Shown here: positions 1-64,000 of the stretch, one piece after another
Layout of the letters: each line of letters opens with the position of its first letter
Numbering within the stretch: the first letter of the stretch is position 1
Assembly (NCBI RefSeq): GCF_030161595.1
Contig: NZ_BSUM01000001.1
Location: 3,534,001-3,598,000, forward strand
Source of the DNA: Litorihabitans aurantiacus
GTDB lineage: Bacteria > Actinomycetota > Actinomycetes > Actinomycetales > Beutenbergiaceae
Length of the DNA stretch: 64,000 bases
Reading direction: 5' to 3'
Notes under the pieces: generated by a model
Seen by the model: the letters and a program-made list of their open reading frames with translations, nothing else
Databases searched by the model: none
What the model was told of the DNA's origin: nothing
Translations under genes and position numbers: made by a program

Positions 1-344
1 CGGGTGGAGACGGTCAGGTCGGTGGCGCCCTCGAGCGCGCCGCGCGGCAGGGTGACGTAACCGCCGTCAGCCCCTCCGGGGAGCCGGAGGGCCCGGCCCT
101 CGTCGGAGTCGACGACCGACGTCGAGCCGGAGATCGTGCCGTCGAGCTCGTTGCCGGAGCTGTCGGGGACGGTGGTTCCCTCGATGTCGTCCATCGAGTA
201 GTGCAGGTGTGCCTGGGGTGGTGCGTCCTGGTCGGGTGCCGCGTGGGCGATCCCCGCCATCCCGGCCACCCCGGTCAGCGCGAGGGCCGAGGCGAGGGTG
301 AACGAGGTGGTGCGGGCGCCACGCCTGGGGCGTGATCCGGTCAT
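1..344 (-). CDS. Secreted protein with LamG/concanavalin-like domain (5' part only)
   Basis: The reading frame starts with ATG at 344 and runs off the left edge of the window, leaving about 114 residues. Residues 1-36 form a Sec signal peptide: arginine-rich start, hydrophobic core, and AHA|AP-type cleavage site. After it comes a stretch with HLHYSMDD, DSSGNELDGTISG and RALRLPGG...YVTLPRG, the typical opening of a LamG/concanavalin-like carbohydrate-binding domain. It lies 124 bases downstream of the GH127 gene in the same direction, so it is probably the last visible gene of the arabinoside operon. It may be an extracellular arabinan-active hydrolase that feeds the transporter, but no catalytic domain is in view, so the enzyme class is unknown. 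Confidence 0.75.
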   Translation of the reverse strand, partial: MTGSRPRRGARTTSFTLASALALTGVAGMAGIAHAAPDQDAPPQAHLHYSMDDIEGTTVPDSSGNELDGTISGSTSVVDSDEGRALRLPGGADGGYVTLPRGALEGATDLTVST

Positions 345-468
345 GGTTTCTGGCCTTTCGGTCGACACACGCGTGTGCGTGCGCTCGGACGTCCTTGTTC
401 GAGCAGCCACCTCGTCGGCGGCGGGTCGTGCTCCTTCCTCGTGGGCGATCCGCCGTGTCCTGGGCGGG

Positions 469-2439
469 TCAGGTGGTCGGCCGGACGGGGAGGAAGACGC
501 GCATCGCGGTCGGCCCCCGTTCGGCCCACCGGTGGTAGGGGGTGAGGCGGACCCAGTCGGCGCGCTCGGCGTCGTCCGTGACCGGCGGCGGAGGCGTCGG
601 CAGGTAGGGCATCGGGTGAGCGGAGTCGGACGGGCCGCCATGCGCGGGGCCGAGGAGACGGACCTCGACCCCGTGGCCGTCGACGGCGCTGCGCGGGCCG
701 GCCGTGGCGTCGACCTGGACGTCGTCGAGAGCCAGGTCCGTCGGCAGCTCCAGGGACTCAAGGCAGTGCACGAGGGGACCCACCTCCACCGCGACGGTGC
801 CGCGTACCGCGTCGATCCGGGGGTCCGGCCAGGTCAGGCGAGGCGTCAGCGGGAGCGTGAGGGTCACCGTGTCGCCCGCTCCCATCGTCGGGAGCGCGAC
901 GGCGATCCCGGGCTCGACCGGATGCGGCGAGGCGCCGGGCCGGCCGAGCGTCGCGGTGTCGCTCCACCGCGGCACCCGGACCCGCAGCGCACCCGCGGCG
1001 GGCGGTGTCTCGAGCACCGTGACGGTGACGGTGGAGTCGTCCGGGTAGCTCGTGTCGACCTGCAGCCGCAGGCGCCCCTGCTCGAGCTCGACGTCGACCT
1101 CGCCCGCGGCGTACTGCAGGAGCGTGACGCCCCCTGGCTCGACGGCGACGGCGTAGCTCTGCCACGAGGCGAGCGTGCGCGCGACGTTGGTCGGGCAGCA
1201 CGACACGTCGAACCACGGTGCGCGCACCCCTCCCTCGGCGCGCGGGTTCTCGGCGTCGGCCTCGACGTCCGAACCGGCCGAGCGCTGGTGGAGCGGGTTG
1301 GAGTAGAAGAAGGCCCGCCCGTCGGCCCGCGGCGAGACGGCGACGACGTTGAAGAGGACGCGCTCGACGAGGTCGGCGTACTTCACGTCCCCGGTCTGCA
1401 GGTAGAGGCGCCACGAGACCATGACGGCGCCCACACCGGCGCACGTCTCGCAGTACGCACGGTCGGCCGGGAGCTCGAAGTCCTCGCCGAACCCCTCGTC
1501 CTGGTGGCGGGAGCCCATCCCACCGGTCAGGTACGTGCGTCGGGCGACGACGGCGTCCCACTGGCGCGCGACGGCGTCCAGGAGCTCGGTGTCACCCCGC
1601 TCGGACGCGACGTCGACGGCACCGGCGGCGAGGTAGAGCGCCCGGACCGCGTGCCCGGACCACGTGTGCGCCTCCCGGAGCGGGACGTCGTCCTGGAAGT
1701 AGGCCGAGCTCAGCAGCGGGATCGGTCGCAGCGTCCCGTGACCGCGGCGTTCGACGAACAGCGCGGCCTGCTCGAGGTAGCGCGGCTCGTCGAGCGCCCG
1801 TCCGAGCTCCGCCAGCGCGGTCTCGATCTCGGGGTGACCGCACAGTCCTGCCCGACCCGACGGTCCGAACTCCGCGCAGACCTGGTCGGCGGCCCTCCTC
1901 GCGGCCGTCACGAGCGCGTCCTCACCGCGTGTGCGCACCCGGGCGACGGCGGCCTGCAGGAGGTGGCCGGTGCAGTAGAGCTCGTGGCCCTCCTCGAGGT
2001 CGCCGTAGCGCGGCCGCTGGCCGGCGTGGCCGAAGCGGGTGTTGAGGTAGCCGTCGTCGTCCTGGGCGGCGACGACACGCGTGACGAGGTCGTCGTAGAG
2101 GTCCTCGAGCTCGGGGGTCGGGGCGTGCCCTAGCTGCCAGGCGATCGCCTCGAGCAGCTTGTAGATCTCGGAGTCGGCGAACTGCCAGCCGCGGGCCGCT
2201 CGGTCCGCCGTCGTGCCCCGCGCGACGGAGTCGAAGTTCGCGATCCAGCCCAGCCGCTCCATCCACGCGTGGCAGTGCTGGATCGAGGCGGCCGCGTTGA
2301 CCTGCTGGCGCCGGCCCCAGAATCCGTCGGCGAGGGTGTACTCGCCGACCCCGAGGCCGCGGCGAGGTCCCGGGGGCTGGACGGGACGGGCCGAGGCCCC
2401 GGTCCCGGGCGCGACGGACGTGGCGGTGGTGGTGGTCAT
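469..2439 (-). CDS. GH127 beta-L-arabinofuranosidase (DUF1680 family)
   Basis: This 656-residue protein matches the length and order of HypBA1-type beta-L-arabinofuranosidases, which release L-arabinose from beta-1,2-linked arabinofuranosyl oligosaccharides. The zinc/catalytic set is visible: the CETC motif at about 330-333 supplies Glu331 and Cys333, and the CCPTN motif at 414-418 supplies Cys414 and Cys415. This corresponds to Glu338, Cys340, Cys417 and Cys418 of HypBA1, where Cys417 is the nucleophile (known for the family). There is no signal peptide, so it acts in the cytoplasm on imported oligosaccharides. The ATG at 2439 is chosen because the frame upstream of it overlaps the permease gene; the peptide starts MTTTTATS, like the upstream permease MTTTTT. 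It lies 11 bases after the permease stop, so it is co-transcribed. Confidence 0.92.
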   Translation of the reverse strand: MTTTTATSVAPGTGASARPVQPPGPRRGLGVGEYTLADGFWGRRQQVNAAASIQHCHAWMERLGWIANFDSVARGTTADRAARGWQFADSEIYKLLEAIAWQLGHAPTPELEDLYDDLVTRVVAAQDDDGYLNTRFGHAGQRPRYGDLEEGHELYCTGHLLQAAVARVRTRGEDALVTAARRAADQVCAEFGPSGRAGLCGHPEIETALAELGRALDEPRYLEQAALFVERRGHGTLRPIPLLSSAYFQDDVPLREAHTWSGHAVRALYLAAGAVDVASERGDTELLDAVARQWDAVVARRTYLTGGMGSRHQDEGFGEDFELPADRAYCETCAGVGAVMVSWRLYLQTGDVKYADLVERVLFNVVAVSPRADGRAFFYSNPLHQRSAGSDVEADAENPRAEGGVRAPWFDVSCCPTNVARTLASWQSYAVAVEPGGVTLLQYAAGEVDVELEQGRLRLQVDTSYPDDSTVTVTVLETPPAAGALRVRVPRWSDTATLGRPGASPHPVEPGIAVALPTMGAGDTVTLTLPLTPRLTWPDPRIDAVRGTVAVEVGPLVHCLESLELPTDLALDDVQVDATAGPRSAVDGHGVEVRLLGPAHGGPSDSAHPMPYLPTPPPPVTDDAERADWVRLTPYHRWAERGPTAMRVFLPVRPTT

Positions 2440-2450
2440 GAAGAGGGGTC

Positions 2451-3268
2451 TCAATCCTTGACGGCGCCGGCCGTGACCCCGGCGGCGACGTAGCGCTGCG
2501 CGAGGATCAGGAGGACGGCGGCGGGAACGGAGGCCACCACGGCGGTCGCCATGATCGCGTTCCACTGGGTCGTGTTGTTGCCGATGTAGTTGAAGATCCC
2601 GAGCGTGATCGGGATGAGGTCGCCGTTGCGGTTCAGGGTGGAGGCGAAGATGAAGTCCGACCACGCCCACAGGAACGCGAAGAGCGCCACGGTGATCGTG
2701 GAGTTCCGGCTCAGGGGCAGCACGATGGCCGTGAACGTCCGCCACGCACCCGCGCCGTCGACCCTGGCGGCCTGGAGCATCTCGCGCGGCAGGCCGGCCA
2801 TGAACGCGGTGTAGAGGAGGACGGCGAACGGCACGGCGATGGTGGAGTTCGCCACGATCAGGCCGGGGATCGTGTTGAGGAGCCCGAGCCGCACGTAGAT
2901 CGCGTAGAACCCCATGGCCATCACGACGGCGGGGATCATCTGCGCCACGAGCAGCAGGAACGTCAACGTGGTGCGGCCGCGCAACCGCAGCAGTCCGAGG
3001 GAGTACCCGGCCGGTGCCGCGATGAGCACCGTCAGCGCCACGCAGCCGAAGCCGATGAGCAGCGACGTCCCGAGCGCGGGCAGCTGCTGCCTGAGCACCG
3101 CCTCGTAGCCGTCCAGCGTCAGGTTCACCGGGAACAGGTGCGGGGGTTGCGGCGCAGGTCGCTGGTCTGCGTCAGGGAGACGTTCACCATCCAGTAGACG
3201 GGGAACAGCATCAGGGCGGTGAAGACGACGCCGAGCGCGGTCTTCCACCAGCGGCGGGTGGCGGTCAT
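2451..3268 (-). CDS. Carbohydrate ABC transporter permease, MalG type (one-base frameshift)
   Basis: The second membrane subunit of a CUT1 sugar importer, about 272 residues when the frame is repaired. The EAA loop that docks the ATPase is seen as EMLQAARVDGAG, followed by the usual C-terminal membrane segments and the end YVAAGVTAGAVKD. The ATG at 3268 begins MTATRRWWKTALG and reads into a membrane segment (FPVYWMVNVSLTQTSDLRRN), then hits a stop. Adding one C in the run at 3142-3146 (five present) continues into PPHLFPVNLTLDGYEAVL, which is well conserved in the family. The start overlaps the stop of the upstream permease as ATGA once that gene is repaired too. Probably a sequencing indel rather than a true pseudogene. 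No ATP-binding subunit is encoded nearby. Confidence 0.85.
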
Positions 3269-4232
3269 GACTCCTCCTGACGTCGCTGGAACCGCAGGTG
3301 CAGGAAGCCGAAGACGAGGGCAATGACGATCAGCAGGTTGCCGACGGCGGCCGCGGGGAGAAGTCGGGGCGTCCCGTCCCGAACGCCTCGCGGTAGGACC
3401 AGACGGCGAGCGTCACCGAGGAGTTCGCCGGCCCGCCGGTCGTCATGATCCAGATGACGTCGACGACCTTGAGCGTGTAGATCAGACCGAGGAGAAGCGT
3501 GATGGCCGAGACCGGGCGCAGCAGCGGGAGCGTGATCTCACGGAACGTGCGAGCCGGTCCGGCGCCGTCCAGCGAGGCCGCCTCGTAGATGTCGCCGGGG
3601 ATGTTCTGGAGACCGGCGTAGAGGATGACGAGGTTGAACGGGATCCCGAGCCAGATGTTGGCGATGATGACGGCCGTGAGGGCGTGGTCGGGCGAGGTCA
3701 GCCAGTTGATCCCGTCACCGCCGAGCGCGCGCAGCAGCGAGTTGATCAGGCCGTTGTCGCTGTTCATCATCCACGACCAGGTCGACGCCGAGACGATGAG
3801 GGGCAGCAGCCACGGCACGAGGAACATCGCTCGCAGCGTGTTCGAGAGGCGGAAGCTGCCCCGGAAGAACACGGCCAGGGCCAGTCCGACCGTGTACTGC
3901 ACGGCGATCGACACGACCGTGAAGATCACGGTGTTCGTCAGCGCGGTGACGAAGATGGGTGAGGCGAAGACGTCCGCGTAGTTCGCGAACCCGACGAAGT
4001 CGGCGTCGCCCTGCACGAAGGCCCGCACGTTGTAGTCGTGCACGCTGAGATCGATGTTGCGCCACAGCGGGTAGGCGTAGAAGAAGCCCAGGTAGGCGAG
4101 GAGCGGCGCAGCGAAACCGAGCGCCGTCCACTGCGTGGCGCTGACACGCCGGCGCCGGGGGACGGGCCGTGGTGCAGCGGCGCGCACCGGCGACAACGCG
4201 CTCTCGGCGGCTCTGGTGGTGGTGGTGGTCAT
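3265..4232 (-). CDS. Carbohydrate ABC transporter permease, MalF type (one-base frameshift near C-terminus)
   Basis: The first membrane subunit of the importer, about 322 residues after repair. Starting at ATG 4232 (MTTTTTRAAESAL), it has a cytoplasmic tail, six predicted membrane segments and the EAA motif DIYEAASLDGAGPARTF. As written, it stops early at 3330 with an unrelated tail (RPPSATC). One extra base in the G run at 3355-3358 restores the conserved ending AAAVGNLLIVIALVFGFLHL and a stop at 3265 that overlaps the next ATG by four bases, the expected coupling. That the repair recovers both the membrane helix and the overlap argues for an assembly deletion. It starts 69 bases downstream of the binding-protein gene. 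Confidence 0.87.
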
Positions 4233-4300
4233 GATCCCTCCATCTCGACCCCGGGCCGGTGCCGCCCGAACGAGCGGGCGGCACCGGACCTGGTCGCTGA

Positions 4301-5569
4301 TCAGTCGACGGCGGGCGCTGCGGCCTGGGCGGCCTCGAGGGCCTCCTGCGGGGTCGACGCCCCGGAGATCGCGCTCTGGACGGCGGTCCACAGCTGCTCG
4401 GAGATCTCCGGGTACTCCACGCCCAGCCCGTCGCTCGTGCGCCCCTGGGCGGTGCGGACGGCGTCGACCCAGGTGTCCAGCTCGGGGAGCTCGGCGAGGA
4501 GCTGGTCCTGGCCCTCCTCGGTGGGCGGGACGTAGTAGGCGAACGTGGTCGCCGTCTCGACGAAGCCCTCGGGGGTGGTCATGCACTCGACGATCTGGCG
4601 CGTGACGTCGTAGCGCGCCTCGTCGTCCTGGACGGGAGCGACGATGAACTCGCCGCCGGTCGGCGCGGGGGCGTTGCCGCCGTCGCGCGCCGGGAGAGCG
4701 ATCACCCCGGTCTCGAAGCCGGCCTCAGCGGCGCTGTTGACCTGCCACGTGCCGTTCTCGGCGAAGGCGAACTCGCCCGTGAGGAACTCCTCCCAGACGG
4801 TGTTCTGGGAGTTGTTGATGACGGACTGGGGTGCGTACCCGGCGTCGATCCAGTCGACCCAGAGCTGGAGCGCCTCGACGGCCTCGGGCGAGTCGAGCTG
4901 CTTCAGGTCGGCGCCGGCTCCCCAGAACCAGGGCAGGAACTGGAAGGAGCCCTCCTCGGTGCCGATACCGGCGAACGTGATGCCACGCGAGCCGGCGGCG
5001 TCGACCTGCTCGAGCGCGCTCGTGAGGGACGCCCAGTCGGTGATCGACGCCGGGTCGACACCCGCGGCGGAGAGGATGTCGGCGTTGTAGTACAGGGCGA
5101 GCGTGTTGGCGCCGATCGGGATGCCGTACGCCTCGCCGTCGAGCTCTCCGGCCGCGAGGAGGTTCGGGTCGATGTCACCCGTGTCGAGCCCGAACTCGTC
5201 CACCGTGGTGAGCATCCCGGTCTCGGCCAGCGTGGAGACCGCCGGGTTGTCGATGAGGATGACGTCGGGTGAGGTGCCCTCCTGCGCCGACAGCAGGGCC
5301 TGGTTCGTGAGGGCCGTGGTGTCGTAGGCCGTGCGGTTGATGGTGACGCCGGCCTCGGTGCCGCACGCCTGGACGCGCTGGTCCCAGTCCGACCCCGCCT
5401 CGTGCTGGGGGTAGGGGTCCCACCAGGTGTAGCTGTCGCTCGACCCGCCGCCGCTCGTCGGGTCGGCGTCGTCCCCTCCGCCGGAGCAGGCGGCGACGAC
5501 GACGAGTGCCGCGCACGCGACCGCGGCCGCGGCGGTGCGGCCGTGCCGGTGGGTGTTCAGGTGCCTCAT
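4301..5569 (-). CDS. Sugar ABC transporter substrate-binding lipoprotein (CUT1)
   Basis: A 422-residue extracellular solute-binding protein. The N-terminus is a lipoprotein signal: basic start (MRHLNTHRHGR), hydrophobic core and lipobox VVAAC, so Cys28 would be lipidated. After it come a GGG-rich linker and YTWWDPYPQH, then the family 1 solute-binding fold with a C-terminal STPQEALEAAQ segment typical of CUT1 proteins. AGGAGG stands about five bases before the ATG at 5569. It is the first transporter gene after the LacI regulator (168-base gap) and likely captures arabino-oligosaccharides, inferred from the GH127 gene in the operon. Confidence 0.92.
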   Translation of the reverse strand: MRHLNTHRHGRTAAAAVACAALVVVAACSGGGDDADPTSGGGSSDSYTWWDPYPQHEAGSDWDQRVQACGTEAGVTINRTAYDTTALTNQALLSAQEGTSPDVILIDNPAVSTLAETGMLTTVDEFGLDTGDIDPNLLAAGELDGEAYGIPIGANTLALYYNADILSAAGVDPASITDWASLTSALEQVDAAGSRGITFAGIGTEEGSFQFLPWFWGAGADLKQLDSPEAVEALQLWVDWIDAGYAPQSVINNSQNTVWEEFLTGEFAFAENGTWQVNSAAEAGFETGVIALPARDGGNAPAPTGGEFIVAPVQDDEARYDVTRQIVECMTTPEGFVETATTFAYYVPPTEEGQDQLLAELPELDTWVDAVRTAQGRTSDGLGVEYPEISEQLWTAVQSAISGASTPQEALEAAQAAAPAVD

Positions 5570-5737
5570 GTGTTCCTCCTCGAACAGTGCCGACGTGTGT
5601 CGGATGGGGGCTGCTGGATGCAGGTGTGGGTGGGAGACCCGCGAGGGTGCGCGGGCCTGAGTGACGATGTGGGTGTCGGATACCGCCGACGGGGCCGGGT
5701 GACGGCACGGTCGGGAGTGGTCGATCGGGTCGGAGGG

Positions 5738-6802
5738 TCAGGGGATGTCGAGGCCCTCCGGCGACGACGGTGCGATGAGCGACGGTGGCGGGGGGCCCGT
5801 GCTGCCGAGGTCGACGAGATCGGGTGCGACGAACCGGACGACGTGGGGTTCGCCCGGTCGGGTCCGCCCCTCGATCCGGCGGACCAGCTGGCGCACCGCC
5901 ATCCGCCCGAGCAGGTCGGGCGCGCTCTCCACGTGGGAGAACGGGAGCGAGAAGGTGCGCGCGAACTCGCTCGAGTACCGCCCGATCACCGAGTAGTCGC
6001 GCGGCGCCTCGAGGTGGCGCGCGTGGAGCGTGGAGGGCAGGGCGGCGGCCACAGCCTCGTTGTTGAGGAGCAGCCCCGTGGCGGTGGGGTGGGAGTCGAG
6101 GATCGTCTCGAGCTGCCGACCGATCTCCGGCTGGCTCGCCGCCCCGAAGTAGGTGTGGATCTCGATCCCCGCGAAGGCCGCCGCCTCGACGGCGGCGTTC
6201 TGCAGGCGCCAGACGTAGGCGCCGCCGCGTTCCACCACGTGCTCGGGCTGCGAGATCAGGATCAGCTCACGGTGCCCCAGCGCGACGAGGTGCTCCACCA
6301 TCACCCGGCCCGACTCCTCGAAATCGAGATCGAAGACGTCGACGCCGTCGACGTCCGCCGGGAGACCGACGAGGGATCCGGGCTTCCCGCACTCGCGCAG
6401 GACGGGGATGCGAACGTCCTGCTCGGCGACGTTCAGCAGGACGACGCCGTCGACCATGCCCGAGTCGGTCAGGCGCGACAGCGCGTTCGTCCCGTCCTCC
6501 TCGGTCACGAGCAGGATGTCGTACCCGAGCTCCCGGGCGGTGTTGGAGACGCCCAGGATGTACTGCATCATCGCCGGCGCGAACTCGTCCGGCAGGAACT
6601 GCGCGAGCAGACCGATCACCCTCGTCTGCGACGTGGCCAGAGCGCGTGCTCCGGCGTTGGGTGTGTAGCCGAGCTCGTCCACCGCGCGCAGCACGCGTGT
6701 GCGGACCGACTCGGAGATCGCGCGTTTGCCTGACAGCGCGTAGGACGCCGTGCTCCGGGATACCCCGGCAACCCTGGCGACGTCGCCGATGGTGATAGCC
6801 AT
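5738..6802 (-). CDS. LacI family transcriptional regulator of the arabinoside locus
   Basis: A 354-residue LacI/GalR repressor. Residues 1-56 form the helix-turn-helix (TIGDVARVAGVSRSTASYAL) and hinge; the rest is the periplasmic-binding-protein-like effector domain (ARVIGLLAQFLPDEFAPAMMQYI onward). AAGGAGG lies upstream of the ATG at 6802. A consensus-like promoter and a perfect 12-bp palindrome lie between 6817 and 6857, directly in front, so autorepression is likely, and control of the downstream transporter/GH127 genes by read-through from this promoter is plausible. I saw no second copy of the palindrome in the gap before the binding-protein gene. Confidence 0.93.
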   Translation of the reverse strand: MAITIGDVARVAGVSRSTASYALSGKRAISESVRTRVLRAVDELGYTPNAGARALATSQTRVIGLLAQFLPDEFAPAMMQYILGVSNTARELGYDILLVTEEDGTNALSRLTDSGMVDGVVLLNVAEQDVRIPVLRECGKPGSLVGLPADVDGVDVFDLDFEESGRVMVEHLVALGHRELILISQPEHVVERGGAYVWRLQNAAVEAAAFAGIEIHTYFGAASQPEIGRQLETILDSHPTATGLLLNNEAVAAALPSTLHARHLEAPRDYSVIGRYSSEFARTFSLPFSHVESAPDLLGRMAVRQLVRRIEGRTRPGEPHVVRFVAPDLVDLGSTGPPPPSLIAPSSPEGLDIP

Positions 6803-6816
6803 GTGGTGCCTCCTTG

Positions 6817-6828
6817 CGAACCGGTTCG
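6817..6828. promoter_or_regulatory. LacI operator, proximal copy
   Basis: CGAACCGGTTCG is a perfect 12-bp palindrome with the central CG typical of LacI-family operators. It lies between the predicted -10 box and the ribosome binding site of the LacI gene. Confidence 0.7.
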
Positions 6829-6857
6829 AAGGTAGCGCGATGTTGGCGGGGGCGCAA
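6829..6857 (-). promoter_or_regulatory. Predicted promoter of the LacI-arabinoside operon
   Basis: Read on the minus strand, TTGCGC (6857-6852) and TACCTT (6834-6829) are separated by exactly 17 bases, a good sigma-70-type arrangement. The operator palindrome starts immediately after the -10 box, where repressor binding would block initiation. Prediction from sequence only. Confidence 0.6.
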
Positions 6858-6933
6858 GCCCTGTAACCCCTGATCGTGAGCCGCGGAACTGTCCCGGTGG
6901 GAGGGCTCGTCGCGCGGCGGAGGGGTCAGATTC

Positions 6934-6949
6934 TTCGAATCGGTTCGAA
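6934..6949. promoter_or_regulatory. LacI operator-like site, distal copy
   Basis: TTCGAATCGGTTCGAA repeats the proximal operator with one mismatch in the palindrome and longer arms (TTCGAA on both sides). It lies about 119 bp from the proximal site, between the regulator and the divergent GPP34 gene, a spacing that could allow DNA looping or control of the divergent gene. Confidence 0.55.
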
Positions 6950-7070
6950 AGAACCGAGCCTCGCGGCCTGGGCGCAGCAGGGCTCCCGACTCGGTCGGCC
7001 TGACATCCGTCACCTCCACCGGTGACACCACGCACTCCCGCCACCCCTCGCGCCGCGGCACGCTGAACAC

Positions 7071-7814
7071 ATGACCGACGCCGCGCACGCCCACCCCGAC
7101 GACGACGCCGCCACCCCCGCCGTCGCCCCCACCACCGACCCCCTCCTCGCCGAGGACGTCCTCCTCGTGCTCCTCGACCCCGCCAGCGGCACGATCGGCG
7201 GCGAGGGCACGCTCTTCTACGTCCTCGGCGGCGCCGTGCTCGTAGAGCTCGGGTCCACCGGCGCCGTCACGGTGGAGGAGCGCGGCGCCCTGCGCGGCGA
7301 CCTCCTGCACGCGAGCGGCGACTGCCCGGCCGACGAGCACCTGCAGCGCGCCTGGCAGTACCTCGCCGAGAAGCCGCGCGCCGCGCAGACGGTGCTCGCC
7401 GCCGTCGGGCCCCACCTGCGCGAGCCGCTGCTCGAGCGCCTCGTGCAGCGCGGCGACGTCGTGCGCGAGACCCGCAAGGTGCTCGGCCCGATCAGACGGA
7501 CCGTCCTCGAGGTGCCGGACACGAGCCGCCGCGCCGAGCTCGTCGCCCGCCTGCGCGCCGTCCTGGTCGACGGCGTCGAGCCCGATCCGCGCACCGGCGC
7601 GATCGGGGCGCTCGTCGCCGCGAGCGGTGCCCTGCCCACGCTGGACCGCGAGATCCCGTGGGGCTCCGCCGTCGCGAACCGCGCCGAGGAGCTCAAGCGC
7701 GGCGACTGGGGCGCGAGCGCCGCCGCCGAGGCCGTGACGCGCACGATGATCGCGATCACGGTCGGGGCCGCGGCCGCCGCCGTCTCGGCTGCGACCGCCG
7801 CGTCGCAGCGCTGA
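7071..7814 (+). CDS. GPP34 (GOLPH3-like) family protein
   Basis: A 247-residue protein whose residues about 24-220 follow the GPP34 pattern seen in many actinobacteria: LLAEDVLLVLLDPASGTI, FYVLGGAVLVEL, then VVRETRKVLGPIRRTVLEVPD and a C-terminal helical part ending in an alanine-rich hydrophobic stretch (MIAITVGAAAAAVSAATAA). Eukaryotic relatives (GOLPH3/Vps74) bind PI4P and retain glycosyltransferases in the Golgi; the bacterial role is not established. The amphipathic or hydrophobic C-terminus could touch the membrane. It has no strong ribosome binding site and is divergent from the LacI gene, so a share in the distal operator is possible. It converges with the acyltransferase gene with only six bases between the stops. 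Confidence 0.85.
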   Translation: MTDAAHAHPDDDAATPAVAPTTDPLLAEDVLLVLLDPASGTIGGEGTLFYVLGGAVLVELGSTGAVTVEERGALRGDLLHASGDCPADEHLQRAWQYLAEKPRAAQTVLAAVGPHLREPLLERLVQRGDVVRETRKVLGPIRRTVLEVPDTSRRAELVARLRAVLVDGVEPDPRTGAIGALVAASGALPTLDREIPWGSAVANRAEELKRGDWGASAAAEAVTRTMIAITVGAAAAAVSAATAASQR

Positions 7815-7820
7815 GGTCGC

Positions 7821-8999
7821 TCAGAACCCCAGCCACCGGCTCGCTGCGGTGCGCCCCACCAGCGCGCGCACCGCGGCCATCAGCCCCAGGCTCAGCGCGA
7901 GCGCACCCGCCGCCTCCGCGAGCTGCAGCAGCGGCAGCACCGGCATCGCGACCAGCCCGTCCCCGCTCCACGGCGGCGCCACCGCCCGCCACAGCAGCGT
8001 CAGCCACAGCACGTGCACGTAGTAGATCCCGTACGAGTCGCGGCCCAGGTGCGCGAGGGCGCGCGCGAACCGCCCGGGCGGCGGGGTGTCGCCGCGGTCG
8101 GTGCGCCTCTCGTGCCAGACCACGAGCAGCAGCACGACGGCGAACGCCGCCACCACCGACGTCCCGCTCAGCTGCCCGACGGCGAACCCGACGTCCACCC
8201 CCGCCCGCACCAGCAGCGCCGCCTCGGCCACGCTCGCCGCCGTCGCCAGCACGGCGATCACGACGGCGGCGCGCACCCCCACCCGCGGCGTGCCGTAGCG
8301 CCGCACCCACAGACCCGCCCAGTAGAAGCCGAACCATCCCAGCAGCCACGTGTTGGAGAACGACGGCGGGCCGCCGTCGGCCAGCGTCCGCACGTACAGC
8401 CACACCGCGAACGCCGGCGTCACGAGCCACATCACCCACCGCCACCGCGCCTCGAGCACGCGCAGCAGGAGCGGCGTCACGACGACGAGCTGCAGCAGCA
8501 CCAGGACGAAGTACAGGTGCGGGGCGGAGGCGCCGAGCACGACGTCGCGCACCAGGCGCCGCACGTCCCGCGTGCCGGCGAGGGCCGCGCCCAGGAGGGT
8601 GAACGCCGTCGACCACACGAGGAAAGGCACACCCAGGCGCACCGCGCGCGAGCGCAGCCACGCGCCGGGTCGCTCGAGCACGCGCGCGGGGCGGACGAAG
8701 AACGCGGCGAGGAACACGAACACCGCCACCGGGAAGTTCCACACCTCGCGCACCACGAGCCACGCGTCGAAGTTCCACGCGTGCGGGCCGTCGAGGTAGG
8801 GGATGCCGGTGCGGGTGTGCGTCCAGACGACGCCGAGGATGCAGACGCCGCGGACCGCGTCCCAGAAGACGTCGCGCGACGGCGCGGGTGCGCCCGGGGT
8901 GGGGGCGTCGGCGTCGGTGGGGCCCGCGGGCGCCGAGCGCCCCGACGGCGCAGGCTGCCGCGAGGTGCGCGCGTGGGCGGGATCGCGCGACGTCGTCAC
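7821..8999 (-). CDS. Acyltransferase family 3 membrane protein
   Basis: A 392-residue integral membrane protein. After about 40 hydrophilic residues (Pro/Ala/Ser rich) comes RDVFWDAVRGVCILGVVWTH, the usual first-helix signature of acyltransferase-3/OafA-like enzymes with the conserved arginine and histidine, followed by some ten membrane segments and the late YGIYYVHVLWL motif. Such proteins O-acetylate or otherwise acylate exported glycans or lipids; the substrate is not evident. The start is GTG at 8999; the region upstream is an AT-richer divergent intergenic segment shared with the DUF11 adhesin gene, so acylation of surface material is a reasonable guess only. Confidence 0.85.
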   Translation of the reverse strand: MTTSRDPAHARTSRQPAPSGRSAPAGPTDADAPTPGAPAPSRDVFWDAVRGVCILGVVWTHTRTGIPYLDGPHAWNFDAWLVVREVWNFPVAVFVFLAAFFVRPARVLERPGAWLRSRAVRLGVPFLVWSTAFTLLGAALAGTRDVRRLVRDVVLGASAPHLYFVLVLLQLVVVTPLLLRVLEARWRWVMWLVTPAFAVWLYVRTLADGGPPSFSNTWLLGWFGFYWAGLWVRRYGTPRVGVRAAVVIAVLATAASVAEAALLVRAGVDVGFAVGQLSGTSVVAAFAVVLLLVVWHERRTDRGDTPPPGRFARALAHLGRDSYGIYYVHVLWLTLLWRAVAPPWSGDGLVAMPVLPLLQLAEAAGALALSLGLMAAVRALVGRTAASRWLGF

Positions 9000-9412
9000 C
9001 CGGCGAGCGTAGATCGTGACGGTCCGCGGCGACCGGTGCGGCTCGTATGACGGAAGTCGCCTTCCTGCTGCTCGGGGATGCGGAGCGTGGCGACGGCCGA
9101 GCGGGCGGGGGCCTCGTCCCGTGAGAGATCGTTCATCACTAAACGATCTCGAAAACTCCGAGACGGATCGAAATGGTTTGAAATACGCAAGTTTGCCGCT
9201 CGTTCACGTTTGGCGGGTGGGCGAAAGTTAGCGAAATGTTATTTGCGCTTATCTATACGCGCTGCACAGACGTCCGTAGTGTCTCGTCGAGACGTCGCCA
9301 CCACTGGAGACGTTCGCACCCGCCCCGGCTCCCGCCGGTGCGCGAGGGGGCGCAGTCGGGGGGCCGTCCACGGTCGTGCCGGCACTGTGACCGATGGACC
9401 GTGGAGGCGGCA
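9000..9412. other. Divergent intergenic region with AT-rich promoter segment
   Basis: These 413 bases between the acyltransferase and adhesin genes hold no credible gene. The stretch about 9130-9262 is clearly AT-richer than its surroundings and probably carries the promoters of one or both genes; I cannot fix the boxes. It includes the hairpin listed separately and a 6-bp inverted repeat GTCTCG-T-CGAGAC at 9281-9293. The long leader (about 150 bases) ahead of the adhesin start could be structured. Confidence 0.6.
9125..9150. repeat. Inverted repeat, 9-bp arms
   Basis: GAGATCGTT (9125-9133) and AACGATCTC (9142-9150) are perfect complements separated by eight bases. It has no U-tract, so it reads more like a regulator site than a terminator. 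It lies in the AT-rich divergent region. Confidence 0.55.
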
Positions 9413-12400
9413 ATGAGGACGGATCGACGACGGCCGAACAGAGGCAGGCGTCTCGCCGCCAGGGCGGCGGCATGGGTGCTCGCGGGGTGCGTCGCCTTCG
9501 CCGGCAGCGCGGCACTCACCCCCGAGACCGCGGAGGCTGTCCCCGGCAACCCCGGAGTCCCGGGTGTGCCCACGGTGATCTATGCCGAGGACTTCGAGAA
9601 CGGCACAGGGGTCGTGAACCTCCCGAACTACACCTCGAGCACGGGCGTGACGTACACCGCTGCGCCGTACTGGCTGAACACGCTCGCGTGCAACGGCTTC
9701 ATCGTGGGGCCCACCACGCCGCGCCCCGGGGGCTACTGCAACGACGCGGGCGACTTCTCGAGCGTCCAGCTCAAGGCCCGGATGCTGGGTCTCCTGAACA
9801 GCCCGCAGAACTCCACCACCAACCGTGCACTGAGCACCAACACCAGCGGCGCCTCGGGCAACGCCCCGGCCAACGGCATCATGTTCGCCACCAGCGGTCA
9901 GGTCCCGCTGCCCAGCGCGACCGGCCGCTTCATCACGTTCTCCGTCGACGCTGCGGCGACGTCGTGCCAGGCCGCCCAGCCGCTGCTGCGGTTCTACCTG
10001 CGCAACGCCAACGGGACCGAGACGCCCGTCTCCACCGCTGCGATCAATCCGTGCGTCGGGCCGCGCTCGATGGCCTACCAGGGCGCGGTGACCAACCGGT
10101 ACGGTCGGTTCCCGGCCGACGCCTCCGTGCTGTTCAACGGGAGCTCGCTCGGGATCGTGCTGCGCAACGAGCAGACGAACCCCAACGGCAACGACGGCGC
10201 GGTCGACAACATCCGCGTGCTGGACGCGACGCCGCAGCTCGACAAGTCCTTCACCCCCGCCACCACCCCGGTCGGCACCACCTCCACGCTGACGCTCACG
10301 GTCACCAACACCAGCGACCTGGCGGCCAAGGCCGGCTGGGCCTTCACCGACAACCTCCCCGCCGGACTCGTCGTCGCACCCACACCCGCCCTCGGCGGCA
10401 CGTGCACGGCGACGCGAACGGCCACCCCGGGCGGGAGCGCGGTCGCCGTCACGAACGGCGTCCTCGCGGCGGGGCAGACCTCGTGCACCGTCACCGTCCA
10501 GGTGACGCACGCCCCGATCACCGCCGGGCAGAGCGCGCCCCTGACCTTCGAGAACTGCGCGGCGAACATCTCGGACGCCGTCGGGATCGACCTCCCCGGC
10601 TGCGCGAGCGTCTCCTTCGTCAGCAACCCGGGCATCTCGCTGGAGAAGTCCGCCAGCACCGACGAGATCGTCGCCGGCGCCCCGGTCACGTTCACCTTCG
10701 CCGCCACCAACACCGGCGACGTCCCGCTCAGCGGCGTCACCGTCAGCGAGGAGCAGTTCACGGGTGCCGGCACGCTCTCGAGCCTGACCTGCACGCCGAC
10801 GCAGCCCGCGACGCTCGCGCCGGGCGGTGTCCTGACCTGCCAGGCGACCTACACCTTCACCCAGGGCGACGTCGACACCGGGACGCTCTACAACCAGGCG
10901 TCCGTCGTCGGGACCGACCCGTTCGGGACCACGGTGACCGACCTGGACGACGTCGTCCTGCCCTCGGACGCCGTCGCCGCCTACACGCTGGTGAAGCAGG
11001 CCGTGGTCACGGACGTGAACGACAACGAGCTCACCGACCTGGGTGACGAGATCGCGTACTCCTTCCTCGTCACCAACACCGGGACCACGACCCTGACCGA
11101 CGTGAGCGTCTCCGACCCGACGCTGGCCGACCTCGGCATCACGATCTCGTGCGACCCGGCCCCGCTGGCGCCGGGGACGTCGGTGACGTGCACCGCCGAC
11201 GAGACCTACGTCCTCACCCAGGCCGATGTCGACAACGGTGAGGTCGTCAACACCGCGACCGCCTCCGCCGTGCCGCCGCCCGGCGTCCCCGCACCCGAGG
11301 AGCCCACCGACACCGTCGAGATCCCCGTCGACCGGACGGTCGCGTACACGCTGGTGAAGTCGGCCGAGGTCACGGACGTGAACGACAACGACCTGACCGA
11401 CGTGGGCGACGAGATCGCGTACTCCTTCCTGGTGACCAACACCGGGACCACGACCCTGAGCGACGTGAGCGTCTCCGACCCCACCCTGGCCGAGGCCGGT
11501 ATCGCGATCACCTGCGACCCGACCACGCTGGCACCGGGCGAGTTCGTCACCTGCACCGCCGACGAGCCCTACGTCGTCACGCAGGCCGACGTCGACAACG
11601 GCGAGATCGTCAACACCGCCACCGCGACCGCCACCCCGCCCCCGGGGGTCGACCCGCCCACGCCTCCGACGAGCACCGTGGAGACCCCCACCGACGGCAC
11701 CCCCGGCCTCACGCTGGTCAAGACGGTGAACGCCACCGAGGTCGTCCTGGACCAGGAGGTCACCTACACCTTCGTCGCGACCAACACCGGGACGCTGACG
11801 CTGGACGACGTCACCGTCACCGTCACCGAGGAGTCCTTCACCGGCACGGGCGAGCTCTCCGCGCTCGACTGCGCGCCGCTGCAGCCGGCCACGCTCGCGC
11901 CGGGCGAGGACCTGACGTGCACCGCGACGTACGTGATCACGCAGGCCGACGTCGACGCCGGGACGGTGGACAACACCGCCTCGGCCTCCGGGACCGACCC
12001 CTTCGGCACCACCGTGGGCGACGAGGACGACGCGACCCTGCCCGCCGACCGCGCGCCGTAGCTGAGCATCGTGAAGACCTCCGACACCGAGCTGCTCACG
12101 GAGGCCGGTCAGGAGATCACGTACTCCTTCGAGGTGACCAACACGGGCAACGTGACGATCACCGACGCCGCACCGGTCGAGGCCGCGTTCTCCGGAACCG
12201 GTGAGCTGAGCGGGTTCACGCCGGCGACGGCGACGCTCGCCCCGGGCGACGTCGTCACCTTCACCGCCACCTACACCGCCACGCAGGCGGACGTCGACGC
12301 GGGCGAGCTGACCAACACGGCCACCGCGACGGGTACCCCGCCGCCGGGCACGGAGCTGCCGCCGGTCCCGCCGAGCGACGTCGACATCCCCGGCGAGCGG

Positions 12401-14619
12401 ACCCCCGGTCTGCTCGTCACCAAGACCTCCGACGCCGAGCTGCTGACCACAGCGGGCCAGGAGATCACCTACACCTTCGCCGTCCTGAACACGGGCAACG
12501 TGACGATCACCGACGCCGTGCCGGTCGAGACCGCGTTCTCGGGCTCGGGGAGCTGAGCTCCTTCACGCCCGAGTCGGCCACCATCACACCCGGCGCGACG
12601 GCGACGTTCACCGCGACGTACATCGCCACGCAGGCGGATGTCGATGCGGGTGAGCTGACGAACGCCGCGACGGCGACGGGTACCCCGCCGCCGGGCACGG
12701 AGCTGCCGCCGGTGCCGCCGAGCGACGTCGACATCCCTGGTGAGCGCACCCCCGGCCTGTCGGTGGTGAAGTCGGCGTCGCTGGCCGAGGGCGAGGAGTA
12801 CCTGGCCGGGACGGAGGTGACCTACACGTTCGTGGTCACCAACACCGGCAACGTCACGATCACGGACGCGGCCCCGGTCGAGACCGCGTTCTCCGGCACT
12901 GGTGAGCTGGGTCCGATCACGCCGGTGAGCGTGGCGACGCTGGCGCCGGGTGAGCAGGCGGTGTTCACCGCGGTCTACACGGTCACGCAGGCGGATGTGG
13001 ACGCGGGTGAGATCACCAACGCGGGCACGGCCGAGGGCACGCCGCCCCCGGGCACGGAGCTGCCGCCGGTCCCGCCCAGCGAGGTCACGATCCCGGGCGA
13101 CCGGTCCCCGGCGCTGGAGATCCTCAAGTCCTCCGACGTGGAGCTGCTGACCGTGGCCGGTCAGGAGATCACCTACTCCTTCGCGGTCACGAACACCGGC
13201 ACGGTCACGATCACGGACGCTGCTCCGGTCGAGGTGGACTTCTCCGGGACGGGTGAGCTGGGCGAGATCACTCCCGCCTCGGCGACTCTGGTGCCGGGCC
13301 AGACGGTCACGTTCACCGCGTCCTACACCGCCACGCAGGCGGACGTGGACGCCGGTGTCCTGACCAACACCGCCACCGCCACCGGCACCCCGCCGGAAGG
13401 CACCGAGCTGCCGCCGGTCCCGCCGAGCGACGTCGACATCCCCGGCGAGCGCGCGCCGTCGCTCGAGGTGGTGAAGTCCGCCTCGCTCACCGGCGAGGAG
13501 GACTTCGTCGCGGGCGCCGAGGTGACCTACACCTTCGTGGTGACCAACACGGGCAACGTCACGATCACCGACGCCGCCCCGGTCGAGACCGCGTTCTCCG
13601 GCACGGGCGAGCTGGGTGACCTCACCCCGGAGGCGGCCACGCTGCTCCCGGGCGAGCAGGCGATCTTCACCGCCCTCTACACCGTCACCCAGGCGGACGT
13701 GGACGCGGGAGAGGTGACCAACGCCGCCTCGGCCGACGGCACCCCGCCCCCGGGCACGGAGCTGCCGCCGGTCCCGCCGAGCGAGGTCACGATCCCGGGT
13801 GCTCCGGCTCCGGCGCTCGAGGTCGTCAAGACCTCCGACACCGCGCTGCTCACCACCGCCGGCCAGGAGGTCACCTACACCTTCGTGGTGACCAACACGG
13901 GCAACGTCACGATCACCGACGCCGCGCCGGTCGAGACCGCGTTCTCGGGCACGGGCGAGCTGGGCGAGATCACCCCCGCCGCAGCGACCCTGATCCCGGG
14001 CCAGTCCGCCACCTTCACCGCGACCTACACCGCCACCCAGGCGGACGTGGACGCGAGCGGGCTGACGAACGCGGCCACGGCCACGGGCACCCCGCCCCCG
14101 GGTACCGAGCTCCCGCCGGTCCCGTCGAGCGAGGTCACCATCCCCGCCGGGTGGACCCTGGGCCTGGAGGTCGTGAAGTCCTCGGACACCACGACCGTCA
14201 CGCGCGCGGGTCAGGTGGTCACGTACACGTTCGTGGTCACCAACACGGGCAACGTCTCGCTCACCGACGTCGCACCGGTGGAGACCGCGTTCTCCGGCAG
14301 CGGCGACCTCGGTCCGCTGAGCCCGGCGCCGGTCACGCTGGCCCCGGGGGAGTCGGCCACCTTCACCGCGGCCTACACGGTCACGCGTGAGGATCTGCGC
14401 ACGCGCCAGCTGACCAACACCGCGGCGGCGACCGGCACCACCCCCGGCAACAACGCCCTCCCGGCGGAGCCCTCCTCGGTGTCGATCCCGGTCGTGCCGC
14501 CGACGGGCCCGTCGCTGCCCGTCACCGGTGCCTCGGCGGCGGGGCTCGGCGTCGCCGCCCTGGTGCTCCTCGGCGCGGGTGCGGTGCTGATGACGACCCG
14601 ACGCCGTCGGGCCGAGTGA
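9413..14619 (+). CDS. Giant LPxTG-anchored DUF11-repeat surface adhesin (nonsense codon and frameshift)
   Basis: About 1735 residues if read through. The ATG at 9413 follows GTGGAGGCGG. Residues 1-43 are a signal peptide; residues about 50-275 form a beta-rich N-terminal domain (IYAEDFENGTGVVNLPNYTS ... GNDGAVDNIRVLD), and then about twelve DUF11/TIGR01451-type repeats of 110-120 residues, each with L(V/E)VVK(S/T), VTYTFVVTNTGNVTITDAAP, FTATYTATQADVDAG and NTATATGTPPPGTELPPVP. The end is LPVTG (14516-14530) plus a hydrophobic helix and TTRRRRAE, a sortase sorting signal. Two lesions: TAG at 12059-12061 where sibling repeats have serine, and one missing G in the run 12547-12550. Both flanks remain in good repeat sequence. 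A terminator follows. Likely a cell-wall stalk or adhesin; the ligand is unknown. Confidence 0.85.
10236..14500 (+). repeat. Twelve tandem DUF11 coding repeats
   Basis: Repeat units of about 350 bp begin near 10236, 10633, 10975, 11340, 11700, 12053, 12400, 12750, 13105, 13450, 13800 and 14155. Units from 12053 on are nearly identical over long stretches at the DNA level (for example the segment coding TGTPPPGTELPPVP), while the first five are more divergent. That gradient fits recent amplification of the C-terminal part and makes the locus prone to recombination and to assembly collapse. Confidence 0.85.
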
Positions 14620-14639
14620 TCGAGCCGAACGGCTAGCAG

Positions 14640-14672
14640 GCGGGGCCCCGACCGGTGTGGTCGGGGCCCCGC
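14640..14672 (+). terminator. Rho-independent-type terminator after the adhesin
   Basis: A perfect 14-bp stem GCGGGGCCCCGACC/GGTCGGGGCCCCGC with a five-base loop begins 20 bases after the stop codon. No U-tract follows, as is common in actinobacteria. Confidence 0.8.
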
Positions 14673-14718
14673 TCTCGTCCGGGGTGACGCCGCGGGTGGC
14701 GGCGGGCAGCATGGACCC

Positions 14719-16113
14719 GTGCCCGACACCCCGCCCGTCACCCGCGCCACCACCCTCGCCCTCGCGATCGCCCAGGCGGCCGACCCGACCACGGTCCGCG
14801 AGGTCGAGCACCCCGCCTTCGCCGGGGACGCCGAGGCCGGCGGGTTCGCCGCCCGCTACGACCAGACCCTCCTGGTCTGCGGGGTCGACGGCGGGCGCAG
14901 CTGGTCGGTCGACCCCTGCACCGACGAGGGGCGCCGGGCCGCGATCGAGGCGTACTGGCGCGTGGCCCGACGGCGCCGCGAGCGCGAGCGCACCGCGATC
15001 GACCCCGCCTCGCTCCCCGCGACGACGCGCGCCGCCGTCGACGTCGTCGTCGCCGGTCTGCGCAGCGCGGCCGACCTGCACCCGGTGCCGCTCGACGAGG
15101 CCGGCGAGCCGGTCGACGTCGCCCGCGCGGACGCCACCCTCGTGCTGCTGCGGCGCGCGATGCGACCCACGGCCGCGGTCGCTGCCGGGGCGTCGCGCGA
15201 TGGCGGGGCGTCAACCACCCGGACGCCCGACGGCGAGCGACCCACCGCCCGCCGCCCCACGCAGGCGCAGGTGCTGCGCGCCGTCGCCCGCCACGAGGTC
15301 CTGGCGCAGGAGCCGACCTCGACCGCCCACCCGTGCCCCCTGTGCGCGACGCCCGCGCTCGGCGGGCCGCGCTACGACCGGGCGGTCTGCGACGACTGCC
15401 ACGAGCGCCCCCGGTGCGTGCACGGCCGCGCCGTCGGCGGCGCGAACACGGGCCTCGGCGGCGGGTTCGTCGCGCACCACCGCGACGACGGATCCGCGTG
15501 CGAGACCACGCAGACCCACCGCGTGTGGATCGACGGGCACCCCTGCCACATGGACGAGGCGCGCTTCGGCGGCGTCGTGGTCGAGGCGCTCCTGCCGCCC
15601 GCGATCACCCTCGTGCGCGGCGACATCACGCGGGAGGCGGTCGACGCCGTCGTGAACGCCGCGAACACCGCGATGCGCGGGGGCGGGGGTGTCGACGGCG
15701 CGATCCACCGCGCGGGCGGACCCGCCGTGCTCGCCGACTGTATCGCGCGCTTCCCGCGCGGGCTCGCCGTCGGGGACGCGGGATGGACGACGGCGGGCGA
15801 CCTCCCCGCGCACCGCGTGATCCACACCGTGGGGCCGAGCTGGGCCGCCGGCGAGCGCGACCGGGCGCTGCTGGTCTCCTGCTACCGGCGCAGCCTCGAG
15901 GTCGCCGACGAGATCGGGTCGCGCACCCTCGCGTTCCCGCTGATCAGCGCGGGCGTGTACGCGTGGCCGCTGGCGGACGCGGCGGCTGCCGCCGTCGAGA
16001 CCCTGCGCGCCACACCGTCGCGCGTGCGCGAGGTGCGGATCGTGGCGTTCTCGGACGAGGCGGCGGTCGCCGTCGGGCGCGCCCTCGGGGCGGGTGGCGC
16101 AGCGGAGGGCTGA
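14719..16113 (+). CDS. Macro-domain protein with a zinc-ribbon-like central part
   Basis: A 464-residue protein from GTG 14719. Three parts are visible. Residues 1-150 are a helical N-terminal domain of no family I recognise (EVEHPAFAGDAEAGGFAARY ... EAYWRVARRRRERERTAI). Residues about 200-290 hold paired cysteines (HPCPLC ... VCDDCHERPRC) followed by GGANTGLGGGFVAHH and WIDGHPCHMDEARFGG, a zinc-binding-like module. Residues about 295-460 form a macro domain with the ADP-ribose loop NAANTAMRGGGGVDGAI and a second loop LISAGVYAWP. This pattern is that of MacroD-type O-acetyl-ADP-ribose/ADP-ribosyl hydrolases. An ATG at 14711 is in another frame. It is followed by the iteron array and the ATPase gene. 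Confidence 0.85.
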   Translation: MPDTPPVTRATTLALAIAQAADPTTVREVEHPAFAGDAEAGGFAARYDQTLLVCGVDGGRSWSVDPCTDEGRRAAIEAYWRVARRRRERERTAIDPASLPATTRAAVDVVVAGLRSAADLHPVPLDEAGEPVDVARADATLVLLRRAMRPTAAVAAGASRDGGASTTRTPDGERPTARRPTQAQVLRAVARHEVLAQEPTSTAHPCPLCATPALGGPRYDRAVCDDCHERPRCVHGRAVGGANTGLGGGFVAHHRDDGSACETTQTHRVWIDGHPCHMDEARFGGVVVEALLPPAITLVRGDITREAVDAVVNAANTAMRGGGGVDGAIHRAGGPAVLADCIARFPRGLAVGDAGWTTAGDLPAHRVIHTVGPSWAAGERDRALLVSCYRRSLEVADEIGSRTLAFPLISAGVYAWPLADAAAAAVETLRATPSRVREVRIVAFSDEAAVAVGRALGAGGAAEG

Positions 16114-16138
16114 GGGGCTCACGCGGACAAGGACGATC

Positions 16139-16230
16139 TGCAAGGTGCGGCACGACGAGCATGCACAGTGCGGGATACATGTGGTGCAGGCTGCGGGATA
16201 GAACCAGTGCAGAATGCGGTACGGTCGCGT
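16139..16230 (+). repeat. Four 23-bp direct repeats (iterons) at the ATPase gene start
   Basis: Units start at 16139, 16162, 16185 and 16208, exactly 23 bp apart. Each opens with TGCA, three variable bases, then TGCGG and an A two bases on (consensus TGCANNNTGCGGNA); the remaining nine bases vary. The fourth unit contains the proposed ATG at 16214. About two helical turns between units places the conserved boxes on roughly one face of the DNA, as for cooperative protein binding. Confidence 0.8.
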
Positions 16231-17479
16231 GGTGAAGTACCGGAGACGCGAGGCCGACGCGCGCATCGCCCGTGCCCTGGGCGTCATGGGTGGGGTCGTT
16301 CTCGAGGGCCCCCGCGCGTGCGGCAAGACGTCGACCGGGTCCCACCACGCTCGGAGCGCTGTGCGGCTCGACGAGTCGAGGTCGGTGGCGGAGCTCGCCG
16401 AGCTCGATCCCACCGGCCTGCTCGAGGGTGAGACGCCCCGGCTGATCGACGAGTGGCAGCTGACGCCGTCGCTCTGGAACGTGATCCGGCACGAGGTGGA
16501 CCGCCGGCAGGCACCGGGGCAGTTCATCCTGTCCGGCTCGGCGACGCCCACGGACGACGTCCGCAGGCACTCGGGCGCCGGGCGGTTCGCCCGGATCAGG
16601 ATGCGACCGATGTCGATCCACGAGCGGGGCCGGTCGACGGCCGCGGTGAGTCTCGCCGCGCTCGGCGACGAGCCGCTGACCGGAGTCCGCAGCGACCTCA
16701 CCTACCAGGACCTCGCGGTCGAGGCGGTGCGCGGTGGCTGGCCGGCGCTGATCGACGCGTCCGCCTCCGACGCTCGGGAGTTCACCGCCTCGTACCTGCA
16801 GGACCTCATGGCCACCGATCTGCGCCTGGCGACCGGCGTGCGGCACGACCCCGTCCGGGTGGGGCGGCTGCTCGCCAGCCTCGCCCGCACCATCGGGACG
16901 GAGGTCACGACGGCGAGTCTCGCGGCCGACGTCGCCGCGGACGGTGCTGCCGTCGATCGGGACACGGTGCGGCGCTACCTCGACGCTCTCACCCGTGTGT
17001 TCGTCGTCGACGAGCAGCCCGCGTGGGCGGTGAGCCTCCGCTCGCGGACCCGGCTCCGGCAGCAGCCGAAGATGCACCTCGCCGACCCGTCGCTCGCCTG
17101 CGCGGCGCTGAGGCTGACCCCCGCACGACTGGCCGGCGATCCGGAGTACTTCGGGCAGGTCTTCGAGAGCATGGCCGTGGCGGATCTGCGGGCGTCGATC
17201 GAGTCCTGGGGTGGCCAGGTGCACCACTACCGGGACTCGACGGGGCTGGAGGTCGACGCGATCCTCGAGCTCGACGACGGCGGGTGGGCGGCCTGCGAGG
17301 TGAAGCTCGGTGCCTCACGCGTCGAGGCGGCGGAGGCGGCGCTCCTCAGGCTGCGTGAACGGGTCGACGTCGGACGCACCGGTCGCCCCCGGTTCCTCGC
17401 GGTGATCACGGGCACCGAGCACGGCTACACCCTCCCGTCGGGGGTGCACGTCCTACCCCTGGGGGCTCTGGCCCCCTGA
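16214..17479 (+). CDS. AAA-family ATPase with C-terminal DUF4143 domain
   Basis: A 421-residue AAA_14/DUF4143 protein. Residues about 20-40 carry a P-loop GPRACGKTSTG, then PRLIDEWQ as Walker B and FILSGSATP as the sensor-1 segment. The C-terminal half (from about 165, LTYQDLAVEAVRGGWPALI, through GQVFESMAVADLRA, HYRDSTGLEVDAILE and CEVKLG) is the DUF4143 region, which resembles a restriction-endonuclease-like fold with E-x-D ... E-V-K. Members are common, sporadically distributed and of unproven function. ATG 16214 lies inside the fourth iteron; a GTG at 16232 is an alternative start. Likely autoregulated through the iterons. Confidence 0.88.
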   Translation: MRYGRVVKYRRREADARIARALGVMGGVVLEGPRACGKTSTGSHHARSAVRLDESRSVAELAELDPTGLLEGETPRLIDEWQLTPSLWNVIRHEVDRRQAPGQFILSGSATPTDDVRRHSGAGRFARIRMRPMSIHERGRSTAAVSLAALGDEPLTGVRSDLTYQDLAVEAVRGGWPALIDASASDAREFTASYLQDLMATDLRLATGVRHDPVRVGRLLASLARTIGTEVTTASLAADVAADGAAVDRDTVRRYLDALTRVFVVDEQPAWAVSLRSRTRLRQQPKMHLADPSLACAALRLTPARLAGDPEYFGQVFESMAVADLRASIESWGGQVHHYRDSTGLEVDAILELDDGGWAACEVKLGASRVEAAEAALLRLRERVDVGRTGRPRFLAVITGTEHGYTLPSGVHVLPLGALAP

Positions 17480-17485
17480 CCGGGC

Positions 17486-18010
17486 TCAGCCGACGTTCTT
17501 GGCGGTGCGGTAGCGCAGCTTCGGACGCTTGGCGGCCTTCGGCGGCTTGCTCCACTGCCACCACATGTAGTGGTAGTCGCCCTGCTCGACGCTGTAGGTC
17601 GCGTCGCACAGCGTGCACCGGCACTCGAAGGTCATGCTCCAGCCCGGTTCGGTGTGGCTGAGGATCTCCACCCGCCCCAGCTGCTCGAGCTTCTCCGGCT
17701 CGTAGAACATCCAGCCGTGGTAGGTCGTGCAGACGCACCGCCCCTCGGCGGCCGCGGTGATGACGCTGACGGCCTGCACCACGTGGTTGGCGTTCGAGTG
17801 GAGCATGCCGGCGTAGTCCAGGTTGTCGGTCTCGGTGTCGATCCGGCGCACGTGGGGGGCGAGGGCCTCGGCCAGCTCCCGGGAGCCCCAGTTGATGGTG
17901 CTGGAGGCGCGCAGGATCCGGGAGACGTCGCGCGAGGTGAGGTCGGCGAGGACGTCCTGCGGCGACGGGGCCGGCGGGGTGGCGGGGGTGGCTGAACCTG
18001 AGTCGCTCAC
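17486..18010 (-). CDS. Uncharacterised protein with CxC...CxxC motif
   Basis: About 174 residues from GTG 18010 (VSDSGSATP). I do not recognise the family. Residues about 18-70 look helical (PQDVLADLTSRDVSRILRASSTINWGSRELAEALAPHVRRID); residues about 90-150 contain CVCTTYHGWMFYEPEKLEQLG and FECRCTLCDATYS, whose four or five cysteines suggest a metal site; the tail is basic and Trp-rich (YMWWQWSKPPKAAKRPK). The frame is open up to 18064, but that extension lies in the 59-bp palindromic element and is not expected to be coding. It converges with the ATPase gene with six bases between stops. Confidence 0.7.
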   Translation of the reverse strand: MSDSGSATPATPPAPSPQDVLADLTSRDVSRILRASSTINWGSRELAEALAPHVRRIDTETDNLDYAGMLHSNANHVVQAVSVITAAAEGRCVCTTYHGWMFYEPEKLEQLGRVEILSHTEPGWSMTFECRCTLCDATYSVEQGDYHYMWWQWSKPPKAAKRPKLRYRTAKNVG

Positions 18011-18050
18011 GCCCCCAGTATCGCCGCCGCCCTTCCGCCGCCGGGAGTCT

Positions 18051-18109
18051 CGTTCGGTGCGCACGAATCGGGTCTTCGCGGGCGCTGACGACCCGATTCG
18101 TGCGCAGCG
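18051..18109 (+). repeat. 59-bp palindromic repeat element, copy 1
   Basis: Perfect 17-bp arms TGCGCACGAATCGGGTC (18058-18074) and its complement (18090-18106) enclose a 15-base loop. With the flanks CGTTCGG and GCG the unit aligns end to end with the reverse complement of copy 2 at 19010-19068. It stands between the divergent genes at 18010 and 18172. Confidence 0.8.
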
Positions 18110-18171
18110 GACGACCTACCACCCGGCCCGGCACCCTTGCGCCCGGCGCCGAGGTGCGGTCGGGTGGAGGG

Positions 18172-18939
18172 ATGAGACGCACCGCTGCAGCCACCGGCGC
18201 CGCCCTCCTGGCCGGCGCCCTCGCCCTGACCGCGTGCTCCTCCGGGGACGACGCCGAATCCACCGAGACCGTGACCGAGACGGCCACGACCTCACCCTCG
18301 GAGTCCCCGACGGCGACACCGACGTCGGAGCCGGCCGAGCCGAGCGAGCCGGCCGGGCCCACGGAGTCCGACACCAGTGCCCCACCCGCGCCGGCCCCGC
18401 CCACCACCGTCACCGCCGACACGCTGCTCCCGCCCGACGTGCTGGGCACGGCCGACCAGCCTCGCGAGGAGACCGCCGGCGTCACGGCGTGGCGCCTGTC
18501 CGAGGCGTGCGATCAGGTGACCCCGGAGGCCGCGGACATGGTGACCGTGTCCCAGGGGAGCGGCGAGTTCGAGGAGCCGGTCGGCCTGCAGCAGGTGGCG
18601 GTCTTCGCCGACAGCGACGCCGCCGCGACCGCTGCGGACGCCCTGGCCGCCGCGTTCGGGTCCTGCACGGCGCAGGAGGCGACGGCGTACGTCGTCGAAC
18701 CGCTCGAGGTCGGGGCGCAGGGCACCGGCCTCGCGACCGACTACTACGGCGCCTCGACCGCCGGCCCACTCGACGAGGCGCTCGGGAGTTACGTCGCGCT
18801 CACGCGGCGCGGCAACGCCGTCGTGCTCACGGGGTACGAGGGCGGCGAGGCCCAGGTCGGCACGGCACGCGAGAACACGACCGCGCTGCTGGACGACGCG
18901 TGGCAGCGCCTGTGCGGCTACGACAGCGCCGGCTGCTGA
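18172..18939 (+). CDS. Secreted lipoprotein of unknown function
   Basis: A 255-residue lipoprotein. GGAGGG stands right before ATG 18172 (MRRTAAATGAALLAGALALTAC). The lipobox LTAC gives lipidated Cys23. A Thr/Ser/Pro/Glu-rich linker runs to about residue 75. The rest is a globular domain with VTADTLLPPDVLG, four cysteines in all, and a closing LLDDAWQRLCGYDSAGC, resembling the extracellular sensor-like lipoproteins (PknH-sensor type) common in actinobacteria. The cysteines near residues 112, 164, 249 and 256 could form two disulphides. It is bracketed by the two inverted copies of the 59-bp element. Confidence 0.8.
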   Translation: MRRTAAATGAALLAGALALTACSSGDDAESTETVTETATTSPSESPTATPTSEPAEPSEPAGPTESDTSAPPAPAPPTTVTADTLLPPDVLGTADQPREETAGVTAWRLSEACDQVTPEAADMVTVSQGSGEFEEPVGLQQVAVFADSDAAATAADALAAAFGSCTAQEATAYVVEPLEVGAQGTGLATDYYGASTAGPLDEALGSYVALTRRGNAVVLTGYEGGEAQVGTARENTTALLDDAWQRLCGYDSAGC

Positions 18940-19009
18940 CACCCCGGCGCCCGGGACCCGGACCCGGACCCGGGTCCCCGGCCCCGGCGCCGGCCCCGCG
19001 GCGTCGCTT

Positions 19010-19068
19010 CGCTGCGCACGAATCGGGCCATCGACGCCCCTGAAGGCCGCATTCGTGCGCACCGAACG
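19010..19068 (-). repeat. 59-bp palindromic repeat element, copy 2 (inverted)
   Basis: Arms TGCGCACGAATCGGGCC (19013-19029) and GGCCGCATTCGTGCGCA (19045-19061) are complementary except for two positions. Read on the minus strand, the unit matches copy 1 over its whole length, including the outer CGTTCGG, so the two copies are inverted relative to each other. Confidence 0.8.
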
Positions 19069-19194
19069 CCGCCCGCCCGCCCGCCCGATCCGGCCCCCCG
19101 CCCGCCCGATCCGGCCCCCCGCCCCGGCCCCGGCCCCGGCCCCGGCCCCCGGCCCCGGCAGCCACCGTCACCGCGGCTGCCGGCCCTACGAAGA

Positions 19195-19208
19195 TGAGAA
19201 CGCTCTCA
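19195..19208. promoter_or_regulatory. LacI-type operator-like palindrome
   Basis: TGAGAACGCTCTCA has six of seven paired positions and the central CG of LacI-family operators such as TGAGAGCGCTCTCA. It lies 48 bases ahead of the glycosyltransferase cassette. No cognate regulator is adjacent. Confidence 0.4.
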
Positions 19209-19255
19209 CCGGGCCCTCATGGTTGTCTCCTGTTCACCCGGCATCGTCTGGTGCC

Positions 19256-20494
19256 ATGCCCACCCGCACCCCCGCCGTCTCTGCCATCACCACGGCCGAT
19301 CCCCACCACCGCCCCCGGATCGCGCTGTACTCCCACGACGCCCAGGGTCTCGGGCACATCCGCCGCAACCTCGCGATCGCGGCGTCGCTGGCGCCGCTCG
19401 GCGTCGACGTCCTGCTCCTGACCGGCGCGCCCGAGGCCGCCGCGGCGCGCCGCCCCGCGGGCGTCGACATCGTCGCCGTCCCGGCGTTGGCGAAGGACGC
19501 CGAGGGCGGCTACGGCGCCCGCCACCTCGGACTGGACCTCGAGGACACGCTGCGGGTGCGCGCAGAGGTGCTTCGCGCCGCCGTCGCCGGCTTCCGGCCC
19601 GACCTGCTGATCGTGGACAAGCACCCGCGCGGCTTCCGCGGCGAGCTCGAGCCGGCGCTGCGCGAGGCGCGCGCCCGCGGGACCCGCACGGTGCTCGGCC
19701 TGCGCGACGTCATGGACACCCCCGCGGTCGCGCGGCGGGAGTGGCGGCGCGACGGCGGGGCCGCCGCCGTGGCCGAGCTCTTCGACGAGACCTGGGTCTA
19801 CGGGGACCGGCGCGTGCACGACGTCGCGGCCGTCCTCGGTCTGACCGGCACCGTGCGCGGCACGGGCTACCTCGCGCACGGGCGCGTGCCGGCGCTCGGG
19901 CAGGGCGTCCCGCCGAGCGGTGCGCCCGCGACGCCGTACGTGCTGGGCGTGCTCGGCGGCGGGTCCGACGGCGCGCAGCTCGCCGAGGCGTTCACGCGCG
20001 CCCCGATGCCGGCCGGGCACACGGGCGTGCTCGTCACGGGTCCGCACCTGCCCGACGCGCTGCGGCGCGCCGCCAAGGCCCGCGCCGCCCGCCGCTCCGA
20101 CCTGCGCGTGCACACCTGGCGCGACGACCTGGTGCGCTGGTACGCGGGGGCGGCGGCCGTCGTCGCGATGGGCGGGTACAACAGCGTGTGCGAGGTGCTG
20201 GCAACCGACCGGCCGCTCCTCGTGGTGCCGCGCACCACGCCGCGCGCCGAGCAGCTCGTGCGCGCCGAGGCGATGGCGGAGCTGGGGGCGCTGGAGGTCC
20301 GCCGCCCCGAGGAGCTCACGCCGGCCGTGCTCGGTGCCGACCTCGCGCGGCTGGTCACGGGGCCTGCGCCGCGGCGCGACGGGATCGACCTCGACGGGCT
20401 GGCGCGCATCCCCGCGCTCGTGGCGGCCCTGCTGCACGGGGCGACGCCCGCCGTCGCGGCCTCCGCCGTCACCCCGGAGGCCATCGGTGCGTGA
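19256..20494 (+). CDS. Glycosyltransferase, MurG/UGT-like (GT-B fold)
   Basis: A 412-residue GT-B enzyme. The start ATG 19256 gives MPTRTPAVSAITT; the first beta strand and glycine loop follow at about residue 22 (IALYSHDAQGLGHIRRNLA). The donor half has VLGVLGGGSDGAQLAEAF and the sugar-nucleotide motif AVVAMGGYNSVCEVLATDRP, then PRTTPRAEQLVRAEAM, close to the MurG/family 28 pattern. There is no signal peptide or membrane segment, so it acts at the cytoplasmic face. It is the first gene of a five-gene cassette; its stop overlaps the next start by eight bases. Confidence 0.85.
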   Translation: MPTRTPAVSAITTADPHHRPRIALYSHDAQGLGHIRRNLAIAASLAPLGVDVLLLTGAPEAAAARRPAGVDIVAVPALAKDAEGGYGARHLGLDLEDTLRVRAEVLRAAVAGFRPDLLIVDKHPRGFRGELEPALREARARGTRTVLGLRDVMDTPAVARREWRRDGGAAAVAELFDETWVYGDRRVHDVAAVLGLTGTVRGTGYLAHGRVPALGQGVPPSGAPATPYVLGVLGGGSDGAQLAEAFTRAPMPAGHTGVLVTGPHLPDALRRAAKARAARRSDLRVHTWRDDLVRWYAGAAAVVAMGGYNSVCEVLATDRPLLVVPRTTPRAEQLVRAEAMAELGALEVRRPEELTPAVLGADLARLVTGPAPRRDGIDLDGLARIPALVAALLHGATPAVAASAVTPEAIGA

Positions 20495-21731
20495 CGCGAC
20501 GACGGCGCGGCCCCGGATCGGCTACGTCCTGAAGATGTACCCGCGCTTCTCGGAGACCTTCGTGGTCACCGAGATCCTGGCGCGCGAGGCCGCGGGCGCC
20601 GCCATCGAGATCTTCTCGCTGCGCGCGCCGGTCGACCCGCGCTTCCACGACTCGCTGGCGCGCGTGCAGGCACCCGTGCGGTACGTGCCGCGGGTGCGGC
20701 GGGCCGACGACCTCTGGTCCGCGCTCGCCGAGGCGCGCGAGGTGCTCGGACCGCTGCCCGACGCGCTCGTGCGCGACCTGCTCGCCGCGGAGGCCGAGGA
20801 CGCGGCGCAGGCGCTCGCCGTCGCCGTCGCCGCGCGCCGCAGCGGGCTGACGCACCTGCACGCGCACTTCGCCTCGCTCGCCACGACCGTGGCGCGCCTG
20901 GCCGCCGCGGCCGCCGGCCTCACCTACTCGTTCACGGCGCACGCGAAGGACCTGTTCCACGAGCAGGTCGACGACGCCGACGTCCTCCGCAAGGCGGCCG
21001 ACGCCCACCACGTGGTCACGATCAGCGAGTACAACGTGGCGCACCTGCGCGGGCTCGGCGTGGACGCCTCGCGGCTGCACCTCGTCTACAACGGGCTCGA
21101 CCTCGACGCGTTCACGCCGCGGGAGGATGCGGGGCGGGAGGGCGACGGCGAGCTGCACGTCGTCGCCGTCGGGCGCCTCGTGGAGAAGAAGGGGTTCACC
21201 CACCTGCTCGACGCCGTCGCGCTCCTGCGGCGCGGGCACGGCGTCGCGGCGCGGCTGACGCTCGTGGGTGGGGGCGAGCTCGACGGCGAGCTGCGGGCGC
21301 GCGCGGCAGGCCTGGGGCTGGGCGACGCCGTGACCTTCACGGGGCCGTTGCCGCAGGCGGCGGTGCGCGACGTCGTCGCCGGGGCCGACGTGCTCGCCGC
21401 ACCGTGCGTGGTGGGTGCGGACGGCAACGCCGACGGGCTGCCGACCGTGGTGCTCGAGGCGATGGCGCTGGGGACGCCGTGCGTCACGACCGCCGTCACC
21501 GGGCTCGGCGAAGCGATCGCGCACGAGCGGACGGGGCTCGTGGTCGGGCAGCACGACGCCGCCGGCCTCGCCGCGGCGCTCGAGCGGCTGCACCGCGATC
21601 CCGCCCTCGCGCGGCGGCTGCGTGCCGAGGCGCGGCGGTTGGTCGAGGAGCGGTTCGACGCACGCCGTCAGGCCGCCGCGCTGCAGGCCCTGCTGCCGTC
21701 CGAACCGTTCGAGAAGGAGGCCGTCGCGTGA
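20487..21731 (+). CDS. Glycosyltransferase family 4
   Basis: A 414-residue GT4-like enzyme from GTG 20487 (VRDATTARPRIGYVLKMYPRFSETFV). The opening with YPRFSETFVVTEI, then HLHAHFASLATTVA and YSFTAHAKDLF, is typical of colanic-acid/exopolysaccharide GT4 enzymes (WcaL-like). The donor half carries VVAVGRLVEKKGFTHLLDA, LVGGGELDGEL and the E-x7-E motif region DGLPTVVLEAMALGTPCVTT. It translates from within the stop of the previous gene and overlaps the next by four bases, so the cassette is translationally coupled. Confidence 0.9.
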   Translation: MRDATTARPRIGYVLKMYPRFSETFVVTEILAREAAGAAIEIFSLRAPVDPRFHDSLARVQAPVRYVPRVRRADDLWSALAEAREVLGPLPDALVRDLLAAEAEDAAQALAVAVAARRSGLTHLHAHFASLATTVARLAAAAAGLTYSFTAHAKDLFHEQVDDADVLRKAADAHHVVTISEYNVAHLRGLGVDASRLHLVYNGLDLDAFTPREDAGREGDGELHVVAVGRLVEKKGFTHLLDAVALLRRGHGVAARLTLVGGGELDGELRARAAGLGLGDAVTFTGPLPQAAVRDVVAGADVLAAPCVVGADGNADGLPTVVLEAMALGTPCVTTAVTGLGEAIAHERTGLVVGQHDAAGLAAALERLHRDPALARRLRAEARRLVEERFDARRQAAALQALLPSEPFEKEAVA

Positions 21732-23092
21732 GCGCCACGAGCCGGCACGAGTCCCCGAAGTCTCTCGGCGACGCCCAGAAACCCCTCGCGGACGCCCCAA
21801 AGTCTCTCGGCGACGCCCGGAAACCCCTCGCGGACGCCCAGAAGTCTCTCGCGAGTGCCCAGAAGTCTCTCGCGGAGGTGGGGGAGGGGCTGCGGCGGCG
21901 GGTCGGCGGGGCGCGCGTCGCGTACGTCTGCGCCGATCCCGGCATCGGGGTGTTCGGCACCAAGGGGGCCTCGGTCCACGTGCAGGAGGTGGTGCGCGTG
22001 CTGCGCGCCGCGGGCGCCGACGTCGTGCTCCACGCGACCCGGACCGGCGGTGAGCCGCCCGCCGACCTGGCCGACGTCGTCGTCCAGCTCCTGCCGACCC
22101 GCCCGCGCGGCGGCGACGTGCGCGAGCGCGAGGCGTGGCTGATCGCGCAGGACGACGCGATCGCCGACGCGGTCGACCTCGCCGGCACCGACCTCCTCTA
22201 CGAGCGCTACTCGCTGTTCTCCGCCGCCGCGCTGGAGCGCGCCCGCGCCGCCGGGATCCCCACGGTCCTCGAGGTCAACGCACCCCTGGTCGACGAGCAG
22301 GCCGCCCACCGCGGCCTCGTGCACGCGGACGCGGCGTGGGAGTCGCTGCGGCGCGCGGTCACGGCGGCCGACGTCGTCACGTGCGTGTCCGAGCCCGTGG
22401 CCGCCTGGGTGCGCGAGCACGTGCCGGGCGCCCGGACCGTCGTGGCCGCCAACGGCGTCAACACCGAGCGGATCCGCCCGCGCGAGGCGCACGAGCCCCG
22501 CGAGACGCCCGACGTGCCCACCATCGGCTTCGTGGGCACGCTCAAGCCGTGGCACGGCGTCGAGGTCCTGCTCGAGGCGGCGGCACCTCTGGTGCGCGAC
22601 GGGGTCGCGCGCCTCCTGATCGTGGGCGACGGCCCGCTCGCGGCCGACCTCGACGCGCGCGCCGTCGAGCTCGGGATCACCGCCGGCGTGGAGCGCACCG
22701 GGGCCACCGACCCCGCCGACGTGCCGGCGCTGCTGCGGCGCACCGACGTCGCCGTCGCGCCCTACCCCGCGGTCGCTGAGGAGTACTTCTCCCCGCTCAA
22801 GGTCTACGAGTACCTCGCGGCCGGGCTCCCGGTCGTGGCGAGCGCCGTCGGGCAGATCCCGGCGGTGGTGCGCGACGGCGTGACCGGCGTCCTGCTCCCG
22901 CCCTCCGACGTCGTGGCGCTGCGCGACGCGCTGGAGCTGCTGTGCGCCCACGCCCCCACGCGGGAGCGGATGGGGCGCGCCGCACGCGCGGACGCCGTCG
23001 AGCACCACGGCTGGGAGCGCACGGTCGCCACCGCGATCGAGGCCCTGCCGCCCACCGTGCTCGACCTGCTGACCGCCGAGGAGTCCGCGTGA
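21728..23092 (+). CDS. Glycosyltransferase family 4 with N-terminal heptad repeats
   Basis: A 454-residue protein from GTG 21728, overlapping the previous stop by four bases. Residues 11-52 are six seven-residue repeats (KSLGDAQ, KPLADAP, KSLGDAR, KPLADAQ, KSLASAQ, KSLAEVG) predicted to be an amphipathic helix. The enzyme proper starts about residue 61 (GARVAYVCADPGIGVFGTKG), with YERYSLFS, GFVGTLKPWHGVEVLLEA, LLIVGDGPLAADLD and EYFSPLKVYEYLAAGLPVVA, a GT4 donor domain. A GTG near 21875 after the repeats is an alternative start; coupling favours the upstream one. The repeats could associate with membrane or partner subunits. Confidence 0.87.
   Translation: MSATSRHESPKSLGDAQKPLADAPKSLGDARKPLADAQKSLASAQKSLAEVGEGLRRRVGGARVAYVCADPGIGVFGTKGASVHVQEVVRVLRAAGADVVLHATRTGGEPPADLADVVVQLLPTRPRGGDVREREAWLIAQDDAIADAVDLAGTDLLYERYSLFSAAALERARAAGIPTVLEVNAPLVDEQAAHRGLVHADAAWESLRRAVTAADVVTCVSEPVAAWVREHVPGARTVVAANGVNTERIRPREAHEPRETPDVPTIGFVGTLKPWHGVEVLLEAAAPLVRDGVARLLIVGDGPLAADLDARAVELGITAGVERTGATDPADVPALLRRTDVAVAPYPAVAEEYFSPLKVYEYLAAGLPVVASAVGQIPAVVRDGVTGVLLPPSDVVALRDALELLCAHAPTRERMGRAARADAVEHHGWERTVATAIEALPPTVLDLLTAEESA
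21758..21883 (+). repeat. Six 21-bp coding repeats
   Basis: Six 21-bp units, alternating two types so that the larger period is 42 bp, with strong DNA conservation (AAGTCTCTCGGCGACGCCC and AAACCCCTCGCGGACGCCC). They encode lysine-leucine-alanine heptads at the start of the third glycosyltransferase and look like a recent expansion. Confidence 0.8.
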
Positions 23093-24897
23093 GCGCGTCA
23101 CCGACCGGTCAGCTCGCCGGGGCGCTGCCCGGGCTGCGCCGCACGCTGGGCCACGTGCGCCCGCACCTGCGCCCGCAGCGCCGCCTCGTGGTCGGCGGGT
23201 TCGCCGCGCTGTTCGCCGAGGTCGCGTTCCGGCTGCTGGAGCCGTGGCCGCTGAAGGTGGTGCTCGACGCCGTGATCGCCGCCGGCGCCGTGGCCGCCGT
23301 GACGAACATGGAGCCCTCGGGGGACTCGACCGCCGACGTGCTGCGCGTGGTGCTGATCGCCTCGCTCGCCGTCGTGGCCCTGGCGGGCCTGCGGGCGCTC
23401 GCGGCCTACGCGATGACGGTGTGCTTCTCGCTGGCCGGCAGCCGCGCGATGACCGGGGTGCGCGCCACGCTGTTCGACCACCTGCAGCGGCTCTCGCTGC
23501 GCTTCCACCGCGGCACGCGCTCGGGCGACCTGCTGAACCGGCTGGTGGGCGACGTCGGGCGCGTGCAGGAGGTGGCCGTGACGGCCGGCCTGCCGCTCCT
23601 CGGCAACGTCGTCACGCTCGTGGGGATGCTCGTGGTGATGCTGGTGCTGGACGCGACGCTGGCGATCGTCGTGGTGGTCGCGCTGGTGCTGTTCGCCGTC
23701 GGCGTCGCCCGGCAGGGGCCGCGCATCACGCGCGCCGCACGCCGCCAGCGCAGCCGCGAGGGCGACCTCGCCGGCGCCGCCAACGAGACGCTCGGGGCGA
23801 TGGTGCTCGTGCAGGCGTACGGGCTGCGCGACCACCTCTCGGGCCGCTTCGCCTCCTCCAACGACGGTGCGCTGCGCGACGGTGTGAAGGCGTCGCGGAT
23901 GTCGGCCGCGCTCGAGCGCGGCACCGACGTGCTCGTCGGCGTCGCGGCCGGGGCCGTGCTGCTCATCGGGGCGCGCCAGGTGGTCGCGGGCTCGCTCACC
24001 CCGGGGGAGCTCACCGTGTTCGTCTCCTACCTCAAGAGCGCGTTCAAGCCCATGCGCGACCTCGCCAAGTACACGGGCCGGATCGCGAAGGCCGCGGCGT
24101 CGGGCGAGCGGATCAGCGACCTGCTGGAGGCCGAGGTCGACGTGCGCGACACCTCGTGGGCGCGGCAGCCGCGCCGCGTGCAGGGGGCCGTCACGCTCGA
24201 GGGCGTCTCGACGTCCTACGGCGACGGCCGGTACGCGCTGCGCGACGTCAGCGTGCACGTGCCCGCGGGGCGCCGCGTCGGGCTGCTCGGGCCCTCCGGC
24301 GCCGGGAAGTCGACGCTCGTCTCGCTCCTGCCGCGGCTGCAGGACCCCGTGGCCGGCTGCGTGCGCCTGGACGGCGTCGACCTGCGCGACCTCACGCTCG
24401 ACGGCGTGCGCGACCAGGTCGCGATCGTGCTGCAGGACTCCGTCCTGTTCGCCACGAGCATCGCCGAGAACATCTCCTACGGCCGCCCCGGCGCCACGCG
24501 TGAGGAGATCGAGCGGGCGGCGCGCGACGCCGGCGCGCACGACTTCGTCGTCTCGATGCCGCAGGGGTACGACACGGTCGTGGGGGAGCGCGGCGGCACG
24601 CTGTCCGGCGGGCAGCGCCAGCGCATCGCCGTCGCGCGCGCCATCCTGCGCGACGCCCCCGTGGTGGTGCTCGACGAGGCGACCACCGGGCTGGACCGCG
24701 CCACGGCCGACGGCGTGCGCGAGGCGCTCCTGCGCCTCACCGCGGGCCGCACCACCTTCGTCATCACGCACGAGCCCGACGACGTCGCCACCTGTGACCT
24801 GGTGCTGTGGATCGAGGGCGGCCGGATCGCGGACCGCGGCACGCCGCAGGAGATCCTCGCGCGGCACGCCGCACCCGCGGGCGGGGGCGAGCGGTGA
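23089..24897 (+). CDS. ABC transporter, fused permease and ATPase (MsbA-like exporter)
   Basis: A 602-residue half-transporter from GTG 23089. Residues about 25-310 form the type 1 exporter membrane domain with six segments (LFDHLQRLSLRFHRGTRSGD is the usual coupling-helix region). Residues about 360-590 are the ATPase: Walker A GPSGAGKST, Q-loop LQDSVLF, signature LSGGQRQR, Walker B VVVLDEATTGLD and the switch histidine ITHEPD. It functions as a dimer and would export a lipid-linked glycan, glycolipid or small molecule made by the adjacent glycosyltransferases. It overlaps both neighbours by four bases. Confidence 0.92.
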   Translation: MSASPTGQLAGALPGLRRTLGHVRPHLRPQRRLVVGGFAALFAEVAFRLLEPWPLKVVLDAVIAAGAVAAVTNMEPSGDSTADVLRVVLIASLAVVALAGLRALAAYAMTVCFSLAGSRAMTGVRATLFDHLQRLSLRFHRGTRSGDLLNRLVGDVGRVQEVAVTAGLPLLGNVVTLVGMLVVMLVLDATLAIVVVVALVLFAVGVARQGPRITRAARRQRSREGDLAGAANETLGAMVLVQAYGLRDHLSGRFASSNDGALRDGVKASRMSAALERGTDVLVGVAAGAVLLIGARQVVAGSLTPGELTVFVSYLKSAFKPMRDLAKYTGRIAKAAASGERISDLLEAEVDVRDTSWARQPRRVQGAVTLEGVSTSYGDGRYALRDVSVHVPAGRRVGLLGPSGAGKSTLVSLLPRLQDPVAGCVRLDGVDLRDLTLDGVRDQVAIVLQDSVLFATSIAENISYGRPGATREEIERAARDAGAHDFVVSMPQGYDTVVGERGGTLSGGQRQRIAVARAILRDAPVVVLDEATTGLDRATADGVREALLRLTAGRTTFVITHEPDDVATCDLVLWIEGGRIADRGTPQEILARHAAPAGGGER

Positions 24898-27334
24898 GCG
24901 CGGCGGGCGACGGCGAGCGCGACGCCCCGACGCACGACCCGCGGGTCCCGGCGCTCGCGATGCTGCTCGACGACGCGGCCACCGCGCGCTGGCTGCGGGA
25001 AGCCGGGCTCGAGGTGGGTGACGGCGGTGCGGGCGACGGCGGTGTGGATGTCGGCGGTGCGGGCGACGGCGCGCGCGTGCGCTACCTCCGGCACAAGCCG
25101 GGCACCTCGGTGCAGGCGTGGGTGGAGGTCGCGGCACCCGACGGCGGCCCGGTGCGCCACGCGATCGTGCTCGGCACCGCCGCGGGCGGCGGCGCGAAGC
25201 GGTCCAAGCTCGCGCGATCGGCCGCGCGGCGGGGGACCTGGGCGGTGTCGGGGGCGGACGACGCCCGGATTGAGGACGCCGTGGCGGACGACGCCCGTGC
25301 CGAGGCCGCCCGGACCGACGACGCCCGGGCCGCGGGCGCGGACGGGACGCGCGCGATCGCCGTCGGGCACGCCGCGGACCGCGCGCTGCCCGCGCTCGCA
25401 CCCGTGCTGCGGACCGGGGTAGTCACGCTGCGCCACAACCCCGGCCGGCGCTGGGTGGGCCGGTCGGCCACGGGCGAGCTGGTGAAGGTCAGCGCCCCGG
25501 GCCGCGAGGCGACGGCGGCGCACGGTGCCCGGGTCCTGGCCGCGCACGGCGTGCCGACACCGCCCGTGCTCGAGTCGGGCGGCGGCCTGCTGCGCCTGGA
25601 CTTCTGGCCGGGAACCACCCTCGAGGGACGCCTCGTCGAGCCGGACCTGGAGATGTGCGGACGACTCGTGGCGCGGCTGCACGCGATCCCCGTCGCGGCG
25701 CTCGACCGCGACGACGCTCCGATCCCCGCGCCCGGGGGTGCGTCCTCGCCCACGGAGACTTCTCGCCGGACCAGGTGCTCCGGCGCCCGGACGGCGAGCT
25801 CGCGCTGCTCGACCTCGACCGGCTCACGGTCGCCCCGCCCGCGCGCGACCTCGGCAGCTTCGCGGGGGACGTCCTCGCGCGGCTGTCGGCCGCCGACGTC
25901 GCGGCGGATCCGGCCGAGCTCGCCCCCCGCGCGTGGCGGCTCCTCCGCCCCCTGCTCGCGGGGTACCGGTCCGCCGGGGGCGTCGTCGCGGAGGACGACG
26001 TCGTGACGGCCGCCGCCCGCGCGCTCGCCACCCGGATCGCGGAGCCGTGGCGACACCGCGTGCCCGACGCCGCCGCGCACGCCCGCGCGCGCCGCACGCT
26101 CGCCCGGCTGCTGCCGGCGCTGCTCCTCGGGCCGCCCTCGCGGACCGCGGCGCGGCCGCCCGCGCACGCCGCGCGGCCGGCGCCGCTGCCACCGTCGCCG
26201 TCGTCGTCGCCGTCGTCGTCGTCCACGTGCGGCGTGCCCCCCGACCACGTCGTCGTCGACGGCGTCGCGCACGAGGTGCTGCGCGGCTGGCCGCGCGGCC
26301 CGGGTCGAGCCCTGCTCGAGCTCGCGGCCGCCGACGGCTCGCGCCGGGGCGCCGAGGTGCAGCTCGACGACGGCGCCGCCCGTGTCACCGTCCACCCTCG
26401 CGGCGTCGACGCGCGCCTGCCTGCCCTCGCGGACCGGCTGGCGCTCGGCGAGAAGGTCGTGGTGCACCGGCCAGGCCGCCGCGCCGTGCTGCGCGGCAGC
26501 GGTCCCGACGCACCGTTCGTCAAGGTGACGCGGCGCGGTCGCGCCGCCGACGCCGCGCGACGGCACCACGCGCTCGCCGGCCTCCTCGACGGCGCCGCGC
26601 GCACCCCGCGACTGCTGTGGTCGACCGACGACGCGCTCGCCACCGCGCCGCTGCCCGGTCTGACCCTGCTGGCACTCGGTCGGGACGAGACCGCCGACGA
26701 GGAGGCGCTCGCGGCGGCGTGGTCCGGCGTCGGGCGCGTGCTTGCGACGCTGGCGGCGCACGGGACCGTGGGCGGCGAGGCCGAGGGCACCGACGGCACC
26801 GGCCCGGCGCCGCACCCCGGCACCCCTGCGCTCCTCGAGCTTCCCGGCCACGACGCCGCAGCCGAGCACGCCACGACCCTCGCCTGGCTCGACCCGGTGC
26901 GTGCCTGGGGGCTGCTGCCCGCCGTCGGCGACGACGTCGTCCGCGACGCGCTCGCGCCGCTCCTGACGGACCCGCCCGGCCCGCGTGGCGTGCTGCACCG
27001 CGACCTGCACGAGGCGCAGGTGCTCGTCGCCCCCGACGGCGGGCTCGGCCTCCTCGACCTCGACACCCTTGCGCGCGGCGAGAGCGCGCTCGACCTCGCG
27101 AACCTGCTCGCGCACCTCGACCTGCGCGAGCGCCAGGGACTGCTGACCCCGCGTCGTCGGGCCCGCGCGGAGGAGGCGCTGCTCGGCGCCGCGGCTCCGG
27201 CTCCCGGCACGCTCGCACGGGTGCCGGCGCACCTCGTGGCGGCCCGTCTGCGGCTCGCGGGCGTCTACGCGATGCGGCCGCGGTGGCGCACGACGGCGGT
27301 GGGTCTGCTGCGCGCGGCGCTCGCGAGCGCGTAG
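24894..27334 (+). CDS. Tandem-domain aminoglycoside/choline-kinase-like phosphotransferase (frameshift)
   Basis: About 813 residues after repair, from GTG 24894. It contains two APH-like kinase modules in series. The first has VTLRHNPGRRWVGR and, after the break, VLAHGDFSPDQVL and LALLDLDRL; the second has VVVHRPGRRAVLRG, GVLHRDLHEAQVL and LGLLDLDTL. Both keep the HxD...DLD catalytic pattern, but the usual Asn of HxDxxxxN is Gln. A Pro/Ser-rich linker near 26180-26230 separates the modules, and acidic/Ala repeats at about 25240-25340 form another loop. One missing G in the run 25734-25738 breaks the frame. Substrate unknown; a role in phosphorylating a sugar or glycolipid of the cassette is inference. 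Confidence 0.8.
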
Positions 27335-27346
27335 CCGGCGGCGCCC

Positions 27347-28348
27347 CTACTGCGTGTAGACGTCGTAGTGGTTGCCGTTCGTGCCCCGGTCGTAGACCTT
27401 GCCCTGGTGGCCGAAGGGCGTGTCGATGACCGAGCCGCGAGGGGAGTCGTTCGCCAGCACGATGTAGCCGTCGGCGTCGGCCACGTAGCCGTCCGCGTTC
27501 ACGTGCCGGCCGGGGATGCTCAGGCCCCCGCCCGGCAGCACCGCTTGCGAGTAGTACGTGAACCGGTAGCCGCCCCAGTTCACGACGCCGGCGCTCATGA
27601 ACTGGCGCAGCGTGTACAGCTTCACCGAGGTCGGCAGCTCGTTCGTCCCGACCTCCACGACCTCCGTCACGGGCGCGGTGACCTGCGTGGACAGCAGCGT
27701 GGCCCGCGCGACCTCGGTCTCGCCCGCGAGCGTGACCTCGCTCGTGGTGCGGGCGACGCCGTCGACACCCTCGGTGACCACCCGGGTCTCGCCGAGCGGC
27801 AGCTCGTCGGTCTCGCGCTGCTCGACGGCGTGCGGGACCGCCTCGTCCCGCGTCTCGTAGCGCGTGGTGCCGCGCTCGACGGTGACCACGGCACCCGCCT
27901 CGGGTGCCGCCGCGAGGTCGGCGGAGACGGTGTCGTCCCACCCGAGCTCGACCCCCGCCTCGGCGAGGGCGTCGGCGAGGGTGGGGGCCGCCGTCGTGAT
28001 CTCGCGCGTCCCGCCGTCCACCACGACGGCGAGGCTCACCCCGGGCGCGTCGCTCAGCGCCGCACGGGCCTGGCTGCGCGAGGCCGGGGTGACGTGCACG
28101 AGGTCGGTGGCGGCGAGGTCGAGGTTCACGAGGGGGACGTCGGCGCTCGCGACGTGGGTGGCCGTGTCGGCTGCCGCCACGGCCGGGGTGCGGCCCAGCT
28201 CGCTCACGACGACGGCGCCGGTCCCGCCCACGAGGACGGCCAGCACGCCCGCGCCCGCGACCGCGCGCAGCACGGGACGACGGCGGGGCACGTCCGGTGC
28301 GGCCGGCAGCGGTGTCACGGCGTCAGGCGTGGGGGAGGGCGAGGGCAT
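27347..28348 (-). CDS. G5-domain cell-wall protein with C-terminal Rpf2-like domain
   Basis: About 333 residues from ATG 28348 (MPSPSPTP); a GTG at 28374 is an alternative. Residues about 24-50 are an uncleaved membrane anchor (VLRAVAGAGVLAVLVGGTGAVVVSELG). Two ubiquitin-like DUF348-type segments follow (DGGTREITTAAPTLADALAE), then a G5 domain (TDELPLGETRVVTEGVDG ... VVEVGT). The last 90 residues (GGYRFTYYSQAVLPGGG ... GKVYDRGTNGNHYDVYTQ) resemble the small C-terminal domain found after G5 in actinobacterial Rpf-like proteins. No lysozyme-like Rpf domain is seen, so muralytic activity is not supported. It is exposed on the outer face of the membrane. Confidence 0.8.
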   Translation of the reverse strand: MPSPSPTPDAVTPLPAAPDVPRRRPVLRAVAGAGVLAVLVGGTGAVVVSELGRTPAVAAADTATHVASADVPLVNLDLAATDLVHVTPASRSQARAALSDAPGVSLAVVVDGGTREITTAAPTLADALAEAGVELGWDDTVSADLAAAPEAGAVVTVERGTTRYETRDEAVPHAVEQRETDELPLGETRVVTEGVDGVARTTSEVTLAGETEVARATLLSTQVTAPVTEVVEVGTNELPTSVKLYTLRQFMSAGVVNWGGYRFTYYSQAVLPGGGLSIPGRHVNADGYVADADGYIVLANDSPRGSVIDTPFGHQGKVYDRGTNGNHYDVYTQ

Positions 28349-28460
28349 GGTGGCGTCCGTCTCGGGAGGGGTCACCCGAACGGTAGCCGAGGCCGCGGGC
28401 CCGGGGCGAGGGCGCGTGAGGACGGCCACGCACGCCGTCGTTCGCTCCTCGGGGGCGACG

Positions 28461-28931
28461 TCAGTCCCGGAAGAACGGCAGCGCGGGGACGCGGAACTCC
28501 CGGCCGGCCCCGGCGCGGACGCCACCGACGATGCAGACGACGACGTGCGCCAGGCTGATCAGCAGCCACAGCGTCATGAGGATGCCGAGCGGGAAGAAGC
28601 CGTCGACGGGTCCCTCGCGCGTGGCGAGGAACAGCAGCACGAAGTGCCCCGCCACGAGCAGCACGGTCAGGAGCGCGTAGGTCAGTCCCCAGTTGGCGGC
28701 GTGCCGGCCGTTGACCGCGTCGACGCCGCCGTAGCGGCGCCGGCTCCGGCCGACCCCGGCCATCACGATCCCGGAACCCACCTGCGCGAGGAACGGGATC
28801 GGCACGAGCGCGAGGACGCCGAGCGCCCACGGGGCGCCGCTCGGCGGCGCGGGCGGCGGCTGCCACGAGGGCGGCGGGCCGTACGGCGAGGCGAACGGCT
28901 CGGCGGGACGGTCGGGGTCGTGGGGCGTCAC
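28461..28931 (-). CDS. DUF4870-type small membrane protein
   Basis: A 156-residue protein from GTG 28931 (VTPHDPDRPAEP). A proline-rich cytoplasmic head of about 40 residues precedes four hydrophobic segments, with GGVDAVNGRHAANWGLTY and the closing VCIVGGVRAGAGREFRVP, the DUF4870 pattern. Function is unknown for the family. It is divergent from the DUF418 gene and 112 bases downstream of it in the opposite direction; it precedes the G5 protein gene by about 110 bases on the same strand. Confidence 0.8.
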   Translation of the reverse strand: MTPHDPDRPAEPFASPYGPPPSWQPPPAPPSGAPWALGVLALVPIPFLAQVGSGIVMAGVGRSRRRYGGVDAVNGRHAANWGLTYALLTVLLVAGHFVLLFLATREGPVDGFFPLGILMTLWLLISLAHVVVCIVGGVRAGAGREFRVPALPFFRD

Positions 28932-29028
28932 GGCCACAGCCTGCCAGGCCGCGCGGGGCGGTGCGGTGTCAGGTCGCTGGGCGGTCCCCGGGCCCCACGC
29001 GCGGTCGAACCTCCCTAGGGTGGTGGCA

Positions 29029-30362
29029 ATGACGAGCGCGCAGCCACCGCAGACGCCCCCGATGCCGCGGATGCCACCGATGGCGACGCCGCCGGTCGCC
29101 CCGCCGGTCGCCGCCCCGGCCGCCGCACCCCCGACCGGGGCCGCAGGCCCGACCGCCATGACGGGCCGGAGCCTGGCACCCGACCTCGCCCGCGGCACGA
29201 TGCTGCTGCTGATCGTGCTGGCGAACATCCCCTGGTACCTGTACGCGGCCACGAAGCGCGACATCTCGGAGCACCCGGTCGACGGTTCCGTGATCGACCG
29301 CGTGGTCCAGACCGTGATGCTGGTGGCCGTCGACGCGCGCTCCTACCCGATGTTCGCCGCGCTGTTCGGCTACGGCATCTGGCAGCTCTACACGCGCCAG
29401 GCGGCGGCCGGCACCGAGCACCGCGCCGCCCGCCGACTCCTACGACGCCGGAACTGGTGGCTCGTGGCGTTCGGGGCGGTGCACGCCGTGCTGCTGTGGT
29501 CCGGCGACGTGCTGGGTGCCTACGGGCTGGCCGGCGTCATCCTCGTGGCCCTGTTCATCGACCGCGCGAGCGCCGTGCTCCGCATCTGGGCGATCGTGAT
29601 CGCCGGCCTGCTGACGGTGGTGTCGGCGCTGACGCTCGCCGTCTCGATCGCCCTCGCCGACACCGACCTCTTCGCGGCCGGTGGATCCGTCGAGGACCCC
29701 ATCGAGACCGGGGTCGCCGAACCCGGCTACCTCGCCTCGATCGTCGACCGCTCCCTCATGTGGGTGGTCGCCGTGCCCTCGCAGGTGTTCCTGTCCGGCG
29801 TCATCCCGGTCGTGATCCTGGTCGGCATCCTGGCGGCGCGCCACCGCGTGCTCGAGGAGCCCGAGCGGCACCTGCCGCTGCTGCGCCGCACGGCCGTGGT
29901 CGGGCTCGCGATCGGCTGGACGGGGGCGCCGCCACCGCCGCGCAGCACCTCGACCTGTGGGGTGTGCCCGAGACGGCGGACCTGGGCTTCGTGATGCTGC
30001 AGACGGTCACGGGCATGTGCGCGGGGCTCGGGTACGTCGCCCTGTTCGGCCTGCTCACCGTGCGCATCCAACGGAGGGGTCGCGCGCCCGGGCGGGTCGT
30101 GTGGGCGCTGCAGGCCGTCGGCAAGCGATCCCTGAGCTGCTACCTCGCGCAGTCCGTGCTCGTCGCGCCGCTGCTCAGCGCGTGGGGTCTGGGGCTCGGC
30201 GCGCACCTCGGGTCGGCGGGTGCGGCGGCGATCGCCGTCGCCGTCTGGCTCGTCATCCTCGTCGGCGCGTGCGCGCTCGAGCGCGCCGGTCGGCGCGGTC
30301 CGGCGGAGGTGCTGCTGCGTCGCCTGTCCTACCCCCGCGCCCGGGTGGGCGCTACCGCCTGA
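29029..30362 (+). CDS. DUF418-family membrane protein (one-base frameshift)
   Basis: About 444 residues after repair. From ATG 29029 a 45-residue Pro/Ala-rich head precedes SLAPDLARGTMLLLIVLANI, the usual first helix of DUF418/YeiB-like proteins, then some eight to ten membrane segments. The frame breaks at the G run 29922-29926, where one extra G restores GGAATAAQHLDLWG and the family's C-terminal DUF418 block (GKRSLSCYLAQSVLVAPLLS). As written the product would end 10-20 residues after the break at 29994. Related to acyltransferase-like membrane proteins; substrate unknown. Confidence 0.83.
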
Positions 30363-30374
30363 CGCGCGCCGTCG

Positions 30375-31766
30375 TCACCCCCGGGAGCGGCGCTCGCGCA
30401 CGTCCCACCAGTGGGCGACGACGGGCAGCGCCACCTCCTCGCCCGCGGCGATCCGCCCGAGGGCGAGCCGCCGCAGGCGCAGCAGCGAGAGCACCATCGC
30501 GCACGTCGAGAAGGTCGAGATGACCACGATCGCGCTCAGCGCCCAGCGGTAGTCCGTCGGCGACGGCGAGCCGTCCGGCGCCAGCACGTCCAGGATCAGC
30601 CCGACGACGACCGCGCCCACCATCGCCGCGGAGAACCCGCCGATGTTGACGAGGCCGGTCGCCGTCGAGATCCGGCGGCGCGGGTTGTAGTCGCGTGCCA
30701 GGTGGAAACCGACCTGCGAGGCGGGACCGCCGGCCGCCAGGACGAGGAACGCGAGGGTCACCGCCCACCGCGGCGGCCCGCCCGGCCAGGCCACCAGCGT
30801 CAGCAGGGCCGCGATGCCCGCGCTCGACGTGACGATCGCGATGGGCATGCGCCAGCCGCGGCGCCGCCCGGCGAGCGGTCCGATGAGGAAGCTGAAGGCG
30901 AGGGTGGCGACGATGAACAGCGACAGGGTGCCGGCGGCGGCGTCGGGGGTGTAGCCGAGCGCGTCGGTGAGGTACGGGAAGCCCCACACCATCGCGAGGA
31001 CGGTCCCGCCCGCCATCGTCGCCTGGTGCGTCCAGAACCCCACCTGGGTGCCGCGGCCGAGCTCGGTGCCGCGCCACGCGGAGCGCACGTCGTCGACCAC
31101 GCCGGCGAAGCGGCGCGGCCGGTGGTGCGCGACGTCGTCGGCCACCTCGGCGCGGTGCGCCTCCGCGCTGCGGAACGGCGCGGTGACGGCCGGGCGCAGC
31201 AGCAGCACCGTCGCGGCGAGCGAGGTCAGGCCGGTGAGGAGGAACGTCCGCACCCAGCCGAGCTCGCCCAGGGCCCAGGTCAGGGGCACGGTCGCCACGA
31301 GGTTGCCGGCCATCCCGAACAGGCCGGTCCACATCGTCAGGACGGCGTAGCGCCGCTGCGGGAACCACTCCGCGACCAGCCGCAGGCACGAGAGGTAGAC
31401 GGCGGAGTCCCCGAGGCCGAGCAGCGCCCTCGCCCCGAGCGCGAGGCCGTAGGAGTCGGCGAAGGCGAACGCGACCTGACCGCTCGCCATCACCAGAGCG
31501 GCGACGAGCAGCACGCGGCGCGGGCCGAGGCGGTCGATGAGCAGGCCGGCCGGCACCTGCATCGCGGCGTAGATGCCGAGCTGGACGGTGACGAACGTGC
31601 CGAGCTGCGCCGCGGAGATGTCCAGGCGCTCGACGGCGGCCGGTCCGGCCACCCCGAGCGAGGAGCGGTGCAGGAGGGCGAGGAAGTACACCGAGCAGCC
31701 AGCGAGCCAGACGGCCCACGGGTTGCGCCGCGCGGCGTCGTCGATCCGGCGGACCAGCGACGTCAT
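30375..31766 (-). CDS. Major facilitator superfamily transporter
   Basis: A 463-residue protein with twelve predicted membrane helices. The first helix contains WAVWLAGCSVYFLALLHRSS; the A-motif-like loop between helices 2 and 3 is LLIDRLGPRRVLL, and RALLGLGDSAVYLSCLRLVAEWF is typical of the NNP/phthalate/hexuronate (ACS-like) MFS branch. The long central loop (about 200-225) is charged. The substrate cannot be inferred from sequence or neighbours. It converges with DUF418 (12 bases apart) and follows the DUF4878-like membrane protein by 46 bases on the same strand. Confidence 0.9.
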   Translation of the reverse strand: MTSLVRRIDDAARRNPWAVWLAGCSVYFLALLHRSSLGVAGPAAVERLDISAAQLGTFVTVQLGIYAAMQVPAGLLIDRLGPRRVLLVAALVMASGQVAFAFADSYGLALGARALLGLGDSAVYLSCLRLVAEWFPQRRYAVLTMWTGLFGMAGNLVATVPLTWALGELGWVRTFLLTGLTSLAATVLLLRPAVTAPFRSAEAHRAEVADDVAHHRPRRFAGVVDDVRSAWRGTELGRGTQVGFWTHQATMAGGTVLAMVWGFPYLTDALGYTPDAAAGTLSLFIVATLAFSFLIGPLAGRRRGWRMPIAIVTSSAGIAALLTLVAWPGGPPRWAVTLAFLVLAAGGPASQVGFHLARDYNPRRRISTATGLVNIGGFSAAMVGAVVVGLILDVLAPDGSPSPTDYRWALSAIVVISTFSTCAMVLSLLRLRRLALGRIAAGEEVALPVVAHWWDVRERRSRG

Positions 31767-31812
31767 CGTGCCCCCACCCCCGCCGGGGGCGCGGCGGGGG
31801 TGCTCGGGTGCG

Positions 31813-33401
31813 TCAGTTCCAGACGACGGTCCTCGGTTCCGTGGAGAAGTCGACGGTCGGGGCGCCGAGGCTCGGGCCGAACAGGACGTCGCACGTCCCG
31901 ACCTGGCCGTCCTTCGTGCACTCGGCGGTCGTCGAGACCCCGCCGATCGAGCGGCCGCGCACGAAGTTCGGGTTGTCGTAGCCGGCCGTGGGGTCGAGGT
32001 CGCCGATCCGCAGCTCGGCGTCGCCCGAGAGCGTGCGGGTCAGGGTGCCGTCGGTGAGCTGGGTGCCGTCGCTGAGGGTGGCCGGGACCGCCAGGCCGCA
32101 CCCGGCCTCGAGCGTGGTCGAGGCGAGGCACTCGTCGACGGCGGCGCGCACCGACTCGTGGAAGGCCGCGACGGACTCCTCGGTCAGGTCCACGGTGAGA
32201 CCGCTGAAGGATGCGGACTCGAACCGCTCGGTGATCGCGGCCTGCGTCTCGCCGGTGATGCCGAAGACGGTCGAGGTCGTGGCGATCTCGTAGGTGCCGA
32301 TGAAGGCGTCGTAGTCCTCGCCCGCGGTCACGGGCACGCCGTTCACGGTGACGTCGACGCCGGAGACGCTGCCGGGCACGTACACCGACCCGCCCGCCGA
32401 GGTGAGGGTGTAGGCGCCGTCGCCGTCGCCCGTGAGTCGCACGGTCGTGCTGACGGGGGTGTCGCCGAGCTGGTAGGCGACCTCCACCTCCACGCCGTAG
32501 GGGTTGTCGTCCGTCGGCGGGGTCACGACGATGTCGGTGATCGGCGCGATCGCGGCCGACGCGGCGAGCACCTCGTCGGTCAGCAGGGTCTCGTCGAGGC
32601 CGGTGGAGGAGTCGACGAGATCGAGGGCCGTCTGGGCGTCGCCCGCGGCGATGGCGTCGAGGAAGGTCTGGACGATCTCCTCGGGGACGTCACCCGCGGC
32701 CTCGGCCTCCGTGCCCGTGCCGGTCGAGGTCGGCTCGGCGTCGTCGTCGTCCGAGCCTCCGCCGAGCACGAGGAGCAGAGAGACCACGACGATCAGCGCC
32801 ACGACCCCGACGACGATGCCGATGATCGCCGCGAGCGGGAGCTTCCGGGAGCCGCCGGACCCGCCGGGGCCGTTCGGGCCACCGGGGCCGCCGGGTCCGC
32901 CGAAGGGCAAGGTCCGGTACGGCTGGGCCGGGTCCCCGCCCGGCTGCGCAGCGCCGTAGGCGGGCTGGCCGTACTGCTGGGTGGCGGGCTGCTGGTCGTA
33001 GGTCGGCTGACCGCCGTACTGACCCGCCTGCGGCTGGGATCCGTACTGACCGGGCTGCGACTGGCCGTACTGCTGGCCCCCGTGCTGCTGACCGCCGTAC
33101 TGCTGACCGCCCTGCGCCTGGCCCCACTGCTCACCGCCGGGCCGGGCCTGGCCGGAGGGCTGACCGTGCTGCGGTGCGGAGCCCTGCGACCAGCCACCCT
33201 GGTCGGCCGGGGCACCCCACGACCCCGCCGGAGCCGCGGGTGGTGTCGCGCCCGACGATCCCGCGGGCGCACCCCACCCGTCGTAGGCGGTGCCGGGACC
33301 CTGCGATCCGCCATCGGTCCCGGGTGCCGGGGTCGCGCCGGACGCGGGGTCGTGCTGCGCGTCGTCGTTCGGGGGTGCGGCGTGCGGCCGTCGTTGCTCA
33401 T
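31813..33401 (-). CDS. Membrane-anchored protein with Q/G/Y-rich cytoplasmic tail (one-base frameshift)
   Basis: About 529 residues after repair, from ATG 33401 (MSNDGRTPHP). Residues about 10-180 are disordered, first acidic/Ala/Pro-rich, then QQYGGQ and QPYG-type repeats. A single membrane helix follows (LPLAAIIGIVVGVVALIVVV), then an acidic stretch (GGGSDDDDAEP) and a large extracellular part starting with a DUF4878-like module (VQTFLDAIAAGDAQTALDLV). One C is missing in the run at 33371-33375, just after the start, so a gene caller would begin near a TTG at 32910. The low-complexity tail resembles those of actinobacterial division/phosphorylation substrates. Function unknown. Confidence 0.78.
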
Positions 33402-33512
33402 GTCTGGTCCCTGGTCGAGGTGTGGTCCGAGGCTATCGGTCGCCAACCCGGGACGGGTGAGCTGTCCGGTCCCCGGGTCCGCCGGTGTCCCGACGGTGCG
33501 CCGCGCCGGTGC

Positions 33513-34859
33513 TCAGCGCGCCCCCGCCACCACCGCCCGCGCCACCGGCGTGCTCGCCGCGGCCCCCAGCAGCACCAGCCCGGCGGCCGCCGCCACGCTC
33601 AGGACGTACCGCACGAGCACGGTCGGGTCCGCGAACGTCCCCACCCCCACCAGCGGCCCGAGGATCAGCAGCATCGACCCGGCGGCCGTCCCGGTCGCGA
33701 CCAGCAGCGGCACGAGCGTCTCGCGGAACCGCGCGGCGTCGAGCGTGCGGGCGTCGGTCCCCACGAGCGCGAGGTCGCGGTACGTGCGCCGCTGGTCGAT
33801 GACCCGCCCGGCCTGCAGCACCCCGGTCGAGACGGCGGCGAGCAGGCCCGCGATCGCGAGCGTGAGGAGGCCGCCGGTCCCGACGTCGTGCGCCAGCGCG
33901 TCCGCCGCCGGATCGCCCCCGTCGGTGGGCGTCAGCAGCGCCGCGACGGCCGTGATCCCCGCGATGAACGTCGCGAGCGCGACGCCGCCGACGCTGCGCC
34001 ACGCGGTCCGGGGGTCGTCCGCGATCCGCCGCCCCGCCAGGAGCGTCGCGGCGCTGCGGGCGCGCGCCGCCGTCACCCGCCCGACGAGGCCGAGCACGAA
34101 CGGACCCACGAGGTTCAGCGTCGCCATGCCGCCGGCCACGAGGAGCATCGTGACGGCGATCCCGACGGCGGCCGGCGCCCCCGCCAGCGCCGAGCTCACC
34201 GATGCCGCACCGACGGCGGCGAGGACGAGGGCGATCAGCCGGGCGGCGCGCATCCCCGGCGGGGTGGTGCGCGCGGCCACCCCGAGCGGCGAGATCGCGA
34301 CGCGCCCGAGGCTCGAGGTCGCCGAGGCGAGTGCGACGAGGACGACGGCGACGATCGCCGCGGCCAGCCCGGGCACCCCCACCCACAGCTCGCCCACCTC
34401 GAACGCGCGGCCCTGGAACCGCAGGCGGGCGACGAGCGGCAGCAGCGCGAGGTAGCCCGCGACCCCCGCCAGCGCACCGGTCAGCGCCTGGACGGCCGCG
34501 TCCAGCACCGTCAGCGTGGCGACCCGCCCGGTGCTCGCACCGACGAGGCGCAGGGTGGCCAGGCGGGCGTCGCGCCGCGCGACCGCCAGTCGTGCCGCGG
34601 CGCCGCCGAGGGTCGACAGCGGCACGAGCAGCAGCAGGGTGGCGAACGCGGCGAGCACGACGTAGGCACCGCTCTCGTCCCCGCCCGTGCCGGTCAGCTG
34701 CCGCTGCACGAACGCGGTCAGGCCGCCGACGACGACGAGCGCGACCGCCGTCGTCACGCCGAACGCGACGACGGCGAGCGCGCTGGTCAGGCGCGCGGGG
34801 TCGCGCGGGCCCGACGCCGTCCGCCGGCGCAGGAGGAGCCAGAGCCGCAGCGTGGTCAC
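33513..34859 (-). CDS. FtsX-like ABC transporter permease
   Basis: A 448-residue membrane protein from GTG 34859, overlapping the ATPase stop by four bases. Helices are grouped 1 + 3 + 1 + 3: VTTLRLWLLLRRR and a first helix, then two FtsX/MacB core blocks (LAAFATLLLLVPLSTLGGAAARLAVARRDARLATLRLVGAS and a second YRDLALVGTDARTLDAARFRETLVPLL). Both blocks keep the R-x-AxLRxxG-like pattern of FtsX domains. Together with the upstream ATPase it forms an export or mechanotransmission ABC system of the MacB/LolCDE type. Confidence 0.88.
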   Translation of the reverse strand: MTTLRLWLLLRRRTASGPRDPARLTSALAVVAFGVTTAVALVVVGGLTAFVQRQLTGTGGDESGAYVVLAAFATLLLLVPLSTLGGAAARLAVARRDARLATLRLVGASTGRVATLTVLDAAVQALTGALAGVAGYLALLPLVARLRFQGRAFEVGELWVGVPGLAAAIVAVVLVALASATSSLGRVAISPLGVAARTTPPGMRAARLIALVLAAVGAASVSSALAGAPAAVGIAVTMLLVAGGMATLNLVGPFVLGLVGRVTAARARSAATLLAGRRIADDPRTAWRSVGGVALATFIAGITAVAALLTPTDGGDPAADALAHDVGTGGLLTLAIAGLLAAVSTGVLQAGRVIDQRRTYRDLALVGTDARTLDAARFRETLVPLLVATGTAAGSMLLILGPLVGVGTFADPTVLVRYVLSVAAAAGLVLLGAAASTPVARAVVAGAR

Positions 34860-35557
34860 GACGCCACCTGAGCGAGCTCGCGCACGATGCGGCCGTCGCG
34901 CATCTCCACCGTGCGGCTGCACCACCGCGCCACCTCGGGGTCGTGGGTCACGACGACGAGCGCCGCACCCTGGGCGCGCGCCGCCGTCGTGAGCGCCCGC
35001 ATGACCTCCCAGCCGGTGCCGCGGTCGAGCGCGCCGGTCGGCTCGTCGGCGAAGATCACGCCGGGAGCCCCCACCAGCGCCCGCGCGATCGCGACGCGCT
35101 GCGCCTGGCCGCCGGACAGCTCACCCGGGCGGCGCGCCTCCATCCCCGCCAGCCCGAGGTGCGTGAGCCACTGGCGGGCGCGACCGACCGCCTCGGAGCG
35201 GCTGCGGCCCGCGAGCAGCAGCGGGAGCGCCACGTTCTCCTGCGCGGGGAGCTCCGGGAGCAGCTGTCCCTGCTGGAAGACGAAGCCGAACGCGGTGCGG
35301 CGCAGCGCCGTGCGCTCGCGGTCGCGCATCGTGCTGAGCGGGCGGCCGTCCCAGACGACCTCGCCCGACGTCGGCGCGAGGACGCCGGCCAGCAGGTGGA
35401 GCAGCGTGGTCTTGCCGGATCCGGAGGGGCCGGTGACGGCGAGCGACGACCCGGCCGCGAGCGTCAGGTCGACGCCCGCGAGGGCGGTGGTGGTGGACTC
35501 GCGCGTGCCGTAGGTCCGGTGCAGGGCGCGCGCCTCGAGCGTGCGTGGAGTGGTCAT
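34856..35557 (-). CDS. ABC transporter ATP-binding protein (MacB/LolD type)
   Basis: A 233-residue ATPase with Walker A GPSGSGKTT, Q-loop FVFQQGQLLPELPAQENVALP, signature LSGGQAQR, Walker B GVIFADEPTGALD and switch VVVTHDPEV. The LPELTxxENVxLP-like segment places it in the LolD/MacB group, which works with FtsX-type permeases, as encoded next. ATG at 35557. No periplasmic adaptor gene is adjacent, as is normal for actinobacteria. Substrate unknown; antimicrobial peptide or lipoprotein-type export is possible. Confidence 0.92.
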   Translation of the reverse strand: MTTPRTLEARALHRTYGTRESTTTALAGVDLTLAAGSSLAVTGPSGSGKTTLLHLLAGVLAPTSGEVVWDGRPLSTMRDRERTALRRTAFGFVFQQGQLLPELPAQENVALPLLLAGRSRSEAVGRARQWLTHLGLAGMEARRPGELSGGQAQRVAIARALVGAPGVIFADEPTGALDRGTGWEVMRALTTAARAQGAALVVVTHDPEVARWCSRTVEMRDGRIVRELAQVAS

Positions 35558-35666
35558 GCCTCGAGCCTGCGCGCCCGGGGGCCCCGCCGCGTCGGGCCAC
35601 GGTCGGCGTCCCGCGCGACGGCGTGCGCCCGCGGACGGGCGGGCCCCTCCTCCCGGGGTCGGACCC

Positions 35667-36224
35667 TCAGCGACGGCGGGAGAACGTGGCGGTGTAGTAG
35701 GTCTGCACGTCGACCTCGTCGGCGGTGAGGTCGCTCACGCGCCGCGCCCGCCGGAACAGGTGGTCGGCGAAGTGGTGCGAGAGGTCGTTGAACCGGGACA
35801 CGTCGTACCCGACCGTGACGCGTCCGTCCGCGAGCATGTCGATGAGTGCGTCGAGCATGTCGACGAACGCGGTCGTCCGACGTTCCGACGGGTGCGCGAG
35901 GGTGTACCCGACGTACCAGAGAGCGTTCCTCGCGAGCGCCTCGGGATGCTTGGCACGGTAGTAGTCCGGGCTGATCCACGGGACGGCCGAGACGTCCGTG
36001 GCGATCGTGGTCATGGCGACGGCGCGCCCCTCGTCGTCCCGCGCGAGGAGCTTGAGGATGCGGTCGTCGCCCATCTCCTCGGCGAACTCGTCCCGGGTGA
36101 GGAGGTGGCGAGCCGCCGCCCGCGTCGCCATCGGCGCGAACGCTGCCTCGTACACGGGCCACCACGCCTCGACGTCGTCGGGCCCGAGGTGTCGGACGGT
36201 GCTGACGGCGGTGCGGCCCGTCAC
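35667..36224 (-). CDS. GNAT-like acetyltransferase coupled to arginine decarboxylase
   Basis: A 185-residue protein from GTG 36224 that overlaps the decarboxylase stop by four bases. The N-terminal half has a GNAT-like layout (VRHLGPDDVEAWWPVYEAAF, then LARDDEGRAVAMTTIATDV). The C-terminal half (ALWYVGYTLAHPSERR ... FVDMLDALIDMLADGRVTVGYDVSRFNDLS) fits beta-4/helix-3 but I see no clear acetyl-CoA R/QxxGxG loop, so the assignment is tentative. Strict coupling to the agmatine-forming enzyme suggests a substrate derived from arginine or agmatine; this is inference. Confidence 0.6.
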   Translation of the reverse strand: MTGRTAVSTVRHLGPDDVEAWWPVYEAAFAPMATRAAARHLLTRDEFAEEMGDDRILKLLARDDEGRAVAMTTIATDVSAVPWISPDYYRAKHPEALARNALWYVGYTLAHPSERRTTAFVDMLDALIDMLADGRVTVGYDVSRFNDLSHHFADHLFRRARRVSDLTADEVDVQTYYTATFSRRR

Positions 36225-36733
36225 GACCAGCCCTGCGCACGGTAGGTGGCCACCACCAGGGCGCAGACCGGCTCGGTCTCGCAGACGGCGCTGGTCATCA
36301 GCGTGCCCGCCGGGTGGTAGCCGCCCCCGCGCCCGACGATCAGGTCGTCGAGGCTGGACTGCAGGTCGCGCTCCACCTGCTCGCGCGAGGGGCCCTCGTG
36401 CTCGACGAAGAGGCCCCCGCCCGAACCGTCGTCCGCCAGTGCCCAGGCCACACCGGCCCAGGCCTCGTGGGAGGGCAGCTCGGCGTGGGCCTCCGCGTAC
36501 ACGCAGAAGAGGAGGTCGCCGTGGTCCCCGACGATCTGGTCGGTCCCCGCGACGGTCTCCACGAGCGAGTTCGGGGGGATGACCGAGCTGAGCCGCACCA
36601 GGTTGAAGTCAGCGACACCCGCCTCGCGCAGCGCGGCGTCGAAGGCCGACAGCGGCGTCCGACCCGACCCTGCACCGGCGCTCACACGGATCACAGGGAA
36701 AGGTGAAGGTGTCGTCAAATCTTCGTTCGGCAC
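36221..36733 (-). CDS. Pyruvoyl-dependent arginine decarboxylase
   Basis: A 170-residue proenzyme from GTG 36733 (VPNEDLTTPSPFPVIRVSAGAG). It shows the family's self-cleavage region LVRLSSVIPPNS, where cleavage between the two serines (known for the archaeal enzyme) makes the pyruvoyl group on the new alpha chain. Length, the GSGRTPLSAFDAALREAG opening and the end region (PAGTLMTSAVCETE, VCALVVATYRAQGW) agree with PvlArgDC. It converts arginine to agmatine and CO2. It starts 34 bases after the histidine-kinase stop and is coupled to the acetyltransferase-like gene. Confidence 0.9.
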   Translation of the reverse strand: MPNEDLTTPSPFPVIRVSAGAGSGRTPLSAFDAALREAGVADFNLVRLSSVIPPNSLVETVAGTDQIVGDHGDLLFCVYAEAHAELPSHEAWAGVAWALADDGSGGGLFVEHEGPSREQVERDLQSSLDDLIVGRGGGYHPAGTLMTSAVCETEPVCALVVATYRAQGWS

Positions 36734-36767
36734 CCTGCGATCGTAGGGCCCGCCGGGAGGTGGGCCG

Positions 36768-38888
36768 TCATCCCACGCGGGTCGACGACGGGGGCTTGTC
36801 GGCGGTGTCCGCACCCGCGTCGGCGCTGCGGAGCGTGAAGAGGAACGTGGAGCCCACCCCCGGTTCCGACTCGGCCCAGATCCTCCCGCCGTGCCGCGAG
36901 ACGATGCCGCGCGATATCGCGAGACCGAGTCCGGTTCCACCCTTCTCGCGCGCATCGGAGGAGTCGACCTGCTCGAAGCGCCCGAAGATCGACTCGAGCC
37001 GGTCGGCGGGGATGCCGCGCCCCGTGTCCCGGACGGCGACCTCGAAGAACATCCCCGCGGGTCTCGCGGACACGTCCACGCGCCCACCGGTGCCCGTGAA
37101 CTTGACGGCGTTCCCGAGCAGGTTCACGAGCGTCTGCACGATCCGGTCGACGTCGGCGTTCACGGTGCCGGGGACGTCACCGACCACGAGTGCGATCCCG
37201 GACTGGGTCGCGAGCGCCTCGGTCTGGTCGACCGCGGCCCGGACGACCTGCTCGAGGGGGACGTCGACCAGCTCGAGGGGGTCGGCACCGGACCCCAGAC
37301 GCTCGACCTCGAGGATGTCGTTGATGAGGCGCGTCAACCGGTCCACGCTGCCGCCCGCGATGCCGAGCAGTCGTGCGGACTCCGGGGCGACCTCGCCCGT
37401 GGCGCCGCCGGCCACCAGGCCGATCGCCCCCTTGATCGAGGTCAGCGGGGTCCGCAGCTCGTGGCTGATGACCGAGAGAAACTCGCTCTTCATGCGATCG
37501 ATCTCGCGGCGCTGCGTGACGTCGCGGAAGACGACCACGGCCCCGGTGACGTGACCGTCGTCGATCACGGGGCTGGCCGTGACCTCGACGGGAACCAGCG
37601 CCCCGTCCGCCCGGCGGTAGAAGTCCTCCTCGGAGTTGATCGTCACGCCCTGGGTGACGGCCTCGTGGATGTAGCAGCCCGAGTACGGGAAGGGTGTGCC
37701 GTCCTCGCGGGCGGCGTGCAGCTCGTCGTGGGCGTGCCGCCCGACGAGCGACTCGGAGCGCATCCCCAGGGTGCGGGCGCCCGCCGGGTTCACGAAGGTC
37801 ACGATGCCGTCGGGATCGACGCCGTAGATGCCCTCGCCGACGGAGGTCAGCGTGAGCTGCGTCGTGCGCGTGAGGTCGGCGAGCTCCTGGGTGCGCTCCT
37901 GCACGCGGATCTCGAGCCGCCGTCGCAGGCGCTCGTTCGTGACGACGAGGGAGATCTGGCGGAGCGCGACCGCGCCGATCACGATGAACCAGAGCGCGAC
38001 GGCGAGCCCGGAGATCGCCCCGAGGCTCTCCTGGATCTGCACGACAGCGGCAGCGATGAACAGGCAGAACGTGACGACGGTGCCCGCCACCGCCGAACCC
38101 TCCCGCTCGGTGCCGTCGGTGGCGGGGGCGTCCTGCGCCGGACCGGCTCCCGCGGGGTGGCACGCCGCGATGCCACCGAGCGCGTACCCGACCACCCACC
38201 CCAGGTCCGCGACCGTGCCGAACTGGAAGCCGACGGAGGAGTCGACGACGGCGTAGGTGAGGTCGGCGACGGCGTACATCGTGAAGCTCAGACCCACGAG
38301 CGCGAGCGGTACGCGGTCCGTCCCGGTGCTGCGCATGATGAGCAGCACGGCGAACGTCGCCAGGACGGCGTCCATCACGGGCAGGGCGATCGTGATGACC
38401 CGCGTCAGGTCCCAGCCGCCGTTGCTGGTGGTCAGTGCGGGGAAGATGACCAGGGCCGAGACGAAGAGCACCGACCCGCCGACCACCACGCCGTCGAGCA
38501 GCATGCGCAGCACCTGCGGTCGCTTCAGCTCCCGGTCGGGGAACGACCGCAGGGCGGCCACGCCGATGACCAGCGCCAGCAGGAGGGCCAGCTCCGAGAC
38601 GTTCTCCGCACCCGTGAACGCCGCCAGCACGTTCCCGGTCAGCCCTGTGAAACCCGCGGCTCCGAGCAGGAGCCACGCGCGCGCGCGACGCCCGGAGCTG
38701 CGCCTCGCGCGCAGGCAGCACAGCACGGTGGACACGAGAGCGGTGACGATGATCGCCACCTGGGAGATCGCGGAGCGGGTCTCGCGGTCGAGGCCCGACA
38801 GCGTGACGGCGAGGAGGCCCAGCGTCCATGCGACGGTGACGATCGTCGCGATCGTCTGCGGTTCCCTGAGTCCGCGTGTGGTGATCAC
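36768..38888 (-). CDS. Membrane sensor histidine kinase with PAS domain
   Basis: A 706-residue kinase from GTG 38888 (VITTRGLREPQT; GTG 38894 also possible). Residues about 10-315 hold eight to ten membrane helices with no obvious extracellular domain, a MASE-like sensor. A short coiled coil (RRRLEIRVQERTQELADL) leads to a PAS domain (about 350-465, LTSVGEGIYGVDPDGIVTFVN), then HisKA with the phosphoacceptor SEFLSVISHELRTPLTSIKG (about 475) and HATPase_c with LVNLLGNAVKFT, DTGRGIP and KGGTGLGLAISRGI. No receiver is fused. Divergent from the lone receiver gene 157 bases away, so they are likely partners. Confidence 0.92.
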   Translation of the reverse strand: MITTRGLREPQTIATIVTVAWTLGLLAVTLSGLDRETRSAISQVAIIVTALVSTVLCCLRARRSSGRRARAWLLLGAAGFTGLTGNVLAAFTGAENVSELALLLALVIGVAALRSFPDRELKRPQVLRMLLDGVVVGGSVLFVSALVIFPALTTSNGGWDLTRVITIALPVMDAVLATFAVLLIMRSTGTDRVPLALVGLSFTMYAVADLTYAVVDSSVGFQFGTVADLGWVVGYALGGIAACHPAGAGPAQDAPATDGTEREGSAVAGTVVTFCLFIAAAVVQIQESLGAISGLAVALWFIVIGAVALRQISLVVTNERLRRRLEIRVQERTQELADLTRTTQLTLTSVGEGIYGVDPDGIVTFVNPAGARTLGMRSESLVGRHAHDELHAAREDGTPFPYSGCYIHEAVTQGVTINSEEDFYRRADGALVPVEVTASPVIDDGHVTGAVVVFRDVTQRREIDRMKSEFLSVISHELRTPLTSIKGAIGLVAGGATGEVAPESARLLGIAGGSVDRLTRLINDILEVERLGSGADPLELVDVPLEQVVRAAVDQTEALATQSGIALVVGDVPGTVNADVDRIVQTLVNLLGNAVKFTGTGGRVDVSARPAGMFFEVAVRDTGRGIPADRLESIFGRFEQVDSSDAREKGGTGLGLAISRGIVSRHGGRIWAESEPGVGSTFLFTLRSADAGADTADKPPSSTRVG

Positions 38889-39044
38889 GAGCACGAGCCT
38901 AATGTTCGGTGCGCTCCAGCAGCGGTGACCGACGTCGTTGATGCGCCGCCGTGGCGTGCCCACTACCGTTGCCCTCGTCGGGCCACCCCGGGTCCGACCG
39001 GTACGGGCCGGCCCCTCGCCCGATTCTCCGTGACGGAGGACGAC

Positions 39045-39440
39045 ATGACCGACACCCGCGGTCACGTCATGGTCGTGGACGACGACGACTCCATCCGCGA
39101 GGTCGCCACGCTCGCGCTCGAGCTCGTGGGTGGGTGGCGCGTCACGACGGCGGGCGACGGCCCGGCGGCGATCGACGCCGTCCGCGACGCGCGCCCCGAC
39201 GTCGTCCTCCTCGACGTGATGATGCCCGGGATGGACGGGATCACGACGCTCGCGCGGCTGCGCGAGGTGCCGGGTGCGGCGGAGGTCCCCGTCGTGCTCA
39301 TGACGGCGAAGGCCGCGACGGGCGAGGAGCCCGAGTGGCAGGGGCTCGACATCCTGGGCGTCATCGCCAAGCCGTTCGACCCGATGACCCTGGCGGCCCG
39401 CGTCGCGGAGCTCCTCGACGCGCGGGGTGCCGACCGCTGA
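39045..39440 (+). CDS. Stand-alone response regulator receiver
   Basis: A 131-residue CheY-like receiver from ATG 39045. It keeps the acidic pocket VVDDDDS, the phosphoacceptor Asp in VVLLDVMMPGMDG (about residue 58), the T/S switch MTAKA and KPF lysine. No output domain. With the divergent kinase and the following Hpt gene it suits a multistep phosphorelay. Confidence 0.92.
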   Translation: MTDTRGHVMVVDDDDSIREVATLALELVGGWRVTTAGDGPAAIDAVRDARPDVVLLDVMMPGMDGITTLARLREVPGAAEVPVVLMTAKAATGEEPEWQGLDILGVIAKPFDPMTLAARVAELLDARGADR

Positions 39441-39460
39441 GGCTGCACTAGTTTGGAGGG

Positions 39461-39814
39461 GTGAGCGAGCTCGGTCCCGACGGGGACGCCCTCCTGGCGG
39501 CGATCGCCTCCCGCGCCCTCGAGCGCAACCAGGAGCGCGCCGACCGCCTCGTGACGCTCCTCGCCGCGGGTGCCGACCCCCTGGCCGACGCGGTGCGGGA
39601 GGACGCCACCACCCTCGCCCATCAGATCGCGGGATCGGCGGGGACCTTCGGCTACGAGGCCGCCTCCGCTCTCGCCCGGACCGTCATGGACGGCCTGGCG
39701 GCGGGGGGCGCTGCCGCCACGGTGCGTCCCGCCGCGCTGCGCGTCGTCGAGCTCCTCACCCTCGGCCCGGACTCGACCGAGGACGACGACACCCCGACCC
39801 CAGGAGCGACGTGA
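39461..39814 (+). CDS. Histidine phosphotransfer (Hpt) domain protein
   Basis: A 117-residue helical protein from GTG 39461, preceded by TTTGGAGGG. The Hpt signature is AHQIAGSAGTFGYEAAS, with the phosphorylatable His at about residue 53 followed by the conserved GxxxxFG. The C-terminal tail is acidic and Thr/Pro-rich. It lies 20 bases after the receiver gene and overlaps the next gene by four bases. It probably takes phosphate from, or returns it to, the neighbouring receiver. Confidence 0.85.
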   Translation: MSELGPDGDALLAAIASRALERNQERADRLVTLLAAGADPLADAVREDATTLAHQIAGSAGTFGYEAASALARTVMDGLAAGGAAATVRPAALRVVELLTLGPDSTEDDDTPTPGAT

Positions 39815-40266
39815 CCACCATCCGTGACCAGGACCGCACCGTCGTGCTGTTCGTGTGCGTGCGCAACAGCGGGAAGTCGCAGATCGCGGCCGCCCTGGCG
39901 CGCCGGGACGCCCCCGCCGCCGTCGAGATCCGCTCGGCGGGCACGGCGCCGGCGCCCGACGTGAGCGCCGAGGCCGCGGCCGTCGTCGAGCAGGTCGGCG
40001 CCACCTGCCGCGGGGAGTACCCCAAGGAGCTGCTCGCGGCCGACCTCGGCGAGGCCGGCCGTGTGGTGCTGCTCGGCGGCGAGGTCGACGTCGAGCCCCT
40101 CCTCGAGGAGCTCGACCGCTCCGGTGCGTCGCGCCCGGCCGTGGAGCGGTGGGAGCTCGACGAGCCCTCCGAGCGCGGCGTCGAGGGGCTGGAGCGGCTC
40201 GTGCTCCTGCGCGACGACATCGCCGCGCGCGTCGAGGCCCTCCTGGCGGACGTCGCGCCGCGCTGA
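39811..40266 (+). CDS. Low-molecular-weight phosphatase/ArsC-like protein
   Basis: A 151-residue protein from GTG 39811 (VTTIRDQDRTVVLFVCVRNSGKSQIA). The P-loop CVRNSGKSQ at about residue 16 matches thioredoxin-type arsenate reductases and LMW phosphatases. The second and third redox cysteines of ArsC are not seen: the usual MxCGD site reads VVLLGGEVDVEP. It therefore probably cannot run the full ArsC redox cycle and may be a phosphatase or mycothiol-linked variant. Coupled to the Hpt gene, so it may be a further element of that relay (inference). Confidence 0.75.
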   Translation: MTTIRDQDRTVVLFVCVRNSGKSQIAAALARRDAPAAVEIRSAGTAPAPDVSAEAAAVVEQVGATCRGEYPKELLAADLGEAGRVVLLGGEVDVEPLLEELDRSGASRPAVERWELDEPSERGVEGLERLVLLRDDIAARVEALLADVAPR

Positions 40267-40390
40267 CTCCGGCCGTCGGGACGGCGGCGCATCCGCCGTC
40301 GTGCGCGCGTTCCGTGGGAAGGTGTGACGGCGCCGCCCCGCGGCGCCGCCCGCCGTCGTCCGACGAGCGGGAGACGTCCCGGAGGTAGCG

Positions 40391-41716
40391 ATGCCGAACC
40401 CGTCCACCCGCCGACGCCCCACCACGGCCGAGACGCCGCGCGAGGGCGTGGCGCGCCTGTGGTCCGACGGCGTGGGCACGATCGGGACGCGCGCGCTGCA
40501 GTGGCTCGCGATCCTCGCGGTCGTCGCGGTGTTCGGCCTGCTCGTGACGCAGCTGACCCTGGTGGCCATCCCCGTGCTGGTCGCGCTGGTGCTCGCGTCC
40601 GCGATCTCACCGGTCGTGCGGTGGCTCCGCGACCACGGCTGGCCCTCGATCCTCGCGACGTGGACCGCGCTGCTCGGTCTGGTCGCGCTGCTCGCCGGGA
40701 TCGTCTGGGGCGTGGTCGAGACGGTCGCGCGCCAGTGGAGCGACCTCCAGGACTCCGCCGTCGAGGGCATCGGGAAGCTCCAGGACCAGTTCTCCGGCCT
40801 CCCGTTCGAGATCACCGATCAGCAGATCCAGGAGGCTCAGTCAACCGTCACCGGTCTGCTGTCCTCGAGCGGCTTCTCCTCCGGCGTCGTGGCCGGCGTC
40901 TCGGCCACCGCCAACTTCGTCACCGGCCTCGTGCTCGTGATTGTCGTGCTGTTCTTCTTCCTCAAGGACGGCCCGCGCATCTGGGAGTTCCTGCTGCGCC
41001 CGTTCGAGGGTGAGGCCTACGAGCGCGGCCGCCGCGTCGGGGACAAGACGGTGCAGACCCTCGGCGGCTACGTGCGGGGGACCGCGACCGTCGCCGCCGT
41101 CGACGCGATCGGCATCGGCATCGGTCTCGCCATCCTCGGCGTGCCGCTGGCGATCCCGCTGGCCGTGCTCACGTTCCTGCTCGCGTTCATCCCGCTCGTC
41201 GGGGCGACGCTCGCGGGGGTGCTGGCGGCGCTGGTCGCGCTCGTCACCGACGGGCTGGGCGCGGCGATCATCGTCGTCGCCATCGTGGTCGGCGTGAATC
41301 AGCTCGAGGGGAACCTCCTGCAGCCGATCATCATGGCGCGCTCGCTGCGCCTGCACCCGCTCGTGATCCTCGTGGCCCTGACCGCGGGCACCGTGACCGC
41401 CGGCATCACCGGTGCCGTGCTCGCGGTGCCGATCGCCGCCGCGATCTGGGGCGCCGTCACCGTCTGGGACGGGCCCGGGACACCGGCGCGGTTCGCGCGG
41501 AAGAAGCGCGAGGAGGTGGTGCCGGTGCGACGGCGACGGCGCGCCGCGGCCGCCGACGAGGAGGCGCACGAGGGCGAGGCGCACGACGGCGAGTCGCACG
41601 AGTCGTACGGCGATCACGACGGTCGCGACCGTGCCCACCCCGCTGCCGCCGCCCCCGTGCACGAGGACCTCGCCGCGCCGACGTCCACCCGCGACGAGGC
41701 CCCGCCGCGACCGTGA
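40391..41716 (+). CDS. AI-2E (PerM) family transporter
   Basis: A 441-residue membrane protein; GGAGGTAGCG precedes ATG 40391. The N-terminal helix pair (LQWLAILAVVAVFGLLVTQLTLVAIPVLVALVLA) and the DHGWPSILATWTA loop, then a soluble loop (QDSAVEGIGKLQDQFSGL) and C-terminal helices with LLAFIPLVGATLAGVLAALVAL and NQLEGNLLQPIIMARSLRLHPL are diagnostic of the PerM family. The last 80 residues are a His/Asp/Glu-rich cytoplasmic tail (DEEAHEGEAHDGESHES), which could bind metal. The family includes AI-2 exporters and Na/H antiporters; substrate not evident here. Confidence 0.9.
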   Translation: MPNPSTRRRPTTAETPREGVARLWSDGVGTIGTRALQWLAILAVVAVFGLLVTQLTLVAIPVLVALVLASAISPVVRWLRDHGWPSILATWTALLGLVALLAGIVWGVVETVARQWSDLQDSAVEGIGKLQDQFSGLPFEITDQQIQEAQSTVTGLLSSSGFSSGVVAGVSATANFVTGLVLVIVVLFFFLKDGPRIWEFLLRPFEGEAYERGRRVGDKTVQTLGGYVRGTATVAAVDAIGIGIGLAILGVPLAIPLAVLTFLLAFIPLVGATLAGVLAALVALVTDGLGAAIIVVAIVVGVNQLEGNLLQPIIMARSLRLHPLVILVALTAGTVTAGITGAVLAVPIAAAIWGAVTVWDGPGTPARFARKKREEVVPVRRRRRAAAADEEAHEGEAHDGESHESYGDHDGRDRAHPAAAAPVHEDLAAPTSTRDEAPPRP

Positions 41717-41720
41717 CGAC

Positions 41721-42737
41721 GTGAGCGCGATCGGGACCGGTCCCGCCGCCGGGACGTCCCGCCCGCGGCGCGCCACCGTCAAGGACGTCGCCCGCGCCGC
41801 CGGCGTCGGGATCGGGACCGTCTCGCGCGTGCTCAACGACGACACGGCGGTCTCCGACGCGGCGCGGGACCGGGTGCGGGCCGCGATCGAGGCGCTGGGC
41901 TACGTGCGCGACCACGCGGCGCGCGATCTGCGCGCGGGGCGCTCGCGCACCGTCGGCCTCCTCGTCGAGAACGTCGCCGACCCGTTCTACTCCCACCTCC
42001 AGCGGGCGCTCGAGCACGCGCTCGAGGGCGGTGACCGGGCCCTCCTCGCCGCGTCCGCGGGCGGCTCCGCGACTCGGCGCCGTCGCCTGCTGGAGGAGTT
42101 CGCCTCCCGCCGGATCGAGGGGCTCGTCGTCACGATGCCGCTGGACGCGGACGAGTCCGGCATCGCGGCGCTCGCCCGCGAGGGCGTGCACGTCGTCCTG
42201 GTCGACCGGCCGGCGCTGACCTTCGAGGCCGACAGCGTGATGACGGACAGCCGGTCCGGGGCGCGCGCCGCCGTCGCCCACCTCCTCGCGCGCGGGCATC
42301 GGCGCGTCGTGGCGATGCTCGACGACGACCGCCACTTCACGGCCCGCGAGCGGCGGCGCGGGGCGCAGGACGCGGTCGACGCCGCGGACGACGCGGCGCT
42401 GCTGGCCTACCACGACGGTGCGGACGACGCCGTCGTGCTCGACCGGCTGCGCGGCGAGCTCGCCTCGCCCCACCCGCCCACCGCGGTGTTCTCGGGCAAC
42501 AGCCGCACCACGGTCGCCACGCTGCGCGCCCTGCGGCGGCTCGGGTCCCGGCTCGACCACGTCGGATTCGACGACCTCGAGCTCGCCGACCTCCTCGACC
42601 CGCCGCTGACGGTCGTCGCGCAGGACCCCGCGGCGATCGGACGCAGCGCGGCGCGCATGCTGCTGGACCGCGTCGGCGGGTGGGACGGACCGGCCCGCGC
42701 GGAGCTGATCGACGCCCGGCTCGTCGTGCGCAGCTGA
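41721..42737 (+). CDS. LacI family transcriptional regulator of the mannoside locus
   Basis: A 338-residue repressor from GTG 41721, four bases after the PerM stop. The helix-turn-helix is residues about 19-75 (ATVKDVARAAGVGIGTVSRVL ... EALGYVRDHAARDLRAG), followed by a periplasmic-binding-like effector domain (RTVGLLVENVADPFYSHL) and a ligand pocket with HVVLVDRP and VGFDDLELADLLDPPLTVVAQD. It ends 86 bases before the GH92 gene, and a perfect 14-bp palindrome lies in that gap, so it is the likely local repressor of the GH92/ABC locus. Confidence 0.93.
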   Translation: MSAIGTGPAAGTSRPRRATVKDVARAAGVGIGTVSRVLNDDTAVSDAARDRVRAAIEALGYVRDHAARDLRAGRSRTVGLLVENVADPFYSHLQRALEHALEGGDRALLAASAGGSATRRRRLLEEFASRRIEGLVVTMPLDADESGIAALAREGVHVVLVDRPALTFEADSVMTDSRSGARAAVAHLLARGHRRVVAMLDDDRHFTARERRRGAQDAVDAADDAALLAYHDGADDAVVLDRLRGELASPHPPTAVFSGNSRTTVATLRALRRLGSRLDHVGFDDLELADLLDPPLTVVAQDPAAIGRSAARMLLDRVGGWDGPARAELIDARLVVRS

Positions 42738-42740
42738 CCC

Positions 42741-42769
42741 TTGTGTGAGATCTGGATCACCTCTACGGT
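42741..42769 (+). promoter_or_regulatory. Predicted promoter of the GH92 genes
   Basis: TTGTGT (42741-42746) and TACGGT (42764-42769) are separated by 17 bases. The operator starts six bases further on. This mirrors the arrangement at the arabinoside LacI gene. Confidence 0.6.
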
Positions 42770-42774
42770 GGCTC

Positions 42775-42788
42775 TGGAATCGATTCCA
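42775..42788. promoter_or_regulatory. LacI operator, perfect 14-bp palindrome
   Basis: TGGAATCGATTCCA is a perfect palindrome with central CG, in the GH92 leader between the predicted -10 box and the start codon. Binding of the upstream LacI protein here would block transcription start. Confidence 0.75.
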
Positions 42789-42822
42789 AGCCATGCCACC
42801 GCAGTCATGTCGAGGGGGACCC

Positions 42823-45800
42823 ATGCAGCCACGTCCGCACATCCGTCACGCCGAGGGCCGCCGGCGGGGACCCGTCCCGCGCCGCGCCGTCGCGGTCCTC
42901 ACCTCGGTCGGTCTCGGCGGCGCCCTGCTCGCCGGGCTGCCCGCCGCCGCGTCCGCCGAGCCCGCGCAGGCGGCCGCACCGGCCGACGCCGCCGCCGCGC
43001 AGCCCGCCCCGGAGAACCTCGCCGCCCTCGTGAACCCGTTCGTCGGCACCGAGAGCGAGGGCAACGCCTACCCGGGCGCCACCGTCCCCTTCGGGATGGT
43101 GCAGCCGAGCCCGGACAACACCAACAGCTACGCCTCGACGTCGTACTCCTTCGACGCGCGCCGCACGTGGGGCTTCAGCCAGCGGCACGTGAACAGCGCG
43201 GGCTGCCCGGCGGCCGGCGAGCTCCTGGTGACCCCGACGACGACGCCGCAGCCGGTCACCGCGCGGCAGTTCATCCCGATCACGGGCGAGGAGAGCGCGG
43301 AGGCCGGCTACTACTCGGTCGGGCTCGGCAACCAGGTCACCGCCGAGCTGACGGCGTCCGAGCGCACCGCCGTCCACCGCTACACCTTCCCGGCGACGCA
43401 GACCGCCAACCTCTCCTTCAACCTGGGGCAGACGCTGCGGGACGCGGGCGCCAGCTCCTACGCGTGGACCGACGCGCGCACGCTCGAGGGCTGGATCGAC
43501 AACTCCGGGTTCTGCGGCGGCGGCGCGATGCAGCGCTACTTCTTCAGCCTCGAGCTCGACCGCGACCCGACCTCGCGCGGCGGGTGGAGCGGTTCGGCGA
43601 CCTACGAGGCCGACCGCGCGCAGGGTGAGGTCGCGGGCGGCCAGAACGGCGCCGCCGTCGTGCTCGACACCCGCGAGGACGCCACGCTCGAGGTCAGCAT
43701 CGGCGTCTCGTTCGTCGACGTCGAGGGGGCGCGCGCCAACCGCGAGGCCGAGGTCCCGGCCGGCACCACCTTCGACGTCGTGCGCGACGCCGCGCGCGAG
43801 CGCTGGAACGAGGCGCTCGGCCGCATCGCCGTCACGGCCTCGCCGCAGGAGCAGCGGGTCTTCTACACCCAGCTCTACAAGACGCTCCTGTCCCCGACCA
43901 TCGGGAGCGACGTCGACGGCCGCTACCGGGGGATGGACGGCGAGGTCCACACCGCGGACGGCTGGACCTACCACCAGACGTTCTCGCTCTGGGACACCTA
44001 CCGCACCCAGGCCACGCTGCACGCCCTGATCGAGCCCGAGCGGGCGCAGGACGTCGTGCGCTCCATGTACCGCCACCGCGTCGAGGGCGGGTGGCTGCCG
44101 CGCTGGAGCCTCGGGAACGTCGAGACCAACATCATGGCCGGCGACCCCGTCTCGGCGTGGCTGGCCGAGAACTTCACGCTCGGCACGGTGCCCGAGGACA
44201 TCCACGACGAGCTGTGGGACTTCCTGGTGGAGAACGCGACCACCGCGCCGCCCGAGGGCGTCGCGAGCGTCGGGCGCCAGAGTGCGGAGTTCTACCTCGA
44301 GAACGGCCACATCCCCTTCTACCCGGAGACGCAGCCAGGTCTCGGGCAGCAGTTCGAGGAGTACCGCCACGGCGGTTCCTCGAGCATGGAGTTCGCCATC
44401 TCCGACGCCGCGATCGGCGCGGCGGCGCAGCGGATGGGCGAGGACGAGACCGCCCGCGAGTTCCTGCGCCGCGGCCAGAGCTGGCAGCGGCTGTGGAACC
44501 CCGACGTCGAGCTCACGGGTGGGTTCCGTGGCATGGTCAACGCCGTGCGCCCCGACGGCACCTTCGTCACGACGCCGGAGATCTCACCCGTCCAGCAGAC
44601 CGGTTTCCACGAGGCCGTGCCGTGGCAGTACCAGTGGATGGCGGGCCAGGACGTCGCCGGCCTGCAGCGCGCGATGGGCGGCACCGAGGCCTTCCTCGAC
44701 CGCCTCGACACCTACGTGAACCTGCCCGCGCTGCAGAGCAGCCCGGGCGCCCGGCCGTCGTCGTGGGACCCCGGCGGCAGCCGGTACTACCAGAGCCGCG
44801 GCTTCAACCCGGGCAACGAGCCGACCATCATGAACCCCTGGCTCTACAGCGCCGCGGGTGAGCCCGAGCACGTCAACGACGTCCTGGCGGCCGCGATGAA
44901 CCTCTACCCGGACTCCCCGGGCGGCGGCGTCGGCAACGACGACCTCGGCACGCTCTCGGCCTGGTACGTCATGGCCGCGATCGGCGTCCAGCCGGTCGTC
45001 CCGGGCTCCGGGATGATGGCGCTCAACGCCCCCGCGTGCAGGAGGCCGTGGTCTCCTTCGGTGACGACTCCGGGCATCTGACCATCGCGGCCGAGGGTGC
45101 CACGGAGCGGACCCCGAGCTACATCGCGTCGGTGGCGCTCGACGGCGAGGACCACTCCGCCACCTGGGTCGACGTCGAGGACCTGCGCGCGGCCGGCGAC
45201 CTGACCTTCGACCTCGTGCAGGACCGCACCACCACCTCCTGGGGGAAGGCGGAGGCCGACCGCCTGCCGAGCGTGGCGTGGCCGGACCGCGTCGCACCCG
45301 AGCTCACGACGGTGGAGGTCGCCGCGACCGCCGGCGTCGCGAGCCCCGTGACCCTCGGCTCGCTCGCGCTGACCGACGACCGCCCGGACGCACCGGGCGA
45401 CGTGCCGGTCGACGAGCTGCTCGCGCGGGACGTCCCCGTCTCGGCGTCGCTCGAGATCGACGGCGCCACCGTCCCGGTCGAGGCGACCGCGACGGACGAC
45501 GGCACCGCCTGGGAGCTGGCCGCCGTCCTCGATCTCCCGGAGACCGGCACCGTCACCGGGACGCTGACGGTGGCACCCGCCGGGGAGCGCCCCCGGTTCG
45601 CGCCGGAGCCGTTCGCGCCCGTGACCGCCGAGGTGACGGTGCAGGTGCGGCAGGTGCCGCTCGAGTTCGTCGACGTCGCCCCCGACCAGCAGTTCGCCGC
45701 GGACATCGCGTGGCTCGCGGAGCGTGGCATCACCACCGGGTGGGAGAACCCCGACGGCACCCGCGAGTTCCGCCCGCTGACACCGATCGCGCGCGACGCG

Positions 45801-46241
45801 ATGGCGGCGTTCCTGTACCGCCTCGCCGGGCGCCCGGAGGTCGCGCTGCCCCCGGCCTCGCCCTTCACCGACGTGACGCCGGAGAACCAGTTCTACACGG
45901 AGATCGTGTGGCTCTCGCAGGCCGGCATCTCGACCGGGTGGGGATCCGGGGACGGCACGGCGGAGTTCCGCCCGCTGGAGCCGATCGGCCGCGACGCGAT
46001 GGCGGCGTTCCTGTACCGGATGGCGCAGGAGCCCGACACCACGCCGCCGGCGGTCTCACCGTTCACGGACGTGACGCCGCAGACGCAGTTCTACCGGGAG
46101 ATCACGTGGCTGCACGGGACGGAGATCGCGACCGGCTGGGTCGGCAACGACGGCACCGCGCTGTACCGTCCGACGTCGCCGATCAACCGCGACGCCATGG
46201 CGGCGTTCCTGCACCGCTTCGACGAGCGGGAGCAGCGGTGA
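42823..46241 (+). CDS. Secreted GH92 alpha-mannosidase with three SLH repeats (one-base frameshift)
   Basis: About 1139 residues after repair. Following CGAGGGGGACCC, ATG 42823 starts a 45-residue signal peptide (ASA|EP). GH92 spans about 55-760: VNPFVGTESEGNAYPGATVPFGM, DVDGRYRGMDG, TYHQTFSLWDTYRTQ, the acidic pair region NPGNEPTIMNPWLY and GNDDLGTLSAWYVMAAIG, matching the calcium-dependent exo-alpha-mannosidase core. The break is one missing C in 45029-45033, restoring NAPRVQEAVVSFGDDSG. A beta-rich linker follows, then three actinobacterial SLH repeats (FVDVAPDQQFAADIAWLAERG, ... RDAMAAFLYRLAG), which anchor the enzyme to the wall. Overlaps the next gene by four bases. Confidence 0.9.
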
Positions 46242-49200
46242 GCGCGGCGGTGGCGACGCGAGCCGTCCGGCGCGCGCGGCGGGCGCGTCTCGCCGTCGCC
46301 CCAATCGCGGCGCTCGCGGTGGGGGCGACGCTCGCGCTCGTCCCGACCGGGGCGGCGACGGCGGAGCCGGCGCCCGAGAACCCGTCGGCGCTGGTGAACA
46401 CCTTCATCGGCAGCCGCGGGGAGGGCAACACCTTCCCGGGCGCGACCGCCCCGTTCGGGATGACGCAGGTCAGCCCGACGACGGCGTGGTTCTCCGGCTA
46501 CGCCTACGACGACCCGACGATCTACGGCTTCAGCACGCAGAACCTCTCGGGCGCGGGCTGCTGGGAGCAGGGCGGCGTGCTGCCGATCCAGCCGACCACC
46601 GGGTCGGTCGGCCCCGGCGCGACGTTCGACACCGGGGACGCCGCGACCTTCGACTACCGCAGCTACGGCTCGGGCTACACGCACGAGGGCGAGGTCGGCG
46701 AGGCCGGGTACTACCGGACGATGCTGACCTCGTTCGGCGGGATCGACGTCGAGACCACCGCCACGACGCGCGTCGGGCTGCAGCGCTACACGTTCCCGGC
46801 CACCCCCGAGGCGAACCTCTTCCTCAACGTCGGGCAGGCCAACGGCGTCGCCGGCCGCGCCGACGCGCAGATGAAGATCCGGTCGTCCTCCATCGAGATC
46901 GGTGACGACGGCGTGATCACGGGCGAGGCGGAGGCGCAGGGCTTCTGCTCCGGCCAGGGCTACACCTACACGCAGTACTTCGCGCTGCGCGTGGACGGCG
47001 ACGTCACCGGCTCCGGCACGTGGGACGCCCGGGGCGCACAGGCCGGCCGCCCCGCCGTCGCGAACGACGCGCAGGGTCTGGCGGGCGCCTGGCTCACGCT
47101 CGACACGACGACCGACCGCACGGTCCAGGTCTCGACGGCGATCTCCTACACCTCGGTCGAGGGGGCGCGGCGCAACCTCGCGGCCGAGGGTGAGACCGCC
47201 GACGGCGCGCTGGTGCCGTTCGACGAGGTCCGCGAGCGGACGCAGGCCGACTGGGACGCGGAGCTGAGCCGCATCCGGGTGCACGGCGGCTCCGACGACG
47301 ACCGGACCGTCTTCTACACGGCGCTCTACCACGCGCTCACGCAGCCCTCGATCGGCACGGACGTCGACGGCCGTTACGTCGGCCTCGACGGTCGCGAGCA
47401 CGTGGCCGACGGCTGGGAGTACTACCAGTACTTCTCGCTGTGGGACACCTACCGCACGCAGAACCAGCTGCTCGCGGCGTTCTGGCCCGAGCGGGCGCGC
47501 GACCTCGGGCGATCGGTCCTGGCGATCGACGCCCAGGCGGGCTGGCTGCCCCGCTGGTCCTACGCCAGCTACGAGACCAACACCATGACGGGTGACCCGG
47601 CCGGGCCCTACCTCGCGGACCTGTGGCGCTACGGCGCGATCGACGCCGAGGGCGACCCGGGCGCCGTCGTGCTCCCCGCCGCCGAGACGCTGGCCGGTGA
47701 GGACGTGGCGCTCGACGCCGCCACCGCCTACGCGGCGATGGTGAGGAACGCGACCGAGCTGCCGCCGGCGGACTCGCAGTTCGCGGGCCGCTCGGGCAAC
47801 GCGAGCTTCATCGCCGACGGGTTCATCCGGCACGAGCCGGGCGTGGCCAAGAAGGGGATGTCGGACGACCGGCAGCGCGCCGGGTCGGCCACCCTCGAGT
47901 ACGCGGTGGGCGAGTGCGCCGTCGCCGTCGTGGCCGACGACCTCGGGATCGAGGCGGACGCGCGCCGGCACGCCGACCGGGCCGGGAACTGGCGGAACGT
48001 CTGGGACCCGAGCGTCACGCACGGGGGCTTCACCGGCTTCCCGCGCGCCCGGGTCTCGCCGACGCAGTGGAGCCCGTCCGCCCCGGAGGCCTCGGGCTCG
48101 GACTCCAACGGCTTCGAGGAGGGCACGCCGTGGCAGTACCAGTTCTCCACGATGCAGGACCCCGAGGGGTTCGCGGCGCAGGTCGGCGGGCGTGAGCAGG
48201 CGCTGGAGCGCCTCGACACGTTCTTCGAGACGCCCGGGATCCTCGACGGCAGCGACGGCTGGCTCACGCACGCGCGCTCGAGCTGGGTGACCGGGGCGCT
48301 GGACTACTCCGGCTCGAAGTACAACCCCAACAACGAGCCCGACCTGCACGCGCCGCTGTACTACTCCTACCTCGGCGAGCCCGCGAAGGCCTCCGCCGTG
48401 GTGCGCACCGCGCAGCGCCTGTTCACCAACGGCCCGGCCGGGGTCACGGGCAACGACGACCTCGGCACGATGTCGGCCTGGTACGTGCTGACGTCGCTCG
48501 GCCTCTACCCGGGGCTGCCCGGCACGGGCGAGCTGCTCGTGACGAGCCCGCGGTTCGAGCGCATCGAGATCACGCTGCCGGACGCCCCCGACCTCGTGAT
48601 CGTGGCCGACGGCGCCTCGGGGGACGAGCTGCAGATGGTCGACGGCGTCTCGCTGGGGGGCGACGCCGTCACGCGCAGCCACCTGACCATCGAGGAGGTG
48701 CTCGCCGGCGGTGAGGTGCGCGTCGACCTCACGTCGGAGACCACCTCGCCGTGGGGCACGGGACCGGGCGACGCGCCCGTGTCTCGCTGCTCGACCGTGG
48801 CGCAGCTGCGGGCCGCCGAGGGCCGGGTCGTGGGCGTCGAGGGGCTGACCGGGGCGGTCGGCACCCTGACCGGTGCGGAGGCGGCCGTGCCGGCCGATGC
48901 CACGGCGCGGCTGGACTGGGAGGACGGGACGAGCACCGCCGTCGCGATCGGCGACGGTCTCGCGCGTCCGCTCGAGGTCACGACGCCGGTCCTCGCCGGG
49001 CCGGGGGAGCGGCGCGGCGAGCTCGTGGTGACGCGTGCCGACGGCGGTGAGATCGCTCGCACACCGTTCGCGTACACGGTCTCGCTGGTCTCGCCGTTCA
49101 GCGACGTGGCCACCGGTGACCAGTTCGCGAGCGACATCATCTGGGCGCACGACCGGGGCATCACGCGCGGGTGGGCGGAGTCGGACGGCACGGCGACCTA

Positions 49201-49690
49201 CCGGCCGCTCGCCCCGATCGCGCGCGACGTGATGGCCGCGTTCCTCTTCCGCCTCGCGGACGAGAGCGACTACGTGGAGCCCGCGGTGTCGCCGTTCGTC
49301 GACGTCGCCACGACCGACCAGTTCTACCGGGAGATCGCGTGGCTCGCCGAGCGCGGGATCTCGACCGGGTGGGAGCGGGCCGACGGCGCGCGCGAGTTCC
49401 GGCCGCTCGAGCCGATCGCCCGCGACGCGATGGCGGCGTTCCTGTACCGGCTCGCCGGCTCGAGCGGGGACGACGGGGACGGCGGGGGCGACGCCGCAGG
49501 GGTCTCGCCGTTCGTCGACGTCGCGGTCACGGACCGGTTCGCCACCGAGATGATCTGGCTGCACGACACCGGCATCGCGACCGGCTGGGAGGGCAACGAC
49601 GGCACCCGGCGGTACGAGCCGCTGCGCCCGATCGCCCGCGACGCGATGGCCGCGTTCCTGCACCGTTTCGACGAGCGGGAGCGTGACTGA
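46238..49690 (+). CDS. Secreted GH92 alpha-mannosidase with three SLH repeats
   Basis: An intact 1150-residue paralogue from GTG 46238, translationally coupled. Residues 1-42 form a signal peptide. GH92 covers about 48-800: VNTFIGSRGEGNTFPGATAPFGM, YYQYFSLWDTYRTQNQ, NNEPDLHAPLYYSYLGEP and GNDDLGTMSAWYVLTSLGLYPG hold the conserved calcium and acid/base residues. It differs from the first copy in having an extra 30-40 residue loop (DAEGDPGAVVLPAAETLAGEDVALD), so linkage preference may differ. A beta-rich linker and three SLH repeats (FSDVATGDQFASDIIWAHDRG onward) end the protein. Surface-anchored cleavage of mannans or N-glycans. Confidence 0.93.
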   Translation: MSAAVATRAVRRARRARLAVAPIAALAVGATLALVPTGAATAEPAPENPSALVNTFIGSRGEGNTFPGATAPFGMTQVSPTTAWFSGYAYDDPTIYGFSTQNLSGAGCWEQGGVLPIQPTTGSVGPGATFDTGDAATFDYRSYGSGYTHEGEVGEAGYYRTMLTSFGGIDVETTATTRVGLQRYTFPATPEANLFLNVGQANGVAGRADAQMKIRSSSIEIGDDGVITGEAEAQGFCSGQGYTYTQYFALRVDGDVTGSGTWDARGAQAGRPAVANDAQGLAGAWLTLDTTTDRTVQVSTAISYTSVEGARRNLAAEGETADGALVPFDEVRERTQADWDAELSRIRVHGGSDDDRTVFYTALYHALTQPSIGTDVDGRYVGLDGREHVADGWEYYQYFSLWDTYRTQNQLLAAFWPERARDLGRSVLAIDAQAGWLPRWSYASYETNTMTGDPAGPYLADLWRYGAIDAEGDPGAVVLPAAETLAGEDVALDAATAYAAMVRNATELPPADSQFAGRSGNASFIADGFIRHEPGVAKKGMSDDRQRAGSATLEYAVGECAVAVVADDLGIEADARRHADRAGNWRNVWDPSVTHGGFTGFPRARVSPTQWSPSAPEASGSDSNGFEEGTPWQYQFSTMQDPEGFAAQVGGREQALERLDTFFETPGILDGSDGWLTHARSSWVTGALDYSGSKYNPNNEPDLHAPLYYSYLGEPAKASAVVRTAQRLFTNGPAGVTGNDDLGTMSAWYVLTSLGLYPGLPGTGELLVTSPRFERIEITLPDAPDLVIVADGASGDELQMVDGVSLGGDAVTRSHLTIEEVLAGGEVRVDLTSETTSPWGTGPGDAPVSRCSTVAQLRAAEGRVVGVEGLTGAVGTLTGAEAAVPADATARLDWEDGTSTAVAIGDGLARPLEVTTPVLAGPGERRGELVVTRADGGEIARTPFAYTVSLVSPFSDVATGDQFASDIIWAHDRGITRGWAESDGTATYRPLAPIARDVMAAFLFRLADESDYVEPAVSPFVDVATTDQFYREIAWLAERGISTGWERADGAREFRPLEPIARDAMAAFLYRLAGSSGDDGDGGGDAAGVSPFVDVAVTDRFATEMIWLHDTGIATGWEGNDGTRRYEPLRPIARDAMAAFLHRFDERERD

Positions 49691-49732
49691 CCCGTCGTAG
49701 GTTTTGTCGGACTGTCGACCTAGTGTGGCGCT

Positions 49733-49765
49733 CGGAGCGGGGTCCCGGATCGGGACCCCGCTCCG
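49733..49765 (+). terminator. Terminator-like hairpin between GH92 and ABC genes
   Basis: A perfect 15-bp stem CGGAGCGGGGTCCCG/CGGGACCCCGCTCCG with loop GAT, 42 bases after the GH92 stop. It probably ends or attenuates the GH92 transcript, which would lower transporter expression relative to the enzymes unless a separate promoter exists. Confidence 0.75.
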
Positions 49766-49808
49766 ACGGCGCCGCCCGCCCCGGTGCCGCTCGACGATCG
49801 GAGCCACC

Positions 49809-51113
49809 GTGTCCCTCACCATCCCCTCGCGCCGCGGGTTCCTCCTCGGGCTCGGCGCCGTCGCCGTCCCGGTGGTCCTGGCCGGCTGCGGGTTCACGCA
49901 GCAGTCCTCGCCGTCGGGCCGCACCGACACCCTGACCTTCACCACCTGGGGCACCGACGCCGAGCTCGCCGGCTTCCGCGCCGCGATCGCGGCGTTCGAG
50001 GAGGCCAACCCGGGCTCGACCGTCGAGCTCAACGCCGTCCCGTACGAGCAGATGTTCACCAACATCGACGCCCAGCTGCAGGCCGGGAACCCGCCGGACA
50101 TCTTCCGCGTGCCGTACTACACGTTCGGCGCGTACGCCGGCCGCGGTCAGCTGCTCGACCTGTCCCCGCACCTCACCTCCGGCCGCCAGGACGCGTTCAC
50201 GCCCCAGGCGTGGGCGGCGGTCCAGAACGGGGAGGGCACCTACGGTCTGCCGCACCACACCGACACCTCCGCGATCCTCGTCAACCGCGACCTCATGACC
50301 GCCGCCGGCGTCACCGAGATCCCGGAGCGGATCGAGGACGCGTGGACGTGGGAGGAGCTGGCGGCCATCGGCGACCGCCTGAAGGCGGGGCTGCCCGCCG
50401 GCACGAGCCCGTGGGCCTACAACTGGCAGGGCAACGGCGTCACGCGCTGGCTCAGCCTGCTGTTCCAGGCCGACGGCGCGTTCCTCGACGCCGACCAGGT
50501 CACGCCGCTGATCGACTCCGACGCCGGCCGCGCCGCCGTCGAGTTCTCCTCCTCGTTCTTCTCCTCGGGCTACGTGCCCGCCAACAACACGATCGCCTCC
50601 TCCAGCTACGCGAGCGAGTCGTGGTTCTCGCAGTCGGTCGCGATGGTCTGGTCGGGGGCGTTCCAGCTGCCCGACGCGCAGGACACCGCCTCGTTCGACT
50701 GGACCGCCACCTACGCGCCCCGCGGCGTGCGCGGCGGCGGCGACTTCGGCGGCAACGCGCTCGTGGCGACGGCGGACACCGCCCAGCCCGAGCTCGCCGC
50801 GGCGTTCCTCGAGTTCGTCACCGACGCCGACCCGATGCGCGACTTCTGCCGCGCCGCGTCGCTGCTGCCCACGCGGGGCGATCTCCTCAACGACGATCTC
50901 GAGTTCGACGTGCGCAGTGAACTCGCCCCGATCTTCGCGGCGCAGGCCGGGGTCGTGCAGGCGCAGGACGTGGCGCAGGTCGCGAGCCCGTCGATGTCGG
51001 CCATCATCCCGGTGCTCAAGGAGCAGCTCGACCTCGCCTTCGCCGGGTCGCAGGACGCGGCGACGACGGTGGCGAACCTCAGCAGCGGGATCGCGGCCGC
51101 CACCGGTGCCTGA
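49809..51113 (+). CDS. Sugar ABC transporter substrate-binding lipoprotein
   Basis: A 434-residue CUT1 binding protein from GTG 49809 (VSLTIPSRRGFLLGLGAVAVPVVLAGC). The start combines a twin-arginine-like SRRGFLLG with a lipobox LAGC (Cys27). The fold follows: TDTLTFTTWGTDAELAGFRAAI, DIFRVPYYTF, GTYGLPHHTDTSAILVNRDLM and a hinge-region SESWFSQSVAMVWSG. It lies between the terminator hairpin and the two permeases, overlapping the first permease by eight bases. Ligand probably mannose or mannobiose released by GH92 enzymes (inference from context). Confidence 0.92.
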   Translation: MSLTIPSRRGFLLGLGAVAVPVVLAGCGFTQQSSPSGRTDTLTFTTWGTDAELAGFRAAIAAFEEANPGSTVELNAVPYEQMFTNIDAQLQAGNPPDIFRVPYYTFGAYAGRGQLLDLSPHLTSGRQDAFTPQAWAAVQNGEGTYGLPHHTDTSAILVNRDLMTAAGVTEIPERIEDAWTWEELAAIGDRLKAGLPAGTSPWAYNWQGNGVTRWLSLLFQADGAFLDADQVTPLIDSDAGRAAVEFSSSFFSSGYVPANNTIASSSYASESWFSQSVAMVWSGAFQLPDAQDTASFDWTATYAPRGVRGGGDFGGNALVATADTAQPELAAAFLEFVTDADPMRDFCRAASLLPTRGDLLNDDLEFDVRSELAPIFAAQAGVVQAQDVAQVASPSMSAIIPVLKEQLDLAFAGSQDAATTVANLSSGIAAATGA

Positions 51114-52059
51114 GGCGACCGCGACGGGCGTGCCGACCACCGCCGTCGCGTCCGCACCGGCGCCGGTGCGATCCCGCGCCCGGCGCCCCGGCGCCCGTGC
51201 CGAGGCGCTCGCGGCCTACGGCTTCCTGACGCCGAGCTACGTGCTGCTCGGCATCTTCGTGCTGCTCCCGCTCGCCGGTGCGCTGCTCGTCAGCCTGCAG
51301 CGGACCGACGGGTTCGGCACGGGGGAGTTCGTCGGCCTCGCGAACTACTCGCGGCTGCTGGGGGACGCGCTGTTCTGGCGCTCGCTCGGCAACACCGTGC
51401 TGTTCACCGCGATCGTCACCCCGGCCTCGATGCTGCTGGGTCTGCTGATCGCGGTGCTGCTCAACACGGCGCTGCCCGCACGGGGGATCTTCCGCTCGCT
51501 CATCATCCTGCCGATGGCGGTCTCGGGAGTGGCGACCGGCCTCATCGGGGTCCTCGTGTTCGACCAGAACTCCGGCATCCTCAACCGCCTGCTCGGCACG
51601 GTCGGGATCGACCCGATCACGTGGCAGTCCGACGCCGTGCCCGCCTTCGTGACGATCGTGGTGGCCACCGTGTGGTGGCGCACGGGGTTCACCATGCTCA
51701 TCTACCTCGCGGGGCTGCAGGGCATCGGGCCCGACCTTTACGAGGCCGCGCGCCTCGACGGCGCGAACGCGGTGCAGCGGTTCCGCAACGTGACCGTTCC
51801 CCTGCTGGGGCCCACCACGTTCTTCCTCGGCGTCCTCAACGTCATCTACTCCTTCCAGGTGTTCGACATCGTGTTCGTCCTCACCGGTGGCGGGCCGGCC
51901 GGGGCGACGTCGGTCCTGGTGACCTACGCCTACGAGACCGGGTTCGTCACGCGCGACCAGGGCTACGCCGCGGCGATCGGCTTCGTGCTGCTGCTGTTCG
52001 CGATGATGTTCGCCGCCGCGCAGTGGCGCGCGAGCCGGACCCGGGAGGTGACCGAGTGA
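51106..52059 (+). CDS. Carbohydrate ABC transporter permease, MalF type
   Basis: A 317-residue permease from GTG 51106 (VPEATATGVPTTAVAS), overlapping the binding-protein stop by eight bases. Six membrane segments (YGFLTPSYVLLGIFVLLPLAGALL first), the EAA loop DLYEAARLDGANAVQRF and the late FQVFDIVFVLTGGGPAGATSVL segment are typical of CUT1 MalF/UgpA proteins. It overlaps the next permease by four bases. Confidence 0.93.
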   Translation: MPEATATGVPTTAVASAPAPVRSRARRPGARAEALAAYGFLTPSYVLLGIFVLLPLAGALLVSLQRTDGFGTGEFVGLANYSRLLGDALFWRSLGNTVLFTAIVTPASMLLGLLIAVLLNTALPARGIFRSLIILPMAVSGVATGLIGVLVFDQNSGILNRLLGTVGIDPITWQSDAVPAFVTIVVATVWWRTGFTMLIYLAGLQGIGPDLYEAARLDGANAVQRFRNVTVPLLGPTTFFLGVLNVIYSFQVFDIVFVLTGGGPAGATSVLVTYAYETGFVTRDQGYAAAIGFVLLLFAMMFAAAQWRASRTREVTE

Positions 52060-52877
52060 ACGCCCGGCGCGGGATCGTGTGGCGGACGGTGGTGATCGCC
52101 GTCGTCGGACTCGTGACGATCTCCCCGCTGTACTGGATGCTGGCGGTCGCGTTCTCCACGCGGGCGGAGCTGCTGGGGGGCGGGGCGCTGCGGCTGTGGC
52201 CGCGCGAGGTGACGCTGGAGAACTTCGAGCGCGTCTTCTCCTCGTTCCCGGTGGCGACCTGGTTCAGCAACTCCGTCGCGATCTCGCTCGTGGTGATGGT
52301 GCTGTCGGTCAGCACGAGCCTGCTCGCCGGGTATGCGTTCTCGCACCTGCGCTTCCGCGGGTCGACGGCGCTGTTCTTCGTCGCGCTCGCCACGATCGTG
52401 CTCCCGGTGCAGGTGATCATGGTCGGCCTGTTCCGGATCATCACCGAGACGAACCTCTACGGCACGTACTGGGCCGTGATCCTGCCGACGACGGCGAACG
52501 CGTTCGGCCTGTTCCTGGCCCGCCAGTTCCTCCAGGGCATCCCGCGCGAGCTGATCGAGGCGGCGCGGCTCGACGGCGCGGGTCACCTCACGACGTTCGT
52601 GCGGATCGTGCTGCCGCTCGCCCGGCCGCTGATCGCGGTGCTCGCGTTCATGAGCCTGCTGTCCTCGTGGAACGACTTCGCCTGGCCGCTGATCGCGCTG
52701 CGCGAGAACCGGCTGTTCACCCTGCCGATCGGACTGCTCTACCTGCAGGGGCAGGCGAACAGCGACTACGGCGCCACGATGGCGTTCGCGCTGGTCAACA
52801 TCGTCCCGATCGCGCTGGTCTTCCTGCTGTTCCAGCGCTACTTCATCGCGGGGTTCGCGCGCAGCGGCATCCGCTGA
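52056..52877 (+). CDS. Carbohydrate ABC transporter permease, MalG type
   Basis: A 273-residue permease from GTG 52056 (VNARRGIVWRTVVIAVVGLVTISPLYWMLAVAFS). It has six membrane segments, the EAA loop ELIEAARLDGAGHLTTF, SLLSSWNDFAWPLIAL and the typical C-terminal end QRYFIAGFARSGIR. No ATP-binding gene follows, so the complex depends on an ATPase encoded elsewhere, as with MsiK in other actinobacteria. It converges with the LapA gene, 19 bases apart. Confidence 0.93.
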   Translation: MNARRGIVWRTVVIAVVGLVTISPLYWMLAVAFSTRAELLGGGALRLWPREVTLENFERVFSSFPVATWFSNSVAISLVVMVLSVSTSLLAGYAFSHLRFRGSTALFFVALATIVLPVQVIMVGLFRIITETNLYGTYWAVILPTTANAFGLFLARQFLQGIPRELIEAARLDGAGHLTTFVRIVLPLARPLIAVLAFMSLLSSWNDFAWPLIALRENRLFTLPIGLLYLQGQANSDYGATMAFALVNIVPIALVFLLFQRYFIAGFARSGIR

Positions 52878-52896
52878 GGATGGTTCGGCGGGCGCC

Positions 52897-53403
52897 TCAG
52901 CGGCCCTGGCGGTCGTGCTTGACCCGACGGCGCAGCTGACCGATCCGCAGCGCACCGACCACGAGGACCACGAGACCCACGCCGATCCCGGCGATCAGGC
53001 AGACGACGGCGAGCGGCGCCGTCCCGGTCGCGCCCAGGAAGTTGACCTCGACCATCTCGGTGTTCTGCAGCAGAAAGATCACCAGGGCGATCAGCACGAG
53101 CACGCCGACGATGAGGCCCACCCAGACCGAGGCGGTCCGGGTGTGCAGGGCGTCGTCGGTGCGCTTGCCGGCCGCGGGGCGTCCGTCCCGGCCGCCCTTG
53201 CCGGTCGGCTTGGCCGAAGTCTTGTCGCTGCCGGCTCCCGGGGCGGTCGTGCCCGCGCCCGTGCGGGGCGAGGACGTCGTACCCGACGGCGTGGTGCCCG
53301 GGGTCCCGGTCGATCGCGGCGACGGTTCGACGTCGGGTGCCGCGACCGTGGGCGGGAGCGGCGTGCGGTCGGGCTGCGGCTGCGGGCTGGTGGGGGTCGT
53401 CAT
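52897..53403 (-). CDS. LapA (DUF1049) domain membrane protein
   Basis: A 168-residue protein from ATG 53403. Residues 1-90 are a disordered Pro/Thr/Ser/Gly-rich head; residues about 95-160 carry two membrane helices around QNTEMVEVNFLGATG, the LapA signature, and a basic end LRRRVKHDRQGR. LapA proteins take part in lipopolysaccharide assembly in Gram-negatives, but in actinobacteria the role is unknown. Divergence from nothing nearby; 56 bases downstream of the LLM gene stop on the same strand. Confidence 0.82.
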   Translation of the reverse strand: MTTPTSPQPQPDRTPLPPTVAAPDVEPSPRSTGTPGTTPSGTTSSPRTGAGTTAPGAGSDKTSAKPTGKGGRDGRPAAGKRTDDALHTRTASVWVGLIVGVLVLIALVIFLLQNTEMVEVNFLGATGTAPLAVVCLIAGIGVGLVVLVVGALRIGQLRRRVKHDRQGR

Positions 53404-53459
53404 ACCGGCGAACCTACGCCTGCCCGCGACCGCCGTACAGGTTCCTGCTCGCGGGCGCG

Positions 53460-54437
53460 TCAGCCCGCCAGCGCGCGGACCTTCTCCAGGAGTGGCCCGG
53501 CCGCCTCGTCCAGGAAGCGCTGCTGGGCGACGTCGCCGATCTGGACGAGCGCGACGTCGGTGAAACCCGCCTCGAGGAACGGGACCACGCTCGCCGCGAG
53601 CTCGTCGAGGTCCGGTCCGCACGCGATGCTGTGCGCGACGTCCTCGGGTCGCACGAACTGGGTCGCCCCCGCGAAGCCCGCCGGCGTCGGCAGGTCGGCG
53701 TTCACGCTCCAGCCGCCCGCGAACCAGCGGAACTGCTCGTGCGCGCGCTCGATCGCGACGTCGCGGTCGGGGTCCCAGCTGATCGGCACCTGGCCGATCT
53801 TGCGGGAGGCGCCGCCGGGGTGGCGCGCGTCCCAGTCGGCGACGAGCTCGGCGTCGGGCTCGACGGCCACGAGGTGGTCGCCCAGGGGCGCGAAGCGCTC
53901 CACGGACTGCTCGCCCGAGACCGCCAGGGCGATCGGGACACCGCCGTCGGGCACGTCCCAGACCCGGGCCGAGTCGACGCGGAAGTGGTCGCCCTCCCAG
54001 GTCACGAGCTCGCCGGTGTGCAGCTCGCGGATGATCGTCACGGCCTCCTCGAGCATGTCCTGGCGCTCGTGCACCGAGGGCCACCCGTCGCCGACCACGT
54101 GCTCGTTCAGGCTCTCGCCCGAACCGAGACCGAGGGTGAAGCGGCCCTCGCTCAGCAGCTGCAGGGTCGCGGCCTTCTGCGCCACGACGGCGGGGTGGTA
54201 CCGGATCGTCGGGCACGTCACGTACGTCATGAGCTCGACGCGCTCGGTCGCCTGCGCGACGGCGCCGAGCACCGTCCACGCGTAGGGCGCGTGGCCCTGG
54301 CTCGTGAGCCAGGGGGAGTAGTGGTCGCTGGAGACCTCGAAGTCGAAGCCGATCCGCTCGGCGGCGGTGGCGTAGCGGACCAGGTCGAGCGGACCGCTCT
54401 GCTCGGTCATGAGGGTGTAGCCGAATCGTGCGGACAT
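53460..54437 (-). CDS. F420-dependent LLM-class oxidoreductase
   Basis: A 325-residue luciferase-like TIM-barrel protein from ATG 54437 (MSARFGYTLMTEQSGPLDLVR). The family markers are RIGFDFEVSSDHYSPW, VELMTYVTCPTIRYHPAVVAQKAATL and RFTLGLGSGESLNEHVVG, placing it near the TIGR03557 F420-dependent group related to F420-dependent glucose-6-phosphate dehydrogenase. The cofactor is inferred from family. Its substrate is unknown; the gene is divergent from the SRPBCC gene. Confidence 0.9.
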   Translation of the reverse strand: MSARFGYTLMTEQSGPLDLVRYATAAERIGFDFEVSSDHYSPWLTSQGHAPYAWTVLGAVAQATERVELMTYVTCPTIRYHPAVVAQKAATLQLLSEGRFTLGLGSGESLNEHVVGDGWPSVHERQDMLEEAVTIIRELHTGELVTWEGDHFRVDSARVWDVPDGGVPIALAVSGEQSVERFAPLGDHLVAVEPDAELVADWDARHPGGASRKIGQVPISWDPDRDVAIERAHEQFRWFAGGWSVNADLPTPAGFAGATQFVRPEDVAHSIACGPDLDELAASVVPFLEAGFTDVALVQIGDVAQQRFLDEAAGPLLEKVRALAG

Positions 54438-54552
54438 CGTCGTCTCCTGACGTCGTGGTGCCGGCTGGCCTGATTCTCCACCCTCCGGCGGGGCGGCGGG
54501 GATGTCCAGGACGGCGATGGTCAGGAGCGCGTGGGCGGGGAGAGACTGGGGC

Positions 54553-54948
54553 ATGCGCAGCATCCACGTCAGCAGGGTCGTCGCCGCCTCGGCCGAGGAG
54601 GTCTACGCGGTCGCGTCCGATCCGGACCGCCTCCCGGCATGGGCGTCGGGCCTGGCGAGCGCCGACGTCGTGCGCGAGGGCGACCTTCTGCATGTGGCCT
54701 CCCCGATGGGAAAGGTCACGGTGCGCTTCGTTTCACGCAACGACCTGGGGGTGCTCGACCACGACGTGACGCTGCCGGACGGCACGGTCGTCACGAACCC
54801 GATGCGGGTCGTGGCGCACCCCGACGGCGCCGAGGTCCTGTTCACGGTGCGCCAGCTCGCGATGTCCGACGCCGAGCTCGAGCGGGACGCGGGAGTCGTC
54901 GCGGCGGACCTCGAGCGGCTCGCCGCGCTCGTGGAGCGGCGCGCCTGA
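54553..54948 (+). CDS. SRPBCC-family (START-like) protein
   Basis: A 131-residue protein from ATG 54553 (MRSIHVSRVVAASAEEVYAVASDPDRLPAWASG). The opening strand, EEVYAVASDPDRLPAW helix region and final long helix (ERDAGVVAADLERLAALVERR) are the pattern of the polyketide-cyclase/SRPBCC ligand-binding fold. Ligand unknown. It converges with the giant vWA gene across a shared terminator. Confidence 0.85.
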   Translation: MRSIHVSRVVAASAEEVYAVASDPDRLPAWASGLASADVVREGDLLHVASPMGKVTVRFVSRNDLGVLDHDVTLPDGTVVTNPMRVVAHPDGAEVLFTVRQLAMSDAELERDAGVVAADLERLAALVERRA

Positions 54949-54973
54949 GCGACGCCCCACCGGAGCGCGACGG

Positions 54974-55012
54974 CGAGAGGCCCCGCCGGCTAGCTGCCGG
55001 CGGGGCCTCTCG
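54974..55012. terminator. Bidirectional terminator
   Basis: A perfect 17-bp stem CGAGAGGCCCCGCCGGC with its complement, loop TAGCT, stands between the converging SRPBCC and vWA/DUF11 genes, 25 bases after the first stop and 14 bases beyond the second. Confidence 0.88.
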
Positions 55013-55026
55013 CGTGCGGGTGGTGC

Positions 55027-58000
55027 TCAGTCGCCCTGCGACTGCTCCGCCCGGCGGCGTCGCGTGACGACGACGCCGGTGCCCGCGGCCACGAGGAGCG
55101 CCGCGGCGGCGAGGCCCCACATCACGTCCGCACCCGTGATCGCGAGCGGCGGTCGCGGGGGAGCGGGCGCCACCGGCGGGGACGACGGCGACGGCGGGGT
55201 GGGCGTCGGCGTCGGCGTCGGCGTCGGGGTGGGGGTGGGCGTCGGGCTCGGGGGAGCGTCGGGTGCCGGCGGCACCTCGTGCTCGGTCGAGACCGGGGGC
55301 GGGGTGAGCGGCGGGACCGGCCGGTCCGGGTTCTCCGGATCGATCGGGGGCTGGGCCACGCCCGTGACCGTGTTGGTCAGGACGGTGGCGGCGGCGACGT
55401 CCGCGTTCACGGTGACCGAGTAGGTCAGGGTGACCTCCTGGTCGACGGCGAGCGCGCCGGTCCAGGTGAGCGTGGTCCCGTCGAGGGTGACGGTGCCCGC
55501 CTCCGCGCCGCCGATGGTGGCGACGGCGTCGCCGTCGTAGGTGGCGGCGTTCAGGACGGCGGCCATGTCGTCGGTCAGGGTGACCGGGTCGAGCACGGTG
55601 GCGCCGGTGTTGGTGCCCGTGACGGTGTAGGTGATCGTGTCACCGGCTCGGACGGTGGAGCCGCTGGCCGGGTCGGAGGTCTTGGTGATCTCGAAGCCGG
55701 GCACGGGGTGCTCGGTGGTGACCGGGGGCGGGGTGATCGGCGGCACCGGGTTGTCCGGGTCCTCCGGGTCGCCCGGGGGCTGCGCCTCTCCCGTGACGCT
55801 GTTGGTCAGGACGGTGCCGGCGGCGACGTCGTCGTTCACGGTGACCGAGTAGGTCAGGGTGACGCTCTGGTCGACGGCGAGGGCGCCGGTCCAGGTGAGG
55901 GTGGTCCCGTCGAGGGCGACGGTTCCGGTCTCGGTGTCACCGACGAGGGCGACGGCGTCGCCGTTGTAGGCGGCGGCGTCCAGCACGGCGGCCATGTCGT
56001 CGGTCAGCGTGACCGGGTCCAGGACCGTGGCGCCGGTGTTGGTGCCGGTGACGGTGTAGGTGATGGTGTCGCCGCCGTTGACGGTCGAGCCGGAGGCCGG
56101 GCTGGAGGTCTTGGTGATCTCGAAGCCGGGCACGGGGTGCTCGGTGCTGACCGGGGGCGGGGTGATCGGCGGGACCGGGTTGTCCGGGTCCTCCGGGTCA
56201 CCCGGGGGCTGGGCCGAGCCCTCGACCGCGTTCACCAGGATCGTGCCGGCCGCGACGTCCTCGTTCACGGTGACCGTGTAGGTCAGGGTGACGGACTCGC
56301 CGACGGCGAGGGCGCCGGTCCACGTGAGCGTGGTGCCGGTGAGCTCCGGGGCGTCGCCGGTCGAGGCCGTCGGTGCGCCCGTGAGGGTCGCGCCGGTGAG
56401 CACGTCGGACAGGTCGTCCGTGATCACGACCGGGTCGAGCTCGGTGGCGCCGGTGTTGGTGCCGGTGACGGTGTACGTGATGGTGTCGCCACCCTGCACC
56501 GTGGAGCCGGTGGTCGGGTTCGAGGTCTTGGTGATCTCGAAGCCGGGCACGGGGTGCTGCGTGGTGACGGGGGGCGGGGTGATCGGCGGGACCGGGTTGT
56601 CCGGGTCCTCCGGGTCGCCGGGGGCTGCGCGGAGCCCTGGACCGTGTTGGTCAGGATCGTGCCGGCCGCGACGTCCTCGTTCACGGTGACCGTGTAGGTC
56701 AGGGTGACGGACTCGCCGACGGCGAGGGCGCCGGTCCACGTGAGCGTGGTGCCGGTGAGCTCCGGGGCGTCGCCGGTCGAGGCCGTCGGTGCGCCCGTGA
56801 GGGTCGCGCCGGTGAGCACGTCGGACAGGTCGTCCGTGATCACGACCGGGTCGAGCGCGGTGGCGCCGGTGTTGGTGCCGGTCACCGTGTACGTGATGGT
56901 GTCGCCGGCGTCGACGGTCGAGCCGGAGACCGGGCTGGAGGCCTTGGTGATCTCGAAGCCGGGCACGGGGTGCTCGGTGGTGACGGGGGCGGGGTGATCG
57001 GGGGCACCGGGTTGTCCGGGTCCTCCGGGTCCCCCGGGGCTGCGCCACACCGGTGACCGTGTTGGTCAGGATCGTGCCGGCCGCGACGTCCTCGTTCACG
57101 GTGACCGTGTAGGTCAGGGTGACGGACTCGCCGACCGCGAGCGACCCGGTCCAGCTCAGCGTGGTCCCGTCGAGCTCGACGGTTCCGGCCTCGGTGTCGC
57201 CGACGAGGGCGACGACGTCGCCGTTGTACGCGGCGGCGTCGAGCACGTCGGAGAGGTCGTCGGTCAGCGTGACCGGGTCCAGGATCGTGGCGCCGGTGTT
57301 GGTGCCGGTGACGGTGTAGGTGATCGTGTCACCGCCCTCGACGAGGGTGCCGGAGGCGGGGTCGGACGCCTTCGCGACGGTGAAACCGGGCACCGGGTGC
57401 TCGGTCGAGACCGGGGGCGGGGTGATCGGGGGCACCGGGTTGTCCGGGTCCTCCGGGTCCCCCGGGGCTGCGCCACACCGGTGACCGTGTTGGTCAGGAT
57501 CGTGCCGGCCGCGACGTCGTCGTCCACCGTGACCGTGTAGGTCAGGGTGACGGACTCGTCGACGGCGAGCGATCCGGTCCAGGTCAGCGTCGTCCCGGCC
57601 AGGACCGGGGCGTCGCCGAGCGAGGCGGTCGGTGCGCCCGTGAGGGTGGCACCCGTCAGCACGGCGGAGAGGTCGTCGGTGAGGGTGACCGGGTCCAGGA
57701 CCGTGGCGCCGGTGTTCGTGCCGGTCACGGTGTACGTGATCGTGTCGCCCGCCCGGACCGTGGAACCGGTGGTGGGGTCCGAGGACTTGGTGACCTCGAA
57801 GCCCGGCACGGGGTGCTCGGTCGAGACCGGCGGCGGTGTGAGGGGCGGAACCGGTCGGTCCGGGTCCTCCGGGTCGACCGGCGGCTGCGCGGAGCCGGTG
57901 ACCGTGTTGGTCAGGACGGTCCCGGCGGCGACGTCGTCGTCCACCGTGACCGTGTAGGTGAGCGTGACGGACCCGCCGACGGCGAGAGCGCCCGTCCAGG

Positions 58001-61000
58001 TCAGCGTCGTGCCCGCGAGCGTGGGGGCGTCGCCCACCGTCGCCGTCGGGGTACCCGTGAGCTCGGCGTCGGACAGCACCGCGGAGAGGTCGTCCGTGAT
58101 GGTGACCGGGTCGAGCACGGTCGCCCCGGTGTTGGTGCCCGTCACGGTGTACGTGATCGTGTCGCCACCGTTCACCGTGGACCCCGAGGCGGGGTCGGCC
58201 GTCTTCGTCAGCTCGAAGCCGGGCACGGGGTGCTGCGTCGAGACCGGGGGCGGCGTGAGCGGCGGGACGGGTCCCGGCGGCTGCGCCGAACCGTTGACGG
58301 TGTTGGTCAGGATCGTGGCGGCCGCGACGTCGTCGTCCACCGTGACCGTGTACGTCAGGGTGACGGACTGGCCGACGGCGAGCGCACCCGTCCAGTTGAG
58401 GGTCGTCCCGTCCAGGGTCGGTGCGTCACCGACGGTCGCGGCGGGGGTGCCGGTCGGCGTCGCGCCGACCAGCACGTCGGACAGGTCGTCGGTGATCGTG
58501 ACCGGGTCGAGCGCGGTGGCGCCGGTGTTGGTGCCGGTCACGGTGTAGGTGATGGTGTCGCCCGCCTGGACGGTCGAGCCGGACGGCGGGCTCGCGGTCT
58601 TCGCGAGCTCGAAGCCGGGGACCGGGTGCTCGGTCGTGACCGGTGGCGGCGTGATCGGGGGCCGACCGGCGGTGTGCCGGAGCCCTGCGCCACGTTGGCG
58701 ACCACCGTGCCGGGGGCGACGTCGTCGTCCAGCGTCACGGTGTAGGTGAGCGAGACCGACGTGCCGGGGGCGAGCGTGCCGTTCCAGGCCAGGGACGTCC
58801 CCGTGAGGACGGGCGCGGCCCCGGCGGACGCGGTGGGTCCGGCGGTGATCGTGGCGTGCTCGAGCACGCCCGAGAGGTCGTCCGTGAGCGAGACGGGGTC
58901 GAGCGTCGTGTTGCCCGTGTTGCTGCCCGTCACCGTGTAGGTGATGGTGTCGCCGCCGCGGACGCTGGTGCCGGAGGCGGGGTCGGCGGTCTTGGTGACC
59001 TCGAAGCCCGGGGCGGGCGTCAGGAGGTTGTAGACCGTGCAGCTCACCTGCACGTCACGGGCGCCGACCACCGAGAAGCCGGGGGTGGTCGCCGTCCCGG
59101 CGTTGGTCACCGGCACCTGCGCACCGGACTCGTCGAGGCAGACGGCGTTGGCCCCGTCCACCGGCACGAGCTCGTAGCCCGGCTGCTGGGTCTCGAGGAT
59201 CTGCACGGCACCGGAGTCGGCCGGGCTGACGAAGTTGAGGCCGAACGTGACGCGACCGTCACCGCCCTCCTGCGTCGTCACGGTCGTGGGGTCGGTGACC
59301 TGCGTACCGGGCGCCGTCGAGGAGCCCGTGAACTCCCAGCCGGCGGGGGCGGGGGTCGCCTGGTCGATCGTGCCGCCCTGCGGGACGATCATCTTGCGCA
59401 CCTCGATGCTGCCCTGGCAGTCGCCCTGCGCGAGCGCCTCGAGCGCGGCGGCCGCCTGGTCGAAGTCCGAGAAACGCAGGTAGTCGGTGCCGCGGGTCGT
59501 GCCCGAGATGGCACGCAGGTTGAGCTCGCTGTTGGCGGTGAGACCCGGCCCGACGCCGACGGCCAGCACCATGGCGCCGGTGGCCTTCACCGCGTTGGCG
59601 GACGCGATGCCGCCGTCGATGTCCTGGTAGCTGTTGTACGTGCTCGAGCTCGAGGGCGGGTTGGGTCCGACCATGGTCGGGTTACCGTCCGTCAGCAGCA
59701 CGACCAGGTCGTAGTCCGTCGCCGCGGACGCCGCCTCGAAGAAGCCACGTCCCCAGTTCGTCCCGCCCTGCGACTGCCATCCCGCGTACTGGGCCTTGGC
59801 AGTCGCGGCCTCCGCCTCGGTGGTGACGCGGAGCGGGGCGGGGTGGTTGCTCGCGAGGGTTCCCGGGCTGGTGGTCGAGAAGGAGAAGAAGGACATCCGC
59901 GTGGGCGTCCCGCGGAACCCGTCGACGAAGGCGTCCATCGCGGCCTTCGCATCGGCGATCCCGCCCGGGCCGAGCGAGCCCGAGGTGTCGGTCACGACGG
60001 CGACGTCGATGCCGCACTGGCGCGCAGGCGTCGGGTTGACGCGCGACTGGCTCCACACGCCGGTGGTACGGCCGATGTTCGAGCGCTCCTGGCCCTCCGC
60101 GCTCGCATCGGTCCGGTTCCGCATGAAGCCGCGATCGCCCTCGTTCGCGTCGGTCCACGACGCGTCCGGCAGGAGAGGGTCGGTCGAGCGGTAGGTGGCA
60201 CCGGCACGCAGCTCCGTCCCGGTCCGGAAGCGGTAGCCCCACGCGAACTCCGGGGTTGCGAGGAATCCGCCGAGACGGACGGTCGGGTTGCTGTAGTAGT
60301 TCGCGGGCGAGGCCCCGACCTGCTGCACCCAGAACCGCGTGTCCTGGGGCACGCCGGTGGCAGACGGTGCCCCGGGGCGGATCGGGATGACGAAGTTGCA
60401 GTCACCGTCGGCGTCCGAGGTGCAGCGGCTCCACGCCCAGCTCGGGTCGTACGCCGGGCCGGGGGTCCCCTGCGTCGGTGCCGTCAGCGAGCCGGCGTTG
60501 GGGGTCCCGGCTCCGAACAGAGCCAGCGTCACCCCGGGTAGGCCGGCCACCGAGGTGTCGGGCTGGCGGTCGCCGCCCACACGGACGGAGATGACCGCGC
60601 TCCCGGCAGGCGGAACCGGGACGGACATCGGGCTCACCGCGCCGTCGGTGTCGGACGGTGCGCTCGTGGCGGCCGGAACGTCCGCGGGCGTCGGCGCGCC
60701 GGAGCGGGCGGCATCCGTCGACGGCGCGGCCGCGTCGGGCGCGACGGCGTCCGAGCCGGTGTCGTCCGAGCCGGTGTCGGACGTGGCGGCGCCGGACGAT
60801 GTGGTGCCGGTGGCCGGTGCGTCCGCGGGCGCACCCGTGGAGCCGTCACCGGGGGCGGTGGCCGCGTCCGGGGAGGACGCCGACGCGGGCGTCGGCGAGG
60901 AACCGTCCGTCGGTGCGGCGGCCGGTGCCGTGGTGGTGCCGGCGACCTGCGGCTCGGCGACGGCGGGGGCCACTCCCGCGAGGAGCGGGAATGCGATCAG

Positions 61001-61096
61001 CGCTGCGGACAACGCACCGCCGAGGCGACGCCTCCTCGTCCTGACAATGTCGTCGCGCACCGGGCGTACTGCTCGTCCCACGTTCCCCACCACCAT
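55027..61096 (-). CDS. Giant vWA/DUF11-repeat surface protein with LAITG sorting signal (five frameshifts)
   Basis: About 2024 residues after five one-base repairs; 6070 bases plus five is an exact multiple of three. From ATG 61096 (start uncertain) a basic head and signal peptide (LGGALSAALIAFPLLAGVAPAVA) lead to an Ala/Ser/Thr/Asp-rich stretch, a CnaB/SpaA-like module (about 165-260) and a vWA domain (about 363-560) with the MIDAS DTSGS and VVLLTDGNPT. A second small CnaB-like part follows, then about nine DUF11 repeats of 130-140 residues (GDTITYTVTGTNTGAT, LDPVTLTDDLS, SVTLTYTVTV). The end is a (PT)n stalk, LAITG, a helix and TRRRRAEQSQGD. Breaks: 58657-58661, 57464-57467, 57036-57039, 56985-56989, 56618-56619. 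Likely an adhesin or pilus-tip-like protein. Confidence 0.85.
55360..59020 (-). repeat. Nine DUF11-type coding repeats and a (PT)n stalk
   Basis: Repeat units of about 400-420 bp start near 59010, 58620, 58220, 57800, 57390, 56960, 56550, 56130 and 55700 on the minus strand. Several segments of 40 bases or more are identical between units, for example those coding the GDTITYTVTGTNTGAT and PEDPDNPVPPITPPP stretches. Downstream, 55196-55250 is a simple repeat coding Pro-Thr pairs. All five frame breaks of the gene fall in these repeats. Confidence 0.85.
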
Positions 61097-61346
61097 TTCC
61101 GACCGGGCCCCCGAGCCCGACGCATCGTCGTCGACAGCAGTCGCGCGGGACGGCACCCGCGCGTCGGAACACCGCCTCGCCGCCGATGGCGTCGAGACGT
61201 GAGCCTGGTCGTGGCTCGGTGGATCCCCCTGCCGGACGCCGGGTGCGAGCCCGGCGTTGGCAGCACAGTAGTGCCTGGTTTTCGCACCCCGCTCGGGTAG
61301 GGAATCGGGTGATCGACCGAACCTCAAGAATTCATGCAGGTGCTGT

Positions 61347-61366
61347 GGAAGTGAGCGTTCACTTCC
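61347..61366. promoter_or_regulatory. TetR-like operator palindrome
   Basis: GGAAGTGA-GCGT-TCACTTCC has perfect 8-bp arms around four bases. The core GTGAnCGTTCAC-like pattern resembles TetR-family operators. It lies in the upstream region of the vWA gene, with no TetR gene in the window. Confidence 0.5.
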
Positions 61367-61608
61367 TGAGCTAATCTCGAATCGACGTGAGTTTAAACGT
61401 AAGGGAATATCAGGCTCGCGCTTGTTCCAGCACAGGGCGCGATGAGCTGATGAAGCGTCTCGGCGATCGTGGTAGCGCTGTTGGGCGTGGTGTCGGGCGA
61501 TCGAGCGTTCGGCCGCCGACGGAGACACTCAGGGTTCTCTGAGGTTCCGCCTAAGGATCGTGTGATCCCCCTCACGGGTGCCTCGCCCGGTCGTGTGCAG
61601 GGAACGCA

Positions 61609-61641
61609 GAAGCCCCGCCAGCCGTGGGCTGGCGGGGCTTC
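61609..61641 (-). terminator. Terminator downstream of the tRNA-Arg remnant
   Basis: A perfect 15-bp stem GAAGCCCCGCCAGCC/GGCTGGCGGGGCTTC with loop GTG lies 20 bases beyond the tRNA 3' end on the minus strand. It was presumably the natural terminator of the tRNA gene before the element inserted. Confidence 0.8.
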
Positions 61642-61661
61642 CGCGTCGCTGTCTCAACGAG

Positions 61662-61713
61662 CGCGCCCGGAGGGACTCGAACCCCCAACCTTCTGATCCG
61701 TAGTCAGATGCTC
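61662..61713 (-). tRNA. tRNA-Arg(ACG) 3' fragment (attachment site remnant)
   Basis: Read on the minus strand, positions 61713 to 61662 give D-arm end GAGCA, anticodon stem TCTGA/TCAGA with loop CTACGGA (anticodon ACG), a variable loop, T-arm GGGGG-TTCGAGT-CCCTC and acceptor half CGGGCGC plus discriminator G. The 5' acceptor half, D-stem and D-loop are absent: the next bases belong to the integrated element. It is therefore not functional and marks the left att site; the complete gene should be re-formed at the other end of the element, outside this window. Confidence 0.82.
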
Positions 61714-61873
61714 GAGGTAGGATGAGAGTGTCGGCGTCCCGCAAGACGCCCGTCAGATCGGCGGTATTCCGGGCCTAGCGACGGTAGGGTGTCCGCATAG
61801 TCGGGACTCGCACCCGCACGAACATGTGTGCACCGTTGTGTGCACCGCACTCAGGGAGACGCGGGGAGACGCG

Positions 61874-63205
61874 ATGCCGAAGAAGCGTAGCCACGGCGAC
61901 GGCGGCCTGTACCGGATCCGCGACGGCAAGCTCTGGCGAGCCACCGTCACCTACGGACGTGACCCCGAGACGGGCAAGCCGCTCGTCTGGTCCGCCACGT
62001 CACGGACGCAGAAGGGCGCTCGCGACAAGATGGACGCCGCCCGCGAGGAGATCGCGGAGTACGGCGCACCGATCGACAAGAAGGTGACGGTCGAGCAGTG
62101 GGCCCCACGCTGGCTAGCCCTGGCGCAGCGCGACATCGACCCGAAGACGTATTCGACCTACGCCAGCCTCGTGCGCCGACACGTGCTCCCCGCAATCGGC
62201 TCGATCAAGGTCGCGGCCCTCAAGCCTTCCGACGTCGCCGCGGTGCGCACGGCGATCATGGATAAGGGGCTCGCGACCTCTACCGCGCGGCAATCGCACG
62301 TCGTCATTCGCCTCATGCTCGACGCCGCGCGGAAGGATCGCCTCTGCCGGACGAACGTCGCCGATGACGCTCCCGCGCCCAAGGCTCGACGGTCGACCGC
62401 CGTCGCTGCGAAGCGCGGCGCGTTCACGACCGCCCAAGCGATCCGCCTCCTCGAGGTCGCCGCCGAGCTGCCCGACGGTAGAGGTGCCCGCTGGTGGTTC
62501 AAGATGCTCACCGGGGCGCGCCAGACCGAGGTGCTCGGAGCCTCGATCGCCGACCTCGACCTCGGGGTTGCGGGCGACGAGGCGTTGATGGGCTACTACG
62601 CGGTCAACTGGAAGCTCGAGGAACTCTCCCGCCGTCACGGCTGCGGCGGGATGTGCGGGCGCGTGCGAGCAGCCCTCTGCCCGAGCGCACAGTGGGTCAT
62701 CCCCGACGACTTCGAGATGCGCCAGGTCGACGGGCGCTGGCACCTGACGCGACCGAAGTCGAAGACCGGACGCGTGACGCCCCTGATCCCGCAGCTCGCC
62801 GAGATGATCCGGGCACACCTCGCGCTTACCGCCGACCAGCCGAACCCCCACGGCCTCGTGTGGCACGACGGCAACGGTCGGCCGATCAGCCCAAAGGTCG
62901 ATGGTCAGGAGTGGCGCGAACTGCTGGTCGCGGCGGGCCTCATCTCCGCGGAGCACGCCGTGCCCGGCGGGACCACCATGACGGGCCACTGGGCCCGGCA
63001 CACCGCCGTCACGGTCCTCATGGAGGCGACCCACGGCGACGCGCAACTCGTGGGTGAGATCGTCGGGCACTCGTCCGCCGAGGTCACCGCGATCTACCGC
63101 CACGTGCGCGAGGAGGAGCGCGCGGCTGCGGCGAACGCTGTCGCCAAGGCGTGGGGTGCCGCGCTTCCTACTCGGACGGCCGCGATCGCTGGGAACGCCG
63201 GTTGA
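61874..63205 (+). CDS. int: Tyrosine-family site-specific integrase
   Basis: A 443-residue phage-type integrase from ATG 61874 (MPKKRSHGDGGLYRIRDGK), preceded by CGGGGAGACGCG. Residues 1-60 form an AP2-like arm-binding part, 70-160 the SAM-like core-binding domain (VEQWAPRWLALAQRDIDPKTYSTY) and 185-430 the catalytic domain. The catalytic residues are visible: LTGARQTEVLG (first Arg), GHWARHT (H-x-x-R pair region), VGHSSAEVTAIYRHV (His and nucleophile Tyr). An insertion of about 35 residues with several cysteines (HGCGGMCGRVRAALC) sits in the catalytic domain. It would recombine the tRNA-Arg attB. It overlaps the next gene's end by 38 bases, convergently. Confidence 0.93.
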   Translation: MPKKRSHGDGGLYRIRDGKLWRATVTYGRDPETGKPLVWSATSRTQKGARDKMDAAREEIAEYGAPIDKKVTVEQWAPRWLALAQRDIDPKTYSTYASLVRRHVLPAIGSIKVAALKPSDVAAVRTAIMDKGLATSTARQSHVVIRLMLDAARKDRLCRTNVADDAPAPKARRSTAVAAKRGAFTTAQAIRLLEVAAELPDGRGARWWFKMLTGARQTEVLGASIADLDLGVAGDEALMGYYAVNWKLEELSRRHGCGGMCGRVRAALCPSAQWVIPDDFEMRQVDGRWHLTRPKSKTGRVTPLIPQLAEMIRAHLALTADQPNPHGLVWHDGNGRPISPKVDGQEWRELLVAAGLISAEHAVPGGTTMTGHWARHTAVTVLMEATHGDAQLVGEIVGHSSAEVTAIYRHVREEERAAAANAVAKAWGAALPTRTAAIAGNAG

Positions 63206-63800
63206 CCCACCGAATCGGGGGTCCACCGCCGCGTCGGTGACTCTCGGGGGTGAGGTGCAGGAAGCCGTTGCGGCGGTCGAGCATCTCGCTCTCGAGGCAG
63301 TCGCGGGCCCATCCCGTGCGCGCGCCGCCAACTGCTAGTAGGGCAAGCCGTTCTCCGTCGCGCAGGATCTCGACCATCTCGTCGTACACCGCTGGCGCTA
63401 CGAACCACTTGCGGCTGACGTGGTATCCGGGCAGGAGACCGGACTGGATCCATCCGCGCACTGCGCCGACCGGGACGCGGATGGCGTCGGCGACCTGGTC
63501 CGATGTGAGGTGGTCTCGCAGGTCGATCGATGCTGGTGGGTCGAGGTCGACCGGCCTCATGGGGTAGTCGGCGAAGCGCCGACGCATGGGCGGGGCTTCG
63601 GGGACGAGACGGTTCTGCCGCGCAACCAGCCAGTCGGCGATCTCGATCGGATCGAACCGCCAGCGCTTGCCCAGCCGGAACCCCGGCAGGAGCCCGTCGG
63701 ATGCCTGCCTGGTGACCCAGGTCGTCTCGACCTGGAGACGATCGGCGACCTCCTTCGCACTCAGCATGCGAGGTTCGTCGTTGATCGGGACGCGGACCAT
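63168..63800 (-). CDS. Double helix-turn-helix, excisionase-like protein
   Basis: A 210-residue protein from ATG 63800 (MVRVPINDEPRMLSAKEVADRLQ), with GAGGTG just before the start. It contains two HTH_17/MerR-like units: residues about 12-60 (LSAKEVADRLQVETTWVTRQASDG, LGKRWRFDPIEIADWL) and about 95-150 (LTSDQVADAIRVPVGAVRGWIQSG, VSRKWFVAPAVYDEMV). Excisionases usually have one such domain, so this looks like a duplication. Convergent with the integrase, typical of an element control region. A DNA-bending recombination directionality factor or regulator is likely. Confidence 0.75.
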   Translation of the reverse strand: MVRVPINDEPRMLSAKEVADRLQVETTWVTRQASDGLLPGFRLGKRWRFDPIEIADWLVARQNRLVPEAPPMRRRFADYPMRPVDLDPPASIDLRDHLTSDQVADAIRVPVGAVRGWIQSGLLPGYHVSRKWFVAPAVYDEMVEILRDGERLALLAVGGARTGWARDCLESEMLDRRNGFLHLTPESHRRGGGPPIRWVNRRSQRSRPSE

Positions 63801-63914
63801 GGTCACCTCGTTGCTGCGTCGCTCACCGCTCGGGGAGTAGGTGTGGCGCTCCAGTGCGATCGCCAAGGGTGCCGGCTCATGACGCCGACGGTAGAGACCG
63901 CCGGGGCCAGTCGG

Positions 63915-64000
63915 CTAGTCGTACTCGCGGGCGTAGATCGATGTAGGACGGTGCCGAGACGACTCCGTCGGCAGATGAGCGACGAACGAGTAGAGCTCGT
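63915..64000 (-). CDS. C-terminal end of a gene of the integrated element (partial)
   Basis: At the right edge an open minus-strand frame reads ELYSFVAHLPTESSRHRPTS and IYAREYD before a TAG at 63915-63917. The composition looks protein-like, but only about 28 residues are visible, so no family can be given. Between it and the double-HTH gene, about 63801-63914, I see nothing else. Confidence 0.4.
   Translation of the reverse strand, partial: ELYSFVAHLPTESSRHRPTSIYAREYD

Follow-up and report, generated by a model that had tools for sequence, protein, structure and literature searches.

A 23-bp direct-repeat array of conserved period and variable core in front of genes for AAA_14/DUF4143 ATPases

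Replication iterons are direct repeats of about 17-23 bp that are bound cooperatively by an initiator and often overlap the rep promoter, and in the centromere-promoter arrays of plasmid partition loci the repeats serve as operator and as assembly site. In the RptR system three direct repeats, two of them over the -10 box, are bound by a protein, encoded just downstream, that acts as repressor of a locus in a phage-defence island; RptR is a dedicated 9-kDa repressor, and its 9-bp repeats have a fixed TAGCTA palindrome (PMC12255303).

Here we describe a direct-repeat array in front of an ATPase gene of Litorihabitans aurantiacus, in a 64,000-nt stretch of DNA (the window). The protein matches the type catalogued as PDC-S01, in which an ATPase domain is joined to the PD-(D/E)-X-K superfamily and which is ranked fourth among the most common defences across prokaryotes, still as a candidate, with validation pending for most PDCs (PMC12988326). 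A gene of Thermus with both AAA 14 and DUF4143 is listed among those changed by plasmid DNA (PMC4406477), and COG1373 among the transferred genes of gut bacteria (PMC10782964). No description of an array paired with a DUF4143 ATPase was found among the papers listed in searches of the open-access PMC literature.

The array and the start of the ATPase gene

The original prediction proposed four units exactly 23 bp apart, and a pattern search of the window and the genome confirmed them: TGCANNNTGCGGNA matches exactly at 16139, 16162, 16185 and 16208, all on the + strand. No fifth match occurs in the whole window, even at one mismatch; since about three chance matches are expected at that tolerance, the count alone is unremarkable, and it is the exactness together with the spacing that is unusual. 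A looser pair pattern (TGCANNNTGC twice, 23 bp apart) occurs at three places genome-wide, all within the array, against none for a reversed control, and this uniqueness, with the conservation of the period in relatives described below, led us to reject a chance origin. Single units outside the array number four in the genome versus 11 in total for a control pattern; we attribute them to chance, and a regulon of scattered units was rejected because the genome holds no excess over the control. The array lies near 3.55 Mb of contig C1, in a genome of 3.85 Mb.

16139..16161, + strand: array unit 1, core TGCAAGGTGCGGCA
16162..16184, + strand: array unit 2, core TGCACAGTGCGGGA
16185..16207, + strand: array unit 3, core TGCAGGCTGCGGGA
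16208..16230, + strand: array unit 4, core TGCAGAATGCGGTA, overlapping the predicted promoter
16220..16225, + strand: predicted -10 box TACGGT, 6 nt before GTG 16232, from TANNNT conservation in relatives
16232..17479, + strand: AAA_14-wHTH-DUF4143 ATPase gene, likeliest start GTG, from Pfam, PADLOC and relatives' N termini

Where does the gene begin? The reading frame as called by program opens at ATG 16214, within unit 4 and in frame with GTG 16232, with no Shine-Dalgarno sequence evident by eye; in close relatives the protein starts with M-x-Y where GTG 16232 lies in the window. Judged from these sequences, GTG 16232, one base past the array, is most likely the start, rather than ATG 16214. 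The family originally proposed for the protein, AAA_14/DUF4143, was borne out by Pfam matches (below), whereas the placement of its start codon inside unit 4 gave way to the likelier GTG.

Of 139 distinct regions upstream of the gene, the window's included, 83 have a TANNNT hexamer 6 nt (in 70) or 7 nt (in 13) ahead of the start codon, over a background of about two per position at 30-59 nt upstream in the same 139 regions; it is missing at this distance from 56 starts. Sequences resembling a Shine-Dalgarno precede 6 of the 86 starts with TANNNT 5-9 nt away, versus 35 of the 53 other starts. TANNNT without a Shine-Dalgarno is the pattern of leaderless promoters, as in actinobacterial leaderless genes. 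Unit 4 is predicted to cover the -10 box of such a promoter and to end one base before the start. An RNA-level role for the repeats is unlikely at leaderless starts, because there the array sits upstream of the predicted transcription start; the remaining starts could still have one.

Elsewhere in the window, three consecutive + strand reading frames (9236-12061, 12071-12556 and 12712-14619) share similar repeat sequences, the last ending in an LPVTG-type anchor, and by eye the three seem to be pieces of a single long repeat protein, separated by breaks or by errors of assembly. A dispersed hairpin at 18059-18105 (arm GCGCACGAATCGGGTC at 18059-18074, complement at 18090-18105) gave 18 BLAST matches at ten places in the genome, two of these in the window, the second near 19014-19068.

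Conservation of the period and joint absence of array and gene

Relatives came from a scan of genome contigs (14 loci), from 394 genomes of the class, of which 92 had a match at E <= 1e-10, and from 396 genomes of the order, of which 63 had one at E <= 1e-80. A subset of all matches was read, 151 loci in all (14 + 30 + 27 + 80 fetched regions), and seven were dropped because the gene was truncated or the upstream sequence too short. The 144 that were kept span about 30-100% identity and include the window itself, one pair of duplicates (L011/L101) and numerous close relatives.

Over lags of 12-60 bp, the strongest self-match upstream of the gene lay at 23 in 114 relatives and at 46 in 20, that is, in 134 of 144; the original prediction had named a lack of conservation in front of orthologues as its refutation, and the array comes through that comparison. 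The same lags were best in 6 of 144 coding, 3 of 143 far-upstream and 0 of 65 downstream control regions. Another lag was best in ten relatives, two of them by a tie at 27 matches, and a smaller run gave lag 23 or 46 in 78 of 83 loci.

The proposed core did not prove general: TGCANNNTGCGG is present upstream in three of the 144, and a 23-spaced pair of it in the window only. Subfamilies carry different cores at the same period, for example TGCAAACTGCACTA, TTGCAAAAACGGGTATAG, AATTGACGACT, CTGCAAACAGCCGGCTC and TTTATGTATGTAGGGTGTCTGCA. The architecture, meaning period and position, thus appears to be conserved and the core sequence not, each core being apparently private. Among the arrays listed the number of units runs from two to at least ten, and the near-identical 23-bp units of L152 (at least ten) and L136 (at least seven) seem to exceed what an operator would need. 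In a Propionibacteriaceae MAG (L018), a broken ATPase gene is still preceded by 23-bp repeats.

Array and gene are also jointly absent from one genome of the genus, and appear to form a cassette of a single gene:

16114..17480, + strand: array and ATPase gene as a gain/loss cassette, missing as a block from G512; borders approximate

In G512, a genome of the same genus, the flanking genes stand side by side in DNA about 75% identical, the matches lying 51 bp apart; the array and the ATPase gene are missing together. The other same-genus genome, G499, matched in the upstream gene only at the level used and is uninformative. Borders were also sought in 21 locus pairs at least 88% identical in the DNA compared. 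Similarity starts 63-111 bp before the start codon, near the 5' end of the array, in nine pairs, all from one eight-locus group (around the gene, L062/L064 are 92.7% identical between -68 and +2, and L076/L079 96.7% between -63 and +24), and it reaches further upstream in the other 12, such as L013/L014 and L009/L010. These borders are weaker evidence for a cassette than the empty site in G512, because little downstream sequence is available for the eight-locus group and a number of borders lie within the array. The gene next upstream of the cassette, at 14719-16113, encodes a macro-domain protein extended by about 290 residues at its N terminus.

Could the repeats mark the ends of a transposable element, or its targets? 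A cassette present or absent as a block, and near-identical copies some of which lose similarity near its borders, might suggest as much. However, the downstream controls (0 of 65) show that the repeats do not stand at both ends, and neither a target duplication nor a terminal inverted repeat was seen by eye at the empty site, which makes this origin barely credible.

Among 26 plasmid, phage or viral relatives, 25 of them picked for variety from the listed matches and one an IMG/VR locus, a significant lag of 23 or 46 was found in nine (Ruminococcus, Bacteroides, Collinsella, Azotobacter, Sulfitobacter, Mycobacterium riyadhense, two gut phage records and the IMG/VR contig), a lag of 22 in four (two Agrobacterium, Marinobacter, Salipiger) and a weak lag in two (Sphingomonas, Ensifer). 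By the same lag test the array is absent in 11: three Thermus, Spirosoma, Runella, Aliarcobacter, Moraxella, Qingshengfaniella, Pseudomonas mendocina, Sphingobium and one gut phage record. Three further viral loci (L190, L191, L328) have 23-bp repeats by eye. Viral contig scans with protein queries returned at most one relative each among the matches listed, and L328 is the one relative, again among the matches listed, in 240 viral stretches fetched by two DNA patterns; neither figure is a count of viral copies.

In four of the 11 array-less loci, Spirosoma and Moraxella (both with 20-bp arms), Runella and one Thermus, an exploratory test found an inverted repeat ahead of the start codon that was significant (p 0.016-0.033, where 0.016 is the floor set by 60 shuffles). 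A fifth came near significance (p 0.066), and the other six array-less loci had no significant inverted repeat, as was the case for all ten array-bearing loci tested. Inverted repeats by the start codon (L095, L179, L183, L093) may represent a second type of operator.

The ATPase and the segment that co-varies with the core

The window's ATPase is a 415-aa member of the AAA_14/DUF4143 family (COG1373), with Pfam matches to PF13635 (109.6 bits, cut-off 28.1) and PF13173 (40.1 bits, cut-off 27), and a PF13635 search found it to be the one DUF4143 gene in the Litorihabitans genome (95% complete). In PADLOC it matches PDLC04790 (PDC-S01) over residues 2-413 at E 2.1e-74, a profile for which no curated cut-off is given. 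We take GPRACGKT to be its Walker A motif and DEWQ its Walker B motif. PHROGs gave no match for the five proteins searched.

16292..16636, + strand: AAA+ ATPase domain, residues ~21-135, from Pfam AAA_14, conserved residues and model
16832..17080, + strand: predicted winged helix-turn-helix, residues ~201-283, from the model; similarity here best predicts array-core similarity
17141..17461, + strand: putative PD-(D/E)XK-like C-terminal fold, from model secondary structure, conservation and the PDC-S01 description

What reads the array? We compared the similarity of cores from 140 loci with protein similarity region by region, the region borders being set by eye from the alignment. Among pairs 50-92% identical, residues 201-280 had a partial correlation of 0.425 with core similarity when the rest of the protein was controlled, and the rest of the protein, given 201-280, one of 0.186; among pairs 42-92% identical the two values were 0.246 and 0.142. 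Sliding windows without borders peak at the same place (best 80-residue window 216-295). None of 500 label permutations reached the observed value, nor did any of 300 conservation-matched column sets outside 201-280 (mean 0.093, maximum 0.261), with 0 of 300 in each of the two identity ranges, and dropping each of the eight largest clusters left the correlation at 0.32-0.45. Similarity of the array core thus appears to be best predicted by the ATPase's own winged-helix segment. Within genomes, 34 paralogue pairs had a mean core similarity of 0.29, the background level, and the most alike pair reached 0.69 with proteins 87% identical.

Some results count against self-reading. In a test of residue-by-base mutual information on 74 arrays phased by their -10, the winged helix was not enriched (15 of the top 100 pairs versus 20 expected); the pairs in the co-variation test are non-independent; and residues 136-200, the next-best region, also carry signal (0.278).

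An AlphaFold model was made after the co-variation test had pointed to residues 201-280. With 12 close relatives in the alignment its pLDDT was 42.7, and with five more, diverse sequences 91.6 (pTM 0.91). Residues 207-283 are modelled as a winged helix, with helices at 207-219, 227-234 and 243-255 followed by strands at 259-262 and 280-283. Among six proteins scanned for helix-turn-helix families, the Spirosoma homologue has an ArsR-type HTH_5 match above cut-off, inside the DUF4143 region, and the other five, the window's fragment included, have none (best for that fragment, a transposase HTH at E 0.05, below cut-off). In the C-terminal part D342, E356 and K358 are largely conserved in the relatives' alignment, and the modelled helix-strand order is, we assume, that of PD-(D/E)XK nucleases, so that the domain is putatively nuclease-like. 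A PDB sequence search returned no relative (single hit at E 0.59), and the best solved match in Foldseek was the Walker ATPase of Pyrococcus abyssi, 2qen (E 5.6e-6, TM 0.44 by query), followed by RuvB and Cdc6/Orc1, which suggests a general resemblance.

A different DNA-binding protein of the host might read the array instead, in keeping with the failure to detect residue-level co-variation with the ATPase. Against such a reader, subfamilies with different cores share the pitch, array and gene are jointly absent in G512, the core tracks the ATPase's winged helix more closely than its other regions, and copies of the unit elsewhere do not exceed chance. We regard it as highly improbable.

Proposed function of the array and comparison with known systems

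Because core and winged helix co-vary and the predicted promoter lies under the array, the data favour cooperative binding, with the array serving in autorepression or as a DNA substrate of the ATPase itself, as the original prediction suggested. In what we consider the best explanation, with a probability of roughly three in four, the ATPase binds its private array as an oligomer of fixed pitch and represses its own promoter. The winged helix would read each 23-bp unit, and neighbouring protomers would touch, so that the pitch is set by the protein and the bases read by the winged helix can drift. The row of protomers would cover the -10 box and the start site and repress the ATPase gene until ATP, or a phage or DNA signal, released it. 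Pitch and position would then be conserved because protein geometry and promoter are, with the core drifting along with the winged helix, and a self-controlled gene travelling alone would gain from bringing its own operator. From the overlap with the promoter we infer repression, although activation or a non-transcriptional role would give the same sequence pattern. The 10 of 144 relatives with another best lag, the 11 of 26 plasmid, phage or viral relatives that have no array and the two with a weak one, the 56 of 139 starts lacking the hexamer and the sparse helix-turn-helix matches count against this explanation.

The array might alternatively be chiefly a loading or sensing platform, comparable to replication iterons or parS, where the ATPase would assemble in order to act on DNA or to sense phage, the promoter overlap being secondary. 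The long arrays of L152 and L136, a fixed pitch that implies ordered oligomers, and the union of ATPase and nuclease-like domains in one protein matching a defence candidate all fit such a platform. In most relatives, however, the array keeps a fixed place relative to the predicted promoter and start codon, there is just one gene in the cassette, and a scan of four window proteins, the ATPase included, found no partition or replication family; we consider a platform unlikely as the main function.

There is a broader, more tentative idea, which we think doubtful but worth stating: that each DUF4143 ATPase gene of the PDC-S01 type is a self-addressed element of one gene, whose product combines a winged helix with a nuclease-like domain and assembles at a fixed 23-bp pitch on a private array. 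The array would be operator and assembly site at once, its occupancy would sense infection or foreign DNA, and the private addresses would prevent cross-regulation among several copies in one genome. A cis site of fixed pitch and position and private sequence is immediately usable as a DNA ligand for many of the family's members, with which binding, ATP control, oligomer geometry and regulation of PDC-S01-type ATPases become testable. The many matched pairs of winged helix and operator form a natural set for learning a DNA recognition code, and the array opens a way into one of the most common defence candidates still lacking an explanation.

How does the locus compare with described systems? 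Like iterons, the array consists of direct repeats of similar size overlapping the gene's own promoter, here a predicted one; unlike them, it lies on a chromosome-sized contig, in a single-gene cassette rather than an independent replicon, and the four proteins scanned gave no match to a rep family. The parS and parC arrangements differ in that the cassette has no second gene and one protein combines ATPase and DNA-binding domain. With PDC-S01 the window's ATPase shares its protein family, by the PDLC04790 match. From RptR the locus differs in its presumed reader, an ATPase with a nuclease-like domain, in its 23-bp pitch and in a core that varies by subfamily, and in place of a separate small repressor gene the cassette has one gene for a 415-aa ATPase; what it would share with RptR is a set of repeats overlapping the -10 box of the reader's own gene, here that of the predicted promoter.
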